Assembly: GCA_016462625.1 (NCBI GenBank)
Contig: JAEMSV010000002.1
Location: 1-64,000, forward strand
Origin: Solirubrobacteraceae bacterium
Lineage (GTDB): Bacteria; Actinomycetota; Thermoleophilia; Solirubrobacterales; Solirubrobacteraceae
Direction of reading: 5' to 3'
DNA length: 64,000 nt
Part shown: piece by piece, positions 1 through 64,000 of the stretch
Numbering within the stretch: the first letter of the stretch is position 1
Layout: every line of letters begins with the position of its first letter
Notes under the pieces: model-generated
Told to the model about the DNA's origin: nothing
Seen by the model: the letters and a program-made list of their open reading frames with translations, nothing else
Database searches by the model: none
Program-made: the position numbers and the translations under genes

Positions 1-851
1 GGACGGGGCGCCAGCGCCAGGAGCCGATGGGGGTGGTGGTAGACGTCGTCGGTGGGGAGGCGGTCGACGGTCCAGCCGGCGCCCGTCCAGACGCGGGTCT
101 TCCGGGCGTCCTCCTCCTCGAAGTGAAAGCTCGGGCCGTCGAGCTCGATGATGCGCTTGCCGTCGTCCCAGCTGAGGTCCGCCTCTTCGCCGGCCCGTTT
201 GACGTTGATGGCGGGCGCCTCGATCCCGGCGGCGTCGAGCATGGCGAGGGCAAGCAGCTCGGCGTCGCTCTTGGTCCGGCGGGCCGGGAGTTTCGCGTAG
301 CGCTCGGTGAGCCGACGCAGGCGGACGACGTGTCGGGCTCCGCGGTGGCGGGCCGTGATCATGCGGAGCGCCGGGCCGTCCACCCACTTCGAGCGCAGGG
401 CGTCTCGGACGAGCCGGTCGGCCGTGGTCGCGTCGTTGACGGCGTTCAGATCGAGGACGGTACGTGCCGGACTCGTGACGAGCAGCCCGTTGACGCGGAT
501 GAGGTCGCCTGCGAGCGTCGATGACCGCGCGATGACGAGCGGGCCGTGCTGGATCCGCCCGCCGGTTCCCGGGCGCACGATGTACTCCGCGGCGCCCCGT
601 CGCTCGTAGAACTCGAAGAGGAGCCCGGCGCTCGGGCCGTGCAGGGCCGATCCCGGATGGCTGAGGATGGCCGCCCACCAGCGCTGCCAGTCGGTCAGCG
701 GGCCGTCCCCGGTGAGGTAGACGCCGTCGTGGATCCGGCGCAGCGGTGCGGTGAAGTGCCGGATGGCATCGTCGGACCAGCCGGAGGCGACCAGCTGCCA
801 GACGGCGATCACGCTGTGTTGGAAGGCGAGGAGCGGATGTGTGCGGGCCAT
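1..851 (-). CDS. DUF559 / Vsr-like endonuclease-fold protein (3' end cut by window edge)
   Basis: Read from ATG 851 leftward the frame stays open to base 1, so at least 283 residues are present and the C-terminus lies outside the window. The N-terminal part (MARTHPLLAF...) looks like the helical/winged half of AbiEi-like actinobacterial proteins. The C-terminal part carries the DUF559 signature: an acidic residue in RAGEEADLSW, then IIELDGPSFHF, an acidic stretch, RKTRVW and GWTVDRL, resembling very-short-patch-repair and restriction endonuclease folds. The family is common in Actinobacteria as single genes, and its substrate is unknown. It lies 88 bases downstream of the PD40 gene on the same strand, with a palindrome in between. 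Confidence 0.75.
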   Translation of the reverse strand, partial: MARTHPLLAFQHSVIAVWQLVASGWSDDAIRHFTAPLRRIHDGVYLTGDGPLTDWQRWWAAILSHPGSALHGPSAGLLFEFYERRGAAEYIVRPGTGGRIQHGPLVIARSSTLAGDLIRVNGLLVTSPARTVLDLNAVNDATTADRLVRDALRSKWVDGPALRMITARHRGARHVVRLRRLTERYAKLPARRTKSDAELLALAMLDAAGIEAPAINVKRAGEEADLSWDDGKRIIELDGPSFHFEEEDARKTRVWTGAGWTVDRLPTDDVYHHPHRLLALAPR

Positions 852-890
852 GCCCGGACTAGCCGGCAGCGCCCCGAAACTCGCCCCACC

Positions 891-940
891 GCCGAACGTT
901 GATATTCCGGGGTCAGGGCCCCGGAATTTCCACGTTCGGC
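891..940. repeat. Dispersed palindromic repeat, copy 1
   Basis: A near-perfect inverted repeat has arms of 22 bases (891-912 and 919-940) with two mismatches and a 6-base loop. The core is ATTCCGGGG TCAGGG CCCCGGAAT. It sits between the stop of the PD40 gene (940) and the start of the DUF559 gene (851). A 46-base core (893-938) matches the second copy at 44808-44853 at 42 positions. It could act as a transcription terminator, but the sequence identity between two distant loci points to a repeat family. Confidence 0.85.
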
Positions 941-3243
941 TACGGCAGACGGACGGGGCGCGTCGTCCGGCGGGTGCCGCGGCGGTCGCGCACGCCGAGG
1001 CAGGCGACGCTGCCGCGCGGCACGTTCCGGACCCGGAAGGTCGTCCGCGAGCGGCCCGGGACGTACACCCGCGCACGCCGCGCCCCTCGGCAGATGCGCC
1101 CGATCGGCGACCGGCCGCGCTTGCTCACGCGCACATCGGCCTCCAGCCCGAAGCGCTCGGCGTTGCGGACGGTCGCGCGCAGCACGCCCGCGCGTCGCGA
1201 CAGGCCGGTGAGCGAGACCTTCGCCGCGCCCCGGAACCGGGTGTGCACGAGCTGGGTGCCCGGGCGCGTGCGGAGTGCCTGCCACGCCGGCACCCCCACG
1301 GTCCGGAAGGTCCGTGAGACTCGGTAGCCGCTCCGGCGCGCGCCCTGGAGATCCACGGTGTACAGGTAGTCGCCCTGCGCGGATTCGCCGCGGGCCGTCC
1401 CCGTGAGCATGAGCATCTTCGAGCCGTCGGGTGAGGGAACGCCGTAGCGGGGCGCAGGCGGATTGAGGCGCCTGTTGGGCAGCGCCTGGACGAGCGGCGT
1501 CACCGACACCGCGCCATTGCCGCGGCTGATCCGGAACACGAAGCGGCCGAGGTTCTCGTCGTCGGCGTACAGGCCGTACGGCACCACGTCCTGCGGGTTG
1601 CCGAACGTCCCGGTGATCCCCGCCGTCGTGAGGACCTCGTTGCCCGTCCACGCCGGGATCCCGCGCGCGGCGCCCTGCGCCAGCCACGTGCGCCAGCCGT
1701 CGCAGATGTCCGGCGCGGTGTTGCAGGGCCGCCACTGCAGCATCTCCGACAGCGTCCACGAGCACGTGACAGGACCGCCGGTGATCGCGACGGTGCAGAC
1801 CACCGGGATGAAGTCGGCGCCGGTCCGGCGGAAGGCGACCAGGCGGCCGTCCGGAGAGACCGCGGGAGCGCTGTCCTGAACGACCGACGTCACCGGCGCG
1901 TCCGAGAGCCGCCGGGGAAAGTCCGGGCCGTCGTTGCCGACCCAGATCGACGTGCGCACCTCGCCCGGCCGCCGGCCGGTGAACGCCATGGTCCGCCCGT
2001 CCGGCGCCCAGCTCGGATCCTCCGCGCTGAGCTCCCCGGGCCGGAAAAGGGCCAGGCGCCGCTGGTTGCTGCCGTCGGGCCGCATCGTCCAGATCTCCCG
2101 CCGGTGCGCGATCACCCGCGAGAACGCGACCCGCTGCCCGGGCCCGGCGTCGGGCCGGGAGACGTCGGGGTCGCCGTCGAGCCCGGGGTTGCGGGTGAGC
2201 CGCTCGGGCTCACCGCCGGCGGGATCCATGGAGTAGATCTCGCCTAGCGGGTCATCCTCGTTCGTCTCGAAGAAGATCCGGCCGTTGTAGAGGGGGATCG
2301 GGGCGGACGGTGTCGTCCCGTTCGGCAGCGCCGGCCCCCCCGGCGGCTGCCAGACCACCGGCGGCGCGCCCGTCCCCGCCCACGACGGCTTGCGCTGCCC
2401 GTAGCCGCCGCCGCTCGTCAGCGGCGTCAGCACGTCGTCCGCCGTGGCCCACGCGCCGTCGGGCCCGCGGCCGTGGCGGGCGATCCGGGAGTTCCCCGTG
2501 AGCGTCGTCACGGCGATCGCGTCGCCCGCGGGTGAGAACGACGGCGAGCTGAGCGCCCCCGGGAGCCGGACCCCCGCGCCGCCCGGCGGGCCGACCTCGA
2601 CGTGGGTCGTGCCGGCCTCGATCACGTCGTAGGCGAGCAGCGAGCCGTCGGGGGACCAGTCGGGGTGGGCCGAGCTCGCGGGGCCCACGGGCACGGAGAC
2701 CTGCGTGGCGCGCGCGACGGTGTGCACGCGGGTGTCGCCGCCCTGAGTGCGCGTGTAGGCAACCGTGCTGTCGTCGGGCGAGAAGGACGGGGACGCGATC
2801 GACGCCGGGCCGACGTAGAGCGCCTCGACGGCCGCCGGGTTCGCGGGCTCGATGATCTCCAGACGCGAGATCCCCCCGTCTGAGACGACGTACGCGAGGT
2901 GCGTCCCCCGCGCGCTCCACGCCGGTGACGACTCGCTCTGCAGCGGCGTGTTCGTGACCTGGGTCGGCGTGCCGCCGCCCGACGGGACGGTCCACAGCTC
3001 GTTGCTCCGGGAGAACGCGACGGTGGACCCGTCCGGGGAGATGGCCGGGTCGGAGCCGGTCGGCCCCGGCAGGATCGTCTCGACGTTCCCGCCGCTCGGC
3101 AGGATCCGCGCGATCGCACCCTCAGGCCGTGTGTAGTCGGCGAAGTAGATCGGGCCGGCGGTCCCGGGGGGAGTCGCGGCGGCGGACGCAGGCGCGACGG
3201 CCAGCGCGAGGGTCGCGAGTGCGACGCGTCTCATGGTTCCCAT
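940..3243 (-). CDS. Secreted PD40/TolB-like beta-propeller protein
   Basis: This 767-residue protein starts MGTMRRVALATLALAVAPASA, a Sec signal peptide followed by about 600 residues of repeated WD40-like (PD40) blades. Recurrent blade motifs are SPDGSTVAFSR, SPDDSTVAYTR, SPDGSLLAYD, APDGRTMAFTG and SPDGRLVAFRR, each with the D-G/D-x-AF turn typical of TolB propellers. The last 100 residues form a basic Ig-like tail rich in Arg. It probably works outside the membrane as a binding scaffold; no catalytic motif is seen. ATG 3234 is an equally possible start. It is divergent from the LuxR gene at 3287 across 43 bases. Confidence 0.8.
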   Translation of the reverse strand: MGTMRRVALATLALAVAPASAAATPPGTAGPIYFADYTRPEGAIARILPSGGNVETILPGPTGSDPAISPDGSTVAFSRSNELWTVPSGGGTPTQVTNTPLQSESSPAWSARGTHLAYVVSDGGISRLEIIEPANPAAVEALYVGPASIASPSFSPDDSTVAYTRTQGGDTRVHTVARATQVSVPVGPASSAHPDWSPDGSLLAYDVIEAGTTHVEVGPPGGAGVRLPGALSSPSFSPAGDAIAVTTLTGNSRIARHGRGPDGAWATADDVLTPLTSGGGYGQRKPSWAGTGAPPVVWQPPGGPALPNGTTPSAPIPLYNGRIFFETNEDDPLGEIYSMDPAGGEPERLTRNPGLDGDPDVSRPDAGPGQRVAFSRVIAHRREIWTMRPDGSNQRRLALFRPGELSAEDPSWAPDGRTMAFTGRRPGEVRTSIWVGNDGPDFPRRLSDAPVTSVVQDSAPAVSPDGRLVAFRRTGADFIPVVCTVAITGGPVTCSWTLSEMLQWRPCNTAPDICDGWRTWLAQGAARGIPAWTGNEVLTTAGITGTFGNPQDVVPYGLYADDENLGRFVFRISRGNGAVSVTPLVQALPNRRLNPPAPRYGVPSPDGSKMLMLTGTARGESAQGDYLYTVDLQGARRSGYRVSRTFRTVGVPAWQALRTRPGTQLVHTRFRGAAKVSLTGLSRRAGVLRATVRNAERFGLEADVRVSKRGRSPIGRICRGARRARVYVPGRSRTTFRVRNVPRGSVACLGVRDRRGTRRTTRPVRLP

Positions 3244-3286
3244 GGTGCGCCCGGGTAGGGTCCCGCCGCGACCGTGAGGCACCGAG

Positions 3287-6016
3287 ATGTCTGACCTTCT
3301 GGTGGACAGGGAGCGCGAGCTGGCACGGCTCGACGCCGCGCTGCAGGGCGCCCGCATCGGGGCGGGAGCGGCGATCTGCCTGCGCGGACCCGCCGGCATC
3401 GGCAAGACCACGCTGCTGGACGCGATCGCCGATCGCGCGCCCGGGCTGGTCCTGCGCGCCGGAGGCGGCCGGCTGGAGCGAGACCACCCGCTCGGCGCGG
3501 TGCTGGAGCTCGTGGAGCCCGTCCTGGACGACCCGGCTCCCGGGATCGCGGCGGCGGCGGGCCCCGGGCTCATCGCGCTGGCATCGGGCGCCGGCGCGGC
3601 CGCGTCGATCCTGCCGCCCGCCGACGCGCGCATGACGATCGACCACGGTCTCCGGCGCCTCCTCGCGGCGCTCGGGCGTGAGCAGCCGGGCTGCCTCGTC
3701 CTGGTCGACGACGTCCACTGGCTGGACTCCGCGTCGGCGCGCGCGCTCGCGCACGCCACCCGCGCGATCACCGACGGCGGCGTGCTGCTCGTCTGCGCCG
3801 CGCGGCCGGAGGCCGAGGACGATCCGGCCGCCCGCGAGCTGCTGCGCCGTACGGAGATCCTCGAGCTCACCCCGCTGAGCCCCACGGGCATCGCGACCCT
3901 GGCCGTCCGCGCGCTCGACCAGGACGACGCCGGGGATCTCGCCCCGTCGCTCGAGGCGCAGACCGGCGGCAGCCCGCTGCTCGTCACGCGGCTGCTCGCC
4001 GACCTGCACCGCGCGGGCACCCCGGTCGACGCGGCCACCGTACGCACCGCCCGCCCTCCTGAGATCGCCGACGCGGTCGCCGCGCGGCTGGACGAACTTG
4101 GCGGCCCGGCCACGCGCCTCGCCGTCGCGGCGGCGGTGCTCGGGGACGAGACCGCGCTGCTACGGCGCGCGGCCGCGCTCGCCGACCTCCCCATCGACGA
4201 GGCGGCGCGCCTCGCCGCCCGGCTCGCGGCCGCCGACCTCCTCGCCCCCGGCGAGCCGCTGCGCTTCGCCCACCCGCTCGTGGCCGCGGCGACGCTCGAC
4301 CGCCTGCCCGAGACCGCGCGCACTGCCGCACACCTACGTGCCGCGCGGATCCTCGACGGCGACGGCGCCCGGCCGGCCGTGATCGCCGCCCGGCTGCTCG
4401 CCGCCACGCCGTCGGGCGAGGCGTGGGCCGTCGCCGCGCTGCGCACCGCCGGCGAGGAGGCACTCGCGCAGGGCGACCCCGCCGCCGCCGCCCGGCTGCT
4501 GCGCCGCGTGCTCGAGGAAGGGCCCGACCCGGCCACGCGCGCGGCGATCGCGTTCCCGCTCGCGCGCGCCGCGGCATTCGCCAACGACCCCGACGCGGCG
4601 GAGCGGATGGAGGACGCGCTCGCGTGCGCCCCGAACGCGGTCGCACAGGTCGCCGTGCTGCTCGACCGCGGCGACGCCCTCGTGGCCTCGGGCCGGCCCG
4701 CCGACGCACGCTCGGTGCTGGACCGCGCGCTCGAGCTCTCCGGCGACGGCGACGTGCCGCCCGAGCTGCGGGCCTACGCGGTCGTCACCGCGCACACCGC
4801 AGCGTGGGTCCACGGCCGGCCCTACGAGACCGACCGATCCCCGCCGCCCGACGAGCAGGTGGCCGCCGCCCGCGAGCTGGTCCGTGCGGCGACCCTGGCG
4901 CTGACCGGCACGGGGAGCGACGACGAGATCGCGGGCGCCGCCATCGGCGGGCTACGGACGCTGACCGGAATGGCGTACCTCGGCAGCGCTTTCCTCGCGA
5001 CGATGGCCCTCGGCGCCACCGACCGCCTCGACGACCTCGCGGCGCTGCTCACCGCCGGCGCCGAGTGGGCGGACGAGGTGGGCTCGCCGCTGGCCACGGG
5101 CTCCTGGGAGGGCGGCTTCGGGATCCTCGCGGGGTGGGTCGGCGACCTCGACGCCGCGGTCCGCCACTCCGAGCGCGCGATCGCCCTGGAGGCCGAGGGC
5201 TGGGATCGCCATGCACCCGCGGTCCGGGCGACGCTGGTCAACGCCCGGCTCGACCGGGGCGACCTCGCCGCCGCCCGGCAGGTCGCCGGGCACGACGGCG
5301 CTTGGGAGCGCCGGATCGACCATCCCTCGTTCCTGCACGCCCGCGCCCGCACGCAGTCCGGCGATGAGGCCATCGCGACCCTGCGCGCGGCAGGCGCGGA
5401 GGCGGAGGCCATCGGCGCGCGCAGCCCAGCGCTCCTGCCGTGGCGCGCGGACCTCGCGCTCGCGCTCGACCGGCGCGCCCCCGATGAGGCGCTCGCGCTC
5501 GCCGAGGAGCACCTCCGGCTCGCCGACACGCTCGGCACGCCCCGGGCCCGCGGCGTGGCCCTGCGGACCCTCGGGCTCCTCCGTCGCGACCCGGAGACGC
5601 TGCGGGAAGCCGTGGCGCTCGTCGCCGTGTCACCAGCCCGCCTCGAGCACGCCCGTGCCGAACTCGCCCTCGGCGAGGTGCTGCGGCGCGGCGGGCACCG
5701 CATCGACGCCCGTCAGCACCTCCGCTCCGCGATGCTGCGCGCCGAGACCTGCGGGGCTGCGGCGGTGGCCCACCGCGCGCACGAGGAGCTGCGCGCAGCA
5801 GGCGGGCGCGACCGTCGCGGCGCCGGTGACGGGCTCACCCCCGCGGAGCTGCGCGTCGCCGAGCTGGCGGCCGCCGGGCACAGCAATCCGGAGATCGCCG
5901 AGACCCTGTTCCTCGGCCGCCGGACGGTCGAGATGCACCTCTCGCGCGCCTACCGCAAGCTGAACATCACCGGCCGGGGCGAGCTGGCAGCCGCCCTGAC
6001 CGCGCGCGTCACTTGA
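3287..6016 (+). CDS. LuxR-family regulator with AAA ATPase domain (LAL/MalT-like)
   Basis: This 909-residue STAND-type regulator has a Walker A GPAGIGKT at residues 34-41 and a Walker B CLVLVDDVHW near 137-146. The middle is a long alpha-helical TPR-like region (about 350-830), and a LuxR helix-turn-helix occupies 849-909 (LTPAELRVAELAAAGHSNPE, then IAETLFLGRRTVEMHLS). Such proteins bind a ligand through the helical region, hydrolyse ATP and activate nearby genes. The target here is unknown; the divergent PD40 gene is the nearest candidate. It overlaps the 3' end of the convergent RTX gene by 8 bases. Confidence 0.9.
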   Translation: MSDLLVDRERELARLDAALQGARIGAGAAICLRGPAGIGKTTLLDAIADRAPGLVLRAGGGRLERDHPLGAVLELVEPVLDDPAPGIAAAAGPGLIALASGAGAAASILPPADARMTIDHGLRRLLAALGREQPGCLVLVDDVHWLDSASARALAHATRAITDGGVLLVCAARPEAEDDPAARELLRRTEILELTPLSPTGIATLAVRALDQDDAGDLAPSLEAQTGGSPLLVTRLLADLHRAGTPVDAATVRTARPPEIADAVAARLDELGGPATRLAVAAAVLGDETALLRRAAALADLPIDEAARLAARLAAADLLAPGEPLRFAHPLVAAATLDRLPETARTAAHLRAARILDGDGARPAVIAARLLAATPSGEAWAVAALRTAGEEALAQGDPAAAARLLRRVLEEGPDPATRAAIAFPLARAAAFANDPDAAERMEDALACAPNAVAQVAVLLDRGDALVASGRPADARSVLDRALELSGDGDVPPELRAYAVVTAHTAAWVHGRPYETDRSPPPDEQVAAARELVRAATLALTGTGSDDEIAGAAIGGLRTLTGMAYLGSAFLATMALGATDRLDDLAALLTAGAEWADEVGSPLATGSWEGGFGILAGWVGDLDAAVRHSERAIALEAEGWDRHAPAVRATLVNARLDRGDLAAARQVAGHDGAWERRIDHPSFLHARARTQSGDEAIATLRAAGAEAEAIGARSPALLPWRADLALALDRRAPDEALALAEEHLRLADTLGTPRARGVALRTLGLLRRDPETLREAVALVAVSPARLEHARAELALGEVLRRGGHRIDARQHLRSAMLRAETCGAAAVAHRAHEELRAAGGRDRRGAGDGLTPAELRVAELAAAGHSNPEIAETLFLGRRTVEMHLSRAYRKLNITGRGELAAALTARVT

Positions 6017-7199
6017 CGACGAGCTCGCAGTTCTTCGTCTTGTCCTTCTTGTCCTTGCGGATCCGATCGAACCCCGGGCCGCAGTCCGCCTTGTCGGCCA
6101 TGCCGCCACGGATGTTCACGTAGTCGTCGCCGGGGCCGGCGAACAGCCGGTCGATCCCGAACCCGCCGGTCATCGCGTCGTTGCCGAAGCCGCCGAACAG
6201 GAGGTCGTTGCCGCGATCGCCCGTCATCTCGTCGTCGCCGTCCTCGCCGTAGAGGCGGTCATCGCCCTTGCGGCCGAAGATGCGGTCGTTGCCGGCGCCG
6301 CCCTTGATGCGGTCGTTGCCGAGACCACCGTCGAGGTCGTCGGCGCCGCCGAGGCCTTCGATGAAGTCGTTGCCCGCGTTGCCGACGAGCGTGTCGCCGT
6401 CGCTGCCGCCGCGCATGTGGTCGTCGCCGGTGCCGCCGTTCTTCGACGGCTGATCCAGGCGGGACGCGATCTCGGTCAGCGCCGCCACGGCGCGCGGCCC
6501 GGCCGCTGCGACCGCCGGGATCTGAGCGACGTCGACGCGGCCGTTGAACCGGTTGTCGCGGGCACTCGGGTCACCGATGACCACCTGCTCGCAGTCCTCG
6601 ATCGCGTTTGGTCCCTTGCCGGCCTTCTCGTAGTCGGTCTCGACGTAGGCGATGTCGAAGCCCTCGCCGCAGTAGAGGTTGTCCGGCTCGGTGCCGCCGT
6701 ACAGCAGGTCGTCGCCGGGACCACCGTAGAGGCTGTCCGGCGCGCTGCCGCCGATCAGCGTGTCGTTGCCGGCCTCGCCGTAGAGGCCATCGGGTCCGCT
6801 GCCGCCGTTGACCGTGTCGTCGCCATCGCCGCCACGGACGTTGCCGTCCCGGCCGCGGTTCGCGTGGATGTAGTCGTTGCCGGGGCCGCCGTCGAACAGC
6901 CGGTCGTCGCCGAAGCGCTGCTCGACGATGAAGTCGTCGCCCTCGCCGCCGTACTGGGCGTCGTCACCGTCGCCGCCGTCGAGGACGTCGTTGCCCTCGC
7001 GCCCGTAGAGGATGTCGTTGCCCGAGTCCCCGTGCAGCTCGTCGTTGCCGCCTCGGCCGTCGATGTAGTCGTTGCCAGTCTCGCCGCGGATGACGTCGTC
7101 GCCGGCGCCGCCGAAGAGCCGCTGGGCCTGCCCGACCGCGACCGCGGCCGGGATCAGCAGCACGAGGGCGATGGCGGCGAGTGCGATCCGGCGCATCAC
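6009..7199 (-). CDS. Secreted RTX-type calcium-binding repeat protein
   Basis: The protein has 396 residues and opens with a Sec-type signal (RRIALAAIALVLLIPAAVAV). It then carries two blocks of RTX nonapeptides, for example GGAGDDVIRGETGNDYI and GGDGDDAQYGGEGDDFI, separated by a short non-repeat linker (about residues 190-250). A basic tail follows (KDKKDKTKNCELVVK). RTX repeats bind Ca2+ and fold into a beta-roll outside the cell. The start is GTG 7199 or ATG 7196; both overlap the stop of the upstream NAD-binding gene (GTGATG), so the two are translationally coupled. No type I secretion genes are nearby. Confidence 0.85.
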   Translation of the reverse strand: MMRRIALAAIALVLLIPAAVAVGQAQRLFGGAGDDVIRGETGNDYIDGRGGNDELHGDSGNDILYGREGNDVLDGGDGDDAQYGGEGDDFIVEQRFGDDRLFDGGPGNDYIHANRGRDGNVRGGDGDDTVNGGSGPDGLYGEAGNDTLIGGSAPDSLYGGPGDDLLYGGTEPDNLYCGEGFDIAYVETDYEKAGKGPNAIEDCEQVVIGDPSARDNRFNGRVDVAQIPAVAAAGPRAVAALTEIASRLDQPSKNGGTGDDHMRGGSDGDTLVGNAGNDFIEGLGGADDLDGGLGNDRIKGGAGNDRIFGRKGDDRLYGEDGDDEMTGDRGNDLLFGGFGNDAMTGGFGIDRLFAGPGDDYVNIRGGMADKADCGPGFDRIRKDKKDKTKNCELVVK

Positions 7200-8092
7200 A
7201 CGACGCCCTCGCGCGTGCTCGGGACGAGCACGGCGGACATCGCGGCCGGATGGACCCCGAGGCCCTCCGCACCCTGCGTTCCCCGTGGCGTCGTCATTGA
7301 CGCCGTCAGCACTTCCGCTTCATCCCAAGACACCGGAGTTTTGGATTTCATCAGATTCTCGCCCGCGAGCAAAGCTCCGGCGACGACCGTCTCAGGCACG
7401 GGCACCAGCCGGCGGCGGCGCCCGAGGGCGCGCAGCTGCAGCCCGACCAGCTCGCGCTGGGTCAGCGTCTGGGGGCCTGCGAGCTCGTGGCGCTGCCGCT
7501 TCTCGGGCGCATGGAGCGCGGCGATCACGCAGTCGGCGACGTCGTCGGCCCAGATCGGCTGGAACTCCGCGTGCCCCATGCCGATCAGCGGCATGACGGG
7601 GGCGAAGAGGGTCGAGCGGCCGATCAGGCGCAGGGAGCGATCGTGCTCGCCGTAGATCAGCGACGCGCGGAGGATGGCCGTCTCCAGCGAGCTCTCCTCG
7701 ATCACGTGCTCGGCGAGCGCCTTCGCGCGCAGCAGCCGCGTGCGGTGCCGGGGGCTCGCCCCGAGGCCCGAGAGGAACACGAAGCGCCGCACGTTGGCGC
7801 GCTCCGCCGCCCGGACCATGCGCCATGTGGCGATGCTGTTGAGCTCCTCGATCGAGCCGGCGGGCTGGTCCCGCGCAGACGCGGCCAGGTGGATGACGGA
7901 CGACACGCCCCGCATCGCATTGCGGAACGAGGGCGGGTCCGCGAGGTCTCCGAGGGCGAGCTGCACGCGGACGCGCTGCTCCCCCAATCCGCGCGGATCA
8001 CGGACGAGGCAGCGAACCGGCTCCCCCGCTGCGACCAGGCGGCGCAGGACGGCGGTTCCGACCAGTCCGGTGGCGCCGGTCAGCAGGATCAC
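7196..8092 (-). CDS. NAD(P)-binding NmrA/atypical SDR protein (complex I NDUFA9-like)
   Basis: This 298-residue Rossmann protein starts at GTG 8092 with ILLTGATGLVGTAVLRRLV, the TGxxGxxG cofactor loop at its extreme N-terminus. The segments SSVIHLAASARD and FVFLSGLGASP fit the NmrA/NDUFA9 atypical short-chain dehydrogenase group, which lacks the usual YxxxK pair. Members bind NAD(P)H and act as quinone-linked oxidoreductase subunits, sugar epimerases or sensors; the substrate is not evident. It is the upstream partner of the RTX gene in a coupled two-gene unit. Confidence 0.8.
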   Translation of the reverse strand: MILLTGATGLVGTAVLRRLVAAGEPVRCLVRDPRGLGEQRVRVQLALGDLADPPSFRNAMRGVSSVIHLAASARDQPAGSIEELNSIATWRMVRAAERANVRRFVFLSGLGASPRHRTRLLRAKALAEHVIEESSLETAILRASLIYGEHDRSLRLIGRSTLFAPVMPLIGMGHAEFQPIWADDVADCVIAALHAPEKRQRHELAGPQTLTQRELVGLQLRALGRRRRLVPVPETVVAGALLAGENLMKSKTPVSWDEAEVLTASMTTPRGTQGAEGLGVHPAAMSAVLVPSTREGVV

Positions 8093-8219
8093 GGAGGCGG
8101 AGCCTAGAAGAAGCGATGGCGCACTCCCCGTCTTGGGCCGCGCCGACTACTATTCGGCGTTCCCCAGGGATCAAACGCTTTCTCGCCCCCCGCGGGCGAC
8201 GCACGCAAAGGAAAGGCAC

Positions 8220-8486
8220 ATGGCCTACGTCATCGCGGAGCCGTGCATCGGCCAGAAGGACAATTCGTGCACCGAGGTGTGCCCGGTCGACTGCATCCAC
8301 CCGACCCCGGATGAGCAGCCCGAGTACGACAAGGTCGAACAGCTGTACATCGACCCGGAAGAGTGCATCGACTGCGATGCCTGCGTCGAAGCCTGCCCGG
8401 TGGACGCCTGCTTCGCCGAGGACCAGCTGCCTGACGAATGGGCCCAGTTCGCCGCGATCAACGCGGAGTACTTCACGACCAAGTAG
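8220..8486 (+). CDS. fdxA: 7Fe ferredoxin ([3Fe-4S]/[4Fe-4S])
   Basis: This 88-residue ferredoxin has cysteines at 9, 17, 21, 25, 49, 52, 55, 59 and 64. By analogy with Azotobacter-type 7Fe ferredoxins, C9, C17 and C59 hold the [3Fe-4S] cluster and C21, C49, C52 and C55 the [4Fe-4S] cluster. It carries low-potential electrons in the cytoplasm. ATG 8220 has a good Shine-Dalgarno site (AAAGGAAAGG) just upstream. It is a single-gene unit divergent from the NmrA-like gene, with 127 bases between them. Confidence 0.93.
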   Translation: MAYVIAEPCIGQKDNSCTEVCPVDCIHPTPDEQPEYDKVEQLYIDPEECIDCDACVEACPVDACFAEDQLPDEWAQFAAINAEYFTTK

Positions 8487-8504
8487 GACCGTGGCGCGCG
8501 GGGG

Positions 8505-9161
8505 CTAGGTCCCCAGAACGCGCGCCTTCGCCGCCTGGAACTCCTCTTCGGTGAGGGCGCCGGCGGCCTTGAGCTTCGCCAGCCGCTCGAGCTCCTCGAT
8601 GGTGTCGCCATCGTCGGGGACGCTCGCGGCCGGTGCGGGCTGCGGCCCGACGGGCACGACGCCCGGCATGCCCATGACCGCCGGCGCGGTCGGCGCCGTC
8701 GAGAGCGCCGGGCTCGGCATCATCCCGGACGGCATCGCCGGCATCCGCGGGCGCTTGCCGGCCCCGGCGATGGCGAACAGCCCCGGCAGGCCCATCAGGA
8801 CGAACATGCCGCCGACGAGCGCGCCGACCCACTTCGAGGTGTCGTCGGGATCCACCGGCGCGGCCGGACCGAAGGCGGCCACGATGAACGCTGCGCCCAG
8901 GAGCGTGAACCCGAGCCCCCACGCGACACCCTTGATCGCGAGTCCCGGCGTGACCGCGGCGCCGATCAGCGTCAGGAAGATCCCGCCGATCAGCCCGGCG
9001 ATGTGCCCTCCGGTGCCGGGCGGGCAGGGCCTTGCGGAGATGTACGGCCCGCCGGACGCGCAGCTGCCGATGTGGAAGACCTCGTAGAGCCCGCGCGCGG
9101 CGAGCAGCACGCCCGCGGCGACGCAGGCGAAGCCGATGAGGGTGCGGACCACGCCGGTCAT
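8505..9161 (-). CDS. Membrane protein with C-terminal SHOCT domain
   Basis: The 218-residue protein has four predicted membrane helices in the first 130 residues (VVRTLIGFACVAAGVLLA, IAGLIGGIFLTLIGAAV, LGFTLLGAAFIVAAF, GALVGGMFVLMGLPGLF). A Pro/Met/Ala-rich linker follows, then a SHOCT domain at the C-terminus (TIEELERLAKLKAAGALTEE and EFQAAKARVLG). SHOCT is a short helical oligomerisation module that often ends membrane or stress proteins. Its ATG overlaps the stop of the next upstream gene by four bases (ATGA), so the pair is coupled. Confidence 0.85.
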   Translation of the reverse strand: MTGVVRTLIGFACVAAGVLLAARGLYEVFHIGSCASGGPYISARPCPPGTGGHIAGLIGGIFLTLIGAAVTPGLAIKGVAWGLGFTLLGAAFIVAAFGPAAPVDPDDTSKWVGALVGGMFVLMGLPGLFAIAGAGKRPRMPAMPSGMMPSPALSTAPTAPAVMGMPGVVPVGPQPAPAASVPDDGDTIEELERLAKLKAAGALTEEEFQAAKARVLGT

Positions 9162-9937
9162 CCGTCGATGCACTCCTGGATCTCGTCGGCCGTGTCGGCC
9201 TTGCCGATGCACGCCGCGCGCGCGGCGGCGCGCTGGCTCGCGCGCTCGCCGGCGTTCATCTCCGCGCGCGCCTTCGCGTCCGGAGTGCCGAGCAGCCGGA
9301 CGTCCGTGCCCTGCGCCGTCGCGGTGATGTCGTTGTCCTTCAGCGGGAGCTTCCAGAAGGCGCTCCAGGTCGTCGGCGACCCTTCGCTCCGCGACCGGTT
9401 GATCGCCATGTAGTCGAAGTTCTCGGGCTTCAGCCCGTACTTGCGCTCGGAGACGCGGATGATCTTCGCCGGCGCCGCGGTGTCGACATCCTGGGGCTGA
9501 AGGCCCTCGCCCTCGCCGGTGCCGAAATCGGTGCTGTTCGCGTCGAACGCCGTGTTCACGGAGATGTTCTCGCGCTGGCCGCTCGGCTGCACGACGGTCG
9601 CATCGATCCGGGTCGGCGCGACGCGCAGGGTGTCGATGAAGCCGCCGGGGTCGAGCTCGCCGTCGATGGTGTTCAGCGCCTTCTCGAAATTCGCGGGGGT
9701 CGTCAGCGCCGCCGTGCTCCTCGCATCGATCTCGCCTCGCTCGGCCTGCTTGACGGGATCGTCGAGCGCGTCGTTCTCGAGCCGCACGAACATCAGCGCC
9801 CCCGCCACGAGGACGGCAAGGGTGAAGAGGCTCAGGGCGAAGCGGCCCGGCTCGTACGGCCCCCGTGGGCCGAGGCCCGTGTCCGGCGCGATCGTCGCCG
9901 CCTGATCCGCCCGCCCGGAGGACGCTCCGAGGTCCAT
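9158..9937 (-). CDS. Membrane-anchored protein of unknown function
   Basis: I do not recognise the family. From ATG 9937 it has 259 residues: a short cytoplasmic N-terminus, one membrane helix (ALSLFTLAVLVAGALMFV), and an extracellular domain of about 190 residues ending RAACIGKADTADEIQECIDG with two cysteines that may pair. ATG 9937 follows an AGAGA-type ribosome site; upstream in-frame starts at 9958 and 9979 exist but lack one. It is coupled to the downstream SHOCT membrane protein, so the two may form one complex. Confidence 0.65.
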   Translation of the reverse strand: MDLGASSGRADQAATIAPDTGLGPRGPYEPGRFALSLFTLAVLVAGALMFVRLENDALDDPVKQAERGEIDARSTAALTTPANFEKALNTIDGELDPGGFIDTLRVAPTRIDATVVQPSGQRENISVNTAFDANSTDFGTGEGEGLQPQDVDTAAPAKIIRVSERKYGLKPENFDYMAINRSRSEGSPTTWSAFWKLPLKDNDITATAQGTDVRLLGTPDAKARAEMNAGERASQRAAARAACIGKADTADEIQECIDG

Positions 9938-9997
9938 CTCTGTCTCTCGGCCGAACATTCGTGCCGCGCATCCTGCCATCTACGATGGATACGAGGA

Positions 9998-10435
9998 ATG
10001 CGCGACGGCTACGAGATCTCCACGGACCGGTCCCGGCTGAACCTCGACGTCATCCATGGCTTCCTCAGCACGGAGGCGTACTGGTCGCCCGGCGTCCCCC
10101 GTGAGGTGACCGAGCGCGCCATCGCGAACTCGATCCCGTTCGGCGTCTTCGCCCCGGACGGCAGCCAGGCGGGCTTCGCGCGCGTCGTGACCGACCGGGC
10201 GATCTTCGCCTACATCGCCGACGTGTTCATCCTGCCCGAGCACCGCAGCCGCAAGCTCGGCGTGCTGCTCATCCAGACGATCCTCGAGCACCCGGACCTC
10301 CAGGGACTGCGACGGATCGAGCTGCACACGCTCGACGCCCACGGGCTCTACGAGCAGTGCGGGTTCGCGCCGCCGGTGCACCCGGGGCGGGCGATGGAGA
10401 TCCTGCGCAGCGCGGAGGAGCTCTACCGCATCTGA
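9998..10435 (+). CDS. GNAT-family N-acetyltransferase
   Basis: The 145-residue protein is a single GNAT domain. The acetyl-CoA loop is the RSRKLGVLLIQ segment (variant R-x-x-x-x-G/A, residues about 80-90), preceded by the beta strand AYIADVFILPEHR. C-terminal HTLDAHGLYEQCGF is the usual end of small GNATs acting on amines or peptides. The substrate cannot be inferred. Its 3' end overlaps the convergent HD-GYP gene by 13 bases. Confidence 0.85.
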   Translation: MRDGYEISTDRSRLNLDVIHGFLSTEAYWSPGVPREVTERAIANSIPFGVFAPDGSQAGFARVVTDRAIFAYIADVFILPEHRSRKLGVLLIQTILEHPDLQGLRRIELHTLDAHGLYEQCGFAPPVHPGRAMEILRSAEELYRI

Positions 10436-11526
10436 ATGGTCGCCGGCCCGTCGCTGATCAGCGCGACGTGGTCGAGGCCCTCGAAGGCGCGCATCACCCA
10501 GGGATCGAAGAACGTCCCGGTCATCGCCCGCATCTCGACGAGTGCCTCGGGGATCGGCATGGCGTCCTTATAGGGGCGCTCGTGGGTGAGCGCGTCGAAG
10601 ACGTCGGCGACCATCACGATCCGACTCTGCAGCGGGATCTGCTTCCCGGAGAGACCCGACGGGTAGCCCTGGCCGTCCCAGCGCTCGTGGTGCGTGGTCG
10701 CGATCGTCGCGGCGAGGCGCAGCGGCGCGGAGCCCGCACCGGCGAGGATGCGGCCGCCGATCGTCGTGTGGGTCTTGACGAGCTCGAACTCGTCGCGCGT
10801 GAGCTTGCCGGGCTTGAGCAGGACGGGGTCGGGGATCGCGACCTTGCCGATGTCGTGCAGCGGCGCGGCCTGACGGATCAGCTCCACCTCCTCGGCGTCG
10901 AGTCCCAGCACCGCCGCGAGCTGCGCCGCGATGCGGCCGACCCGCTCGGTGTGATGATGCGTGTCGTCGTCGCGGTACTCGGCGACCCGGGCGAGCCGCT
11001 CGAGCATCTCCATGTGTGCGCGTTCCAGCGCCTCGGTGCGCTCGGCGACGCTGTCCTCCAGCTCGGCGTTCTTCTCCGCGAGGGCGACCTCCAGCTGCCG
11101 CGCGCGGAGGATGTTGCTCGCCCGCAGACAGACCTCCTCGAAGTCGAACGGCTTACAGAGGAAGTCGTCGGCGCCGAGCGAGAGCGCGCGCCGGCGCGTC
11201 TCGATCGTCGTATCGGCGGTCAGCATGATGATCGGCATCCGGATGGAGTCGAACTCCGTCTGCCGGATGCGGCGCATGACCTCGAAGCCGTCGGGCGCCG
11301 GCATCTGGAAGTCGAGCATCAGCAGGTCCGGGCGCCAGCGCTGGACGAGGCCTTCGATCGCTGAGGAGTCGGTGGTGGACTTGATCTCCTCGAAGCCCCA
11401 GCCGCGCAGGATGCGGACGAGCAGCTCGACGTTGAACGGGGCGTCGTCGGCGACGAGGACTCGCATGGAGCGCACGTCGTCGGTGCTCGAGGCGGGAGAC
11501 AGGTCGTGGGCTGGGGCGGGCTCCAT
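10423..11526 (-). CDS. Response regulator with HD-GYP c-di-GMP phosphodiesterase domain
   Basis: From ATG 11526 the product has 367 residues. A receiver domain (MRVLVADDAPFNVELLVRIL, phospho-acceptor Asp in DLLMLDFQMPAPDG, conserved Lys in DDFLCKPFDFEEV) is followed by a coiled coil and an HD-GYP domain. The HD pair is in APLHDIGKVAIPD and the signature in RWDGQGYPSGLSGKQIP. It is predicted to hydrolyse c-di-GMP under phosphorylation control. No histidine kinase is adjacent. In-frame starts occur further upstream, up to 11628, but the N-terminal residues they add look non-conserved. Confidence 0.9.
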   Translation of the reverse strand: MEPAPAHDLSPASSTDDVRSMRVLVADDAPFNVELLVRILRGWGFEEIKSTTDSSAIEGLVQRWRPDLLMLDFQMPAPDGFEVMRRIRQTEFDSIRMPIIMLTADTTIETRRRALSLGADDFLCKPFDFEEVCLRASNILRARQLEVALAEKNAELEDSVAERTEALERAHMEMLERLARVAEYRDDDTHHHTERVGRIAAQLAAVLGLDAEEVELIRQAAPLHDIGKVAIPDPVLLKPGKLTRDEFELVKTHTTIGGRILAGAGSAPLRLAATIATTHHERWDGQGYPSGLSGKQIPLQSRIVMVADVFDALTHERPYKDAMPIPEALVEMRAMTGTFFDPWVMRAFEGLDHVALISDGPATIQMR

Positions 11527-11620
11527 AAAACCGGTTCTCGGCGCGTGGACGCACGCCATCAACGTCCGGACCCGTCCGATACAACAGAGACGGACGGTCC
11601 CTCCCCAATCCTGAGGAGGC

Positions 11621-12463
11621 CTACCCAACCGTGAGTGGCAGCCCGCGGAGCGTCCGCACGGTCTGCGGGATCGCGCCCCATTCGCGCGGGTGCGTCAGGT
11701 CCCATGCCGGGAGACCCGCCAGCGCGAGCATCGCCGCCGGGTCGGAGGCCAGCCCCGGCAGGGCCCGCCAGCGCGCGAGCCGCTGCAGGCGATCGGCGAG
11801 CCCGACGGGCGTGAGCGTCACGTCGTCGCCCGGGGAGAGGAAGACCCACGCGCCGAGCCGCGTCGTCGCGGCGACCGGCGATAGGGCGACGCGCCAGCGC
11901 TGATCACCGCGGGCCCGCCGGATATCGGCGCCGCCGTGCAGCTCGGGGCCGGGCTCGGCGCGGAGGTCGATGGTGCGCGGGCCCACGAAGACCCGTCCGT
12001 CCTCGATGACGAGCATGTCGTCGGCGACGATCGCACTGCCCGACGCGGCCAGCGCGGCCAGCAGCGTGCTCTTCCCGGCGAACTGCGACCCGAGCACGGC
12101 GACCGCGCGGCCCTCGTGCACGAACGCGCCGCCGTGGAACGCCTCGCGCCCGTGCCACCGGGCGAACAGGGTCGCGACCGGCCCGAGGTACGGATGCGCG
12201 AGTTCGTCCGGGTCGATCGGCGGGCCGAGGAAGCGGGCCACCGCGGGGGACCGCGTCGCCTCGAGCGTGTGCAACCCGTCGGCGAGATCGTTGACGTACC
12301 GATCGCCGTCGACGATCCGGACGCCGGACGGGGCGCTGCGCGGCGCCTGCTCGAGCCGCACCGACGGCCAGTCCGGGGCGATGTCGCGCGGGGCGGCGTC
12401 ACCGAGCGCGAGGCCATGGACGCGGAGCCCGTAGACGTGTGCGCTGGGTTCCGTGCGCTCCAT
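11621..12463 (-). CDS. HprK-like serine kinase of the lasso peptide cluster
   Basis: From ATG 12463 the protein has 280 residues. A P-loop AVLGSQFAGKSTLLAALA is followed by IVADDMLVIEDG, the acidic pair typical of HPr kinase/phosphorylase relatives. Only the kinase half of HprK is present. Homologues occur in lasso peptide clusters, where the paeninodin-type enzyme phosphorylates a serine near the C-terminus of the precursor. It is transcribed divergently from the precursor gene across 104 bases, which links it to the peptide. Whether it acts on Ser52 of the precursor is inference. Confidence 0.75.
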   Translation of the reverse strand: MERTEPSAHVYGLRVHGLALGDAAPRDIAPDWPSVRLEQAPRSAPSGVRIVDGDRYVNDLADGLHTLEATRSPAVARFLGPPIDPDELAHPYLGPVATLFARWHGREAFHGGAFVHEGRAVAVLGSQFAGKSTLLAALAASGSAIVADDMLVIEDGRVFVGPRTIDLRAEPGPELHGGADIRRARGDQRWRVALSPVAATTRLGAWVFLSPGDDVTLTPVGLADRLQRLARWRALPGLASDPAAMLALAGLPAWDLTHPREWGAIPQTVRTLRGLPLTVG

Positions 12464-12567
12464 GCGGTCGACACGGTACGAAACCGCCAAGCGGCAAGAC
12501 TTTCCCGAACACACCGGAAGTGGGTACGATCCCCGCCGAGCTTCGACGCGCCATCAAGGAGACCGGA

Positions 12568-12735
12568 ATGCAGAACCGTCACGAGCCGGATGCCGCAGCC
12601 TCGGCAGAGAGCGATCAGCCGGAGTACGTCGCGCCTGCCGTCACCGCGCTGGGCTCGCTCACGACCCTGACACAGGGTGGCCAAGGCGCCGCCATCGACG
12701 GGTTCGACGCCGACCAGGGTTCCATGCCGCTCTGA
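12568..12735 (+). CDS. Lasso peptide precursor
   Basis: The 55-residue precursor starts at ATG 12568 behind AAGGAG with 7-base spacing. The leader contains Y20, P23, V25, G29 and T35. If the leader ends at Q36 these are Tyr-17, Pro-14, hydrophobic -12 and Thr-2, exactly the positions read by lasso RRE proteins and peptidases. The predicted core is residues 37-55, GGQGAAIDGFDADQGSMPL. Gly1 and Asp8 of the core would form an 8-residue macrolactam ring with an 11-residue tail. Cleavage one residue later would give a 7-residue ring. The stop overlaps the cyclase frame. Confidence 0.85.
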   Translation: MQNRHEPDAAASAESDQPEYVAPAVTALGSLTTLTQGGQGAAIDGFDADQGSMPL

Positions 12736-13874
12736 GCACGCCCGCGCCGCTCACCGCGTTGGAGATCGCCAGCGGTCTCCCGCTGGGCACCCGCGGTGCC
12801 CCAACGTTCGATGGGGCATCCACGGACGCGGCGTCCGCGCTGCGGACCGCCGTGCGTGACGCGGTCCACCACCCGCCGTGTCTCGTGTCGTTCTCGGGCG
12901 GACAGGATTCGTCGCTGGTCCTCGCCGCTGCCGTGCAGGTCGCCCGGCGCGACGGCGTCGCCGACCCGATTCCCGCGACCTGGCGGGTCGCCGACGCGCC
13001 CGCCGCGCACGAGAGCGACTGGCAGGACGCCGTCGTCCGCGAGCTGGGGCTGGGCGACTGGCTGCGCCTCGACGGGGGCGATGACCTCGACCTCCTCGGC
13101 CCGGTGGCGCGCAGCGTGCTCTCCCGCCACGGGGCCCGGTACCCGGCCAACGTGCACATGCACGACCCGCTGCTCGAGCGAGCCCGCGGCGGCTCGCTGC
13201 TCACCGGCATCGGCGGAGACCAGATCTTCGGGGCTTGGCGCTGGGCAGCCGTCGCGGACGTCCTCGCCGGCCGCGTGCGCCGCACGCCCCGCCGCCTGCT
13301 CGCCATCGCCCGGTCGCGCGCGCCGGTGCCGGTGCGGGCGGCGCTGGAGCCCCGGCGCAATCCGCCCGAGCCCCGCGACTGGCTGACGCCGAAGACCGCC
13401 CAGACCCTGTCGGCCCGGCTCGCCGAGGAGATCGCGTCCGAACCGCCCCGCTGGGACCGGCGCGTCGGCTGGCAGGCCGGCCGACGGCACCTCGCCCTCG
13501 GGCTGGAGAGCCTCGACCTCCTCGCCGCCGACCACGACGTGCGGATCGGCCACCCGCTCGTCGCCCCCGGGGTCGTCGCGGCAGTGGCCCGCGCCGGCGG
13601 CCGGGACGGATTTGCCAGCCGTCGTCAGGCGCTCGCGACGCTGTTCCCCGGGCTGACGCCGGACGCGCTGCGCGAGCGAACGACGAAGGCGCACTTCCAC
13701 GAGGTCTTCCACCGCGGCCCGAGCCGGCGCGCGATCGCGGCCTGGCGCGGCGACGGGGTCGACCCGACGGTCGTCGACGTTCCTGCCCTGCAAGCGATCT
13801 GGCGCGACAGGATGCCGGCCGGCACCGCCCTGCTCCTGCAGCACCTGTTCGTCCGCGGGGCCCTCGGTGGCTGA
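12732..13874 (+). CDS. Asparagine-synthase-like lasso cyclase (no N-terminal amidotransferase half)
   Basis: The ATP-pyrophosphatase loop CLVSFSGGQDSSLVLAAA and the downstream LLTGIGGDQIFG identify an asparagine-synthetase C-terminal domain, which adenylates the ring Asp/Glu for macrolactam closure. The protein is only about 380 residues; most lasso cyclases carry about 200 more at the N-terminus as a vestigial glutaminase domain, absent here. The start is uncertain: no ATG fits. CTG 12732 overlaps the precursor stop as CTGA, and TTG 12759 is the next choice. An ATG at 12453 would overlap the precursor in another frame and is unlikely. The stop overlaps the PqqD gene start by 8 bases. Confidence 0.8.
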   Translation: MSTPAPLTALEIASGLPLGTRGAPTFDGASTDAASALRTAVRDAVHHPPCLVSFSGGQDSSLVLAAAVQVARRDGVADPIPATWRVADAPAAHESDWQDAVVRELGLGDWLRLDGGDDLDLLGPVARSVLSRHGARYPANVHMHDPLLERARGGSLLTGIGGDQIFGAWRWAAVADVLAGRVRRTPRRLLAIARSRAPVPVRAALEPRRNPPEPRDWLTPKTAQTLSARLAEEIASEPPRWDRRVGWQAGRRHLALGLESLDLLAADHDVRIGHPLVAPGVVAAVARAGGRDGFASRRQALATLFPGLTPDALRERTTKAHFHEVFHRGPSRRAIAAWRGDGVDPTVVDVPALQAIWRDRMPAGTALLLQHLFVRGALGG

Positions 13875-14133
13875 CCGCCTGCGGCTGCGCACCGACCGGC
13901 TCGTGTTCGAGCAGACCGGCGACGAGGTCGTCGTGCTCGACCTGCGGACCAGCAGCTACCTGGCGATCAACCACACCGGCCGCACGCTGTGGCCGCACCT
14001 GCAGGACGGCGCGACCCAGACGGAGCTGACGGCCATCCTCGTGGCGCACCACGGGACCTCCCAGGAGGTCGCATCCGCGGACGTCGACGCGTTCGTCGCG
14101 TCGCTCCGGGCGCTGGACCTCCTCGAGGGCTAG
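13867..14133 (+). CDS. PqqD-like RiPP recognition element (lasso B1 protein)
   Basis: The 88-residue protein from GTG 13867 has the PqqD/RRE layout: three strands (LRLRTDRLVFEQTGDEVVVL, then DLRTSSYLAINHTG) and a helical half (LWPHLQDGATQTELTAILVA, then DVDAFVASLRALDLLEG). RRE proteins bind the leader at its Tyr-Pro-Leu motif and deliver the precursor to the peptidase and cyclase. It overlaps the cyclase stop. The B2 transglutaminase-like peptidase, normally next to B1, is not here: the next gene starts 5 bases later on the other strand and is mrp. Confidence 0.88.
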   Translation: MADRLRLRTDRLVFEQTGDEVVVLDLRTSSYLAINHTGRTLWPHLQDGATQTELTAILVAHHGTSQEVASADVDAFVASLRALDLLEG

Positions 14134-14138
14134 CGCTC

Positions 14139-15299
14139 CTACGCCATGGGGAGAGACATGCCCTTGGGCTTGCTCTGCGTGACCTGCAGCGCCGGTGCCG
14201 GCTCCTCCGGAGCCATCTGCAGCGCGATCGGCTGCGACGGCGTGATCGCGATGATCCCGCGCGCCACCGAGCGGATCGCCTGAGCGGCCGCGTCGTCCGG
14301 GTCGAATGCGACCAGCGGCACGCCGGCATCGGCCTGCTCGCGCAGCGGCATGGTCAGCGGGACCTTGCCGAAGAGCGGGACATCGAGCTCGTCGGCGAGC
14401 TCCTGGCCGCCGCCCGTGCCGAACAGCTCGAAGCGCTCGCCGCCGGGGGTGACGAACGACGACATGTTCTCGACGATGCCGCCGATCTCGAGGTTGACCT
14501 TCTTCGCCATCTCCGCGGCGCGGCGCGCGACCTTCTGCGCGGTCGCCTGCGGCGTGGTGACGATGAGGAACTGCGCCTGCGGCAGCAGCTGCGCGAGGGT
14601 CATCGAGACGTCGCCCGTGCCCGGGGGCAGGTCGACGAGCAGGTAGTCCAGCTCGCCCCAGTCGACGTCCTCGAGGAACTGCGTCAGCGCCTTGTGGAGC
14701 ATCGGGCCGCGCCAGACGACCGCGGCGTCCTCTTCGACGAAGAACCCGATCGACATGACCTTCACGCCGCCGGCCTCCAGCGGGAGGATCTTGCGGGTCG
14801 AGCTGACCGGCGGGCGCTGACCACCCAGGCCGAACATGCGGGGGAGGCTGTAGCCCCAGACGTCGGCGTCGAGCACGCCGACCTTCTTGCCCTCGGCGAC
14901 GAGCGCCGCCGCGAGGTTCGCCGTGATCGACGACTTGCCGACGCCGCCCTTGCCCGAGCCGATGCAGATGACGTTGGAGACCTGCGCGAGGGCGCCGGTC
15001 GGCAACGCGCCGGAACGGCCGAGCTTCTGCTGCAGGCCCTGCTTCTCCGTGTCGGAGAGGACGTCGAAGGTGACGTTGACGGCGGTGACGCCCTCGACCG
15101 TCTTCGCCTCCTTGACCACGCTGGTCTGGAAGTGGTTGCGGATCGGGCAGCCGGGGGTCGTCAGCGAGACGGTGATGTCGACGACGCCGTTCTCGTGCGC
15201 GTCGATGGAGCGCACCATGCCGAGCTCCGTGATCGACGCTCGCAGCTCGGGATCGATCACACGAGAGAGGGCTTCACGGATGGCGTCGACGGAAGGCAT
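14139..15299 (-). CDS. mrp: Mrp/NBP35-family Fe-S cluster carrier ATPase
   Basis: The 386-residue protein has an N-terminal MIP18/DUF59 domain (residues about 1-90, IREALSRVIDPELRASITEL) and a P-loop ATPase domain with the deviant Walker A VICIGSGKGGVGKSSITANL. LDADVWGYSLPRMFG is the Switch I region. Mrp proteins bind and transfer [4Fe-4S] clusters to apo-enzymes in the cytoplasm. ATG 15299 lies six bases after a TACAAT -10 box, so the mRNA is probably leaderless. Confidence 0.9.
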   Translation of the reverse strand: MPSVDAIREALSRVIDPELRASITELGMVRSIDAHENGVVDITVSLTTPGCPIRNHFQTSVVKEAKTVEGVTAVNVTFDVLSDTEKQGLQQKLGRSGALPTGALAQVSNVICIGSGKGGVGKSSITANLAAALVAEGKKVGVLDADVWGYSLPRMFGLGGQRPPVSSTRKILPLEAGGVKVMSIGFFVEEDAAVVWRGPMLHKALTQFLEDVDWGELDYLLVDLPPGTGDVSMTLAQLLPQAQFLIVTTPQATAQKVARRAAEMAKKVNLEIGGIVENMSSFVTPGGERFELFGTGGGQELADELDVPLFGKVPLTMPLREQADAGVPLVAFDPDDAAAQAIRSVARGIIAITPSQPIALQMAPEEPAPALQVTQSKPKGMSLPMA

Positions 15300-15305
15300 G
15301 CCCTG

Positions 15306-15334
15306 ATTGTAGAGGTCGTTCGCGAGACAACGAA
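15306..15334 (-). promoter_or_regulatory. Probable promoter of mrp (leaderless)
   Basis: On the minus strand a TACAAT -10 box (15306-15311) is preceded, after 17 bases, by TTCGTT (15329-15334). The -10 lies six bases before ATG 15299, which places the predicted transcription start at or next to the start codon. Confidence 0.45.
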
Positions 15335-15433
15335 CCCGCCGCAAAACCACATCATTCGCGCACCGGGCTCAGTTCCGCCCGGCCCAGGCCGACTGGTACG
15401 TGGTGACCCTGCGTCCGCTCCCCCGAGGCCCCC

Positions 15434-17266
15434 ATGTCCAGACTCCGCCCCACCAGCATCCGCGCGAAGCTGCTCGGAAGCTCAGCGATCCTGCTCTTGT
15501 TCGCCTTGATCATCGGGGTGGCCAGCGTCAACAACCTGTCGTCGGTCGCCGAGAAGGCCGACAAGGCGAACCGCGTTGCCACCGCGCCGCTCGCCGACCT
15601 CGTCACCGCGGGCGTCGCCTTCAATCTGAATCGCGCGCTGACCTTCCAGCACATCATGTCGCCGAGCGTGCAGGAGAAGAAGCAGCTCGAGCAGCAGATC
15701 GCCAAGAACTCGGCCGGTGCCGACGCGGCGCTGGCCGAGGTGGGCGCGTCGCTCATCCTCCCGGCGGGCAAGCAGCAGTTCGCAGCGCTGAAGACCGACC
15801 TCACAGAGGTGCGAGCGGCCCGCAAGCGGGTGCTCACGCTCTCGCGAACCGGACGCGACCAGGAGGCCCGCGCGCTCATGACCGCCAAGGTCGTCCCGGG
15901 CCTGGACCGCGTCAACGCGACGTTCGAGAAGCTCCTGACGACGAAGCGGAACCTCGGGGAGACGACCAGCGCGGACATCGCCAGCGCCTACAAATCCAGC
16001 CGCACGCTGACGATCGTCCTCCTCATCATCGCCATCATCGTCGGCGCAGCGATGTCGCTCCTCCTGTCACGGTCCATCTCCGGCAACGTCGGCCAGGTCC
16101 TGCGTGCCGCCGAGGGCATCGCCGAGGGCGACCTCGACCAGCAGGTCACGGTCAAGAGCCGCGACGAGATCGGCACGATGGCCAAGGCATTCACCCGGAT
16201 GGTGGAATACCTGAAGGACGTCGCGAGCAGCGCAGATCGCGTGGCCGCAGGGGATCTCACCTCCGAGGTCCAGCCCAAGTCCGACCGCGATGTGCTGGGC
16301 ACCGCCATCCAGGCGATGACGATCAGCCTCCGCGACACCGTCGGCCAGGTGCAGGACACCGCCGAGACCCTGTCGTCCGCGTCGCAGCAGATGGCCACGA
16401 CCTCTGAAGAGACGGGCCGGGCCGTGGGCGAGATCGCTCACGCCGTCGGCGAGGTCGCCGAGGGCGCCCAGCGCCAGGTGACGGCGGTCGAGTCCGCCCG
16501 CGAGATCTCCGACCGCGTCGTCCAGGCCACCGAGGACTCCACCCGCAACGCCGCTGAGACGGCCGAGGCCGCCGCACAGGCGCGCAGCGTCGCCCAGGAC
16601 GGCGCCGATGCGGCGGACCAGGCGAGCCAGGCGATGGAGGCCGTGCGCGTGTCGACCGAGGACGTCACCACGGCGATCCGCGGCCTCGGCGCGAAGTCCG
16701 AGCAGATCGGCGGGATCGTCGGGACGATCACCGGCATCGCCGAGCAGACGAACCTGCTGGCGCTCAACGCGGCCATCGAGGCCGCCCGCGCCGGCGAGCA
16801 GGGCCGCGGCTTCGCGGTCGTCGCCGACGAAGTCCGCAAGCTCGCCGAGGAGAGCCAGAGCGCCGCCGAGCAGATCTCTCAGCTCATCGGGCAGATCCAG
16901 GACGAGACCCAGCGCACCGTGGCCGCCGCCGAGATCGGCGCCGAGCGCACCGCCGAAGGCGCGACCACCGTCGATCAGGCGCGGACGCAGTTCGCACTCA
17001 TCGGCGAGTCCGTCGACGACGTCACCGCCCGGATCGAGACCATCGCCTCGGCGATCGGCGAGATCGCCAGCTCCGCCCAAAAGATGCAGACGGACATGAA
17101 CGAGGTCGCGGCAGTCGCCGAGGAGTCCTCCGCGTCCACCGAGCAGGTCTCGGCCTCCACGCAGCAGACCTCCGCCTCGACGGAGCAGATCGCCGCGTCC
17201 GCGCAGGAGCTCGCCGCCAGCGCGAGCGAGCTCACGACGCTGGTGCAGCGCTTCCAGCTGCACTGA
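15434..17266 (+). CDS. Methyl-accepting chemotaxis protein
   Basis: The 610-residue receptor has a first membrane helix (residues about 13-31), a four-helix-bundle sensor of about 155 residues, a second helix (about 190-212, [17 protein letters not shown]), HAMP segments to about 300, and a long cytoplasmic coiled coil. The signalling tip is [20 protein letters not shown] followed by [15 protein letters not shown] (about 440-476). It senses an extracellular cue and would signal through CheA/CheW, none of which is in this window. It ends at a strong hairpin. Confidence 0.93.
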
Positions 17267-17275
17267 CCGAACGAC

Positions 17276-17301
17276 CACGGGGCGCCATCTGGCGCCCCGT
17301 G
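17276..17301. terminator. Bidirectional hairpin terminator
   Basis: CACGGGGCGCC and GGCGCCCCGTG form a perfect 11-base stem with an ATCT loop, in the gap between the convergent chemoreceptor and Lys/Ala-rich genes. No T tract follows, as is common in GC-rich Actinobacteria. Confidence 0.7.
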
Positions 17302-17322
17302 ACCGTATTCAGCGTGTGCGGC

Positions 17323-17961
17323 TTAGACCAGCGCGGCGACGCGCTCGCGCACCGAGCTGGCGACGTCGGTCACCGGGGCGACGACCGGCTCGAGGTCGGC
17401 CTGGAAGCTCTTGACCTGGGTCTCAAGCTTCGCGCGGTTCTCCTCGACCGTCTTCTCGACCGTCGTGCGGCGCTCGCGCAGCTCGCGCTCGACGCGCGTG
17501 CGGGCCTTGGTGAGCTCCCGCTCGACGTCCTTGCGGGCCTTCGTGCCGCGCTTCTCGTACTTCGTCAGGCGTGTCGCGTCGAGGCCCGACGCGCGCAGGT
17601 CCTTGACGGTGTCGACGACCGCGTCACGGGCGGTCAGCGCCACGCCGACCTGGACGAGCACGACCTTCTCGGCGATCTCCGTGGCGACCTCGGCACGGGA
17701 CTTGAGGTCAAGCGCCTGCGCCTCAGCGGACTTCTTCGCGGCGGTGGCCGGCTTGCCCTCGTTGGCGGCGCGGGTCGCGGCGGCCTTCTTGCCGGCGGCG
17801 CTGCGGCTGGTGGTCTTCGACGGGGATGCGGCCTTCGCGGCGGCGCCGCCGGTGCGCTTGGCGGTGCGCGTTGCAGCGGTCTTCGCGCTCTTCGTGGTAG
17901 CGCGCGCGTTGGCAGCGGTCGCCTTGACGGCGGGCTTGGGGGAGGGCGTGGTTTCGGCCAT
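17323..17961 (-). CDS. Lys/Ala-rich histone-H1-like protein with coiled coil
   Basis: The 212-residue protein has a disordered N-terminal 85 residues made of Lys/Ala/Thr/Ser repeats (AVKATAANARATTKSAKTAA) like histone H1 or bacterial HU tails, suggesting nucleic-acid or polyanion binding. Residues about 95-135 form a helix (EIAEKVVLVQVGVALTARDA). The rest is a charged coiled coil (KARKDVERELTKARTRVERE). The C-terminal half also resembles phasin-like granule proteins. ATG 17961 follows AGGAG. The specific role is unknown. Confidence 0.75.
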   Translation of the reverse strand: MAETTPSPKPAVKATAANARATTKSAKTAATRTAKRTGGAAAKAASPSKTTSRSAAGKKAAATRAANEGKPATAAKKSAEAQALDLKSRAEVATEIAEKVVLVQVGVALTARDAVVDTVKDLRASGLDATRLTKYEKRGTKARKDVERELTKARTRVERELRERRTTVEKTVEENRAKLETQVKSFQADLEPVVAPVTDVASSVRERVAALV

Positions 17962-17975
17962 GGCTCCTGGGAGGG

Positions 17976-17992
17976 TTAGTTATTAGAACTAA
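17976..17992. promoter_or_regulatory. AT-rich inverted repeat upstream of the Lys/Ala-rich gene
   Basis: TTAGTT and AACTAA are separated by ATTAG, in an AT-rich island (about 17976-18000) that stands out from the GC-rich surroundings. It lies 15 bases upstream of the minus-strand start at 17961 and probably contains its promoter or an operator. Confidence 0.4.
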
Positions 17993-18132
17993 GTTTGTAC
18001 AGCGAGGCTACCCCGCGAACGTATGTTTGTAAACCGGAGCGTCGCACGGGTTACACGAGCTGGCCGGGAGGTCCACCGGCCTGCTGCACCCGGGCCATTC
18101 CCGCGCGCGGGGCCCGCTGGCAGCCTGCTGTG

Positions 18133-19293
18133 ATGGCCTCGGCGACTCAGGACCTCCAAGCGCTGGCCCATCAGGGACGGCTCCGCCTCGACGGCATCGT
18201 CGACGACCTCATGGAGCGCCAGCGGCGCGAGGTCCCGGAGTTCTTCGTCACCGACGACCCGGCCTACGTGGCGGCGATCCGGCGCAGCACCCACGAGAAC
18301 TCCGAGCTGATGCTCGACGCGATCGGCCGGGTGGGTCACGTCCCGCGCGCGCTGGGCAGCGGGCCGAGGCTCGAGGCGAACCTCGCCGCCCAACACGGCG
18401 CGTCCGTCGATGCGCTCCTGCGGACGTACCGGCTCGGCCAGCATGCGATGTTCGAGCACGTCCTCGACGACATCGCGACCGGGGCGTACGACGACCTCGC
18501 GCGGCCGACCGAGGCGCTGCGCGGCGTCACGCACCGGCTCTACGAGTACATGGAGGCGGTCATGCCGCTCGTCGCGCGCGAGTTCGCCGACGAGCGCGAG
18601 CGCCTCTCCGACAGCCCGCACCTGCAGGAGCTCCGGCGCGTGCAGGCCGTCCTCGCCGGACAGCCGCCGCTCGGCCTCGACTATCCGACCGACGCCACGC
18701 ACGTCGCGGTCGTCGCGACCGGGCCCGCGCTGGCGCCGCTGCGGTCGGTGGCCGAGGCGCTGGGAGTCCCGCTGCTCGCCGTCACCAGCACGAGCGACCG
18801 CTGGTGGGCGTGGATGCCCGCCGAGGCCGCCGACGAGGTCGCCACGAGACTCCGGCGTGAGGGGCTCGACGGACCGGCCGGCATCGGCGGCCCGTGCCCG
18901 GGCGTCGGAGGATTCCGGCTCGCCCACCGGCAGGCGCAGGTCGCCTGGCAGGTCAGCACGGCGCGGGGCGGCGGCGTGGTCGTCGTCCGCGACGCGGCGC
19001 TCGAGGCGCTCGCGCTGGGCGACCAGGACCTCGCGCGTGAGCTGGTCCGGGCCGAGCTCGGCGGGCTGGCCGCCAACGACGAGCGCAGCCTGCGGCTCCG
19101 CGGCACGCTCAGCGCGTGGTTCTCCGAGCACGAGAGCGTCGCGGCGACCGCCGCGACGCTGCGCGTCGCGCCGCGCACGGTCACGTATCGGCTGCGCCGG
19201 GCCGAGTCGATGCTCGGGTACGCCATCGCCGATCGGCGCGCGGAACTCGAGACCGCACTGCGGCTGCAGCGGCTGTTCGAAGCCTCAACGTGA
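18133..19293 (+). CDS. PucR/CdaR-type helix-turn-helix regulator
   Basis: From ATG 18133 (preceded by an in-frame GTG) the product has 386 residues. The C-terminal 70 residues are a PucR-type HTH (VAATAATLRVAPRTVTYRLR). The N-terminal half matches the helical DUF4072/RsbT-co-antagonist-like region seen in actinobacterial PucR relatives, and the middle resembles the GGDEF-like CdaR domain. It is a DNA-binding activator or repressor. The convergent amine oxidase/permease unit is the nearest candidate target, since PucR-family proteins often control nitrogen catabolism; this link is inference. Confidence 0.82.
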   Translation: MASATQDLQALAHQGRLRLDGIVDDLMERQRREVPEFFVTDDPAYVAAIRRSTHENSELMLDAIGRVGHVPRALGSGPRLEANLAAQHGASVDALLRTYRLGQHAMFEHVLDDIATGAYDDLARPTEALRGVTHRLYEYMEAVMPLVAREFADERERLSDSPHLQELRRVQAVLAGQPPLGLDYPTDATHVAVVATGPALAPLRSVAEALGVPLLAVTSTSDRWWAWMPAEAADEVATRLRREGLDGPAGIGGPCPGVGGFRLAHRQAQVAWQVSTARGGGVVVVRDAALEALALGDQDLARELVRAELGGLAANDERSLRLRGTLSAWFSEHESVAATAATLRVAPRTVTYRLRRAESMLGYAIADRRAELETALRLQRLFEAST

Positions 19294-19375
19294 GCAGCCC
19301 GCCGCCGGCCAGCAAGGCGGGACCGGCGGCGAGCAGCTCCTCTGCGGGCAAGCCTGAGACGTGAGCCAGGAACAC
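19181..19375 (-). CDS. Possible small membrane peptide after the amine oxidase
   Basis: A GTG one base beyond the amine oxidase stop opens a frame beginning FLAHVSGLPAEELLAAGPAL and then LAGGGLLTLRL, an amphipathic and membrane-helix-like start. After about 35 residues the frame becomes an Arg-rich shadow of the convergent PucR-like gene. Either a peptide of about 64 residues overlaps that gene antisense, or the start is coincidental. Coupling to the oxidase stop argues for translation. Confidence 0.3.
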   Translation of the reverse strand: MFLAHVSGLPAEELLAAGPALLAGGGLLTLRLRTAAAAAVRSRVPRADRRWRTRASTRPGAADT

Positions 19376-19376
19376 G

Positions 19377-21341
19377 TCAGTGGCACGAATGCCCGGAGTG
19401 CTTGGGCGCGGAGGGCGGCATGTCCAGCGACGGGTTGCCGTTGAAGAACCCGGACGGCTTGAGCTTGAAGCCGAGGTGGTGGACCGGCATCACCGGCCAG
19501 TCCTCCATGCGCACCACGTGGTGGGCGCCGAACGAGTACCAGACGACGACATCCTCGTTGTCGACCGGCCGGTCGGCGGCGGTCCACGCCGGCAGACCTG
19601 CCCCACCCGGGTGCTGGTTGGGGTAGTCGCCGGCGGGGTACCGCTCGCCGGGGTCGTACGGCGTGACCCACAGGTGCTTCTGGGCGAACGCGCCGCGCTG
19701 GCCCCAGATCCCGTCGGGGTGGTTCATGGCGAAGACGTTCTCTCCCGGCATGAGCTTGTAGGCCGTCGGCTCGCCGATCGCGTTCTCGACGCCCGGGTTC
19801 TCGATCTTCCAGAAGCGGCCCTTGGTCGGATCGACGACCCGCTGGGCCTGCTGCTCGGATTCGAGGACCGTCCTCTCCGTCTTCCAGTACGAGCCGATCG
19901 GGTTGTCCGGGCCCATCGGCTCCGGCACCGAGTCGACCTCGACCACCCGGTTCTGCGGGCCGTCGACCTCCATGTCCAGCCGCACGCTGAAGAAGTGCTG
20001 GTGGTGCGGGCCGTAGAGGCCGGGCGCGAGCACCTGGCCGTACGGCGTGGTCTCGCCGACCGGCAGCGCGTTCGTCGTGAGGCAGCCGGTGAGCTTGACC
20101 TCCAGCTCGATCGTCCCGTCCGTGTACAGGTGCCAGAAGAACCCGTACTCGTAGTTGCCGACCGTGCAGATCGTCGAGACGACGAGCCGGCGCAGGCGGC
20201 GAACCTCGACCTTCTCGGTGCGGAAGTCCGTGTGCTTCCAGCCGATCCCGTAGTCCTCCTCGTGCATGCAGATGGCGTTCGGGATCACCACCGGGCTGCC
20301 GTCCTGGTCGTTGACGACGCCGTCGAAGTACTTGATCTCACCGAGGCAGTCGCAGCCCAGCTCCAGCGGGTTTGCCAGCCAGCCGATCCCGTACTCGCCC
20401 ATGTCGAAGACGTTCTTCGTCGACTGCGTCGGCTGCGGGTCGGCGTACGGGATGTACATCTCCGCGATCGACGCGCGGTGGCAGATCGGCCGCAGCGTGC
20501 CGCCGTCGTTGTAGGCGATGTCGTAGAGGACGAGCGCCTCGCGGGAGTTGAAGCCGATCCGCAGCTGCCACTTCTGCCACTCGACGAGGCTGCCGTCGAC
20601 GGTGAAGCTCGCACCCTCCGGCTGGGTGATGTCGATCGGCTTGACGTCTTCGCGCAGCCCCGTGATCGCCGGGACGTTGTTCTCGTCGCCGACCGCGAGG
20701 TCGGGGGCGTAGTTGCCGCTCTTGGGCGGCAGAGGAACCACGCCGTGGTCGATGACCTCCACGACCTCCATCGCGTCGAGGTCGACCACCACCTGGAGCC
20801 CTTCGATGGGCCGGGCGTAGCCGTTGTCGTCGGCGTCGCCCTGGCGCACCCAGGTCAGCGGGCGGCAGATGCGGCGGTTGCTCGGGTGGTCGTCCGGGCC
20901 GAGGTATCCCGAGGACCACGGGTCGAGCATGCACATCTCGACGTCCGTGACGCCGCGCTTGGCGATCGCCTCGCGCCACTCCGGGCTGGCGCGGACGACG
21001 TCCTCGCACGCCATGAACTCCTCGAACGTGATCGAGGCCTGCACGCCCTCCATCAACTCGTAGCGGACGACGTCGGCCTCGCTGAGCGAAACGACCGCCT
21101 CGTACGTCCCCTTCGTCTCGCGGTTGCGCAGGACGATGAACGCCTCGCGCGGGACGGGGTCGCCCTCGCTCCATTCCCGCACGCGGGACTTGTGCGGCTC
21201 GTGCAGCACGATGGAGACGAAGCGCGCCTCGTCGCCGAGGCCCTGGACCTCCTTGAGGATCCGGGCGGCCTCGGTGATCTCCTCGCCCGTGAGCGAGTCC
21301 AGCGGATGGGTGCCCGTGGGGGCAGCGGTGAGTGGATTCAT
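19377..21341 (-). CDS. Copper/topaquinone primary-amine oxidase
   Basis: The 654-residue enzyme has the copper amine oxidase layout: N2/N3 domains then the catalytic beta-sandwich. The topaquinone precursor Tyr is in TVGNYEYGFFW (NYD/EY motif), two copper His are in GPHHQHFFSVR (HxH), the third near the C-terminus in MPVHHLGFKLKPSGF, and the catalytic-base region is LVLYDIAYNDGG. It oxidises primary amines to aldehyde, ammonia and H2O2. No signal peptide is visible, so it is probably cytoplasmic. Its ATG is 4 bases after the permease stop, so uptake and oxidation of an amine are co-expressed. Confidence 0.93.
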   Translation of the reverse strand: MNPLTAAPTGTHPLDSLTGEEITEAARILKEVQGLGDEARFVSIVLHEPHKSRVREWSEGDPVPREAFIVLRNRETKGTYEAVVSLSEADVVRYELMEGVQASITFEEFMACEDVVRASPEWREAIAKRGVTDVEMCMLDPWSSGYLGPDDHPSNRRICRPLTWVRQGDADDNGYARPIEGLQVVVDLDAMEVVEVIDHGVVPLPPKSGNYAPDLAVGDENNVPAITGLREDVKPIDITQPEGASFTVDGSLVEWQKWQLRIGFNSREALVLYDIAYNDGGTLRPICHRASIAEMYIPYADPQPTQSTKNVFDMGEYGIGWLANPLELGCDCLGEIKYFDGVVNDQDGSPVVIPNAICMHEEDYGIGWKHTDFRTEKVEVRRLRRLVVSTICTVGNYEYGFFWHLYTDGTIELEVKLTGCLTTNALPVGETTPYGQVLAPGLYGPHHQHFFSVRLDMEVDGPQNRVVEVDSVPEPMGPDNPIGSYWKTERTVLESEQQAQRVVDPTKGRFWKIENPGVENAIGEPTAYKLMPGENVFAMNHPDGIWGQRGAFAQKHLWVTPYDPGERYPAGDYPNQHPGGAGLPAWTAADRPVDNEDVVVWYSFGAHHVVRMEDWPVMPVHHLGFKLKPSGFFNGNPSLDMPPSAPKHSGHSCH

Positions 21342-21345
21342 AGCT

Positions 21346-22929
21346 CTAGGCCCCCGCCGGCTCGAACGGCCCGCCGGCGTGCAGGCGTTCGTGGACGCTT
21401 GCGTCGTCGTGCTCGAAGCTGCCGATGTTGTCGTAGCGGTCCTTCGCCCCGTACTTGAAGGCGAAGGCCAGGACGACGCCCGCGACGAACATCGCGGTGC
21501 ACACCCAGGGCAGGTACTTGATGAACGGCACGTCCCCCGCAGCGGACAGGTCGGCCCGGTACTTGATCAGCAGGTAGCAGGCGCCGAGCATCAGGAGCGT
21601 GCCGAGGATCGGCGCGATCAGCGTCTTCCAGGGGTGGAACCCGTCCTTGGCGTCGGTCAGGAAGAACCGGATGATCGCGACGCTCGCGAGCGCCTGGACG
21701 AACAGGATCCCGAGCACGCCGAGCAGCGGGCTCCAGGTGCCGAGCTTCAGGAGCGACGCCTCCGTCGACGAGTCGTAGATCGTGAAGCCCAGCATGTACA
21801 GGCCGACCATCGCCGTCACGGCCAGTGACGCGACGTGCGGGCTGTGCCGCGTCGGGTGCGTCTTGCCGAGCACGCTCGGGAGGGCTCGCTCGCGAGCGAG
21901 GCTGTAGAGGTAGCGCGCGCTCGTGTTGTAGAAGGCCATCGCGCAGGCGAACGAGCCGGTGACGATCAGCGCCTGGAAGGCCGTGGTCAGGCCGCCGCCC
22001 ACGTACGAGTCGGTGATGGGGTAGAACGGCGACGCGATCTCGCCGGCGAAGTAGCTCCCGACGCCGGCGCCGACCCCCTCGGTGCCCCAGGCGATCACGA
22101 ACACCCAGCTGATGAAGATGTAGAAGAGGCCGAGCCCGATGACCGACCCGTACGTCGCGGTCTTCGCGATCTTCTTCGGGTCGCGGGACTCCTCGGCGTA
22201 GTTCGGCGCCATCTCGAAGCCGACCCACGACCAGAAGGCCCCGAAGATCGCGATGCCGACGGCCGACGCGCCGAACGCGGAGACCGCGGTCTCGTTGTCG
22301 AACAGCTCCACCGGGTTCAGCGGCGCGAGCGTCAGGCCGTTCTCACCGCCCTGCACGATGACCGCCACGGCGAGGATCGTGAGAATGATGATCTCGCCGC
22401 AGAGCGCGACGCCGAGGATCTTCGCGCTCGTCTCGATGTGGAAGAACGCGAAGGCCGAGATGATCGCCAGCCCGAGGAACGAGTAGAACCAGCCGGGCAG
22501 ATCGAGCCCCGTCCACTCGTTGATCGTGGTGGACGCGAAGAAGCCGAGCGAGCCCATGACGGCCGCCGCGAAGATGATGTAACAGAGGGCGATCAGGATC
22601 GCCGCGCCCATCCCGAGCTCCTTCCCGAGCCCGCGCGTGACGAACGTGTAGAAGCCGCCGGCGGCCGTCACCCGCTGGCTCATCTCGATGTACCCGACGC
22701 TGAAGATCGTCAGCGCGATCGTCGCGACGAGAAACGCCGCGGGTGCCGCGAACCCGCTGCCGAGCACCGTGATCGGGACGTTGAACATCATCGCGGCGAG
22801 CGGCGCCGCGCCGGTGACGATGCAGAACAGGACCGACGTCAGGCCGAGCGCGCCGGGCGCCAGCTTGTGCGTCGGCGCCGGTGCGGTCTGCGGCATGGCC
22901 GCGCCGGGCGGCTGGGCGATCGTGCTCAT
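21346..22929 (-). CDS. APC-family amino acid/polyamine permease
   Basis: This permease of about 527 residues has 12 or more predicted membrane helices. Helix 1 carries the APC substrate-binding loop (LGLTSVLFCIVTGAAPLAAM), and the conserved GGFYTFVTRGLGKELGMG follows helix 2. ATG 22929 is chosen over the in-frame TTG 22932. It is the upstream gene of a two-gene unit with the amine oxidase, so the likely cargo is a primary amine such as a biogenic amine or polyamine; that is inference from context. Confidence 0.9.
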   Translation of the reverse strand: MSTIAQPPGAAMPQTAPAPTHKLAPGALGLTSVLFCIVTGAAPLAAMMFNVPITVLGSGFAAPAAFLVATIALTIFSVGYIEMSQRVTAAGGFYTFVTRGLGKELGMGAAILIALCYIIFAAAVMGSLGFFASTTINEWTGLDLPGWFYSFLGLAIISAFAFFHIETSAKILGVALCGEIIILTILAVAVIVQGGENGLTLAPLNPVELFDNETAVSAFGASAVGIAIFGAFWSWVGFEMAPNYAEESRDPKKIAKTATYGSVIGLGLFYIFISWVFVIAWGTEGVGAGVGSYFAGEIASPFYPITDSYVGGGLTTAFQALIVTGSFACAMAFYNTSARYLYSLARERALPSVLGKTHPTRHSPHVASLAVTAMVGLYMLGFTIYDSSTEASLLKLGTWSPLLGVLGILFVQALASVAIIRFFLTDAKDGFHPWKTLIAPILGTLLMLGACYLLIKYRADLSAAGDVPFIKYLPWVCTAMFVAGVVLAFAFKYGAKDRYDNIGSFEHDDASVHERLHAGGPFEPAGA

Positions 22930-23056
22930 CAAGGCTTCCTGGTCCGGAGTGCAGTGGACACAGGGTCGGGCCGCGGCGGCCCTCCCGGTTCGTGCGAGAG
23001 GTCGGAGATCCGGCTCGGGCCGGTGGACGGCCGGGCCAGTCGGGGCCTGCGGGTTG

Positions 23057-23079
23057 CCGCCGCGCGCAAGCCGCGGCGG
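23057..23079. terminator. GC hairpin between DUF2342 gene and permease
   Basis: CCGCCGCG (23057-23064) and CGCGGCGG (23072-23079) form an 8-base stem with a 7-base loop in the 174-base gap 22930-23103. It lies just downstream of the DUF2342 gene, which ends at 23104 on the minus strand. No other feature is evident in this gap. Confidence 0.4.
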
Positions 23080-23103
23080 GGGCGTTGCCTCCGGGGGCAG
23101 CCC

Positions 23104-24126
23104 TCAGGCGACGCGGGCGCGCCAGGCCGACGCGTCGGCCAGCTCGGCGGCGGTGGGGATCGCCTCGGGCTCGCTCCACGCGCGAGAGAGCAGCTCGACC
23201 CCGCCCAGCTCCACGACCGTGTCGCAGAAGGCGCGGCCTTCCTCGTACTGGCGCATCTTCAGGTCCAGGCCGAGCAGCCGGTCGACGAAGCGCAGGAGCC
23301 CCGAGCGCTCGGCGCGGCGGCGATCCAGCGCGGCGCGCAGGTCGGCGACGTTCGGCACCAGATCGCTCGCGACGACGTCCATCGCCCACTCGGCGTGGCC
23401 CTCGACGAGCGCCATCGTCGCCTGTACCTGATCGAGAACCTCGCCGCGGGCCGAACCCAGCAGCGTCGCGAAACCACCCTCGCGGACGGCGTCGACCGCG
23501 CCTTTCAGATCCTCCATCGACGGAATCCGGAGCAGCGCGCCCCAGTCGACATCGATATCCAGCGAATCGAGGAGCTCGTGCAAGAGTCCCGAGAGGTGCG
23601 GGCGCAGCCAGGTGACCGAGGAGAACTGGACCGCGTGTGTGACCTCGTGCAGCGCGATCCAGGTGAGCATCTCGCCGTGGTCGGCGTCGAGCCGCTCGGC
23701 GGCCGCGGCGATGTTGGGCGCAACGAACAGCAGCCGCGCGGGGACGTCGGGATCCGTGAGCGTCAGGTCGTACTGGCCGAGCACCCGGTTGGCGACCAGG
23801 CCGAGCAGCGCGCCTGCCTCGGCGGTCGCGATCCCCGCTGCCGCGGCGCGCAGCGGCCCGGACAGCGGGCCGCCATCACCGCCGGCCCTGTCACCGAGCG
23901 GCTGGAGCAGCCGCGACAGGCTCACCGCGTTGGCCTTGGCCCACGCCTCGCGGTCGATCCACTCCGGCGGCGGCAACGCCTGTGCCGGCGTCATGCCGGT
24001 CGCGCCGACGATCCGGTCGCGCGCGGTGTCGCAGACGGTGATCAGGTCCACGGGCGGGATGCCGGTCTCCCCGGCGCCGCCGGCGAGGGTGATGGCCATC
24101 TTGGCGGCGAGGTTGGGATCGAGCAC
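23104..24126 (-). CDS. Zinc-dependent metalloprotease-like protein (DUF2342, F420-associated family)
   Basis: From GTG 24126 the product has 340 residues and contains HEVTH at 160-164 (HExxH zinc site) within MLTWIALHEVTHAVQFS. This is the hallmark of the DUF2342/zinc-dependent metalloprotease family that tracks with coenzyme F420 in Actinobacteria. The N-terminal NLAAKMAITLAGG matches the family start, so GTG 24126 is preferred over ATG 24099. Proteolytic activity is unproven for the family. It follows the inositol-monophosphatase family gene by 11 bases and is likely co-transcribed. Confidence 0.85.
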   Translation of the reverse strand: MLDPNLAAKMAITLAGGAGETGIPPVDLITVCDTARDRIVGATGMTPAQALPPPEWIDREAWAKANAVSLSRLLQPLGDRAGGDGGPLSGPLRAAAAGIATAEAGALLGLVANRVLGQYDLTLTDPDVPARLLFVAPNIAAAAERLDADHGEMLTWIALHEVTHAVQFSSVTWLRPHLSGLLHELLDSLDIDVDWGALLRIPSMEDLKGAVDAVREGGFATLLGSARGEVLDQVQATMALVEGHAEWAMDVVASDLVPNVADLRAALDRRRAERSGLLRFVDRLLGLDLKMRQYEEGRAFCDTVVELGGVELLSRAWSEPEAIPTAAELADASAWRARVA

Positions 24127-24137
24127 CGCGTACGACG

Positions 24138-24998
24138 CTAGTGCGCGTCGGCGGCGGGAATCTCGGCGAGCTGGTCGAGCGCCTGCTGGGTGCGGGCGGC
24201 GACGACCGGAGCGTGCGGGTGCAGATCGAGCGGCGCGCTCAGGGGGCCGCCGGGCATGCCGGGGAAGGCGACGAGCCCACCGCTCTCGCGGACGATCAGC
24301 TGCGCGGCCGCGGCATCGACCGCGCGGCAGCGCCACAACGACACGGCGCCGTCGACGCGGGTCGTCGCGACCTGGCAGAGCGTGATCGCGATCGAGCCGA
24401 GCGCGCGGATCCGGTGCACGTGACGTTCCAGGCCAGGGAGCGACTGCGCGATCCACCGCGGGTCGGCCGACTCGATCGCGACGAGCTCGAGCCGGTCGTG
24501 GATGTCGCGGCGCTCGGGCGGCGGGTCGGTGATCAGGACGTCGTTGTGCCGGGCGCCCTCGCCGCGCCATGCCGACCACTCCTCGCCCGCGCCGATGTCG
24601 GCGACGAAGCCGAAGACGACGTCGGCCATGGTCGGACCCTCGGCGACCGCGATCGAGATCGCGTGGTGCGTGATGCCGCGTTTCGCGTTCAGCGAGCCGT
24701 CGATCGGATCGATGACGACGAGGACGTCGGGATCGCCGTAGTCGACGACGCCGCGCTCCTCGCTGACCGCCGTGAATCGCGCCCCGTCGGCGTGCAGCTT
24801 GTCGAGCTCGACGAAGACGGCGTCCTCGGCGGCAGAGTCGATGACCAGGGTCTGATCGCCGCCCTCACCGCGGGTGCCGGTCTCCGCGACGCGCTCGCGG
24901 CTGGTCGGATGCTCGACCAGGACCGCCCGCAGCCCGTCCGCGGCCCGACGGCATGCGCCGAGCCAGTCGGCGGTCAACGTTGCGGAGCCTGTGGGCAT
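24138..24998 (-). CDS. Inositol monophosphatase family phosphatase
   Basis: From ATG 24998 the product has 286 residues with the IMPase/FBPase metal motifs: Glu in FTAVSEERG, VVIDPIDGSLNAKRG (DPIDGS), and the C-terminal RAVDAAAAQLIVRESGG (normally WDxAAG). It hydrolyses a sugar or inositol phosphate using Mg2+. ATG 24998 is chosen because a TAGTAT -10 box ends exactly 7 bases upstream, indicating a leaderless mRNA; ATG 25007 is the alternative. It is divergent from the helicase gene and shares the same -10 region. Confidence 0.85.
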   Translation of the reverse strand: MPTGSATLTADWLGACRRAADGLRAVLVEHPTSRERVAETGTRGEGGDQTLVIDSAAEDAVFVELDKLHADGARFTAVSEERGVVDYGDPDVLVVIDPIDGSLNAKRGITHHAISIAVAEGPTMADVVFGFVADIGAGEEWSAWRGEGARHNDVLITDPPPERRDIHDRLELVAIESADPRWIAQSLPGLERHVHRIRALGSIAITLCQVATTRVDGAVSLWRCRAVDAAAAQLIVRESGGLVAFPGMPGGPLSAPLDLHPHAPVVAARTQQALDQLAEIPAADAH

Positions 24999-25004
24999 CC
25001 AGGC

Positions 25005-25011
25005 CATACTA
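25005..25011. promoter_or_regulatory. Back-to-back -10 boxes between IMPase-like and helicase genes
   Basis: The 7 bases CATACTA read as CATACT on the plus strand and TAGTAT on the minus strand. On the minus strand 7 bases separate the box from ATG 24998. On the plus strand 4 bases separate it from ATG 25015 and 7 from GTG 25018. Both genes would be leaderless. The same arrangement occurs at 48330-48336. Confidence 0.5.
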
Positions 25012-25014
25012 GGC

Positions 25015-28000
25015 ATGGTGGCGCCGGACGAACCCCACATCTCCCCTGCTCAGGAGCGGATCGCCGACCATCCGGAGGGCCCGCTCGTCGTCCTCGGCGG
25101 CGCGGGGACCGGGAAGACGACCGCACTGGTGGAGCGCGTCGCGCGGCTCGCCGACCGGGGGACCGCGCCCGACGCGGTCGTCCTGCTCACCTCGACGGTG
25201 GCCGGCGCGGACGATCTCCGGGAGCGGCTGGAGGCCCGCCTGACGTGCGCCTACGAGGAGCTGGCGGTCCACACGGTCGGCAGTCTGTGCGTGCGCCTGC
25301 TCCACGACCAGGCGCTCGACGCGGGACTGGAGCCCTTCGTCGTGCCGGTGAGCGCGGCCGACCGGCTCGCGATGCTGCTCGAACGCGTGGACGACCTGAC
25401 GCTGCGCGAGCACGACCTCGGCGGCCACCCGGCTGCGCTGCTCTCCGGCGTCGTGGCGCGGATCGATCGCCTGAAGGAGGCGCTCGTCACCGCCGAGGAC
25501 TACGCCGCGTGGGCCGCGGGGCTCTCCGAGGAACCTGACGCGTTGGCGCGCACCGCCCGCGAGCGCGAGTTCGCCCAGCTCTACCTCGCCCATGACCGGA
25601 TGCTCGCCGAGCGCGGCGCGATCGACGAGGGCGACCTCCTGCTGCGGGCGATCGGGCTCCTGCGCGACCGCGCGCACGTGCGCGAGGGGCTCGGCGGCCG
25701 CTACCGCCACCTGCTCGTGGACGAGCTGCAGGATCTCGGGCCCGGCGCCGTCCAGCTCATCGGACTGCTCGCCGCGGGCAACGCGGAGCGGCCGAACCTC
25801 GTGGTCTGCGCCGACGACGACCAGTGCACGTTCCGGCTGCGCAACGCGGCGGCGAAGAACGTCGCGGACGTCCGGCGGGCGCATCCCGAGGCGCCGGTGG
25901 TCCGGCTCGAGCAGTCGTTCCGGTGCTCGCAGCGGATCCTCGACGCCGCGGGAGCGGTGCTCGCGCATGCTCCTGATCGGATCGAGAAGACGATCGCAGG
26001 GCCTCCCGGCGGGTCCGTACAAGTCTGGCGCGCCGCCAACGAGCGCGCGCAGGCGCAGAACGCGGCGTCGGAGATCGAGCGGCTCGTGCGCGAGGGGACC
26101 TCGCCGCGCGAGATCGCCGTGGTCGTGCGCAACGTCCGCAACGAGGGTCCGGCCGTCGCCAACGCGCTGGCCGAGCGCGCGGTCCCGCACCGGGTCGTCG
26201 GCGCGGCGACCTTCTTCCAGCGGGCCGAGGTCCGCGACCTCCTCGCCTGGCTGCGGCTGCTCAACGACCCGCACGACGCGGGCGCCGTGGTCCGCGCGCT
26301 GTCGCGCCCGCCGATCGAGCTGCGCGCCGCCGACATGGCGCGGGTCATCCAGATCGCGCGCCGCCGCAAGCTCGACATGGTCGGCGCGCTCGCCGCGTCG
26401 ACCGAGTCACCGCAGATCCCGCCCGAGTCGCGCGAGCGAATCCTCGCGTTCCTGAAGCTGCACCGCAGCGCCGGCGGCGCCTTCGACACCACGCGCCCCG
26501 ACCTCTTCATCCACCGGCTGGTCGACCGGCTCGGGCTGCGCCGCCAGCAGCTGTTCGCCGCGCAGGCCGACGTCGTCGAGCGGCTGCGCAACCTCGCGCG
26601 GTTCGCCGACCTCGCGGGCGCCCACGTCCGCCGCGACCCGCAGGCGACGACGCGCGACTTCGCCCGGTACATCGCCGCGGTCGCGGAGGCGGGGCTGCCC
26701 GAGGAGGAGGCGACGGCCGACTCCCTGCCCGACGCGGTGCGGGTGGTCGGGATGCGGCAGGCCAAGACGATCGAGGCCGACCACGTCTTCGTCCTCGGGC
26801 TGCACGGCGCGCGGATGCCCGGCGCGCGGCGCCCGCAGTACGAGCCGATCCCCGACGCCCTGCTGCGCGAGGACGTGCCGGACGACACGCGGGCCAACCA
26901 CGTCGGCGAGATGCGCCGGCTGCTCGGCCTCGTGATGACCCGGGCCCGGAAGTCGCTCGTGCTCGCCTACCCGGAGCGCTCCGAGCGCGGTGCGGCCCAG
27001 CCGCCGTCCCCGTTCCTCGAGGAGGCGCGCGAGGCGCTGGACCTCGTCGAGGAACCGCGGGCCGAGGAGCTGTTCGGCCCCGAGGAGACGCTGCACGCGA
27101 CCTTCCAGGCGCTGCGCGACACGCTCCTGCACGACGCCGCGAAGGTCGGCAAGGGCCTCGGCGAGCTCCGGCTGGAGACCGACCTCGACGTCACGCACGC
27201 GGTGGTCCGCTACCTCGAGCTGGTCAAGGTCGCCGCGCTGATGGAGCGCCCGACGGGCCAGACCGTCAGCGAGGCGCTGCCGCTCATCAACCAGCGGCTC
27301 GGCGCGGATGTGTCACCGCTGCAGCGCGAGATCCTCGAGTCCTCCGACCTCGACGGCCTGCTGCTCGACGCCGAGCGCGAGGACCGGGCGCGCGCGGCGG
27401 CGCGCGCCGTGCGGGCCGAGCCGTCGCTCGAGCCGTTCCTGCCCCGGCGGGGAGAGGGCCTGGCGCTCAGCGCGTCCGATATCGAGGCGTACCGGATGTG
27501 CCCGCTGAAGTACAAGTTCGCGCGAGTGTTCCGGATCCCGCAGGAGCCGACCGTCAATCAGCGGTTCGGCATCATCGTCCACCAGGTGCTGGAGCGGTAC
27601 CACGGCACGGGCTCTTCGTCGTTGGACGACCTGCTCGGGCTTCTGGAGGCGGGTTGGCGCCGCGGCGGGATGGACGACGGCGAGCAGGCCAAGCAGCTGC
27701 GCGGCAAGGCCGAGGCGGCGCTGCGGCGGTACTGGGAGCGTCAGCGCGACGAGGGCGTCGACCCGGTCTGGATCGAGAAGTCCTTCAGCTTCCAGATGGG
27801 CCCGCACACTTTGCGCGGCCGCGTCGACCGGGTGGACCGCCTGCCCGACGGCACGCACGAGCTGATCGACTACAAGACGGGCCGCCCCCGCAGCGCGCAC
27901 CAGCTGCGCGAGGACGTGCAGCTCTCGCTCTACGCGATCGGCGCCCGCGAGGCGTGGCACCTGGACTCATCCGAGCAGGCGTACCTCTACGTGCTCGACG

Positions 28001-28167
28001 ACGAGAAGGTCCGGGTCCCGTCGGAGGAGATGGACCCGACCTGGATCCGCGACACGATCTTCGAGGTCGCCGAGGGGATCCTCGGGCAGGGCTTCGAGCC
28101 GACGCCGTCGTTCGCGGCGTGCTCGATGTGCGACTACCGCATCGCCTGCCCGGCGGCCGAGCGGTAG
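25015..28167 (+). CDS. UvrD/PcrA-type helicase fused to PD-(D/E)XK nuclease (AdnA/AddB-like)
   Basis: The 1050-residue protein has Walker A in LVVLGGAGTGKTTALVERV, motif II LLVDELQDL (usual form DEYQD), motif III ADDDQCTFRLRNA, motif V region MRQAKTIEADHVFVLG and motif VI LVMTRARKSLVLAY. The C-terminal quarter is a RecB-type nuclease (FGIIVHQVLERYH, HELIDYKTG). It has an Fe-S site formed by one Cys in YRMCPLKYKF and three in CSMCDYRIAC. It probably resects or unwinds DNA ends in repair. A leaderless start at GTG 25018 is possible. Confidence 0.9.
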   Translation: MVAPDEPHISPAQERIADHPEGPLVVLGGAGTGKTTALVERVARLADRGTAPDAVVLLTSTVAGADDLRERLEARLTCAYEELAVHTVGSLCVRLLHDQALDAGLEPFVVPVSAADRLAMLLERVDDLTLREHDLGGHPAALLSGVVARIDRLKEALVTAEDYAAWAAGLSEEPDALARTAREREFAQLYLAHDRMLAERGAIDEGDLLLRAIGLLRDRAHVREGLGGRYRHLLVDELQDLGPGAVQLIGLLAAGNAERPNLVVCADDDQCTFRLRNAAAKNVADVRRAHPEAPVVRLEQSFRCSQRILDAAGAVLAHAPDRIEKTIAGPPGGSVQVWRAANERAQAQNAASEIERLVREGTSPREIAVVVRNVRNEGPAVANALAERAVPHRVVGAATFFQRAEVRDLLAWLRLLNDPHDAGAVVRALSRPPIELRAADMARVIQIARRRKLDMVGALAASTESPQIPPESRERILAFLKLHRSAGGAFDTTRPDLFIHRLVDRLGLRRQQLFAAQADVVERLRNLARFADLAGAHVRRDPQATTRDFARYIAAVAEAGLPEEEATADSLPDAVRVVGMRQAKTIEADHVFVLGLHGARMPGARRPQYEPIPDALLREDVPDDTRANHVGEMRRLLGLVMTRARKSLVLAYPERSERGAAQPPSPFLEEAREALDLVEEPRAEELFGPEETLHATFQALRDTLLHDAAKVGKGLGELRLETDLDVTHAVVRYLELVKVAALMERPTGQTVSEALPLINQRLGADVSPLQREILESSDLDGLLLDAEREDRARAAARAVRAEPSLEPFLPRRGEGLALSASDIEAYRMCPLKYKFARVFRIPQEPTVNQRFGIIVHQVLERYHGTGSSSLDDLLGLLEAGWRRGGMDDGEQAKQLRGKAEAALRRYWERQRDEGVDPVWIEKSFSFQMGPHTLRGRVDRVDRLPDGTHELIDYKTGRPRSAHQLREDVQLSLYAIGAREAWHLDSSEQAYLYVLDDEKVRVPSEEMDPTWIRDTIFEVAEGILGQGFEPTPSFAACSMCDYRIACPAAER

Positions 28168-28202
28168 GCGCTTCAACACACCCCGAACCGGGGTTTCTGT
28201 AA

Positions 28203-28222
28203 CTGACAGGACGCCCTGTCAG
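28203..28222 (+). terminator. Hairpin downstream of the helicase gene
   Basis: CTGACAGG and CCTGTCAG form a perfect 8-base stem with a 4-base loop, 36 bases after the helicase stop. It may assist the stronger terminator at 28228-28247, or be an operator since it contains TGACA/TGTCA half sites. Confidence 0.45.
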
Positions 28223-28227
28223 AAGCA

Positions 28228-28247
28228 CCCCCCATCCGGGGGGTTTT
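28228..28247 (+). terminator. Rho-independent terminator of the helicase gene
   Basis: CCCCCC and GGGGGG (28228-28233, 28238-28243) close a 4-base loop and are followed at once by TTTT. Confidence 0.8.
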
Positions 28248-28248
28248 C

Positions 28249-28276
28249 AAAGTTGACAATTGTCATTGTCAACTTT
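28249..28276. promoter_or_regulatory. Perfect palindromic operator upstream of the RTX gene
   Basis: AAAGTTGACAAT and ATTGTCAACTTT form perfect 12-base arms around TGTC. The element contains TTGACA in both orientations and is unusually AT-rich. It lies 125 bases before the RTX gene start, right after the upstream terminator, as expected for a promoter-proximal repressor site. Confidence 0.6.
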
Positions 28277-28400
28277 GCGCGAGCTACGTTCCGCCGCGAG
28301 ACGCCCTCTCGGTTCTTCACCAGGAGGTCTCGCCCCCGGGGGTCGCAGGACCGGGCACAACCCATGCCCGGACATCGACAACTGTTCCGAAAGGCACACC

Positions 28401-29246
28401 ATGTCCAAAACCTCCCGTCGGGTGGCTTGCGCCGCCCTGCTCACAGCCGGCATCGCGCTCAGCGCCGCCGGCACCGCCAACGCCTATGACATGGGCACGG
28501 TCTACAGGTCGGGATCTGACCTCGTCTTCGTCCCGGCATCGTCGGCCACCCCCGCGACCGTCTACTTCACCAGCTCCAGCCGCGTCTACTCCGGAGGGGT
28601 CAACACCCTCACGGCCGGCCAGGGCTGCTCCCGCGACTTCAGCGGCCAGAACATCCAGTGCTCCAGCGGCGCCACGCGGCTCGTGGCCTATGGCAGCAAT
28701 GTCGGCGACGTGCTGAAGAACGCCACGTACCCGGCCGTGCGGTCCGTCTTCTTCGGCGGCGGAGGCAACGACACCCTCATCGGCTCGTCGGGCGCCGACG
28801 ATCTCTACGGCGACGCCGGGAACGACACGATCACCGGGGGCGAGGGCAGGGACTGGATGATCGGCGGCGCCGATTCGGACCTCGTCAAGTACGACGACCG
28901 CCCCTCCTACGTCCCGGTCACGGTGATCCTGGACGGCTCCGCGAACGACGGCGCGGCAGGCGAGGGCGACTTCGTCCAGAGCGAGAACGTGTACGGCGGG
29001 AGCGGCAACGACAGGCTCACGGGTGACGGTGCCGCGAACGTCCTGTACGGCGGCGACGGCAACGACGCCATCACGGGCCTGGGCGGCACCGACTACCACG
29101 CCGGCGGCACGGGCAACGACACGATCAGCGCACGCAACGGCGACAACGACATCGTCGACTGCAACCAGGGCACGGACCTCGCCTACCTCGACCGTTCGCC
29201 GCTGGACGCCAACCCCTCGGGCTGCGAGACCGCGCTCCGCGGGTAG
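28401..29246 (+). CDS. Secreted RTX-type calcium-binding repeat protein
   Basis: From ATG 28401 (AAAGG upstream) the product has 281 residues. A Sec signal peptide ends near TANA at residue 26. A non-repeat domain (about 27-120) with cysteines in GQGCSRDF and NIQCSSG is followed by RTX repeats such as GGGGNDTLIGSSGADDLYG and GGDGNDAITG. The protein ends NPSGCETALRG with a Cys pair, the tail form of many actinobacterial RTX-like proteins. It is probably an extracellular Ca2+-binding protein of unknown role, expressed from a dedicated promoter. Confidence 0.88.
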   Translation: MSKTSRRVACAALLTAGIALSAAGTANAYDMGTVYRSGSDLVFVPASSATPATVYFTSSSRVYSGGVNTLTAGQGCSRDFSGQNIQCSSGATRLVAYGSNVGDVLKNATYPAVRSVFFGGGGNDTLIGSSGADDLYGDAGNDTITGGEGRDWMIGGADSDLVKYDDRPSYVPVTVILDGSANDGAAGEGDFVQSENVYGGSGNDRLTGDGAANVLYGGDGNDAITGLGGTDYHAGGTGNDTISARNGDNDIVDCNQGTDLAYLDRSPLDANPSGCETALRG

Positions 29247-29295
29247 TCCCCGTCCCCCGTCACGGCTCTCGCCCTGCCGCGAGCGCCCCGATTCG

Positions 29296-29325
29296 CCCGG
29301 GTCGAGCTCACCCTCTCGACCCGGG
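29296..29325. terminator. Hairpin terminator after the RTX gene
   Basis: CCCGGGTCGAG (29296-29306) pairs perfectly with CTCGACCCGGG (29315-29325) across an 8-base loop, 50 bases after the RTX stop. Confidence 0.65.
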
Positions 29326-29327
29326 CG

Positions 29328-29360
29328 CGTGTCCCGGCACGGTCCCCGTGCCCGGACACG
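29328..29360. terminator. Second hairpin between convergent RTX and GGDEF-EAL genes
   Basis: Arms of 15 bases (29328-29342, 29346-29360) with one mismatch close a 3-base loop. Together with the preceding hairpin it forms a tandem terminator between convergent genes. Confidence 0.6.
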
Positions 29361-29370
29361 CAACACCCCA

Positions 29371-29466
29371 CTCCTCGCGGGCATCGACGGCAACGACATC
29401 CTCAGCGGCGACGGCGGCGACGGCGGCGACGACGTCCTACAGGGCTTCCGATCCACCTACGTCTGA
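29371..29466 (+). pseudogene. Fragment resembling RTX repeats
   Basis: Downstream of the hairpins a short plus-strand frame reads GIDGNDILSGDGGDGGDDVL and then QGFRSTYV before a stop. The GxDGNDILSGDGG pattern is that of RTX nonapeptides, but there is no start codon or upstream domain. It looks like the broken 3' end of a duplicated RTX gene. It overlaps the convergent GGDEF-EAL stop by 10 bases. Confidence 0.35.
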
Positions 29467-31574
29467 GGGGGCCGCACGCCGCTCTCCTCCGCCAGCATCG
29501 CCGCCACATTCTCCCCCGGGACGGGGCGCGAGAAGCGGTAGCCCTGCCCGCGATCACAGCCGAGCCGGCGCGCCCCGACCTCCTGCTCCTCGGTCTCGAT
29601 GCCCTCCGCAACCACCCGGATGGAGAGCGCGTGGGACATGCTGACGATCGCGGACATGATCGGTGCGTCCTCACCTCGGACCAGGGACCGGACGAACGCC
29701 CGGTCGATCTTCAGCTCGTCGACGGTGAACCGGGTGAGATACGCCAGCGACGAGTAGCCGGTGCCGAAGTCGTCGAGGGACGTCTGCACGCCCAGCCTCG
29801 CCCGTAGATCGCGGAGCGTGGCGGGAAGCGCCGGGTCCGCGATCAGCGCGCCCTCGGTGAGCTCGAGCTGCAGGCGCACCGAGCCGCCGGCCTCGTCGAT
29901 GGCCGTGGCGATCGCCTCCTGAAGCCCCGGATCAGCGAGCTCGCTCGGCGACAGGTTGACGTTCACGATGGGCGCCGTGGCGGATCCCGTGCCGGACCAA
30001 GAGGCGGCCTGACGGCACGCCTCGACGAGCGTCCACCGGCCGATCGGGATGATGAGCCCGGTCTCGATGGCGACGTCCAGGAAGTCGACGGGACCGAGCA
30101 GTCCGCGCGTCGGATGCTCCCAGCGCAGCAGCGCCTCGACCTCGACGATCGCGCCGGTGTCCAGCGACACGATGGGCTGGTAGAAGAGTCGCAGCCCGCC
30201 ATCGCGAAGCGCATCGCGCAGCTCGTGCTCCATCCGGAGGCGGGCCTCAGTGTTCACCCGCATGCTGCGATCGAAGTACGCGTGGCTGCCCCCTCCGCGC
30301 TCCTTCGCGTGGTACATCGCGGCGTCGGCATCCCGGACCAGCTCCTCGGGGATCGTGTGCGTCTCGTCCGCGTGCACGACGCCGATCGCGGCAGTGAGCG
30401 TCTGGCGCTGCCCGCCGATCACGAACGGCTCCTCGGTCACCGCGGCCTGGATTCTGTCGACTGCGGCGCGCAGTTCCTCCTCCCCTCCGAGCCCCTCCAG
30501 CAGCATCATGAACTCGTCGCCGCCGAACCGCGCCACCGAATCACTCGAGCGCAGGACGTGCACGAGCCGCGCAGCCAGCTCCGTCAGCAGCTGGTCGCCG
30601 GCATGATGTCCGAGCGTGTCGTTGACCTCCTTGAAGCCGTCGAGATCGAGGAACAGGACGGCCAGGCCGTTGCCCTGACGATGCGAGCGTGCGAGGCCCT
30701 GCGCCAGCCGGTCGAGGAACTGCGTGCGATTCCCGAGGCCCGTCAGCGGATCGTGCAGCGCCTGGTGGCGGATCTGCACCTCCGCGCGATAGCGACCAAC
30801 GGCGGTGGCCAGCAGGTCGGCGAAGGACTCCAGGAAGGTGATCTCATCGCGATCGAACCGCCGGCGCGTCGACGACGCCACCTCGAGGACGCCGAACCGC
30901 TGTGCGCTGTCGCTCACGAGCACCGAGGCCGCGCTCACGAACTCCGGCGGCGAGGCCCGGAAGCGGTCCTCCGCCGCGGCGTCCTCGACCGCCACGGAAC
31001 CGCCGCCGTCGAACGTGTACTGCGGCTGCGAACCCGCTCCCCCCGCGACCCCGAGCGGAACGATCGCCGGGCAGCTGGAGGCCACCAGCCGCAGACCCTG
31101 CTCGCCGGGCTCCAGGGCGAACACGCCGGCAAAGTCCGCGTCGAGCACCCGGCTCACGTGCTCAGCTGCGTGGCGCATGAGCGCTTCGGGTGCAAGCCCG
31201 GAGACCGCGTCCTTGCCGAACAGCGCGATCGCGGCGTGCTGCCGGCTCGCACGGCTGATGGTCTCCTCGGTGCGCTTGCGGTCCGTGACGTCGCGCAGCG
31301 AGGCCAGGAACGCGGGCTCGCCCTGCCAGTCGATCTCGATGACGCGCATCTCCGCGGTCCTCGCCGCGCCCGCGCTGAAGACATCGATCTCCGTGGCTTC
31401 GCCGGACGCGATCGGCGCTCCGAACGGCGTGCCGACGAGGGTCTCGGACGGCCGTCCGAGCAGGCCCTCGGCCGCGGGGTTGGCGAACACGACGACGCCG
31501 TCCCGCCCGATCACGAGCATGCCGTCGACGTTCTCGCGGATCACGGCCAACAGGCTGTCGCGCGGAATGTTCAT
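29457..31574 (-). CDS. PAS-GAF-GGDEF-EAL c-di-GMP turnover protein
   Basis: From ATG 31574 (MNIPRDSLLAVIREN) the product has 705 residues. A PAS domain (about 5-110) is followed by a GAF domain (about 125-275, LDADFAGVFALEPGEQGLRL), a GGDEF domain with intact SVARFGGDEFMMLLEG, and an EAL domain with EVEALLRWEHP, SLDDFGTGYSS and VVAEGIETEEQ. Both catalytic motifs look intact, so it may make and degrade c-di-GMP. It is the last gene of the kaiB-kaiC unit, 38 bases after kaiC. Longer starts up to 32186 only read kaiC out of frame. Confidence 0.92.
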   Translation of the reverse strand: MNIPRDSLLAVIRENVDGMLVIGRDGVVVFANPAAEGLLGRPSETLVGTPFGAPIASGEATEIDVFSAGAARTAEMRVIEIDWQGEPAFLASLRDVTDRKRTEETISRASRQHAAIALFGKDAVSGLAPEALMRHAAEHVSRVLDADFAGVFALEPGEQGLRLVASSCPAIVPLGVAGGAGSQPQYTFDGGGSVAVEDAAAEDRFRASPPEFVSAASVLVSDSAQRFGVLEVASSTRRRFDRDEITFLESFADLLATAVGRYRAEVQIRHQALHDPLTGLGNRTQFLDRLAQGLARSHRQGNGLAVLFLDLDGFKEVNDTLGHHAGDQLLTELAARLVHVLRSSDSVARFGGDEFMMLLEGLGGEEELRAAVDRIQAAVTEEPFVIGGQRQTLTAAIGVVHADETHTIPEELVRDADAAMYHAKERGGGSHAYFDRSMRVNTEARLRMEHELRDALRDGGLRLFYQPIVSLDTGAIVEVEALLRWEHPTRGLLGPVDFLDVAIETGLIIPIGRWTLVEACRQAASWSGTGSATAPIVNVNLSPSELADPGLQEAIATAIDEAGGSVRLQLELTEGALIADPALPATLRDLRARLGVQTSLDDFGTGYSSLAYLTRFTVDELKIDRAFVRSLVRGEDAPIMSAIVSMSHALSIRVVAEGIETEEQEVGARRLGCDRGQGYRFSRPVPGENVAAMLAEESGVRPPQT

Positions 31575-31612
31575 CGCCGTTGGTCGCTGGGCTCCTGGCG
31601 GCGGACGGATGG

Positions 31613-33124
31613 TCACCGGGCGGCCCCGGCGGCGCCCGCGCCGTTGGAAGCGCTGCCGACGTGCGTCGCCTGCCCCGCCAGGATGCCGCCAACCCCGGAG
31701 ATCGGTCCGAGCAGGTTCATGCCGTCCGGCCCGATCTCGTACTCGTGCATCTCGCGCGCGTGCCCGGAGCCGCGAACCTTCAGCACCAGCACCGCGCGGC
31801 GAACCTCGCTGTCGAGATCGAAGTACCGCAGCGCGAGGATCGCGTCCGCGATCGTCGACAGGTACAGGTCCGTCGCATGGTTGCCGCCGAGCAGGTTCGG
31901 CAACGTCGTCGTCATCATCGTCGCGACGCCGCGGCCCTTGAGGTATGCGCTGAGACCCACGCTGAACTCGCGGAACGCCTTCGCCGGCGAGTTGTGCTCG
32001 ACCGCCGTCATGCTGTCGAGCACCAGCCGCGTCGGGGAGAAGCTCTCCACGGTGTGCTTGATCTCGACGAGCAGATCCTCGAGCCCGAGCCGGGCGGGGT
32101 AGCGCGAGACGAGCTGCAGCTGGCCGGTCGCCTTGGGCGTGGAGAGGTCCATCCCCCAGGCATTCGCATTGCGCTCGAGCTGCCATTCGCTCTCCTCGAA
32201 GGACAGGTAGAGCACCCGCTCTCCGGCCGCGATGCCCGCCGCCATGAACTGCAGCCCGATGAGCGTCTTCCCGGTTCCCGTCGCGCCCGTGATCATCAGC
32301 AGCGAGTCGCGGTACATGCCTCCACCGCAGATGGCGTCGAGCTCCGCGTTGCCGAAGGACACCCGTTCCGACGAGACGTCCGATGTTCCGCCCGCGCCCT
32401 CGATCGGCGAGAACGGGACGATCCCGATCCCGCTGGAGGGGTCGATCACGAAGGGGAACTCCCCCTTGTGGTGAGGCGCGCCGCGGAGCTTGAGCACCTC
32501 GACCGTCCGCCGCCGGCGCTCTGCTGCGCGGGAATTGCGCATCAGGACGACGTTGTCGACCACGAACTCCTCGGCGCCGTAGCGCGTGATGTCGTCGTCT
32601 TCGCTCGGGCGCTCGGCCGCGATCAGCGTCGTGGTTTCCATCGGCCGCAGCGCGCGCAGCATCGACGCGAACGCGTGCCGCACCTCGTTCCTGGCATCGA
32701 ACTCCTCGAAGAGCGCATCGATGGGGTCCAGGAACATCCGCGTCGCCTGCACCTCGCCGATCGCGTAGGTGATCCGGGCGGCCAGGCCGCCGAGATCGAA
32801 GCGGCCGCTCACCACGGACTCGTCCTCCTGCGGCGTGGCGTCGACGATCGCGAGCTTCCCATCGCGCACGAGTTGATCCAAGCCCCAGCCGAAGGAGGCC
32901 GAGTTGGCGATCAGGTCCTCCGGCCGCTCGGCGAACGTCACGAGGACCCCTGGCTCCCCGAGGCGGGCCCCCTCGGCGAGGAACTGCAGTCCGAACACGG
33001 TCTTGCCCGTTCCCGTGGATCCGGCGAGGAGCGTGCTTCGGCCCTTCGGCAGACCGCCGTGGACGAGCACATCGAATCCGGGGATCCCCACCTGGATCCT
33101 CGGCATGCCGTTGTCATGACTCAT
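31613..33124 (-). CDS. kaiC: KaiC-like two-domain circadian-type ATPase
   Basis: The 503-residue protein has two RecA-type domains. CI carries Walker A GSTGTGKT at 35-42, and CII carries GATGTGKT near 278-285 with LSFEESEWQL. The CII phosphorylation region reads NHATDLYLSTIADAILALRY, so T418, S423 and T424 align with T426, S431 and T432 of cyanobacterial KaiC. In CI the catalytic carboxylate pair EE is replaced by FAER (A65, E66). KaiC hexamers autophosphorylate and bind KaiB. The ATG overlaps the kaiB stop (ATGA). KaiA is absent from the window. Confidence 0.88.
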   Translation of the reverse strand: MSHDNGMPRIQVGIPGFDVLVHGGLPKGRSTLLAGSTGTGKTVFGLQFLAEGARLGEPGVLVTFAERPEDLIANSASFGWGLDQLVRDGKLAIVDATPQEDESVVSGRFDLGGLAARITYAIGEVQATRMFLDPIDALFEEFDARNEVRHAFASMLRALRPMETTTLIAAERPSEDDDITRYGAEEFVVDNVVLMRNSRAAERRRRTVEVLKLRGAPHHKGEFPFVIDPSSGIGIVPFSPIEGAGGTSDVSSERVSFGNAELDAICGGGMYRDSLLMITGATGTGKTLIGLQFMAAGIAAGERVLYLSFEESEWQLERNANAWGMDLSTPKATGQLQLVSRYPARLGLEDLLVEIKHTVESFSPTRLVLDSMTAVEHNSPAKAFREFSVGLSAYLKGRGVATMMTTTLPNLLGGNHATDLYLSTIADAILALRYFDLDSEVRRAVLVLKVRGSGHAREMHEYEIGPDGMNLLGPISGVGGILAGQATHVGSASNGAGAAGAAR

Positions 33125-33459
33125 CTGGGAAGGTCCTCCCCCAACTCGAGGGCGTACGCGACCGCACGCGGGTCACTGAAGTCGCCGATGACGCTCAAGC
33201 GTGGCGGCGGGAACATCCTGATCAACACAGGGGTCGCGACGATCCTGTCCTCCTCGGCGAGCGCCGGGCGCTCAAACACGTCGATGACCTCGACGTCCCA
33301 CTGCTCCCCGGCGTACCGCTCGCGCAGCGCCCGAAGCTGCCTGCGGGCCTGCCCGGAGGGGATGCTGTCCCTCGCCACGTACATCCGGAGCGAGACACGC
33401 CGAGACTCGTGGGACCGAGGACACACGCACAGAGTGTCCGGCTCTGCGCAGCCGAACAC
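33121..33459 (-). CDS. kaiB: KaiB-like thioredoxin-fold protein
   Basis: The 112-residue frame opens at GTG 33459 and contains the KaiB core: LRMYVARDSIPSGQARRQLR, a helix, WDVEVIDVFERPALAEED, then VATPVLIRMFPPPRLSVIGD and the terminal helix. KaiB binds the KaiC CI ring after fold switching. The first 25 residues (MFGCAEPDTLCVCPRSHESR) are not typical of KaiB, so the real start may be internal, but no better start codon lies close to the core. It is the first gene of the kaiB-kaiC-GGDEF/EAL operon. Confidence 0.88.
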   Translation of the reverse strand: MFGCAEPDTLCVCPRSHESRRVSLRMYVARDSIPSGQARRQLRALRERYAGEQWDVEVIDVFERPALAEEDRIVATPVLIRMFPPPRLSVIGDFSDPRAVAYALELGEDLPR

Positions 33460-33521
33460 AACAATGAACTGTTAGCGCACGATCCGAGGACCCTGACCGA
33501 AAAAACTGCCTTTCGAGACCC

Positions 33522-34163
33522 CTAGCCCGAACGCACGCCCGCGACCGCCACGAACAGCTGCGTCGCGTGCTCGATCAGGCGGGCCTGGCCGACCTTCACG
33601 TCTCCGACCTGCCACGCGACGAGCAGCTGCGCGAGCCCGCCGACGAGGACATGGCTCGTCAGCTCGGCGTCCTTCTTGCCCGGGCCCGACACGCCGTAGA
33701 ACTCGGCGGCCTGGTCGCGCACGAGGTGGGCGAACATGAGGATCGCCGCCTGGCGGCGCTCCTGCAGCGCTGCGTCGTCGGACGCCTCGAAGAAGAGGAT
33801 GCGGGTCTGCCGCGGGTCCGCGGCGACCTTCTTGACGTAGGCGGTGATCGCCTTCCGGGCGCGGCCCGCGGCGTCCTCCGGGGCATCGGCGAGCGCTTCG
33901 ACGACGACCTCGCGGACCCCATCGGCGACGTGGTCGAACAGCGCGAGGAGCAGGCCCTGGCGGTCGCCGAACGCCTCGTAGAAGTAGCGCTCGGTGAGCT
34001 TGGCCCGCGTGCAGACGTCGCGGACCGTCGTGTTCGGCCAGCCCTTCTCGGCCACGACATCGAGACCCGCGTCGAGCAGCCGGGCCCGGCGCTCGGCGCG
34101 ACGCTCATCGGCGCTGCGACCTCCGTATGGGCGGGCTGGAGCGGTGCTCATCGAGGTCCCCAT
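33522..34163 (-). CDS. TetR/AcrR-family regulator
   Basis: From ATG 34163 the product has 213 residues. The N-terminal HTH is ARLLDAGLDVVAEKGWPNTT then VRDVCTRAKLTERYFYEAFG; the C-terminal helical ligand domain has no clear effector signature. GTG 34193 and ATG 34151 (better ribosome site) are alternative starts. It is divergent from an enoyl-CoA hydratase gene, and the gap holds a TGACA-N8-TGTCA site. It is therefore probably an acyl-CoA- or lipid-responsive autorepressor; that is inference. Confidence 0.85.
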   Translation of the reverse strand: MGTSMSTAPARPYGGRSADERRAERRARLLDAGLDVVAEKGWPNTTVRDVCTRAKLTERYFYEAFGDRQGLLLALFDHVADGVREVVVEALADAPEDAAGRARKAITAYVKKVAADPRQTRILFFEASDDAALQERRQAAILMFAHLVRDQAAEFYGVSGPGKKDAELTSHVLVGGLAQLLVAWQVGDVKVGQARLIEHATQLFVAVAGVRSG

Positions 34164-34186
34164 CGTGACAGACGGAAACGGGTGAG

Positions 34187-34216
34187 TTGACACGCGGTGA
34201 TGTCAGTTCCTAGCGT
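34187..34216 (+). promoter_or_regulatory. Promoter and overlapping operator for the enoyl-CoA hydratase gene
   Basis: TTGACA (34187-34192) and TAGCGT (34211-34216) are separated by 18 bases. The -10 ends 6 bases before ATG 34223, so the mRNA is probably leaderless. TGACA and TGTCA (34188-34205, 8-base spacer) overlap the -35, a likely binding site for the divergent TetR protein. Confidence 0.6.
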
Positions 34217-34222
34217 GATGGC

Positions 34223-35029
34223 ATGACCGCCGCCTCCCCAACCACGTATTCATCGATCTCGCTCGACGTCACTGACGGCGTCGCGCGGCTCACGCTGAAC
34301 CGTCCCGACGCCCGCAACGGCCTGACCCAGGACATGGGCCTGGAGATCGTCGAAGCCATCGGCCGGGTCGGCGAGGACCCCTCCGCCCGGGTCCTCCTGC
34401 TGACCGGCGCGGGGGATCACTTCTCCGTCGGCGCCGATCTGAAGACGCCCGTCTCGAAGCTCAGCGACTCCGGCCGCCCCGACCTCGAGTGGGTCCTGCG
34501 CGACATCTACAACCCGATCGTGCGCGGCCTGCGCGCGATCCCACAGCCCGTGGTCTCGGCGGTCAACGGCTCGGCCGTCGGCGTCGCCGTCGCGATGTCG
34601 CTCGCCGCCGACATCGTGCTCGCCAACGAGTCCGCGTACTTCCTCATGTCCTTCGTCAGCATCGGCCTCGTGCCCGACGGCGGCGCCACGGGCATCCTCG
34701 GCACGCGCATCGGGCACGCCCGCGCCGCCGAGATGATGCTGCTCGGCGAGCGCCTGCCCGTCGCCAAGGCCAAGGAGTGGGGCCTCGTCAACGAGATCCT
34801 GCCCGATGACCAGCTGCAGGCCCGCGCCGACGAGATCGCCGCGAAGCTCGCCGCCGGCCCGCCGGTCGCGCAGGCCGCGATCAAGAAGATGCTCGGCGCG
34901 ACGTTCGGCGAGGAGCTCGAGGCCGCGTTCGAGGCCGAGGCCATCGCCCAGGGCGTGCAGGCCGAGGGCGACGAGATGGTCGAGGGCATCATGGCCTTCC
35001 TCCAGAAGCGCGCGCCGAAGTTCGCCTGA
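34223..35029 (+). CDS. Enoyl-CoA hydratase/isomerase family protein
   Basis: The 268-residue crotonase-fold protein has the CoA/oxyanion segments GAGDHFSVGADLK and AVNGSAVGVAVAMSLAAD, and the catalytic region FVSIGLVPDGGAT. The usual first catalytic Glu is not at its normal place and an Asp lies in VPDGG, as in isomerase-like (PaaG-type) members. It acts on enoyl-CoA esters in the cytoplasm, probably in fatty-acid or aromatic acid breakdown. It is controlled from the divergent TetR intergenic region. Confidence 0.85.
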   Translation: MTAASPTTYSSISLDVTDGVARLTLNRPDARNGLTQDMGLEIVEAIGRVGEDPSARVLLLTGAGDHFSVGADLKTPVSKLSDSGRPDLEWVLRDIYNPIVRGLRAIPQPVVSAVNGSAVGVAVAMSLAADIVLANESAYFLMSFVSIGLVPDGGATGILGTRIGHARAAEMMLLGERLPVAKAKEWGLVNEILPDDQLQARADEIAAKLAAGPPVAQAAIKKMLGATFGEELEAAFEAEAIAQGVQAEGDEMVEGIMAFLQKRAPKFA

Positions 35030-35050
35030 CCTCACTCCGGATCCCAGTTT

Positions 35051-35101
35051 GACAACGCCCGTGGTCATTTGACAGGGTGTCATTTGACCACGGTCGTTGT
35101 C
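35051..35101. promoter_or_regulatory. Large inverted repeat upstream of the FAD oxidoreductase gene
   Basis: Arms of 24 bases (35051-35074 and 35078-35101) match at 21 positions around GGG. Within them TCATTTGAC occurs twice as a direct repeat (35065-35073, 35080-35088), and TTGACA/TTGACC appears three times (35049, 35069, 35084). The element ends 25 bases before the start codon at 35127. It looks like a compound operator with overlapping -35 boxes. Confidence 0.6.
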
Positions 35102-35126
35102 ATCCACGGGAGAGGATTCGGGTCAC

Positions 35127-36989
35127 ATGGGAGAGGGTCACGCGATCTCGCGGCGGGGGTTCCTGCGCGCAGCTGGTGCGGCGGGAGCCGCCGGTGCGCT
35201 GGGAACCACCGCCGCGACGGCATCGGGAAAGGTCCGCGCACGGGCGGCCTCCAAACGCGTTGCGGTGATCGGGGGCGGCATGGCCGGCCTCGCCGCCGCG
35301 CATGAGCTCGCCGAGCGCGGGTTCGACGTCACCGTCTTCGAGCGCAAGGCGCTCGGCGGCAAGGCCCGCAGCATCCCGTCCCCGGGGACGGGCACCGGCG
35401 GGAGGCTCGACCTGCCCGGTGAGCACGGGTTCCGCTTCTTCCCGGGCTTCTACCGGAACATCCCGGACAGCATGAAGCGCATCCCGGTGGCGGGCAACAA
35501 CCGCGGCGTGTTCGACAACTTCGTCGCCGCCGAGGGCGGCGGCTTCCTGCGCGAAGGCGACGACCTGCTGCTGCCCGACTTCAAGAGCCTCCGGGACTTC
35601 ACTCCGGCGAAGATCACGGAGACCTTGCGCTCCGCGCTGCGCTTCGGCACCGAGATCAAGCCCCACGAGGCCGACTACTTCCTGCGGCGGATGGTCGTCT
35701 TTCTCACGAGCTGCGACGAGCGCAGGCGCTCGCAGTGGGAGAACACGACCTGGTTCGACTTCATCGACGCGGACCGGTATTCCGAGAACTACCGCAAGCT
35801 CCTCGCCGACATGATGACGAGCAGCCTCGTCGCCGCCAAGGCCGACAAGGCCAGCACGATGACGATCGGCACGATGGCGCAGGCGTTCCTCTACAACGTC
35901 CTGGGCAAGGGCTCCAGCGGCGCCCCGGACCGCGTGCTCAACGCGCCGACGAACGAGGCGTGGATCGATCCGTGGGTCACGCACCTCAAGAGCCTCGGCG
36001 TGACGTTCGCCATGGATCAGGAGGCCACGAAGCTCACGCTCTCGAGCGGGAAGATCGCCAGCGCGCAGATGCGCAACGTGGCGACCGGCGCGACGGAGAC
36101 GGTCGAGGCTGACCACTACATCCTCGCCGTCCCGGTCGAGCGGGCGATCCCGCTGCTCGCGGGCGACATCGTCAAGGCGGACCCGCGACTCGCGCGGCTG
36201 AACGAGCTGGTCACCGACTGGATGACCGGCGTGCAGTTCTTCCTCGACCGCAAGCTCCCGATCACGCACGGCCACCAGCTGTACGTCGAGTCGGACTGGG
36301 CGGTCACGGGCATCAGCCAGGCGCAGTTCTGGAAGAAGGACATCTCCACGCGCTACGGCGACGGGTCGGTCAAGGAGGTCCTGTCGCTGGACCTCTCCGA
36401 GTGGGGAAGGCCCAGCAGAAACACGGGCAAGCCCGCCTGGAACCACACACGCGAGGAGGTGATCGCCGAGACCTGGCAGCAGGTCAAAGCCCACCTCAAC
36501 GACGGCAACCACGTCGAAGTGACCGACGACATGGTCAAGCACGCGTTCCTCGACCCGGCGATCACCTACCCGGCGACGGCGCCGGAACCCGGCCGCATCG
36601 CCGAGAACGAGGAGCAGCTGCTCATCAACACGGCGGGCTCGTGGAACATCCGGCCCGAGGCCGCGACCGCGGTGCCGAACCTGTTCCTCGCCGGCGACTA
36701 CTGCCGCGCCGACGTGAACCTCGCGACGATGGAGGGCGCAAACGAGACGGCCCGCCGGGCCGTCAACGCGCTGCTGAAGCAGACCGGCGCCACCCCGGAC
36801 GTGCGCGTCTGGGAGCTGTACCGCCCGTCGGAGTGGAACGGGCTGAAGAAGATCGACCGGGACCGTTTCCGCAAGGGCGGCCGGAACATCTTCGACGTCC
36901 GCTACGGGCTCGGGATCAACCCGTTCTCGGGCATTCCGCAGACCGAGAGCGAGCTCGTGGTCGAGCGCGCCCTCAGCCAGCGGTTCTAG
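35127..36989 (+). CDS. Tat-exported FAD-dependent amine oxidase/phytoene-desaturase-like protein
   Basis: From ATG 35127 the product has 620 residues. It starts with a Tat signal (ISRRGFLRAAGAAGAAGALG) and then the FAD-binding motif RVAVIGGGMAGLAAAHELAE. It ends with the conserved FAD contact NLFLAGDYCRADVNLATMEG. Overall it resembles hydroxysqualene dehydroxylase, carotenoid desaturases and flavin monoamine oxidases. The Tat motif predicts export after folding with FAD. The substrate is unknown. It is convergent with the FAD monooxygenase gene (1-base gap). Confidence 0.82.
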   Translation: MGEGHAISRRGFLRAAGAAGAAGALGTTAATASGKVRARAASKRVAVIGGGMAGLAAAHELAERGFDVTVFERKALGGKARSIPSPGTGTGGRLDLPGEHGFRFFPGFYRNIPDSMKRIPVAGNNRGVFDNFVAAEGGGFLREGDDLLLPDFKSLRDFTPAKITETLRSALRFGTEIKPHEADYFLRRMVVFLTSCDERRRSQWENTTWFDFIDADRYSENYRKLLADMMTSSLVAAKADKASTMTIGTMAQAFLYNVLGKGSSGAPDRVLNAPTNEAWIDPWVTHLKSLGVTFAMDQEATKLTLSSGKIASAQMRNVATGATETVEADHYILAVPVERAIPLLAGDIVKADPRLARLNELVTDWMTGVQFFLDRKLPITHGHQLYVESDWAVTGISQAQFWKKDISTRYGDGSVKEVLSLDLSEWGRPSRNTGKPAWNHTREEVIAETWQQVKAHLNDGNHVEVTDDMVKHAFLDPAITYPATAPEPGRIAENEEQLLINTAGSWNIRPEAATAVPNLFLAGDYCRADVNLATMEGANETARRAVNALLKQTGATPDVRVWELYRPSEWNGLKKIDRDRFRKGGRNIFDVRYGLGINPFSGIPQTESELVVERALSQRF

Positions 36990-36990
36990 C

Positions 36991-38328
36991 TCAGTTCCAG
37001 CTCTTCCTGGCCGCGCGGCGTTCCTTGCGCGCGGCCAGCTCGAGCTTCGCCTCGCGGACCGCGATCTTCACGGCCTCGGGGCGCCGGCCGGGACGGGCGA
37101 CGGCGCGCACGGCGACCTTCGTCATGAACGCCGGCGAGAACGCCTTGCTCGGCCGGATCGTTCGCGCGAACGTATCGAGCATCGGGCGGGCCAGGCCGGG
37201 CTGCTGCGACATGACCCGGTACGCCTCCTCCTCGACCGGGTTCATCGTCTCCGCGCGGGCCAGCAGGTTCGTCCACTGGTAGATCTCCAGGCAGTCGTCC
37301 TCGCGCTCCTTCTCCCACGCGCGCAGGGCGCGGTCGAGCGCGACCGGGTCGCCGATCGCGGGCGCGGCGTGCTCACCGAGGCGGCGGCCGTAGCGCAGCG
37401 CGTCGCGGATGCCCTGCGCCGTGACGGGATCCTTGAAGTGCCCCGCATCGCCCGGCAGCGCCCAGCCCGGCCCGCTCGAGCGGCGAAAGAAGGCGGGATG
37501 GTCGGTCGAGATGCGGACCTTGGACGCGATCTCGCACCCGTCCAGCCGCTCACGGAGCGCCGGGATCTTGTCCACCCCGCGCAGGTAGGCCTCCTCGAGC
37601 CCCTTGCGGTACTCCGGACCGTCCTCGACGGGCGGCATCAGGAGCACCATCACCAGGCCTTCGTTGCACGGGAACGCGGTGCCGAGCTCGTCGCCCTCGC
37701 GCCACTGGGCCATGATCGGCCGCCACTCCGGGCGGTTGTCCTTCCAGTAGGCGAAGACGCACGCGCGCTTGTTCGGGTTCTGCTTGTACGGCTCGTCGAC
37801 GCCGAGCTGCCGCGCGACAAACGACTTGCGGCCGTCGGCGCCGACGACGAGCGGAGCCCGGAGCTCGTATGCCTCCCCGTCCTCGCCCGTCGCGGTGACG
37901 CCGACGACGCGCTCGTTCTCCCACAGCAGCTCGGTGACCTTCGTCTTCTCGCGGACCTCGGCACCGGCCTCGCGCGCGGTCTCGACGAGCGCCATGTCGA
38001 GCTCGATCCGGCGGACGGACAGGCCGTAGTTGATCCCCTGGTCGTTCGGGGTGTAGCCCGCGGTGACCTCCATCTCCTTGGCCGCCATAAACGCTGCGGG
38101 CGCGCGCGGCGCGCCGCTGGCCTCGGCGCGCTCGAGCGCCCCGAGCTCCTTGAGCTCGGAGACGCCGCCGGCGAACAGCAGGTGGGTCGAGAGGGTGTCC
38201 GAGGGGAACGCGGTGCGGTCCACGGCGATCACGCGCTTGCCGGCGCGGGCCAGCGCGATCGCGGTCGCGCAGCCGGCACAGCGGGCGCCGACGACGATCG
38301 CGTCGAAGGTTTCGGTGGCGGTGGTCAT
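36991..38328 (-). CDS. FAD-dependent monooxygenase (geranylgeranyl-reductase-like)
   Basis: The 445-residue flavoprotein has the motifs DAIVVGARCAGCATAIALA (dinucleotide binding), APLVVGADGRKSFVARQLG (DG motif) and PGDAGHFKDPVTAQGIRDA (GD motif), which place it in the class A flavin monooxygenase/geranylgeranyl reductase superfamily. ATG 38328 follows AGGAGAGAC, a good ribosome site; the longer in-frame start at 38403 would cross both operators. It is divergent from a TetR gene with twin operators in between, so its expression is probably inducible by its substrate. Confidence 0.88.
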   Translation of the reverse strand: MTTATETFDAIVVGARCAGCATAIALARAGKRVIAVDRTAFPSDTLSTHLLFAGGVSELKELGALERAEASGAPRAPAAFMAAKEMEVTAGYTPNDQGINYGLSVRRIELDMALVETAREAGAEVREKTKVTELLWENERVVGVTATGEDGEAYELRAPLVVGADGRKSFVARQLGVDEPYKQNPNKRACVFAYWKDNRPEWRPIMAQWREGDELGTAFPCNEGLVMVLLMPPVEDGPEYRKGLEEAYLRGVDKIPALRERLDGCEIASKVRISTDHPAFFRRSSGPGWALPGDAGHFKDPVTAQGIRDALRYGRRLGEHAAPAIGDPVALDRALRAWEKEREDDCLEIYQWTNLLARAETMNPVEEEAYRVMSQQPGLARPMLDTFARTIRPSKAFSPAFMTKVAVRAVARPGRRPEAVKIAVREAKLELAARKERRAARKSWN

Positions 38329-38341
38329 GTCTCTCCTGGCT

Positions 38342-38398
38342 ACCGACAGGGGTGTCGGTTGTGGTCCAGGGGTGGTATAACCGACAGCTGTGTCGGTT
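38342..38398. promoter_or_regulatory. Twin TetR operators between monooxygenase and TetR genes
   Basis: Two copies of ACCGACA-N4-TGTCGGT occur, at 38342-38359 (spacer GGGG) and 38380-38397 (spacer GCTG, arms extend to 8 bases). Their centres are 38 bases apart. A TATAAC box (38376-38381) overlaps the second copy and ends 8 bases before GTG 38390, giving a leaderless TetR mRNA. Binding would block both divergent genes. Confidence 0.75.
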
Positions 38399-39019
38399 GT
38401 CAACGAACCCCGTCGCCGTCTGACCGCCTCCGCGCGCCGCGCGCTGATCGAGCAGGCGGCGCGGGACGCCTTCGCCGAGAGCGGCTACCAGGCGGTCTCG
38501 ATGGGCGAGATCGCCACCGCCGCGGGCGTCACGCGGTCGGTCCTCTACGACTACGCGCCCAGCAAGCGCGCGCTGTTCGAGCAGCTCCTGCGCGACGAGC
38601 ACGCCGACCTCACCGCGCGGCTCGCCGCGTCGATCCTCGTCGCCGAGCCGCCCTACGAGCGGCTCGCACGCGCCCTCGACGACTTCGTCGCCTACGTCGA
38701 CGAGCATCCGATCGCCGGGCGCGTCCTCGCCGACGAGCCCTTCGGCGACGAGGAGCTCGAGGCGGTCCGGCACGCGCTGCACTCGCAGACGAAGGCCGCG
38801 CTCGCCGGCTGGATCGCCAACGACGCGGGGGACCGCTTCGACGCGGCGTCCGTCCGCGGCCACGTCCTGATCGATGCGGTCTACGGCGCGCTCGTGGGCG
38901 TCGCCAGCAGTCGCCGGCGCCCTCGTCGCCCGCCGCGCGACGAGGTCGTCGCGGCCACGCTGGATCTGCTGTGGGCCGGGCTCGCCCCGGTGCTCAACGG
39001 CGAGGCCGCAGGATCGTGA
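38390..39019 (+). CDS. TetR/AcrR-family regulator
   Basis: The 209-residue protein from GTG 38390 has a typical TetR HTH (ALIEQAARDAFAESGYQAVS, then MGEIATAAGVTRSVLYDYAP). The C-terminal domain of about 140 residues has no identifiable ligand. The start codon lies inside the right-hand operator, which suggests tight autoregulation. Its presumed target is the divergent FAD monooxygenase. Its last 26 bases overlap the convergent sugar dehydrogenase gene. Confidence 0.88.
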   Translation: MSVVNEPRRRLTASARRALIEQAARDAFAESGYQAVSMGEIATAAGVTRSVLYDYAPSKRALFEQLLRDEHADLTARLAASILVAEPPYERLARALDDFVAYVDEHPIAGRVLADEPFGDEELEAVRHALHSQTKAALAGWIANDAGDRFDAASVRGHVLIDAVYGALVGVASSRRRPRRPPRDEVVAATLDLLWAGLAPVLNGEAAGS

Positions 39020-41210
39020 TGGCCGCGGTGGCCCGCTGCTGCGCGCCACCGGCCGTCACGACGAGCGTGACCTTCACGCCCAACCGTCCACGTCGTGCGA
39101 GCAGCCGGCGCTCGGCCCGGCGCAGCGTCACGCCGAGCGTGACCGCCCTGCCCGGCACCACCGCGACCGGCCGCGACCGGCCGACCTCGGTCTTGCCGCG
39201 GCCGAGCGACACCACGAGCGTCCCGGCCCGGGCGAACCCGTTCGCCGTCAGGACCAGGCGGCCCGTCTGCGCGAGCCGCAGCCGCTGACCGCCGGAGAGC
39301 GCCAGTACCGGCGGCGGAGTGGGGACCGGCACCGGGTTGCCGCCCGGGTCGTCGGCCGGGAAGATCGGCGGCTCCGGCGGCTGGGCGACCTCCCATGCGG
39401 CGGCGGCCGGGCTCACCGGAGCGCGGCCGAACGCGTCGACGGCGGTGACGGTGACGCGATGGGCGCCCGGCGTGAGGCCGGCGTAGGAGACCGGCGACGT
39501 GCACGGCTGCGCCGGCGCGTCGTCGAGGGAGCAGCGCGCGTCGCCGTCCTCGACCCCGAAGGCGATGCTGGCCGCTGTCTCACTCACGACACCCGAGGGC
39601 GCGCTGACGATCCACGTCCGCGGAGGGAGGCCGTCCGTGTGCCACGCCGCCCGCGCCGGCGTCGCATCCACGTTGCCGGCCTCGTCGCTGCCCGCGATCT
39701 CCAGCGTGTGGTCGCCTTCCGGCAGATCGGCGAACGTGACCGGGGACGTACACGCCACGGGTGCCCTGCTGTCCAGCGCGCACGTGAAGGTCGCGCCACG
39801 CACGCTCGCGTGGAACGTGACCTGCGCGGTGCTCGTGTCGACCGGGCCGCTCGGCGCCTGGTCGATGGTCGTCTGCGGCGGCCGGAACTGCCCGCAGGGG
39901 CCGGGCGTGTCGCCTTCGATGCGGAACAGCCAGCCCGTGATGACGTTCATGGCGTAGGGGTGCCCGCACGCGTCCTCGCCGAAGGAGTTCAGGCCCACCC
40001 CGGCGCCCGCGCCGGGCGCCGTGATGTTGAGGCCCTCGCCGCGGACGGTCGGCGTGGCGGCGTGCAGATCGACGGACAGCAGCCGGCTGCTCCCGCCGTC
40101 GGCACCCAGCGCGCTCGCGCAGAAGTAGCCGTAGAGGTAGCGCCCCTGGTAGGCGGCCCCGAGGGACGGGTCGTCGACCACCACGCCGCCGATGATCGAC
40201 GTGCACGGCGCGAGCCCGTGCGCGAACGTCAGCACCGGCGCCGTGGGGGTCTGCACCTGGTTGCAGGGCGAGTACACGACCGCGGCCGCCTCGAAGCACC
40301 CCCAGCCGAAGAACGGCGGCGGCGCGCCCGCGGGGAGGGTCGTCGGCAGGACGTCGACCTCCTCGAAGTGCGTGTCGCCGACGTCGGCGACGACGAGCTC
40401 GTCGTGCGCGCGGTCGACGGCGAAGCGCCACGGGTTCCGCAGCCCATACGCCCAGATCTCCCGTCGGACGCCCGCCGGTCCGGTCAGCGGGTTCGACGCG
40501 GGGATGTCGTAGCCGCCGCCCTCCTGCGGCGTGATCCGCAGGATCTTGCCGCGCAGGGTCGTCAGCTGGCTGGCGAGGAAATGCGCGCCGCAGCCGTCCC
40601 CGCCGTCCCCGACGCTGATCCAGAGGTTGCCGTCCTCGCCGACCTGCAGCTGCCCGCCGTGATGGGCGGTCGTCGCGATGCAGGCGCCGTCCCAGAGCGC
40701 CGGCACCGTGAGGACGTTGCGGCGCGACGCGGGGTCCACGCGATCGGGATCGGCGGCCGAGCGCTTCAGCACGTCCACCTTGAGGTCCCGGAACTCGGAC
40801 GGCTCCACCGGCGTGGCCGGGTCGGTGTCGTCGAGATCGGAGTACATGACGTAGACGAGGCCGTTCGTGGCGTAGTTCGCGTCGAAGGCGAACGACTGCA
40901 GGCCGTTCGCGTCGTCGGTTCCCGTCAGCGCGTGCAGGTCGGCGTACGGCTGGCTGCGCAGGACGCCGTCGACGATCGCGTAGAGGTAACCGTCGCGGGT
41001 GCCGACCATCAGCCGGTGGGTGTCGCCCGGGGGGCTCGCGACGTACATCGGGCCCGCTCCGCCGGGCGAGAGGAACGGCTGTCCGGCACCGGCCGGCCCG
41101 ACGACCGGCTCGAGGCGCAGCGCGGCGCTGGCGGGCGCTGTGATGAGCGCGCAGGCCAGCAGCAGCCCGAGTCCGAGCAGCGCACGCTCTCTGGAGCCCC
41201 CCAACACCAT
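38994..41210 (-). CDS. Secreted PQQ-dependent sugar (glucose/sorbosone) dehydrogenase with Ig-like tail
   Basis: The 738-residue protein begins with a signal peptide (LLGLGLLLACALITAPASA). Residues about 40-420 form the GSDH six-bladed propeller: RLMVGTRDGYLYAIVDG, LQSFAFDANYATNGLVYVMY, ATTAHHGGQLQVGEDGNLWI (catalytic His region) and EIWAYGLRNPWRFAVD. Two Ig-like repeats follow (TFTCALDSRAPVACTSPVTF; ARCSLDDAPAQPCTSPVSYA) and a basic beta-rich C-terminal domain. It oxidises aldose-type sugars or surface carbohydrates outside the cell; the true substrate is unknown. Confidence 0.88.
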   Translation of the reverse strand: MVLGGSRERALLGLGLLLACALITAPASAALRLEPVVGPAGAGQPFLSPGGAGPMYVASPPGDTHRLMVGTRDGYLYAIVDGVLRSQPYADLHALTGTDDANGLQSFAFDANYATNGLVYVMYSDLDDTDPATPVEPSEFRDLKVDVLKRSAADPDRVDPASRRNVLTVPALWDGACIATTAHHGGQLQVGEDGNLWISVGDGGDGCGAHFLASQLTTLRGKILRITPQEGGGYDIPASNPLTGPAGVRREIWAYGLRNPWRFAVDRAHDELVVADVGDTHFEEVDVLPTTLPAGAPPPFFGWGCFEAAAVVYSPCNQVQTPTAPVLTFAHGLAPCTSIIGGVVVDDPSLGAAYQGRYLYGYFCASALGADGGSSRLLSVDLHAATPTVRGEGLNITAPGAGAGVGLNSFGEDACGHPYAMNVITGWLFRIEGDTPGPCGQFRPPQTTIDQAPSGPVDTSTAQVTFHASVRGATFTCALDSRAPVACTSPVTFADLPEGDHTLEIAGSDEAGNVDATPARAAWHTDGLPPRTWIVSAPSGVVSETAASIAFGVEDGDARCSLDDAPAQPCTSPVSYAGLTPGAHRVTVTAVDAFGRAPVSPAAAAWEVAQPPEPPIFPADDPGGNPVPVPTPPPVLALSGGQRLRLAQTGRLVLTANGFARAGTLVVSLGRGKTEVGRSRPVAVVPGRAVTLGVTLRRAERRLLARRGRLGVKVTLVVTAGGAQQRATAAITILRPRR

Positions 41211-41252
41211 GCATAGCGACGGTAAGTGGTCAGCGCGGCTTGCGCAAGAGCG

Positions 41253-42185
41253 CTACGCGGGGGCGGTGACGACCGACGGCTCGATGACCTCGCAGCCGTC
41301 GGCCTCGAGCGCCGCGCGGAGCTCGGCCATCATCCCCGGCCCCGTGTGGGTGCCGACGATCGCGCCACCCGAGCCGGTGTAGTTCGCCGACGCGCCAACC
41401 GCGCGTGCGAGCTCGATCATCCGCCAGTGCTCGGGTTTGAGGTCGAGCACCCCGGAGCGGATGTCCGCGGTCCGGTCGATCAGGCCGCCGAGCAGCTCCG
41501 TGTCCCCGGCGCGCAGTGCGGCACCGGCGGCCAGCGCCATCTCGCGCAGCTCCGCCATCGCGATGTGGACCCGCAGCTCGCCCCGGTCGAACCTGGCGCG
41601 CAGGTCGCCGTGAACGATCTGCGACGGCTCGGCGGCGCCGGGCCGCCAGGCGAGGTACAGCGGCGGGAGCAGGGCCGGGTCGAGCGGCTCGTAGTGGCCC
41701 TGGCCGACGGGGATCTTCTCGTCCCGGGCGAAGTCCATCAGGACGAGCGTGTCGTACACCTGCGCGACGCGATCCTGCAGCCCGGCCATGATCCCGAGCT
41801 CCTCGACCTCGACCGCGAGCGCGAGACTCGGCAGCTCGGCGCGGGGGATCGGCACCTCGAACAGCTCGCTGAGCGCGCGCAGAACGGCGACGACGATCGC
41901 GCTCGATCCCGCCAGGCCGACCCGCTCCGGGATCGTCGTGGTGATCTCGACCGCGATCGGGCGGTCCGCCTCGGGGTGGCCGCGCAGTGCGACGAACTTG
42001 CGAAAGCGCCGGACGGTGGCCCCGACGAGCTCGATGTCCGGGAGATCATCGGCGGGCGCGTCGCGGACGACGGCGGCCGCCGCAAAGTCCTGCACCACCG
42101 TCGCGAGCGTCGCGCCGAAGTACCCGTCGGACGGGTTGCCGACGAGCGCGGCGCGGGCGTGCGCGGTGCCGCGCGCCTCAGACAT
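41253..42185 (-). CDS. GHMP-family sugar kinase (glucuronokinase-like)
   Basis: From ATG 42185 the product has 310 residues with the GHMP motifs: ALVGNPSDGYFGATLATVV near the N-terminus, the phosphate loop IPERVGLAGSSAIVVAVLRA, and the C-terminal ANYTGSGGAIVGTH. It transfers phosphate from ATP to the anomeric or another hydroxyl of a small substrate. It overlaps the galU stop region by 8 bases. Pairing of a GHMP sugar-1-kinase with a nucleotidyltransferase suggests a salvage route from free sugar to sugar-1-phosphate to UDP-sugar; this pathway call is inference. Confidence 0.82.
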   Translation of the reverse strand: MSEARGTAHARAALVGNPSDGYFGATLATVVQDFAAAAVVRDAPADDLPDIELVGATVRRFRKFVALRGHPEADRPIAVEITTTIPERVGLAGSSAIVVAVLRALSELFEVPIPRAELPSLALAVEVEELGIMAGLQDRVAQVYDTLVLMDFARDEKIPVGQGHYEPLDPALLPPLYLAWRPGAAEPSQIVHGDLRARFDRGELRVHIAMAELREMALAAGAALRAGDTELLGGLIDRTADIRSGVLDLKPEHWRMIELARAVGASANYTGSGGAIVGTHTGPGMMAELRAALEADGCEVIEPSVVTAPA

Positions 42186-43002
42186 CGGCCAGCTTCGCAC
42201 GCAGGACAGGACCGAGCTCGGGATCCGTCAGCGCGTACTGCATGAACGCGGCCGCGTAGCTCTCCATGCTGCCGACGTCGTGTCGCGCCTCGCCGTCCCG
42301 CAGCGGGACGCCCACCGCCCGCGCGCCCTCGGCGAGCAGCAGCGCGAGCGCGTCGGTCAGCTGGAGCTCGCCGCCGTGGCCCGGCTCGACCCGCTCGAGC
42401 GCATCGAAGATCGAGAACGGCACGACGTAGCGCGAGGCGATCGCGAGGTCACTGGGAGCATCCGTCGCGGCGGGCTTCTCGACGAGCCCCGCCAGCGGGA
42501 TGACCCCGTCGGACGCGAGCACGCGGCCGGCCGGCTCGGCGACGCCGTACCGCGAGATCTCGTCACCCGGCACCCGCTCGAGCGCGACCGCGATCTCGGC
42601 CTTGCCGTCCTGCGCGGCGGCGAGCAGCCGGCGCATCACGGTCGGGCGGCCGTCGGAGGTCTCCATGAGCGTGTCCCCGAGCGCGATCGCGAACGGCACG
42701 TCGTCGGGGAGCGCGGCGCGCGCGCACGCGATGGCGTCGCCCAGCCCGCGTGGCTCGGCCTGGCGCACGGCCATCACGTCGCACGGAAGATCCTCGAGGC
42801 CGTCGAGGTGATCGACGATCGCCTGCTTCCCGCGCCGCGTGACGAGCACGACCCGCTCGATGCCGGAGTCCGCGAGCTCGCGGACCACGTGCTCGATCAC
42901 GGGCATCCGCGCGACCGGCAGCAGCTCCTTCGGCAGTGCGCGGGTGAGGGGCCGCAGCCGCGTCCCGAGACCGGCGACCGGAACGACGGCGTCGGCGATC
43001 AC
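42178..43002 (-). CDS. galU: UTP-glucose-1-phosphate uridylyltransferase family protein
   Basis: The 274-residue nucleotidyltransferase has the signature AVVPVAGLGTRLRPLTRALP then KELLPVARMPVIEHVV at its N-terminus. Later motifs are EPRGLGDAIACARAAL, FAIALGDTLMET, LAGLVEKPAATDAPSDLAIA and GGELQLTDALALL. These are the GalU active-site segments. It makes UDP-sugar and pyrophosphate from UTP and a hexose-1-phosphate. It is the middle gene of the PAC2-galU-GHMP unit, coupled at both ends. Confidence 0.9.
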   Translation of the reverse strand: MIADAVVPVAGLGTRLRPLTRALPKELLPVARMPVIEHVVRELADSGIERVVLVTRRGKQAIVDHLDGLEDLPCDVMAVRQAEPRGLGDAIACARAALPDDVPFAIALGDTLMETSDGRPTVMRRLLAAAQDGKAEIAVALERVPGDEISRYGVAEPAGRVLASDGVIPLAGLVEKPAATDAPSDLAIASRYVVPFSIFDALERVEPGHGGELQLTDALALLLAEGARAVGVPLRDGEARHDVGSMESYAAAFMQYALTDPELGPVLRAKLADV

Positions 43003-43871
43003 GCGTCGGGGCCGCGCTGGCGCAGGAATCGCTGGAACTCGCGGGCGAGCACGTCACCCGACGGAAGGTCGACGTCCTCGGCGGCCTCTTCCTCTTCGGC
43101 GGCGGCCTGCTCCAGCCGCTCGACGAAGGCCTGGACCTCCGGGTCGCTCTGCACGGCGAGCGAGACCTGGCGGTCGTAGTCGGCCGCGGCCTCCTCGAGC
43201 TCGCCCGCGTCGATCGTCACGCCGACGAGCCCTTCGACCCGGCGGACGAGCGCGAGCGCCGCCTTGGGATTCGGGGCCGCCGCGACGTAGTGCGGGACGC
43301 TCGCCCACAGGCTCGCGCACGGCAGGCCCGTCTCCGCGATCGCGCCGTGCAGGACCCCGGTGATGCCGGTCGGTCCCTCGTAGTTCGTGGGCTGCAGGCC
43401 GAGCCGCTGGACGAGCGCCTCGTCGCTGGCCATGCCGACGATCGGCACCGCGTGGGTGTGCGGGACGTCGGCCAGCAGCGCGCCCATCGAGACGACGAGC
43501 TGGATGTTGAGCACGTCGCACAGCTCCGTGACCAGGCGGCTGAACGACTGCCAGCGCATGGAGGGCTCGGGGCCCTGGAGGAAGATCAGGTCGCGCGGAG
43601 CGCGCGGGATCCGGGCGGCGAGCAGCTCGACCTCGGGCCACTCGATCTCCCGGTGCAGACCGTCGACGAGGCGGACCTTCGGCCGGGTCGACTGGAAGTC
43701 GTAGAACTCTTCCGGGTCGATCGAGAGGAAGCGCTCGGCGCCCAGGGAGGTGGCGAGGTAGCTGAGGGCCGCGGACGCGGCGTCCCCGGCGTCGTTCCAT
43801 CCCCGGAAGGCGCACACCAGTGCTGGGGCACGGAGACCGTCAGGCCGGCTCTCCCATCGCAACGGCGGCAT
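42999..43871 (-). CDS. PAC2 family protein (proteasome-assembly-chaperone-like)
   Basis: The 290-residue protein has the PAC2 fold: ALVCAFRGWNDAGDAASAAL, then a conserved FYDFQSTRPKVRL, DLIFLQGPEPSMRW and VSMGALLADVPHTHAVPI. The C-terminus is an acidic helix (QAAAEEEEAAEDVDLPSGD). PAC2 proteins are common in proteasome-bearing Actinobacteria, but their role is not established. It is the promoter-proximal gene of the unit with galU and the GHMP kinase (ATGA overlap at 42999-43002), and divergent from the YhaM-like gene. Confidence 0.88.
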   Translation of the reverse strand: MPPLRWESRPDGLRAPALVCAFRGWNDAGDAASAALSYLATSLGAERFLSIDPEEFYDFQSTRPKVRLVDGLHREIEWPEVELLAARIPRAPRDLIFLQGPEPSMRWQSFSRLVTELCDVLNIQLVVSMGALLADVPHTHAVPIVGMASDEALVQRLGLQPTNYEGPTGITGVLHGAIAETGLPCASLWASVPHYVAAAPNPKAALALVRRVEGLVGVTIDAGELEEAAADYDRQVSLAVQSDPEVQAFVERLEQAAAEEEEAAEDVDLPSGDVLAREFQRFLRQRGPDA

Positions 43872-43891
43872 CGACCGTCACGATAGAAGAT

Positions 43892-44800
43892 GTGACCGTG
43901 CCCGCCCCGAATCCGAGCGCCTCTCCTGCGCCGACCATCGCCGAGCTGCGCGCCGGCCAGGAGCTGGAGGGCGTGTTCGCGTGCTCGCGCAAGGACCGCC
44001 TGACGACGCGCACCGGCGCGCCGTACCTGGCGGTGGAGCTCCGCGACCGGACCGGCACGCTCGCCGCGCGGGCGTTCCGCGACGCCGACGTGCTGACCGG
44101 GCGGTTCGACCGCGGCGACCTCGTCCGCGTGACGGGCCGGGTCGAGCGGTTCCGCGACGAACTGCAGCTGGAGCTGCGGACCATCGCTCGGGTGGATCCC
44201 GGGACGGTCGACCCGGGGTCGTTCCTCCCGCAGGCCTACCGCGACCTCGATGAGCTCGACGGCTTCCTCGAGCATCTCGCCTCAGAGGTGTTCAACCCCG
44301 GCGACGTCGGCCTGCTCGGCCTGATGCTCACCGACGACGCGCTGCGGACCGAGTGGCGCCGCGCCCCGTGCACCCGCAACGGCCACCACGCCTACCTGGG
44401 CGGGCTGCTGGAGCACACGGTCGCGGTCGGCACCCTGGCGCTGGAGGTCCGCCAGCTGCACCCGCGGCTCGACAGCGACCTGCTGATCACCGCCGCACTG
44501 GTGCACGACCTCGGCAAGACGCGCGAGTTCACCTACGGCGCGGAGATCGGGCTCTCCGACGAGGGCCGGCTGCTCGGCCACATCGAGCTGGGGCTGCGGA
44601 TCCTGCGCGAGTACGCGGAGCGGGTGCCGGCTTTGGAGTCGGAGCGGGAGCTCGCGATCGCCCATTGCGTGCTGACCCACCACGGCCCCGACCCTGCGCC
44701 GGGCCGCCGCTTCGCCTCGGCGGAAGCGTTGGCGCTGGCCCGTATCAACTCGCTCGATGCGACGGTGAAGGGCGCGCTGGAGCACGGGCTGAACCCGTAG
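43892..44800 (+). CDS. OB-fold/HD-domain 3'-5' exoribonuclease (YhaM-like)
   Basis: From GTG 43892 (or GTG 43898) the product has about 300 residues. An N-terminal OB fold (YLAVELRDRTGTLAARAFRD, GDLVRVTGRVERFRDELQLE) is followed by an HD domain: NGHHAYLGGLLEHTVAVGTL, TAALVHDLGKTREF, and GHIELGLRILRE with a later THHGPDP. This is the YhaM/CBF1 layout, which degrades single-stranded RNA or DNA with Mn2+. There is no ribosome site, and the GATAGAAGAT segment just upstream suggests a leaderless mRNA. It is followed by the second copy of the dispersed palindrome. Confidence 0.85.
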   Translation: MTVPAPNPSASPAPTIAELRAGQELEGVFACSRKDRLTTRTGAPYLAVELRDRTGTLAARAFRDADVLTGRFDRGDLVRVTGRVERFRDELQLELRTIARVDPGTVDPGSFLPQAYRDLDELDGFLEHLASEVFNPGDVGLLGLMLTDDALRTEWRRAPCTRNGHHAYLGGLLEHTVAVGTLALEVRQLHPRLDSDLLITAALVHDLGKTREFTYGAEIGLSDEGRLLGHIELGLRILREYAERVPALESERELAIAHCVLTHHGPDPAPGRRFASAEALALARINSLDATVKGALEHGLNP

Positions 44801-44806
44801 GAATCG

Positions 44807-44854
44807 TCGAACGTTGAGATTCCGGGGTCAGAGCCCCGGAATCTCAACGTTCGA
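44807..44854. repeat. Dispersed palindromic repeat, copy 2
   Basis: Perfect 21-base arms (44807-44827 and 44834-44854) flank TCAGAG. The core is ATTCCGGGG TCAGAG CCCCGGAAT. It starts 6 bases after the YhaM-like stop. Its loop region supplies the stop codon (44828-44830) of a minus-strand frame. It matches copy 1 (893-938) at 42 of 46 positions. Confidence 0.9.
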
Positions 44855-45136
44855 TCTGGGCCGGCACCCTGCAGTTCCGCATCCCGCAGGAAGCCCTCGC
44901 GCGTGAGCGTGGCGCAGTTCACGCACGCGGCGCGGCACGACCCCGACCGAGTCGCCCCACAGCACGAGCAGGACCACGGCGAGATAGCCGACGGGCAGCA
45001 GGAGCGCGACCCAGATCGACGCGACCGCGGCGATGCGGATCCGGGCCGGATCGAGACCGACCAGCCAGCCGAGCCCTGCGGTCAGAGCGGCGACGGCGAG
45101 CAGCGAGACGAACACGCGCCCAACGGTACACCGCAT
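44828..45136 (-). CDS. Second part of an out-of-frame membrane protein gene
   Basis: From ATG 45136 this frame encodes 102 residues beginning RCTVGRVFVSLLAVAALTAG. It has two clear membrane helices, the second being IWVALLLPVGYLAVVLLVLW. Third-position GC is high until about 44950, then falls. A different frame then reads CRAACVNCATLTREGFLRDA with high third-position GC, so the true C-terminus is probably in that third frame. The annotated stop is inside the dispersed palindrome. It is either an independent small membrane protein or the 3' half of a frameshifted gene with 45515. Confidence 0.5.
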   Translation of the reverse strand: MRCTVGRVFVSLLAVAALTAGLGWLVGLDPARIRIAAVASIWVALLLPVGYLAVVLLVLWGDSVGVVPRRVRELRHAHARGLPAGCGTAGCRPRSNVEIPGL

Positions 45137-45515
45137 TTTGGTGTGAATCCGGGAAGAACCCCACGAAGAAGGCCGGGACGCCCAGCACCACGCATGCGAC
45201 GACGACGGCGGCAACTTGGGCCCACACGCGCTCCAAGACGCGGCCGATGCCCCAGCCCACCGCGAAGCAGACCACGATCGCGATCAGCAAGAGCACCCAG
45301 ACCGCCGTGAGGCCGCTCAGGGTGTGGTCCGCGGACACATCCTGCTGTCGCTGCTGAACGGACAGCACGAACGTCACGGGCACGATCGCGATGAGGATTG
45401 CCACCGTCCCGACGAGCCAGCGCCGCCGACCGCCCGCGCCGACAACCCGACCGAGCAGCAGGCTGCCCGGCATCGCAACGAGCGCGAGCAGCCACATCAC
45501 GGAATCCATCCTCAT
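44919..45515 (-). CDS. Membrane protein, C-terminal third apparently out of frame
   Basis: ATG 45515 overlaps the M48 peptidase stop (ATGA). The first 127 residues contain about four membrane helices (WLLALVAMPGSLLLGRVVGA, LVGTVAILIAIVPVTFVL, VWVLLLIAIVVCFAVGWGIG, VAAVVVACVVLGVPAFFVGF). After FFPDSHQN the frame turns into an Arg-rich shadow (ARVRLAARRRRSDRRARLAG) while a neighbouring frame becomes hydrophobic. This points to a frameshift or lost stop near 45120-45140. I do not recognise the family. Confidence 0.55.
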   Translation of the reverse strand: MRMDSVMWLLALVAMPGSLLLGRVVGAGGRRRWLVGTVAILIAIVPVTFVLSVQQRQQDVSADHTLSGLTAVWVLLLIAIVVCFAVGWGIGRVLERVWAQVAAVVVACVVLGVPAFFVGFFPDSHQNAVYRWARVRLAARRRRSDRRARLAGRSRSGPDPHRRGRVDLGRAPAARRLSRRGPARAVGRLGRGRAAPRA

Positions 45516-46495
45516 TCCTTGCGCAGCCACTCCGCGAGCTTCTCGCCCGTGCTCTGCACCTGCCCGCTCGCGTCGACCATCAGCTGCCGGAACCGCTCGG
45601 TGTAGTGCTCGGTCGCCGCGGCGGTCTCCTCACGCACCGGCGGCTCCTCGCCGCGCTTGACGTACTCGCCGCCGATGATCCGGTTGTAGTCACCGCTCTG
45701 CACCCACTTGTGGATCTCGTGCGCGCGCTTGACCGGCGGCGAGTGGGTCTGGCCGAGCTCGGTCATGAGCTTGCGGATCCGGTCGAACCCGTCGCCGCCC
45801 TCCCGGTAGTCCTGCGCCTGGCGCAGGAACGCGTCGAGGTTCAGCCGCTCGGACGGGAGGCCCGCCGAGATCGCCATGAGCGTCCGGCTGGTGAGCAGCG
45901 GGTCGCGCGTCACGATCGTCGCGCACCGGTCGCAGCTGTACTCCGCGGCGCGGTACCACTCCAGCAGCGCGTACCGGATCCCGAGCAGCGGCAAGCCGGC
46001 GAAGATCGGCAGCGCCCGCATGCCGAGATCGAGCAGGATCGCGAGCGCCGTCTGGTACATGACATGGCCCGAGAGGATGTGGCCCGCCTCGTGGGCGAGG
46101 ACCATCTCGAGCTCGTCGTCGTCGAGGATCTGCGCGGCCTCGCTGCTGACCACGACGATCGGCTTCTTCGCGCCCATCGCCATCGCGTTGGGCAGCGGCG
46201 ACATCCCGACGTAGAGGTCGGGGCGGTCCTCGATGTCGAGGACCGTGCAGACGCGGACCCAGCGCTGGTGCAGCTCGGGCAGCTGGTCCGGGCCGACCTT
46301 CAGCGAGGCCGACAACGTGCTCTGGCGGATCGCGCGCTCGTAGCCGAACTCGATGAGGCGCTTGATGACGGTCTCGAGCATCGGGATCGAGCCGAGCGCC
46401 GCGGTGGCGGCGCGGTCGGCCGGATGCTCGAAGGCCTTCGAGGAGATGTTCGGGAGGCGGTAGCCGTCCGCGGGAAGATCGGAGGTGGCGGTCAC
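45512..46495 (-). CDS. M48-family zinc metallopeptidase
   Basis: The 327-residue protein starts at GTG 46495. The zinc site HEAGH is in LEMVLAHEAGHILSGHVMYQ, and the third ligand lies in the YRAAEYSCDRCATIV segment. A hydrophobic region (ALAILLDLGMRALPIFAGLP) suggests membrane association. N-terminal residues about 1-110 include VRVCTVLDIEDRPDLYVGMS, typical of the HtpX/M48 actinobacterial type. It may degrade or process membrane or surface proteins. It lies 10 bases after the SGNH gene in a multi-gene operon. Confidence 0.88.
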   Translation of the reverse strand: MTATSDLPADGYRLPNISSKAFEHPADRAATAALGSIPMLETVIKRLIEFGYERAIRQSTLSASLKVGPDQLPELHQRWVRVCTVLDIEDRPDLYVGMSPLPNAMAMGAKKPIVVVSSEAAQILDDDELEMVLAHEAGHILSGHVMYQTALAILLDLGMRALPIFAGLPLLGIRYALLEWYRAAEYSCDRCATIVTRDPLLTSRTLMAISAGLPSERLNLDAFLRQAQDYREGGDGFDRIRKLMTELGQTHSPPVKRAHEIHKWVQSGDYNRIIGGEYVKRGEEPPVREETAAATEHYTERFRQLMVDASGQVQSTGEKLAEWLRKE

Positions 46496-46505
46496 CGCTC
46501 AGATC

Positions 46506-47372
46506 CTACGGAGCAGCGGCCACTGCCCTCAGCACAACGTCCGCCATGCCCCGCTCGCCCTGGTAGCTCGGATGGAACACGTTGAAGGCGCGCGCCGGCA
46601 GCGCCTCGACCCAGCGCCGCGAGACCTGGCGCTGACACGCGTCGTGGCCCAGGCTCGCGGCCTCGACGTCCGCGTGCACGGCCCCGAAGGCGTCCCCGGT
46701 CTCGCGGATCGCCCGGCTGAGCTCGTGCTGGATGCCCTCCAGCCACGGAGCGTCCCCACTCGCGACCGGCACGACCGGCCAGCACCGGCGGGGATCGGGC
46801 GGGAGGAAGCGCGGGGCGCTCACGGTGACGATCAGCGCCCGAGGCGACCGCGCGCGTATGCCGGCGAGCACCGCCGTGAGCTTGGGCCGGAGCTCCACGA
46901 TGCGCGCGCGCACGAGGTCGACCCCGTTGCGCACGTAGCGGTTGCGGCACTTCGTCCCCGTCGGCAGCGCCGACAGGCAGTCGCCGACGATCGTGGTGAA
47001 GCCGATGTCGTTGCCGCCGATCCCGACCGTCACGAGCGCGGTGTCGGCGCGCAGCGCGTCGAACTGCGGGCCGTTCTCCACGGTCTTGTCGTCCCAGGAG
47101 AGGATCTGCCGCGCGGTCATGTCCCTCGTCTGCGCGCCGCTGCACGTCTCGTCGGTGAAGGCCGGGAGCTTCAGCGCCCGCTGCACGAGCTTCGGGTAGT
47201 TGCGGGTGCTCTGAAAGCACGTCGGCCCCACCGCCGCCGTGGAGATCGGCAGGAGACCTCCGCCCGCGGCGAAGCTGTCGCCCAGCGCGACGTACCCGCC
47301 CGCAGCGGCGTGAGCCGGCGCCGCGCCGATCGCCAACACGGCGGCGACGAGGAGGCCGGCGGCTCGGCGCAC
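46506..47372 (-). CDS. Secreted SGNH/GDSL hydrolase
   Basis: From GTG 47372 the product has 288 residues: a signal peptide (LLVAAVLAIGAAPAHA), then the catalytic block GGYVALGDSFAAGGG with Ser33, the oxyanion Asn block VTVGIGGNDIGFTT, and the His block FNVFHPSYQGERGM near the C-terminus. Four or more Cys residues (PTCFQS, ETCSGA, GDCLSA, TKCRNR) suggest disulfides as in actinobacterial secreted lipases/esterases. The ester substrate is unknown. It starts 5 bases after the small membrane protein gene. Confidence 0.9.
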   Translation of the reverse strand: MRRAAGLLVAAVLAIGAAPAHAAAGGYVALGDSFAAGGGLLPISTAAVGPTCFQSTRNYPKLVQRALKLPAFTDETCSGAQTRDMTARQILSWDDKTVENGPQFDALRADTALVTVGIGGNDIGFTTIVGDCLSALPTGTKCRNRYVRNGVDLVRARIVELRPKLTAVLAGIRARSPRALIVTVSAPRFLPPDPRRCWPVVPVASGDAPWLEGIQHELSRAIRETGDAFGAVHADVEAASLGHDACQRQVSRRWVEALPARAFNVFHPSYQGERGMADVVLRAVAAAP

Positions 47373-47377
47373 GCGCG

Positions 47378-47566
47378 TCAGACCGCGCCGAGCGCGATGA
47401 GCCAGATCAGCCCGGAGACGAGCGAGACGAGCAGCAGGTAGATGCCCATCTCGCGGTCGTTCTCGATGAACCGCCACAGCGCGAGGAAGATCCCTGCCAG
47501 CGGCAGGACGATCGCGATGGCGTACGGGAAGAAGGCGACGAGCCGTTCCTTGATCGATTCGTTCAT
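47378..47566 (-). CDS. Small two-helix membrane protein
   Basis: The 62-residue protein has two membrane helices (AFFPYAIAIVLPLAGIFLAL and MGIYLLLVSLVSGLIWLIAL) joined by a short charged loop (WRFIENDRE). I do not recognise a function. The ATG overlaps the stop of the TSUP half gene (ATGA), so it belongs to the same operon. Confidence 0.85.
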   Translation of the reverse strand: MNESIKERLVAFFPYAIAIVLPLAGIFLALWRFIENDREMGIYLLLVSLVSGLIWLIALGAV

Positions 47567-47955
47567 CGCGCGGGAGTATCGCCGGTCGGGGCCTGCGGGG
47601 TCCGCAGGGCGTCACGGGCGAGATGCGCGGCGACGTACACCAGGAGCGCCGCGAACCCGAGCTCCAGCGCCCGCTCGGGGACCGCGTTGGCGACCACGAC
47701 GCCGCCGACCGCCCCGGCGATCGCCAGGACCCCGAGCAGGAGCGCGTCGCGGTCGCGCACGTTGCCGTAGCCGCGCTGCCGCCACGTGCCGACCAGGGCG
47801 ACGGGCACGATCGCGAGCAGCGACGTCGCCTCGGCCTCGACCTGGCCGAGCCCGACGAAGAGCGTCAGCGCGGGGACGAACAGCGAGCCGCCGCCCACGC
47901 CGAGCATTCCGGCGATCACGCCGGCCAGCACGCCGATGAGAACCGCCTCGATCAC
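47563..47955 (-). CDS. TSUP (TauE/SafE) permease, C-terminal-half-like protein
   Basis: From GTG 47955 the product has 130 residues and four predicted helices. It begins IEAVLIGVLAGVIAGMLGVG then GGSLFVPALTLF, the TauE/SafE repeat motif. Normal TSUP transporters have about 250 residues with two such repeats in one chain; here only one is present. The gene overlaps its upstream partner by GTGA, so the two products probably assemble. TSUP proteins export sulfite, sulfoacetate or other organosulfur anions. Confidence 0.85.
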   Translation of the reverse strand: MIEAVLIGVLAGVIAGMLGVGGGSLFVPALTLFVGLGQVEAEATSLLAIVPVALVGTWRQRGYGNVRDRDALLLGVLAIAGAVGGVVVANAVPERALELGFAALLVYVAAHLARDALRTPQAPTGDTPAR

Positions 47956-48323
47956 CCGATCACCATCTGCACGGCGACACCCACGAGCACAACGCTGAAC
48001 GCCAGCGCGATCGCCTTCTGCGGCACCCGCTGCTGCAGCCACGTCCCGGCGAGCACGCCGCCGATTGCGGGAATTCCGACGAGCAGCCCGTCGGCGAAGT
48101 CGACGTTGCCGTAGCCCGCGTGCGTCGCCACGCCGACGGCCGCGATGAGCACGATCGCCGCGAGCGACGTGCCGGTCGCTTCGCGCGCCTCGTAGCCCAT
48201 CCACACCATCAGCAGCGGCACCATCACGACCCCGCCGCCGACCCCGAACAGGCCGCTGAACAGGCCCGCGAGGGTCCCGATGACCGCCAGCCTGGCGGTC
48301 CTTCCCGCGGGGGTCGCGACCAT
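47952..48323 (-). CDS. TSUP (TauE/SafE) permease, N-terminal-half-like protein
   Basis: From ATG 48323 the product has 123 residues with about four helices. The TSUP motif is LAVIGTLAGLFSGLFGVGGG then VVMVPLLMVWMGY. ATG 48323 is selected because a TAGTAT box lies exactly 7 bases upstream (leaderless); ATG 48332 is less likely. It is the first gene of a coupled operon running through the other TSUP half, the small membrane protein, the SGNH hydrolase, the M48 peptidase and the odd membrane gene. Confidence 0.85.
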   Translation of the reverse strand: MVATPAGRTARLAVIGTLAGLFSGLFGVGGGVVMVPLLMVWMGYEAREATGTSLAAIVLIAAVGVATHAGYGNVDFADGLLVGIPAIGGVLAGTWLQQRVPQKAIALAFSVVLVGVAVQMVIG

Positions 48324-48329
48324 GCGCGG

Positions 48330-48336
48330 CATACTA
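48330..48336. promoter_or_regulatory. Back-to-back -10 boxes between TSUP and trehalose-phosphatase genes
   Basis: CATACTA reads CATACT on the plus strand, 7 bases before ATG 48343, and TAGTAT on the minus strand, 7 bases before ATG 48323. Both mRNAs would start at their start codons. The seven bases are identical to those at 25005-25011. Confidence 0.55.
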
Positions 48337-48342
48337 GGTGCG

Positions 48343-49143
48343 ATGCCTCCCGCCGCCACGCTCGCCGAGGCGCTCGCGCCTCTCCGGGCGGACCCGTCGC
48401 AGTCCGCCGTGCTGCTCGACATCGACGGCACGCTCGCGCCGATCGTGCGCCATGCCGACGACGCGCATGTGCCCGAGTCGACGCGGACCGCGCTGATCGC
48501 GGTCGCGCGGATGTACGCGGTCGTCGCGTGCGTCAGCGGCCGCCAGGCGTCGGTCGGGCGCCGCATCGTCTCGCTCGGCCAGATCGCCTACATCGGCGGC
48601 CACGGCTCCGAGCTGCTGCTCCCCGGCGGGGGCGGTGTGGAGATCGACCGCGAGGTCGCCGCCTACACCGAGCGCGTCAAGCGGTTCATCGCCCAGCTGG
48701 ATCAGTCCGTGCTGCACCACGAGCGCATCCGCGTGGAGGACAAGCAGGCGATCGCCGCGCTGCACTGGCGCGGCGCACCCGACGAGGCGAGCGCCGAGGA
48801 GATCGTCCGGGGCATCGCCCATGACGCAGAGGCCGCCGGGTTCGCCATCCACTGGGGCAAGAAGATCCTCGAGATCCGGCCGCCCGTGGAGATCAGCAAG
48901 GGCCGCGGGATCAAGCGCCTCCTGCGCGACCGCGATCTCACCGCCGCGGTCTACGTCGGCGACGACCGCACCGACCTCGACGCCTTCGCCGGGCTGCGCG
49001 ACCTCGTCGAGCACGGACGGCTCGGCACCGCGGTGTGCGTCGGCGTGACATCGGACGAGACGCCGCCCGAACTCCGCGAGCAGGCCGATGTGCTCATCGA
49101 CGGGCCGCCCGGCGTGCGCGAGCTGCTCGAGGCGCTGACCTGA
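48343..49143 (+). CDS. otsB: Trehalose-6-phosphate phosphatase
   Basis: The 266-residue HAD enzyme has motif I VLLDIDGTLAPIVRHADDA, motif II in VVACVSGRQ, GHGSELLLPGG, the Lys region HWGKKILEIRPPVEISKGRG and the metal Asp pair VYVGDDRTDLDAFAGL. It dephosphorylates trehalose-6-phosphate to trehalose, an osmoprotectant. No OtsA partner is nearby. It starts leaderless from the shared divergent promoter and is followed after 6 bases by a membrane protein gene. Confidence 0.9.
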   Translation: MPPAATLAEALAPLRADPSQSAVLLDIDGTLAPIVRHADDAHVPESTRTALIAVARMYAVVACVSGRQASVGRRIVSLGQIAYIGGHGSELLLPGGGGVEIDREVAAYTERVKRFIAQLDQSVLHHERIRVEDKQAIAALHWRGAPDEASAEEIVRGIAHDAEAAGFAIHWGKKILEIRPPVEISKGRGIKRLLRDRDLTAAVYVGDDRTDLDAFAGLRDLVEHGRLGTAVCVGVTSDETPPELREQADVLIDGPPGVRELLEALT

Positions 49144-49149
49144 CGCGCC

Positions 49150-49686
49150 GTGCGCTTCGCTGAGTTCCTCAAAGCCACCGTCCTGCTCTGCGCCGGCTCC
49201 GCCACCGCGCTGGCGCTGGTCGCCGCCCTCGCCGGCGGCGAGCAGCAGCTCGGGTCGCGCTTCGCGACGTTCCTGGCCGCGTGGTGGGTCGTGGCGACCC
49301 TCATCGGCTCGTGGCTCGGCCGGCGGGCGGAGACCACCCCGCCGATCGCCCGGCTGCTCGGCACCGCGCGTTCGGCGAACTCGCTCCCCGAGATGCACCC
49401 CGGCCGGATGCTGCTCAACCGGCTCTGGCCGCTGGTGGCCACCACGATCCTGGGCATCGGTCTGGCGTTCCTGGCCCCGCAGATCCCTGGGATCGCGGCC
49501 GGCTTCGCGATCATCTGGGCCCTCGCGTGGCGGCGCCAGCACAGCGCCGTGAGCGCGATCGAGCACCGCGACGGCGTGGAGTTCTATCTCGAGCGCACGC
49601 CGCCCGGGAAGTCGATGCAGCTCGTCCGGGTTCCCGGGCTGAAACGGGACCTCTCGTCCATCAGCCGGACCGGCGCATCAGTCTGA
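49150..49686 (+). CDS. Membrane protein of unknown function
   Basis: The 178-residue protein from GTG 49150 has about three to four membrane segments (ATVLLCAGSATALALVAALA, FATFLAAWWVVATLIGSWLG, LWPLVATTILGIGLAFLAPQ, AGFAIIWALAWRR) and a basic cytoplasmic C-terminus (YLERTPPGKSMQLVRVPGLK). I do not recognise the family. It lies 6 bases downstream of otsB and is probably co-transcribed. Confidence 0.8.
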   Translation: MRFAEFLKATVLLCAGSATALALVAALAGGEQQLGSRFATFLAAWWVVATLIGSWLGRRAETTPPIARLLGTARSANSLPEMHPGRMLLNRLWPLVATTILGIGLAFLAPQIPGIAAGFAIIWALAWRRQHSAVSAIEHRDGVEFYLERTPPGKSMQLVRVPGLKRDLSSISRTGASV

Positions 49687-49732
49687 AGGCCCAACGGTCA
49701 AGGTTCCCTGACACCCTGTCGATACCCGGGAC

Positions 49733-50953
49733 ATGCGTCTCACGGAGGGGACCGCAGCCGCGCGCGTGGTCGTGGCGCGCCAGCCCATGTTCGATGTCCA
49801 CAGGCACGTCGTCTCGTACGAGCTGCTGTTCCGCGAGTCCGACGGGAGCGCACGACCGGTCGATGACAGCGTCCGCGCCACTGCCCGCGTGCTCTCCGCC
49901 GCCCTCGGCGACATCGGGCTCACCGCCATCGTCGGGGACCGCCGCGCCTTCGTGAACGTCGACCGGGAGTTCCTCCTCACGCGCGACACCCTTCCCTTCA
50001 GCCCCGAGCAGGTCGGCCTCGAGCTCCTCGAGGACCAGGAGATCGACGACCTGCTGCTCGAACGCCTCACCGACCTCGTCGAGGAGGACGGCTTCGTGCT
50101 CGCGCTCGACGACTACGTCTTCGACGAGAGCCACGCTCCGCTGCTGAGCCTGGCCTCGATCGTGAAGGTCGACGTGCTCGCCCTCGGGGTCGACGGAGCG
50201 ATCGCGCAGCTCGAGCTGCTGCGCCCCTACGACGTGACCGTCCTCGCCGAGAAGCTCGAGGACGAGCAGGAGTTCATCCGTTGCCGCGACGCCGGCTTCG
50301 AGCTCTTCCAGGGGTACTTCTTCTGCCGCCCCGAGCTGGTGGCCCGCAAGCAGATCCCGGCGGGCGGCGCGGCGGCGCTGACGGCCGCCGGCCTCCTCTC
50401 GCGCTCGGACGTCTCGTTCGAGGAGATCGAGCAGATCGTGACCAACGATCCCGGCCTCTCGCTGCGGCTCCTGCGCCTGCTCAACTCGGCCGCGTACACG
50501 CGGGGCAGCCAGATCTCCACGGTCCACCAGGCGCTCATGATGCTCGGCGCCCGCCGGGTCCGCGAGTGGGCGACGATCACCGCGCTCGCCGGGCTCGAGG
50601 TCACGTGGGACGAGCTCCTCCCGACCGCCCTGACCCGCGCGCACGCCCTGCGCCTGCTCGCCGAGCACCGCGGCGACGACGGGGACATCGCCTTCGCCAT
50701 CGGCCTGCTGTCGGTCGCCGACGCCATGCTCGGTGTGCCGATGGCGGTCGCCGTCGAGGACCTCCCGATCGCCGAGGTCACCCGCGCCGCGCTGCTCGAC
50801 GGGATCGGCCCCGACGGCATCGCGCTGACGGCCATCCGCCGCCATGAGGCGTTCGCCGCCGGCGTCCCGGGCGTCGAGCCGAACACGCTGGCGCGCGTCT
50901 ATCTCGAAGCGCTCGTGTGGTCGCAGGAGATGGCGACCACGCTGCCTAGCTGA
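49733..50953 (+). CDS. EAL-HDOD signalling protein with degenerate EAL domain
   Basis: The 406-residue YuxH-type protein has an N-terminal EAL-like domain (residues 10-200). HVVSYELLFRESDG stands where EAL should be, and VLALDDYVFDESH where the DDFGTG loop should be, so phosphodiesterase activity is doubtful. The C-terminal HDOD domain (about 205-400, EIEQIVTNDPGLSLRLLRLL, then LMMLGARRVREWATI) is a metal-free HD relative that scaffolds signalling. It may bind c-di-GMP without hydrolysing it. It overlaps the convergent DUF554 gene by 8 bases. Confidence 0.88.
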   Translation: MRLTEGTAAARVVVARQPMFDVHRHVVSYELLFRESDGSARPVDDSVRATARVLSAALGDIGLTAIVGDRRAFVNVDREFLLTRDTLPFSPEQVGLELLEDQEIDDLLLERLTDLVEEDGFVLALDDYVFDESHAPLLSLASIVKVDVLALGVDGAIAQLELLRPYDVTVLAEKLEDEQEFIRCRDAGFELFQGYFFCRPELVARKQIPAGGAAALTAAGLLSRSDVSFEEIEQIVTNDPGLSLRLLRLLNSAAYTRGSQISTVHQALMMLGARRVREWATITALAGLEVTWDELLPTALTRAHALRLLAEHRGDDGDIAFAIGLLSVADAMLGVPMAVAVEDLPIAEVTRAALLDGIGPDGIALTAIRRHEAFAAGVPGVEPNTLARVYLEALVWSQEMATTLPS

Positions 50954-51650
50954 CCAAGGACCAGGCGCCCACCAGCAGCGACGCGAAGAGCAGGGCCGGA
51001 AGGAAGTTCCCGACCCGCACGTCCTTGATGTCCAGCAGCTTCAGGGCGATCCCGACGATGAGGATCCCGCCCGCCGACGTCATCGCGGCGAGCGCCTCGC
51101 CCTCGAGCACCCCGTCGAGCGTGCCCGCGAGCAGCGTGAGCGCCCCCTGGTAGACGAGCACCGCGAGGGCGGAGAGCCCGACGCCCCAGCCGAGCGCCGC
51201 GGCCAGCGCGAGGGCGGCGAAGCCGTCGAGGACGGACTTCGTGGCGAGCGCCGTGGTGTCTCCGCGCAACGCGTCATCGAACGAGCCGATCACCGCCAGC
51301 GGCCCGATGCAGAACAGCAGGGAGGCGGTGACGAACCCCTCGGCGATCTTGGACGGCTCACCGTCGGTCGACAGCCGGTGCTGGAGGGCGAAGCCGAGGT
51401 CTTCGAGCCGGTCCTCGAGGCGCAGCCACTCCCCCGCGAGGCCGCCCAGGAGGACGCCGCCGAGGACGTAGAGGGCGCTGGTGTCGCGCCACGCCAGCGC
51501 GAGATCGACGCCGAGGACGAGGGTGATGAGCCCGAGCCCGGCGAGGACGCGCTGCTGCAGGCGCTCAGGAAGGCGGTGGCCGAGGGCGACACCGGCCGCC
51601 GTTCCGGCGAGGATCGCGCCGACGTTGATGAGAGTCCCGGCGCCGGTCAC
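50946..51650 (-). CDS. DUF554 family membrane protein
   Basis: From GTG 51650 the product has 234 residues and about seven membrane helices. The family signature is GTLINVGAILAGTAAGVALG at the N-terminus, with SLLFCIGPLAVIGSFDDAL, TKSVLDGFAALALAAALGWG and AGGILIVGIALKLLDIKDVR later. DUF554 (YdfK/YqgA-like) members are widespread transporters of unknown cargo. The gene stands alone, divergent from the glycosyltransferase. Confidence 0.88.
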   Translation of the reverse strand: MTGAGTLINVGAILAGTAAGVALGHRLPERLQQRVLAGLGLITLVLGVDLALAWRDTSALYVLGGVLLGGLAGEWLRLEDRLEDLGFALQHRLSTDGEPSKIAEGFVTASLLFCIGPLAVIGSFDDALRGDTTALATKSVLDGFAALALAAALGWGVGLSALAVLVYQGALTLLAGTLDGVLEGEALAAMTSAGGILIVGIALKLLDIKDVRVGNFLPALLFASLLVGAWSLVS

Positions 51651-51691
51651 TGGCGGATGACGGTACCGCCGCCTGCGAGCATCCCGCGCCA

Positions 51692-52687
51692 ATGGTCCGT
51701 CCCGACGTCCTGCTCGTCTCCCTCGGCTCGACCGCGGGTCTGTGCGCGGCCGACAGCGAGTTCGCAGGCGCGCTCCGGCGAGCTGGCGCGTCGGTGGAGG
51801 TGGCGCGGGCGGCGGCGCCACGCGAGGGATTGCGGACGCTCGCGGTGATCGATCTGGCGTGGGCGCGGGCGGCTCGTGCCGCCGCGCTGTCCGCCGGCCC
51901 TGCGGGCGCCGTCGTCTACTCGACGACGACCGCAGCGCTGTTCGGGCCGTGGCCGGGAGCGATTCGGTTCGATGCGCTTTCTGCCGTGAACCGTCCGGGA
52001 CGGCATGGGGTGTGGCAGCGGCCTCTCGAGGCGCGTCGGTTGCGGTCTGCGTCTTTGCTTCTGCCGTGGGCGCAGTCGTCTCTGGAGGGTTCTCCGATCA
52101 TTGAGGGAGAGGTGGTCGTGTGTCCTGTCCCGGTGGTCGCCTCGGGCGGTGTGGATGGGGTCCGCGATGTCGCCGCCGTGACGTATGCGGCTTCGCCGGA
52201 GAAGAAAGGGCTGGAGCGCGTCATGCGGGCGTTCTCCGCGGTGCGGCGCCCGGACGAGGAGCTGCTCGTCGCGGGTGCGGATCCCGCCGTGCTGCCGATC
52301 CTGCCCGACGGTGTCCGGTCGGTCGGCCGGCTGGAGCGCGAGGAGTACCGGGCGCTGCTGCGGCGCGCCCGGGTGTTCGTCACCGCGCCGCGGCGCGAGG
52401 ACTACGGGATCGCGCAGCTCGAAGCGCTCGCTGACGGCTGCCGTCTGGTGACGACGCCCGCGCCCGGTCCCTACGCGGCGCTGCCGATCGCGCGGGCGCT
52501 CGATCCGCGGCTGGTCGTCGAGGGGGACGCCGAGCTCGCGGCCGCGATCCGGACGGCGCTCGACGAGGACGGCGACCGGTACGCGGCGGAGGCCCGCGAG
52601 GCGCTGGCGCCGTTCACGCCCGAGGCGATCGACGCGCTCGTCGCGCACCAGGTGCTCCCGCGCTTAGCCGGACGAAACCTCCGCTGA
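51692..52687 (+). CDS. Glycosyltransferase (GT-B, group 1)
   Basis: The 331-residue protein starts VRPDVLLVSLGSTAGLCAAD. Its C-terminal half has the group-1 layout: VTYAASPEKKGLERVMRAFS, ELLVAGADP, VRSVGRLEREEYRALLRRAR, VFVTAPRREDYGIAQLEALA (E-x7-E motif) and ATPAPGPYAALPIAR-like end. It transfers a sugar from a nucleotide donor to an unknown acceptor. The bases 51950-52110 are richer in T than the rest of the gene. A hairpin overlaps the stop codon. Confidence 0.85.
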   Translation: MVRPDVLLVSLGSTAGLCAADSEFAGALRRAGASVEVARAAAPREGLRTLAVIDLAWARAARAAALSAGPAGAVVYSTTTAALFGPWPGAIRFDALSAVNRPGRHGVWQRPLEARRLRSASLLLPWAQSSLEGSPIIEGEVVVCPVPVVASGGVDGVRDVAAVTYAASPEKKGLERVMRAFSAVRRPDEELLVAGADPAVLPILPDGVRSVGRLEREEYRALLRRARVFVTAPRREDYGIAQLEALADGCRLVTTPAPGPYAALPIARALDPRLVVEGDAELAAAIRTALDEDGDRYAAEAREALAPFTPEAIDALVAHQVLPRLAGRNLR

Positions 52688-52701
52688 GCGGTGGTTTCGT
52701 C
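52671..52701 (+). terminator. Hairpin overlapping the glycosyltransferase stop
   Basis: GACGAAACCTCCGC (52671-52684) pairs with GCGGTGGTTTCGTC (52688-52701) with one mismatch; the 3-base loop is the TGA stop codon itself. It probably ends transcription before the GlxA-type regulator gene at 52769. Confidence 0.6.
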
Positions 52702-52768
52702 GCCCTATGGCGGAAATCGTGGGGCGTGCGACCTTGCAGACGCAGGGCCGGCGCGCGACCATCGACCC

Positions 52769-53725
52769 ATGCCGCGCCGCGTCGTCATCCTCGCCCCCGA
52801 CAACGTCCAGCCCCTCGACGCGATCGGACCGGCGGAGGTCTTCCACACCGCGACCGTGCTGAAGCCGCCGGGCTATGCGATCGAGCTGGTCGCCCCGGGT
52901 GGCGGGACGATCACTAGTCAAAGCGGGATCCGCCTCGTCGTCGATCCGCTGCCGGAGCCCACCCGGCCGGTGGACACCCTGCTCGTCGCGGGCGGCATCG
53001 GGACCCGTGAGATGGCGGGCGACGCGGACGCCGTCGCCTGGGTCCGCGCGATGTCGGCGCACGCACGAAGGACGACCAGCGTCTGCAGCGGCGCCTTCGT
53101 CCTCGCCGCCGCCGGCCTGCTCGACGGCAAGCGCGCGACGACCCACTGGGCGTGGTGCGACCTGCTCGCGCGGACGTATCCCGAGGTGCAGGTCGACGCC
53201 GACCCGATCTACATCCGCGACGGCGACGTCTGGACGTCGGCGGGCGTCACGGCGGGAATGGACCTGGCGCTCGCGCTCGTCGAGGACGATCTCGGACCGG
53301 ACGTCGCACTCGATGTCGCACGACAGCTCGTCCTCTTCATGAAGCGGCCCGGCGGGCAGGCGCAGTTCAGCGCCGGCCTCGCCGCGCAGGCCGCCCGGCG
53401 CGATCCGCTGCGCGAGCTGCAGGCGTGGGTCGTCGACCACCTCGACGAGGACCTCTCCATCCCGTCGCTGGCGCAACGGGCCTGCCTGTCCGAGCGGCAG
53501 TTCGCCCGCGCGTTCAAGGCCGAGACCGGCATGACCCCGGCGGCCTACATCGAGGCGCTGCGCGTCGAGCGCGCGCGGCTCCTGCTCTCAGACGGACAGA
53601 CCGTCGACGAAGCCGCGCGCACATGCGGGTTCGCCAGCGCGGAGGTCATGCGCCGCGCGTTTCACCGGCGGGTGGGCGTCGCCCCGTCCGCGTATCGCGA
53701 GCGGTTCGGCACTGCCGCCGCCTGA
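52769..53725 (+). CDS. GlxA-type AraC-family regulator with DJ-1/PfpI domain
   Basis: From ATG 52769 the product has 318 residues: an N-terminal DJ-1/PfpI-like domain (RRVVILAPDNVQPLDAIGPA, then TTSVCSGAFVLAAAGLLDGK) and a C-terminal double HTH of the AraC type (LAQRACLSERQFARAFKAET, then ARTCGFASAEVMRRAFHRRV). Such regulators control neighbouring catabolic or stress genes. It lies 19 bases before a second DJ-1 protein gene, which is probably its target and operon partner. Confidence 0.9.
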   Translation: MPRRVVILAPDNVQPLDAIGPAEVFHTATVLKPPGYAIELVAPGGGTITSQSGIRLVVDPLPEPTRPVDTLLVAGGIGTREMAGDADAVAWVRAMSAHARRTTSVCSGAFVLAAAGLLDGKRATTHWAWCDLLARTYPEVQVDADPIYIRDGDVWTSAGVTAGMDLALALVEDDLGPDVALDVARQLVLFMKRPGGQAQFSAGLAAQAARRDPLRELQAWVVDHLDEDLSIPSLAQRACLSERQFARAFKAETGMTPAAYIEALRVERARLLLSDGQTVDEAARTCGFASAEVMRRAFHRRVGVAPSAYRERFGTAAA

Positions 53726-53744
53726 CCCCCCGAGGAGACCTCCC

Positions 53745-54407
53745 ATGCAGATCGTCATCCCGCTGTACGACCAGATGACCGCACTCGACGCGATCGGCCC
53801 GTACGAGGCGCTGAACCGGATCTCCGGCACGCAGATCACGTTCGTCGGCGAGCGGGTCGGCGAGATCCGTACCGACACCGGCCGGCTCGGCCTGACCGTC
53901 GACGCGCCGCTCGAGGCGTTCCCGCATCCCGACGTGCTCGTGGTGCCCGGCGGCATCGGCTCCCGGGCGCTGGCCAAGGATGACCGGTGGGTCGCGTGGG
54001 CCCGAGAGGCGCACGAACACACCACGTGGACCACTTCGGTCTGCACCGGCGCGATGCTGCTCGGCGCCGCTGGGATCCTCGAGGGGCTCCGGGCGACCAC
54101 GCACTGGTCGTGCGTCGCGCAGATGGCCGACTATGGCGCGACCCCGGTCGGCGACGAGCGGATCGTCCGCGAGGGGAAGGTCATCACCGCCGCCGGCGTG
54201 TCGGCCGGAATCGACATGGGCCTGTGGCTCGCGGCGCAGATCGCCGACGAGGACACCGCGCGCGCCGCGCAGCTGATGATCGAGTACGCGCCCGAGCCGC
54301 CGTTCGACGGTGGGACTCTCGCGACGACGCCGCAGAGCGCGTTCGCGAAGCTGCCCGACATGATCGTCCCGGCCGAGGCGGAGCTCGCCGCGGCCAACGC
54401 CACTTAG
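53745..54407 (+). CDS. DJ-1/PfpI family protein (isonitrile-hydratase-like)
   Basis: The 220-residue protein has the nucleophile elbow TSVCTGAMLLGAAGILEG with Cys100, GPYEALNRISGTQITFVGE near the N-terminus, and ATTHWSCVAQMADYGA following the elbow. This is the layout of isocyanide hydratase-like DJ-1 proteins. The reaction is not certain. ATG 53745 follows GAGGAG. It overlaps the convergent VOC gene by four bases. Confidence 0.88.
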   Translation: MQIVIPLYDQMTALDAIGPYEALNRISGTQITFVGERVGEIRTDTGRLGLTVDAPLEAFPHPDVLVVPGGIGSRALAKDDRWVAWAREAHEHTTWTTSVCTGAMLLGAAGILEGLRATTHWSCVAQMADYGATPVGDERIVREGKVITAAGVSAGIDMGLWLAAQIADEDTARAAQLMIEYAPEPPFDGGTLATTPQSAFAKLPDMIVPAEAELAAANAT

Positions 54408-54796
54408 CCCTTCGGCGTGCGGAGCACCGCCTCGATGTTGTTGCCATCGAGGTCGAGCACGTACGCCGCGTAGGTCTCCATCGTCGGCGGGCCGTACGCA
54501 CGCACGCCCGGCGCCCCGTTGTCCGTCCCTCCGGCAGCGAGGCCCGCGGCGTGGAACGCGTCCACGGCCGCGCGGTCGCCCGCCACGAACGCGACGTGCG
54601 TGTTCGCGCTCACCGGACCGTCCGCGCTGAGGGCGAGGTTCGCGAACCCCTTCAGATGCGGGAGGTCGAGCAGCAGCGGGATGCCGAGCGGCTCGAGGAG
54701 CTTGCCGTAGAACGCGGTACTCGACTCCAGGTCGGAGACGCGCAGATGCACGTGGTCGAACACCGGCTTGGTCCAGTCCCAGGTGGTTGCATCCAT
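54404..54796 (-). CDS. VOC-family (glyoxalase/bleomycin-resistance-like) protein
   Basis: The 130-residue protein is one VOC domain: FDHVHLRVSDLESSTAFYGK, HVAFVAGDRAAVDAFHAAGL, and the terminal TYAAYVLDLDGNNIEAVLRT with the metal-site Glu. His residues in FDHVHLRV and NTHVAFV would complete the site. The substrate is unknown. It is divergent from the CGNR gene over 27 bases containing TATCAT and TTATAT boxes. Confidence 0.88.
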   Translation of the reverse strand: MDATTWDWTKPVFDHVHLRVSDLESSTAFYGKLLEPLGIPLLLDLPHLKGFANLALSADGPVSANTHVAFVAGDRAAVDAFHAAGLAAGGTDNGAPGVRAYGPPTMETYAAYVLDLDGNNIEAVLRTPKG

Positions 54797-54823
54797 GCCG
54801 GCAGGGTATCATGGGTTATATCC

Positions 54824-55372
54824 ATGACGGTCATCTACCGACATACCGGGCGCATCGGCATCGACTACGCGCTCACGGGGCACGAGGGCGAGGAGTTCGC
54901 CCGCTTCGAGGTCACGCCGACTCCCGCCGACCTCGACGCCTGGTTCGCGCAGTCCGATCTCGCCATCGAGCACGCCGCTTCCACCGACCAGGACCTCGCG
55001 CTCGGCCGCCGGTTGCGCTTTGCGATCTGGCACGCCGCGCAGGCGGCCGCCGCCGGCGCCCCGCTGCCCGACGAGCATGTCGTCACGATCGAGGCGGCCG
55101 CCGCCGCGCCGCCGCTCGTTCCCCGCATCGACGGCGGCTGGCGCGAGCCCACCGCCCGCGCCGCGCTCTCCACGATCGCCCGCGACGTCATCGAGATGCT
55201 CGCCGACCCCGCCCAGCACGCCCGCGTGCGCATCTGCGCCGCGGACAACTGTCCCGTCCCCTTCTACGACGGCTCGCGGCCCGGCCGCCGCCGCTGGTGC
55301 GAGGACGCGCGCTGCGGCGACCGCCACCGCCAGCGCACCCACCGCCAGCGACGAAAGGACCTGACGACATGA
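54824..55372 (+). CDS. ABATE/CGNR zinc-finger protein
   Basis: From ATG 54824 the product has 182 residues. The N-terminal ABATE domain (DLAIEHAASTDQDLALGRRL) is followed by the C-terminal zinc finger RICAADNCPVPFYDGS and RRRWCEDARCGDRHRQRTHR. The normal CGNR motif is CGDR here. These proteins are likely transcription factors responding to small molecules. Its stop overlaps the SRPBCC start (ATGA), so it probably regulates or cooperates with that gene. Confidence 0.87.
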   Translation: MTVIYRHTGRIGIDYALTGHEGEEFARFEVTPTPADLDAWFAQSDLAIEHAASTDQDLALGRRLRFAIWHAAQAAAAGAPLPDEHVVTIEAAAAAPPLVPRIDGGWREPTARAALSTIARDVIEMLADPAQHARVRICAADNCPVPFYDGSRPGRRRWCEDARCGDRHRQRTHRQRRKDLTT

Positions 55373-55782
55373 CCCCCGTCGGACTGACCAAGGACGCCGG
55401 CTGGCAGGCTGGCAAGCGCCAGACGCTCCCGATCGGGCTCGAGGAGACGTGGCAGCTGCTCCTGTCGCCCGAGGGCCTCGCGACCTGGCTCGCGCCCGGG
55501 CTGGATGAGCTCCGTGCCGGCGAGGAGTACCGCGCCGCGGACGGCACCGTCGGCGAAGTTCGCAGCCTGCGCACCGAGGACCGGATCCGCGTGACCTGGC
55601 AGCCACCGGAGCGCGACACCGCGGCCACACTCCAGGTCGTGGTCATTCCCGTGAAGACTGGGACCACGGTCAATCTGCACGCCGAGCAGCTCGTCGACGC
55701 GCTCGACCGTGAGACGATGCTCGAACGATTCACGGAGGTCCACGCCCGCCTCCGGGCAGCCGCAAGCGGCCACGCGGCCTAG
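55369..55782 (+). CDS. SRPBCC/AHSA1-like ligand-binding protein
   Basis: The 137-residue protein from ATG 55369 has the SRPBCC pattern: TLPIGLEETWQLLLSPEGLA (activation by a helix-grip fold), WLAPGLDELRAGEEY, EDRIRVTWQPPERDTAATLQ, VVVIPVKTGTTVNLHAEQL and a long C-terminal helix. It binds a hydrophobic ligand or assists Hsp90-like systems; the ligand is not known. It is coupled to the CGNR gene and overlaps the convergent polX gene by four bases. Confidence 0.87.
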   Translation: MTPVGLTKDAGWQAGKRQTLPIGLEETWQLLLSPEGLATWLAPGLDELRAGEEYRAADGTVGEVRSLRTEDRIRVTWQPPERDTAATLQVVVIPVKTGTTVNLHAEQLVDALDRETMLERFTEVHARLRAAASGHAA

Positions 55783-57518
55783 CGGTTCTTCGCGCGCTTG
55801 CGGAGCTTCGCGAACTCCGGCCAGGGCTTCGTGTTCGCGATCGCGTCGGCCGTGAGCCACGCACGCCGCGCCGTGGCGACCGCCCAGCGGACGTTCGCGA
55901 GCCGGTCGGTCCCGTGCGCGTCGCTGTCGAGCAGGATCAGCACGCCCGCCTCGGCGGCCTGCTTGGCGTGGACGTCGTCGAGGTCGCGGCGATCGGGCGC
56001 GCCGTTGATCTCGAGCATCGTGCCGGCCTTCGCCGCGGCCTCGATGACCGCGCCGAGGTCGACGTCATAGCCGGGGCGGCGGCCGAGCTTGCGCCCGCTC
56101 GGGTGGCCGATCGCGTCGATCCACGGGTGCTCGGCCGCGGCGACCATGCGCTTGGTCATCTCCGCGCGCGGGGTCTGGAACGCCGTGTGCACCGACGCGA
56201 TGCACCAGTCCAGCTCGGCGAGCAGCGCGTCGTCGTAGTCGGGAGAGCCGTCGGGGAGGATGTTCGTCTCGGTGCCGATCAGGAGCTGGAGCTCATCGCC
56301 GAGCTTCGCGTTGACCGTGCGGACCCGCTCGATCTGCCGCTTGAGCATGTCGGGGTCGACGTGGTTGCCGAAGCCGTGTGTGGCGGAGTGGTCGGTGATC
56401 GCGAGGTACTCGTACCCGCGCGCGATCGCCTCGGCGGCCATCTCCTCGATCGTGTTGCGGCCGTCCGACGCGACGGTGTGGCAGTGCAGGTCGCCCTTGA
56501 GGTCGGACTCCCGCACGAGCGCGGGCGGCGTGAACCCGGGGTCCAGCTCACCGCGGTCCTCGCGCAGCTCGGGCTCGATGTACGGCAGGCCGAGCTTGGC
56601 GTAGACCTCCTCCTCGGTCGCGCACCGCAGCGTCTCGCCGGTGGCGTCGTCGAGGATCCCGTACTCGCTGACGTGAAAGCCCTTCTTCACCGCGTTCTCG
56701 CGCAGGCGGACGTTGTGCCGCGCGCTGCCGGTGAAGTGCTGGAGCAGGTTGCCGAACTGGTCGGGCTCGACGACGCGCAGGTCGATCGACAGGCCGCTGT
56801 GCGTGCGACCCTTCGCCGCGTTCTCCCCGGCGGTACCCGCCGACTCGATCTCGGGGAGCTCTCCGAGCGCGGCGGTCAGCGCGGCCGGGTCGTCCGCGGT
56901 CGCGATGACGTCGAGGTCCTTCACCGTGTCGGCGAGGCGGCGGGCGCTGCCGGCGAGCTCCACGCGGTTCGACGACGGGTGCGCGCGGAGACCCGCCACG
57001 ATCGCGTCGCCCTCGGCCAGCGCCTTCGACAGGAGCGCGCGCTCGGCGGGCTTGTCGCCGAGTCCCGCCGCGAGCGCGGCGAGCACCGACTCCTCGAACT
57101 TGGGGCCGAGCCCCTTGACGTCGCGCAGCTGCTGCGCCTCCGCGGCGGTCTTCAACGACGCGAGCGAATCGATTCCCAGCTCGGTGAACATCAGCCGCAC
57201 GCGCTTGGGCCCGACCCCGGGCAGCCGCGTGATGTCGAGCAGGCCCATTGGATATTTCGACAAGAGCTTCGCCCGCGCGGGGATCTCGCCGTCGGTCACC
57301 AGCGCGGCGATCTTCTCCTGCAGCGTCGCGCCGATCCCGGGCAGCTCGGTCGCCTTGCCCTCGACCGCCAGCGCACCCACGGAGCGCGTCGCCTCGCGGA
57401 CCGCCTTCGCCCCGTTGCGGTAAGCCAGCACCCGATGGGAGATCGCGCCATCGAGCTCGTACAGGTCGCCCAGCTCGTCGAGGGCGGCGGCGATCTCGCG
57501 GTTCGGCATCTCGGCCAC
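55779..57518 (-). CDS. polX: Family X DNA polymerase / 3'-5' exonuclease PolX
   Basis: The 579-residue repair enzyme has N-terminal HhH domains (ALAVEGKATELPGIGATLQE, ITRLPGVGPKRVRLMFTELG), the nucleotidyltransferase palm (VELAGSARRLADTVKDLDVI with D-L-D), and a C-terminal PHP domain (DLKGDLHCHTVASDGRNTIE, LAITDHSATHGF, LLDSDAHGT). PolX fills gaps and trims 3' ends in base-excision repair. The start is GTG 57518 or ATG 57509. Confidence 0.93.
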   Translation of the reverse strand: MAEMPNREIAAALDELGDLYELDGAISHRVLAYRNGAKAVREATRSVGALAVEGKATELPGIGATLQEKIAALVTDGEIPARAKLLSKYPMGLLDITRLPGVGPKRVRLMFTELGIDSLASLKTAAEAQQLRDVKGLGPKFEESVLAALAAGLGDKPAERALLSKALAEGDAIVAGLRAHPSSNRVELAGSARRLADTVKDLDVIATADDPAALTAALGELPEIESAGTAGENAAKGRTHSGLSIDLRVVEPDQFGNLLQHFTGSARHNVRLRENAVKKGFHVSEYGILDDATGETLRCATEEEVYAKLGLPYIEPELREDRGELDPGFTPPALVRESDLKGDLHCHTVASDGRNTIEEMAAEAIARGYEYLAITDHSATHGFGNHVDPDMLKRQIERVRTVNAKLGDELQLLIGTETNILPDGSPDYDDALLAELDWCIASVHTAFQTPRAEMTKRMVAAAEHPWIDAIGHPSGRKLGRRPGYDVDLGAVIEAAAKAGTMLEINGAPDRRDLDDVHAKQAAEAGVLILLDSDAHGTDRLANVRWAVATARRAWLTADAIANTKPWPEFAKLRKRAKNR

Positions 57519-57556
57519 GCCTCAAGCCTACGACCGGAGGGCCGACTTCCGTGGTG

Positions 57557-58276
57557 ATGGCCTTCCGTCCCCGCTCCGACGACCTGATCCTCGTCCAGGG
57601 CCTGCGCGGCACCCGCGCGGTCTTCGACGACTGGAGCGCCCGCCCGTGGCGCGTGCTCGGGCCGTGGCTCGCCGGAAGCGCGGCGATCACGGCGACGCTG
57701 CTCGTCTCGGTCATCGTCATCGCGCACGTCGTGACGCCCGACCCGAACCCGCCGATGGTCCTCCCGGGATTCGGCCAGAACGCCGGGGCCGACGGCGTCG
57801 CCTGGTACCTCTGGCGCAACGGCCTCGTGCTCGCCCTGCACGCGATGGCGTGCGTCGCGGGGTTCATCGCCGGTTCGACGCTCCCGCTCGAGGCCGAGAA
57901 GTACTCGGGCTGGTGGCGCTGGGTCCACGACAAGGCCGGCCCACTGGCGATCCTGTTCGTCACCGCCGCGACGCTCTTCAGCCTCATCACCCAGGCGTGG
58001 TCGCTGGGCTTCGGGCTGTCGACCCTCTCGTTCCAGTTCGACGTCTCCCCCCAGTACCTGCTGATGCTGCTGCTCCCGCACGCGATCCCGGAGCTCATCG
58101 CGCTGTTCCTCCCGCTGGCCGCGTGGATCATCGCCAGCCGCCGCGGGGAGTGGGACCAGCTGCTCGCGGCGACCTTCGTGACCGTCGGGATCGCGGTGCC
58201 GATGCTGATCGCCGCGGCCTTGACGGAGGTCTACGTGACCCCCATCCTGCTGCGTCACGCGCTGCACCTCACGTAG
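57557..58276 (+). CDS. SpoIIM-like multi-helix membrane protein
   Basis: From ATG 57557 (after in-frame GTGs at 57551 and 57554) the product has 239 residues with five to six helices: WLAGSAAITATLLVSVIVIA, NGLVLALHAMACVAGFIAGS, GPLAILFVTAATLFSLITQA, YLLMLLLPHAIPELIALFLP and VTVGIAVPMLIAAALTE. The LPHAIPEL motif is diagnostic of the SpoIIM/DUF95 family, whose role outside sporulation is unknown. It is divergent from polX. Confidence 0.85.
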   Translation: MAFRPRSDDLILVQGLRGTRAVFDDWSARPWRVLGPWLAGSAAITATLLVSVIVIAHVVTPDPNPPMVLPGFGQNAGADGVAWYLWRNGLVLALHAMACVAGFIAGSTLPLEAEKYSGWWRWVHDKAGPLAILFVTAATLFSLITQAWSLGFGLSTLSFQFDVSPQYLLMLLLPHAIPELIALFLPLAAWIIASRRGEWDQLLAATFVTVGIAVPMLIAAALTEVYVTPILLRHALHLT

Positions 58277-58288
58277 CGCTTCACTTTG

Positions 58289-58294
58289 TATAGT
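58289..58294 (+). promoter_or_regulatory. -10 box of the thioredoxin gene
   Basis: TATAGT lies 37 bases before ATG 58332 in a locally AT-rich stretch (TTTGTATAGTGAG). No good -35 box is seen 16-18 bases upstream. Confidence 0.35.
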
Positions 58295-58331
58295 GAGTGG
58301 GCCACCGCTCAGTTTCGAAGGAGACCAGTTC

Positions 58332-58658
58332 ATGGCCGGATCCCTGCAGGACGTCACCGACGCGAATTTCCAGGCCGAGGTCATCGAGGCTGACGGCCCG
58401 GTGCTCGTCGACTTCTGGGCCCCCTGGTGCGGTCCGTGCCGCGTCGTCGCGCCCGTCCTCGAGGAGATCGCCGGCGAGAAGCCCGAGCTGAAGATCGTCA
58501 AGCTCAACGTCGACGAGAACCAGCAGACGGCCGCGCAGTTCGAGGTCCTCTCGATCCCGACGATGATCATCTTCAAGCACGGCAGCGTCGCGAAGAAGAT
58601 CATCGGCGCGTACCCGAAGCGCAAGCTCGAGGCCGAGCTCGAGCCAGTCCTCGCGTAG
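58332..58658 (+). CDS. trxA: Thioredoxin
   Basis: The 108-residue protein is a canonical thioredoxin with the active site WCGPC at residues 32-36 (VDFWAPWCGPCRVVAPVLEE), the cis-Pro segment SIPTMIIFKHGS and normal length. It reduces protein disulfides in the cytoplasm with thioredoxin reductase, not encoded here. ATG 58332 has AAGGAG at good spacing. It is a single-gene unit ended by a strong hairpin. Confidence 0.96.
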   Translation: MAGSLQDVTDANFQAEVIEADGPVLVDFWAPWCGPCRVVAPVLEEIAGEKPELKIVKLNVDENQQTAAQFEVLSIPTMIIFKHGSVAKKIIGAYPKRKLEAELEPVLA

Positions 58659-58680
58659 CTCGCCGATCAACCCTTTCAAG

Positions 58681-58712
58681 CGGCCGTGCGCCCCAGTGCG
58701 CACGGCCGTTTG
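58681..58712 (+). terminator. Rho-independent terminator of trxA
   Basis: CGGCCGTGCGC and GCGCACGGCCG form a perfect 11-base stem with a 6-base loop, followed by TTTGT. Confidence 0.8.
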
Positions 58713-58715
58713 TCG

Positions 58716-58745
58716 TTCCACAGAGATTGTGGAACAATTCCACAA
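58716..58745. promoter_or_regulatory. GntR-type operator upstream of the EamA transporter gene
   Basis: Two overlapping inverted repeats occur: TTCCACA-N5-TGTGGAA (58716-58734) and TTGTGGAA-N3-TTCCACAA (58727-58745). The second ends 3 bases before ATG 58749. The second gene of the operon encodes a GntR protein, the likely ligand-dependent repressor of this site. Confidence 0.65.
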
Positions 58746-58748
58746 GTC

Positions 58749-59624
58749 ATGCCCCGGCTCCAGGTCCTCTTCGCCGCGATCCTGTTCGGCACCACCGGCA
58801 CCGCGATGGAGCTCGGCCCCGACGCGAGCCCGCTCGCCGTGGGCGCCGCGCGGATCGCGGTCGGCGGTGCGCTCCTGCTCCTCGCCGCGCGGCTGATCGG
58901 CGCCCGGATGCCGCGCGACCGGCGGGCGATCGCCGGCGTCGCACTGGGAATCGCGGTCTACCAGCTGTCGTTCTTCGCGGCGGTGGATCTGACCGGCGTC
59001 GCGGTCGGCACGGTGGTCGCGATCGGTACCGGCCCGGCCGTCGCGGGCGGGCTCGGCGCGCTGCTGAACGGCGAGCAGCTCACCCGCCGCTGGGTCATCG
59101 CGACGAGCCTCGCGGGCATCGGCGTCGCGCTCCTCGTCCTCGGCGGCAGCGGCGACGCGAGCATCGAGCCGCTGGGCATCGTGCTCGCCGTGATCGCGGG
59201 CGCCGGCTACGGCACGTACACCGTCGTGTCCAAGGGCCAGCTCCAGCGCGGCGCCGACCCCGAGGGCGTGATGGCTTCCGGCTTCGCGAGCGCCGGCATC
59301 CTGCTCCTGCCCGTGCTCCTGATCGCCGGGCCCGGGTTCCTGGCCGAGCCCGGGGGACTCGCGCTCGCGCTGTACCTCGGCGCGATCCCGACCGCGCTGG
59401 CGTACGTCCTGTTCGCCCGCGGGCTGCGCCACCTCTCCAGCGGCGAGACGGCGACGATCGTCCTCGCCGAGCCGGTCACCGCCGCGGCCCTCGGCATGAC
59501 CGTGCTCGACGAGACCCCCGGGACGATCGCGCTCGTCGGCGCCGGACTGGTTCTCGCGGGACTCGCGGTGCTGGCCTTACCGCGACGGGAAGAACCGACC
59601 ACCGCGGATGTCGTGCCGGCATGA
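58749..59624 (+). CDS. EamA/DMT-superfamily transporter
   Basis: The 291-residue protein has ten predicted membrane helices in two EamA repeats (LQVLFAAILFGTTGTAMELG in the first; GIVLAVIAGAGYGTYTVVSK in the second, ending IVLAEPVTAAALGMTVLDET). It exports metabolites such as amino acids or drugs. ATG 58749 is only 3 bases from the end of the operator. Its stop overlaps the GntR start (ATGA), so it is the first gene of an operon. Confidence 0.9.
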   Translation: MPRLQVLFAAILFGTTGTAMELGPDASPLAVGAARIAVGGALLLLAARLIGARMPRDRRAIAGVALGIAVYQLSFFAAVDLTGVAVGTVVAIGTGPAVAGGLGALLNGEQLTRRWVIATSLAGIGVALLVLGGSGDASIEPLGIVLAVIAGAGYGTYTVVSKGQLQRGADPEGVMASGFASAGILLLPVLLIAGPGFLAEPGGLALALYLGAIPTALAYVLFARGLRHLSSGETATIVLAEPVTAAALGMTVLDETPGTIALVGAGLVLAGLAVLALPRREEPTTADVVPA

Positions 59625-60256
59625 ACGCCCCGCTGCCCCGCGTCTCCGCCGTCGAGGCACTCGTCGCCGTCCTGCGCGAGCGGATCCTCGAGGGTGAGCT
59701 CGCACCCGGCGAGCGGCTCGTCGAGCGCGAGCTGACCGAGCGCTACGCCGTCGCGCGCCACACCCTGCGCGCGGCGCTGCGCCAGCTGCACGCCGCGGGA
59801 CTGGTGACGATCGAGCCGAACCGCGGCGCGCGGGTCGCAGAGCTCGACCCCTCCGAGCTGCGCGACCTCTTCGCCCTGCGTCTCGCCCTCGAGCGCGAGG
59901 CCGCGCAGCTCGCGCTCGAGCGGAACGACGGGGCGCTGCCCCCGCCCGTGCACGCCGCCGCGGACCGCCTGGCCGACCTCGCGGCGAGCAGCCGCGCCTC
60001 GTGGGCGCGGGTCGCCGAGGCGCACAACGACGTCCACACCGCGATCGTGGCTGCGGGCGGCGCGCCGCGCATCGTCCGGGCCTACGACGCCCTCGCCGCG
60101 GAGCTCGCCCTCTTCACCATGCAGCTGCGGCCGGTGTGGACGCGCGACCGCCTCGGCCCCGATCACGTCGCGCTGGTCCGGGCGATCGAGCGCGACGGAC
60201 CCGACGTCCTGAGAGCCCACGTGCAGGAGTCGCTGGCAGCGCTGACCGCGCATTGA
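59621..60256 (+). CDS. GntR-family (FadR subfamily) regulator
   Basis: From ATG 59621 the product has 211 residues. The winged HTH is VLRERILEGELAPGERLVER then ELTERYAVARHTLRAALRQL. The C-terminal FCD domain has ELRDLFALRLALEREAAQLA and the metal-site His residues in EAHNDVHTAIVAAGG. It senses a carboxylate or CoA-related ligand and probably represses the operon from the operator at 58716-58745. Confidence 0.9.
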   Translation: MNAPLPRVSAVEALVAVLRERILEGELAPGERLVERELTERYAVARHTLRAALRQLHAAGLVTIEPNRGARVAELDPSELRDLFALRLALEREAAQLALERNDGALPPPVHAAADRLADLAASSRASWARVAEAHNDVHTAIVAAGGAPRIVRAYDALAAELALFTMQLRPVWTRDRLGPDHVALVRAIERDGPDVLRAHVQESLAALTAH

Positions 60257-60271
60257 GATAGTGCGCCCTCG

Positions 60272-61141
60272 ATGGCGAAGCTGCCGCTCTCCCAGCTGAT
60301 CAACGGCCACGCGCGGCTGCACGCGGGCGAGCTGCGCGCCGCCGTGTCGGGCAGCACGGTGCTCGTGACCGGCGCATCGTTCGGGATCGGTGAGGCGACG
60401 ACCCGGCATCTGGTCGCCGCCGGCGCGACCGTCCTCGCCGTCGCCCGTACCGCCGACCGGCTCGACGAGTTGGCGGCGGAGCTCGCCGACCGTGACGGCA
60501 GCGTCGTCGTCCTCCCGTGCGACCTGACCGACTTCGACGCGGTCGGCGAGCTGGGCGCGCGCGTCCTCGCCGACCACGGCCCGCCCGACGTCCTCGTCAA
60601 CAACGCGGGGCGCTCGATCCGCCGCAGCATCGCCGACTCGACCGACCGCTTCCACGACTTCCAGCGCACGATCGACATCAACTACCTCGCGCCCGTGCGG
60701 CTCACCCTCGCGCTGCTGCCCGCGATGCGCGAGCGCGGCTCAGGCCACCTCGTCGCGATCTCGACGAGCGGTGTCCGCGGCCTTCCCGCCGCGCCGGGCT
60801 GGTCGGCGTACCAGTCCTCGAAGGCGGCGTTCGACACCTGGACGCGCAGCGTCGCGCAGGAGATCTCCAGCGACGGGGTCGCGACGACGAGCGTCTACTT
60901 CGGCCTCGTCCGCACGCGGATGAGCGCGCCGACCGCAGGCTTCAACGCGATCCCCGGGCAGAGCCCAAAGGCCGCCGGCTGGATGGTCTGCGACGCGATC
61001 GTGCACCGCCCGCGCAGCGCCGGGCCGTGGTGGATCGGCCCGGCCGACGTCGTGACGAACGGCGTGCTGCGCCGCCCGACCGAGGCCGTCCTCACGCACG
61101 CGTTCCGCCGCGGCGAGAAGGGCCGCTCGCGCGAAGCCTGA
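60272..61141 (+). CDS. Short-chain dehydrogenase/reductase
   Basis: The 289-residue SDR has the cofactor loop VLVTGASFGIGEATTRHLVA, the NNAG motif VLVNNAGRSI, the catalytic Ser in VAISTSGVRG and YQSSK (YxxxK). The C-terminal extension FNAIPGQSPKAAGWMVCDAI resembles SDRs paired with acyl-CoA ligases in lipid or polyketide-like metabolism. Its stop overlaps the ligase start (TGATG). Confidence 0.9.
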   Translation: MAKLPLSQLINGHARLHAGELRAAVSGSTVLVTGASFGIGEATTRHLVAAGATVLAVARTADRLDELAAELADRDGSVVVLPCDLTDFDAVGELGARVLADHGPPDVLVNNAGRSIRRSIADSTDRFHDFQRTIDINYLAPVRLTLALLPAMRERGSGHLVAISTSGVRGLPAAPGWSAYQSSKAAFDTWTRSVAQEISSDGVATTSVYFGLVRTRMSAPTAGFNAIPGQSPKAAGWMVCDAIVHRPRSAGPWWIGPADVVTNGVLRRPTEAVLTHAFRRGEKGRSREA

Positions 61142-62775
61142 TGCCCGGCCGGAAGCGCACCTCGGTCGTCATGGCCGCCGGCGCCGTGCGCGCCCTCTCC
61201 CGCGCGGGGGTCGTCCGCCCGGTCGCGCCGGACACGCTGCGCCGGGTCGGCGGGGCCCGCCACCGGCTGCGCGAGTCGCTCGCGTCCGTGGTCGCCATCG
61301 GAGCGGCGCGCTGGCCCGACCGCGTCGCGCTCTCCGACGACCGCGGAGCCGTCACGTACGGCGAGCTGCACCGGCGTGGCGCCGCGCTCGCCGCGGGGCT
61401 GCAGCGCGACCTCGGTGTGGGCCCGGACCGGAGCCTTGCGATCCTCGCCCGCAACCACAACGGGGCGGTCGAGGCCGCGATCGCCGCCGGCCGCCTCGGC
61501 GCGGATCTGCTCCTGCTGAACACCGACTTCGCCGGACCGCAGCTCGCCGACGTCCTCAAGCGCGAGCGCCCCGGCGCGATCGCGATCGACGAGGAGTTCC
61601 TGCCCGCCCTCGGGTTCACCGGCCCGAGCGCCCCACCGGCGGTCGTCGCGTGGCACGACGCCCCGCAGACGCTGCCCACCCTGGAGTCCTTCGCGTCGGC
61701 GCCGCTCACGGGTCCGCCGCCGCTGCCGACCCGCACGAGCCGCCTGACGATCCTGACCTCCGGCACGACCGGCCGCCCGAAGGGCGCGCGGCGCGCGATC
61801 GGCGCCACGGCGATGGCCGGCGTCGTGGCCAGCGCGCTGGACCGGACCGGCCTGCGCAGCGGCGACCCGGTCTTCGTCGCGGTCCCGCTGTTCCACGGCT
61901 ACGGGTTCGCGCTCGCCGTCCTGGCGCTCGTGCTCGGCTGCCCGCTGTCCCTGCGCCGCCGCTTCGAGCCGGAGGCCGCGCTCGCGCTGGTCGATGCTGA
62001 GCGGCTGCGAATGATGGCGGTCGTCCCCGTGATGCTGAAGCGGATGCTCGACGTGCCGCTCGATGTCGCGGCGACATACGACCGCGCGTCTCTGGAGATC
62101 GTGCTCAGCGGCGCCGCGCCGCTCGACCCGGTGCTCGCCGATCGCACGCTGCGGGCGTGGGGACCGATCCTCTACAACGGCTACGGCTCGAGCGAGGCGG
62201 GCGTCGCGACGCTGGCCACCCCGGAGGACCTGCACGACGACCCGAGCAGCGTCGGGCGGCCGGTCCTGGGCACGACCATCCGCATCCTCGACGACGACCA
62301 CCAGCAGCTGCCGCCGAGCGTGACGGGCCACGTGTTCGTCGACAGCTCACTCGCCTTCGACGGGTACACCGGCGAGGAGGGGCGGGGGCGCAAGGCGGTC
62401 GTCGACGGGATGGTGGCGACCGGCGACATGGGCCACCTCGACATCCACGGGCGGCTGTCGATCAGCGGCCGCGAGGACGACATGATCCTGTCGGGCGGCG
62501 AGAACGTGTACCCGCAGGAGATCGAGGACGTGCTGCACGAGCACGAGGGGATCGCCGACGTCGCCGTGCTCGGCGTGCACGACCCGGAGTTCGGCCAGCG
62601 GCTCGCCGCCTACGTCGTCTGCGAGGAGGGCGAGTTCCTCGGCGAGGAGGAGATCAGGTCGTTCGTGCGCGAGCGGCTCGCCCGGTACAAGGTGCCCCGT
62701 GACGTGGTGTTCATCGACGAGCTCCCGCGCACCGCGACGGGCAAGGTCCGCCGCCGGGCGCTACCCGGGCCCTGA
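61141..62775 (+). CDS. AMP-binding acyl-CoA ligase
   Basis: The 544-residue ANL enzyme has the phosphate loop LTILTSGTTGRPKGARRAIG, the AMP-contact GYGSSEAG, the hinge GDMGHLDIHGRLSISGREDD and the catalytic Lys in RTATGKVRRR at the C-terminus. It activates a carboxylic acid (probably a fatty acid) as acyl-AMP and acyl-CoA. It is coupled to the SDR gene, so the pair probably modify one lipid-like substrate; the GntR regulator fits a CoA-linked ligand. Confidence 0.92.
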   Translation: MPGRKRTSVVMAAGAVRALSRAGVVRPVAPDTLRRVGGARHRLRESLASVVAIGAARWPDRVALSDDRGAVTYGELHRRGAALAAGLQRDLGVGPDRSLAILARNHNGAVEAAIAAGRLGADLLLLNTDFAGPQLADVLKRERPGAIAIDEEFLPALGFTGPSAPPAVVAWHDAPQTLPTLESFASAPLTGPPPLPTRTSRLTILTSGTTGRPKGARRAIGATAMAGVVASALDRTGLRSGDPVFVAVPLFHGYGFALAVLALVLGCPLSLRRRFEPEAALALVDAERLRMMAVVPVMLKRMLDVPLDVAATYDRASLEIVLSGAAPLDPVLADRTLRAWGPILYNGYGSSEAGVATLATPEDLHDDPSSVGRPVLGTTIRILDDDHQQLPPSVTGHVFVDSSLAFDGYTGEEGRGRKAVVDGMVATGDMGHLDIHGRLSISGREDDMILSGGENVYPQEIEDVLHEHEGIADVAVLGVHDPEFGQRLAAYVVCEEGEFLGEEEIRSFVRERLARYKVPRDVVFIDELPRTATGKVRRRALPGP

Positions 62776-63693
62776 CACGAAGCCGGGCAGCCACGTCCGC
62801 AGGTCGCGCTGCCAGTACGGCCAAGAGTGCGTGCCGTTGCCGTAGGCGAACCACTCGTGGCCGATCCCGAGCGTGAGCAGGCGGCGCCGCAGCGACCAGG
62901 TCGTCGCGTGCATCTGCTGCTCGACGACGTCGCCGATCGAGTCCTTGTCGAACGGCCCCGGACGGCCGTTGCCGACCGCGAGGAACAGCCGGGTGTAGCG
63001 CAGGTGCTCGGCGAGGTCGACGGGGTTGTGCGCGCGCCAGACGGGCTTCTGCCGCCGCGGATCTCCGAACGGGCCCAGCGGGTTGCCGCTGATCGCGCCG
63101 GCCTCGGCGGTGATCGTCAGCTGGGTCGGCCAGCTCCCGACGATGTCGACCGCGCCCGAGAAGCTCGCCGCCCACCCGAACACGTCCGGGTTGCGCGCCG
63201 CGTAGCTCATCGCGCCGAAGCCACCCATCGAGAGGCCGGCGATCCCGCGGCGGCTGCGGTCGGCGACCGTGCGGTACGTCGTGTCGACCCACGGCACGAG
63301 CTCGTCGACGTGGAAGGTCTCCCACTGCGGGCGCCCGTCCTTGCCCGCGCTGCGCCAGTCGGTGAACCAGCCGTCGGCGCCGCCTTCGGGCATGACGACG
63401 ATGACCTCCTGGCCCTTCGTGATCCCGACGACGTCGCCCCGGTTGATCCAGTCGCGGTAGTGGCCGAGCCCACCGTGCAGGAGGTAGAGCACGGGGTAGC
63501 GCCGCTCGGGGTGCGCCGCGTAGCCGTCCGGCAGCAGGACGAGCGCTTTGCCGGGCCTTCGCAGGGACGACGTCGAGAACGCGACCTCCTGCAGCCGGTC
63601 GGTCAGCTGGGTGCGGCCGGTCATCTCCAGCGCGTCGGCCGGCGCGGCGAGCACGAGCGCCGCGGCAAGCAGACCGAGCGCGAGGCGCCTCAT
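62761..63693 (-). CDS. Secreted alpha/beta-hydrolase esterase (antigen-85/esterase-D-like)
   Basis: From ATG 63693 the product has 310 residues with a signal peptide (MRRLALGLLAAALVLAAPAD). The esterase motifs are VLYLLHGGLGHYRDWINRGD (oxyanion region), RRGIAGLSMGGFGAMSYAAR (nucleophile Ser in GLSMG) and GIGHEWFAYGNGTHSWPYWQ (catalytic His). It resembles mycolyltransferase-like and esterase D proteins and probably acts on cell-wall or extracellular esters. Its start overlaps the upstream TetR stop (ATGA). Confidence 0.9.
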   Translation of the reverse strand: MRRLALGLLAAALVLAAPADALEMTGRTQLTDRLQEVAFSTSSLRRPGKALVLLPDGYAAHPERRYPVLYLLHGGLGHYRDWINRGDVVGITKGQEVIVVMPEGGADGWFTDWRSAGKDGRPQWETFHVDELVPWVDTTYRTVADRSRRGIAGLSMGGFGAMSYAARNPDVFGWAASFSGAVDIVGSWPTQLTITAEAGAISGNPLGPFGDPRRQKPVWRAHNPVDLAEHLRYTRLFLAVGNGRPGPFDKDSIGDVVEQQMHATTWSLRRRLLTLGIGHEWFAYGNGTHSWPYWQRDLRTWLPGFVSGPG

Positions 63694-64000
63694 CCGACAA
63701 GCGCCATCCTGTGCGCGAGCTCGATGATCGGTCCCCGCAGCGCGGGCAGCTCGTGCGTGCGGCCGGCCCCCACGCGGTCGGTGACAAGCGAGCTGACCGC
63801 CGCGACGAACGCCTCGCACGCGAACCGGTCCTCCTCGCCGGCGTCCACCATCTCGGCGACGAGATCGACGAACCCGCCGCGGAGCACCGACCGGCGCTCG
63901 AGCGCCTTCGGGCCGACCGCGTAGATCTCGATCAGGCAGGTGCGCGCGAAGGCCGGGTCGTCGGCGAGGACGCCAAGGTAGGCCGCGATGACGCGCTCGA
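63690..64000 (-). CDS. TetR-type regulator, C-terminal part (5' end cut by window edge)
   Basis: The frame is open from base 64000 and ends at 63690. The visible 103 residues (AYLGVLADDPAFARTCLIEI, YAVGPKALERRSVLRGGFVD, ending IIELAHRMALVG) look like the ligand-binding domain of a TetR-family regulator. The DNA-binding part lies outside the window. It is coupled to the esterase gene and is probably its regulator. Confidence 0.65.
   Translation of the reverse strand, partial: ERVIAAYLGVLADDPAFARTCLIEIYAVGPKALERRSVLRGGFVDLVAEMVDAGEEDRFACEAFVAAVSSLVTDRVGAGRTHELPALRGPIIELAHRMALVG

What the first reader, a model, noticed from the sequence alone, without database searches (positions are those of the whole stretch)
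11621..14133. Compact lasso-peptide cluster with kinase, cyclase and RRE but no B2 peptidase or transporter
Four genes form a lasso locus: HprK-like kinase, precursor, Asn-synthase-like cyclase and PqqD/RRE protein. Standard bacterial lasso clusters encode B1 and B2 (or fused B) and usually an ABC exporter. Here B1 is followed 5 bases later by mrp, and no transglutaminase-like protease or exporter appears in the 64 kb. The leader may be cut by a peptidase encoded elsewhere, or by a different enzyme class.
Basis: partly seen in the sequence, partly recalled or inferred. Interest (0 to 1): 0.8.

Follow-up and report, generated by a model that had tools for sequence, protein, structure and literature searches.

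The report
Lasso-peptide cluster missing its leader peptidase
An actinobacterium carries a compact set of genes for a knotted 'lasso' peptide that looks intact but has no gene nearby for the enzyme that normally cuts the peptide free; relatives show that this enzyme is sometimes encoded elsewhere in the genome, so it is probably a split version of a known system.

Summary
Window 11621-14133 encodes an HprK/PEPCK-fold kinase (-), a 55-aa precursor, a short cyclase and a PqqD/RRE (B1) protein. The precursor passes NCBIfam's lasso-leader cut-off; leader and Asp8 recur in relatives. No B2 was found in the 64 kb by six-frame profile search, and no ABC exporter in 50 of 57 other predicted genes. Intergenic gaps leave no room for a B2 remnant.

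Of 42 relatives with at least 4 kb on both sides, 33 have B2 within 8 kb and 9 do not. For 7 of those 9 loci the genome has a B2 elsewhere; M. lupini has A, C and kinase at 3.83 Mb but B1-B2 at 5.70 Mb. Three genus-level kin lack both cyclase and B2, so the cluster was gained in the window's lineage or lost in theirs.

Best reading: a split lasso locus with B2 in trans (0.6). Rivals: a dead locus, or another protease. The window's own genome is not held, so the decisive search could not be run.

The parts
11621..12463 (-). HprK/PEPCK-fold kinase, 280 aa, divergent from the precursor; predicted to phosphorylate a Ser near the peptide's C-terminus
   Evidence: 98 relatives; H110, K131, D148, D149 invariant in 42 aligned sequences; AlphaFold pLDDT 94.1; Foldseek PEPCK E 1e-8, HprK E 1.7e-5
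12464..12567 (.). 104-bp divergent intergenic region, presumed promoter region
   Evidence: sequence; no promoter scan was run
12568..12735 (+). lasso precursor, 55 aa; leader to TQ(36), predicted 19-residue core starting Gly1 with ring acceptor Asp8
   Evidence: NF033521 20.7 bits, cut-off 19; sequence and core mass; relatives
12735..13874 (+). short lasso cyclase (C), synthetase domain only; start at TTG 12759 or CTG 12732
   Evidence: PF00733; matches positions 231-308 of 517 of asparagine synthase; 317 relatives at E <= 1e-3, the 120 listed 341-465 aa; model pLDDT 93.9 aligned to the synthetase part of asparagine, beta-lactam and carbapenam synthetases
13867..14133 (+). B1: PqqD-like RiPP recognition element, 88 aa, overlaps the cyclase stop
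   Evidence: PF05402 E 3.2e-13; lasso PqqD NF033530 47 bits, below its cut-off of 70

Best explanation
A split lasso-peptide locus. Inferred steps: B1 binds the leader; the kinase phosphorylates a Ser near the C-terminus of the linear precursor; a B2 cysteine peptidase encoded elsewhere in the genome, guided by B1, cuts after Thr(-2)-Gln(-1); the short cyclase adenylates Asp8 and joins it to Gly1, giving an 8-residue ring threaded by the tail (predicted [M+H]+ 1788.79, or 1868.75 if phosphorylated). Shown here: the genes, the domain limits of the cyclase, precursor conservation, and absence of a detectable B2 in 64 kb. Not shown: any B2 in this genome, any product.
For: Intact reading frames, tightly packed; gaps of about 94, 104 and 5 bp leave no room for a decayed B2. 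B2 is over the PF13471 cut-off in 44 of 49 genomes searched that hold this cyclase (37 of 39, 7 of 10 further ones), against 1 of 14 control genomes. Of 9 well-flanked relatives without B2 within 8 kb, 7 have it elsewhere: M. lupini (A, C, kinase at 3.83 Mb; B1-B2 at 5.70 Mb with no cyclase in 19 kb), M. humi and M. sonchi (a second complete cluster), L038's genome (a lone B2 in 20 kb), L019 and L036 (one genome, B2 on other contigs), L027. The two without any B2 (L006, L014) also lack a detectable kinase and precursor, unlike the window. Precedent read in passages: the citrulassin deiminase is unlinked to its lasso cluster (PMC8498205).
Against: The genome is not held, so no B2 has been seen. 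Three genus-level kin have no B2 over the cut-off and no such cyclase, so B2 would have to have come separately. In several MAG precedents the lone B2 lies near a contig end (G018 C532, G022 C42, G039 C297, G488 C207), so assembly gaps may imitate a split. Genomes with the cyclase and no B2 over cut-off exist (G006, G014, G062, G407, G217). None of the 9 nearest database cyclases (P0002-P0006, P0009-P0012) has a known gene context.
Confidence: 0.6

Rival explanations
1. The locus has lost B2 and no longer makes the peptide; it is a recently acquired or relict cluster whose other genes have not yet decayed.
For: Three genus-level kin lack the cluster and have a GGDEF gene between the GNAT gene and mrp instead, so it is not fixed in the genus. 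Relatives without B2 in the genome are eroded: L006, L014, and G062, whose cyclase frame holds a TAG.
Against: All four window frames are open, with overlapping or abutting genes and no B2 remnant.
Confidence: 0.22
2. The leader is removed by another protease class, or cyclisation needs no dedicated peptidase: general proteases free the N-terminus and the small cyclase closes the ring.
For: Seen in reference lists by title only: pseudomycoidin made in vivo without leader and leader peptidase (Zyubko 2019, not held) and a bifunctional peptidase/ABC transporter for cochonodin I (Hegemann 2021). B1 need not imply B2: BsfB1 speeds the kinase reaction (passage of PMC10368454). Many other RiPP proteases are encoded outside their clusters (passages of PMC10885120).
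Against: No candidate beside the cluster: no C39 or ABC protein among the scanned genes; the Zincin_2 (23104-24126) and M48 (45512-46495) genes are 9 kb or more away. The T(-2) leader motif recognised by B1-B2 is kept. Most relatives searched use B2.
Confidence: 0.15
3. Not a lasso peptide: kinase, synthetase and RRE make another kind of modified peptide.
For: The cyclase lacks the N-terminal domain and PF00733 enzymes do other chemistry; several relatives' cores do not begin with Gly.
Against: Lasso leader over the curated cut-off; Gly1 and Asp8 in 15 of 15 Micromonosporaceae precursors; B2 next to the same cyclase in 33 of 42 well-flanked relatives.
Confidence: 0.03

Closest known systems
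Micromonosporaceae lasso clusters with the same short cyclase (e.g. L007 M. matsumotoense, L022 M. lupini)
   Same: Precursor, C, B1 and kinase homologous; Gly1/Asp8; sister group of the window's cyclase clade (100/100)
   Different: Usually a B2 beside the kinase; an ABC-2 transporter between A and C in L007; M. lupini has B1-B2 1.87 Mb away
Solirubrobacter clusters (L039, L050, L053), ordered B1-B2-C with a convergent kinase (L050's contig ends inside the cyclase)
   Same: Same gene families
   Different: B2 lies between B1 and C; predicted acceptor spacing differs
Paeninodin/ThcoK-type phosphorylated lasso peptides (passages of PMC8498205 and PMC9266682)
   Same: HPr-kinase homologue with His-Lys-Asp-Asp residues; kinase acts on the linear precursor
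   Different: Those kinases act on the C-terminal Ser; here Ser is fourth from the end. Full set of B1, B2, C and transporter there
Microcin J25 and fusilassin systems (canonical A, B or B1+B2, C, often D)
   Same: A, B1 and C functions
   Different: No B2 or D here; cyclase without the N-terminal domain (that canonical cyclases carry it is recalled)

Membership tests
Lasso peptide biosynthetic cluster | Precursor with leader motif and Thr(-2), Asp/Glu at core 7-9 | tested here: met
   NF033521 over cut-off; T(-2), Gly1, Asp8
Lasso peptide biosynthetic cluster | RRE (B1, PqqD-like) | tested here: met
   PF05402 over cut-off; the specific lasso PqqD models are hit below their cut-offs
Lasso peptide biosynthetic cluster | Asn-synthetase-like cyclase (C) | tested here: met
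Lasso peptide biosynthetic cluster | B2 transglutaminase-like peptidase in the cluster | tested here: not met
   Six-frame profile search of the 64 kb: best 12.1 bits
Lasso peptide biosynthetic cluster | B2 somewhere in the genome | not testable with these tools
   Genome not held; the contig is recorded as 138,365 bp but only 64,000 are readable
Lasso peptide biosynthetic cluster | Threaded macrolactam product | not testable with these tools
   Needs mass spectrometry or NMR
Canonical full-length lasso cyclase | N-terminal glutaminase-like domain before the synthetase domain | tested here: not met
   Only positions 231-308 of 517 matched; 371-379 aa
Lasso precursor kinase (PadeK/ThcoK type) | HprK-like fold with His-Lys-Asp-Asp residues | tested here: met
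   Invariant H110, K131, D148, D149; fold; which His is catalytic is inferred
Lasso precursor kinase (PadeK/ThcoK type) | C-terminal Ser in the substrate | tested here: not met
   The core ends Ser-Met-Pro-Leu, so Ser is fourth from the end

The most novel reading that the evidence does not exclude
A self-sufficient lasso pathway without any C96 peptidase: B1 serves mainly the kinase, the leader is removed by an unrelated or housekeeping protease, and a minimal synthetase-only cyclase closes and threads the ring.
Probability: 0.13. Interest if true: 0.7.

Novelty: new variant of a known kind. Interest (0 to 1): 0.4.

Why it matters
Genome-mining tools that look for B2 beside C can miss or mis-score such loci. 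The M. lupini arrangement (B1-B2 1.87 Mb from A, C and kinase) makes a testable case of B proteins acting in trans. The synthetase-only cyclase, found across many actinobacteria, is the smallest lasso cyclase form I know of (recalled, not searched exhaustively) and a convenient object for asking what the N-terminal domain does.

Tried and rejected
A hidden or decayed B2 inside or between the cluster genes: no space, and no profile hit beyond noise. B2 fused to the kinase or cyclase: none of the 218 protein hits then held scored above 7 bits with the B2 profile.

Reading B2 linkage from contig lengths in the protein database: only 120 of 1331 B2 hits were listed; none of the listed ones has the contig length of the window (138,365) or of P0002, P0004 or P0010. 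This is inconclusive. Lengths shared by cyclase and kinase hits (5,113; 8,772; 1,141,054) suggest that those pairs lie on one contig.

Finding the nearest relatives' genomes: class sample of 399 (11 hits), whole order of 232 (12 hits) and another order of 129 (1 hit) gave none closer than 46% overall, apart from a partial match at 55% over 205 residues (G034). Composition: GC is 0.73-0.77 over much of the cluster against about 0.67-0.74 around it, too small a difference to argue from.

Literature: seven searches on lasso B2, kinase, cyclase, Thermoleophilia, in-trans and pseudomycoidin terms listed no paper whose title or abstract start describes lasso loci with B2 in trans or synthetase-only cyclases. 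Most subscription papers are not held, and I read only passages of five papers.

Counts: loci whose best cyclase hit was 100 bits or less (L062, L063, L064) were left out; cyclases at 250 bits or less or with stops were left out of the tree (58 rows of loci plus window, 15 database proteins). In one search, 19 further loci with short flanks: 11 with B2, 8 without. One precursor motif hit in L008 was dropped as a chance match; L119's precursor lacks Ser in its last four residues. PF13471 was searched in 49 genomes, not in all relatives. L034 and L036 lie on one contig. The shuffle test of the loss/presence label on the tree shows no strong clustering (26-31 of 500 shuffles as low). The empty cyclase search of three kin has no positive control of its own.

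Full report
What is there. Four genes occupy 11621-14133: a kinase on the minus strand, then on the plus strand a 55-aa precursor, a cyclase and a PqqD-like B1 whose start overlaps the cyclase stop. The stop of mrp on the other strand is 5 bases beyond B1. Domain searches identify Asn_synthase and PqqD above curated cut-offs and the lasso leader NF033521 just above its cut-off, 20.7 against 19 bits. The kinase is weak by sequence, but the 42-member alignment keeps H110, K131, D148 and D149 invariant and the model (pLDDT 94.1) matches PEPCK (E 1e-8) and HprK (E 1.7e-5) structures. PMC9266682 (passages) reports a His-Lys-Asp-Asp motif needed in lasso kinases; equating it with these four residues is my inference.

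The precursor. The leader reads YVAPAVTALGSLTTLTQ and the predicted core GGQGAAIDGFDADQGSMPL, with Thr at -2, Gly1 and Asp8. Among Micromonosporaceae loci, 15 of 15 precursors found beside this cyclase family have Gly1 and Asp8, and 14 of 15 have Ser in the last four residues, one chance motif hit being left out. Elsewhere in the family the first residue and spacing vary. A leader-plus-acceptor pattern occurs once in the window; one of 100 block shuffles gave a hit.

What is missing. A B2 profile (38 sequences) run without filters over six frames finds nothing beyond a 12.1-bit, 30-residue hit (E 0.0086) overlapping the ferredoxin gene; B2 proteins beside homologous cyclases score 46-145 bits. 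A simple codon-usage gene caller gave 60 genes; Pfam on 50 of the 57 outside the cluster shows no ABC-transporter domain and no transglutaminase-like peptidase. Two relatives checked have ABC-2 transporter genes near the cluster.

Relatives. A scan of genome contigs returned 64 loci. Of 42 relatives with at least 4 kb on either side of the cyclase, 33 have B2 within 8 kb and 9 do not: L006, L008, L014, L019, L022, L027, L036, L038, L057. Whole-genome searches find PF13471 over cut-off in 44 of 49 cyclase-bearing genomes, against 1 of 14 controls. Seven of the nine loci lie in genomes with a B2 elsewhere. The firmest case is M. lupini, one 7.08-Mb contig: A, C and kinase at 3.83 Mb, and B1-B2 alone in 19 kb at 5.70 Mb. 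M. humi and M. sonchi hold a second complete cluster. L038's genome has a lone B2 in 20 kb of a 61-kb contig. The MAG cases G018 (one of its two B2s) and G022 have B2 at contig ends and are weaker. L006 and L014 have no B2 in their genomes and also no detectable kinase or precursor.

Where the window sits. These have no homologous cyclase (E <= 0.001) and no B2 over cut-off (best 17.3 bits in a large frame). Flanking genes align, but the slot between the GNAT gene and mrp holds a GGDEF gene instead. The cluster was therefore gained in the window's lineage or lost in the others. The cyclase tree places the window with nine database proteins (100/97), the nearest being P0002-P0006, and with the Micromonosporaceae at 100/100; the gene context of those nine is unknown, which is the main gap on the comparative side.

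Mechanism. Most likely (0.6) B1 delivers the precursor to a B2 encoded elsewhere; the kinase acts first on the linear peptide, as reported for paeninodin (passages); the cyclase then closes Gly1 to Asp8. That B1 can serve the kinase as well is reported for BsfB1 (passage), so B1's presence alone does not prove a B2. A dead locus (0.22) and a different or no dedicated protease (0.15) remain open. Genes and conservation are shown; every catalytic step is inferred.

Verdict.

Noticed in passing
L022 and L118 (M. lupini): B1-B2 pair lies 1.87 Mb from A, C and kinase in one chromosome-sized contig, with no cyclase in the 19 kb around it.
   Followed up: partly
L019, L034/L036, L059, L122 (one Acidimicrobiaceae MAG, G018): Several separate short-cyclase loci in one genome, some with A and C but no B1 or B2 nearby: perhaps several precursors sharing B proteins.
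   Followed up: partly
L101 (G062): B1-cyclase-kinase locus whose cyclase frame contains a TAG, with no PF13471 hit in the 2.0-Mb genome: looks like decay.
   Followed up: no
window 47563-48332 (-): A TauE/SafE permease is spread over two adjacent ORFs matching profile positions 1-113 and 125-237.
   Followed up: no
window 6009-7196 and 28422-29246: Two proteins with RTX-type calcium-binding repeats.
   Followed up: no
L115, L116, L117: Genus-level kin carry a GGDEF gene in the slot where the window has the lasso cluster; the HD-GYP gene 10423-11526 also has a moved counterpart in L117.
   Followed up: partly
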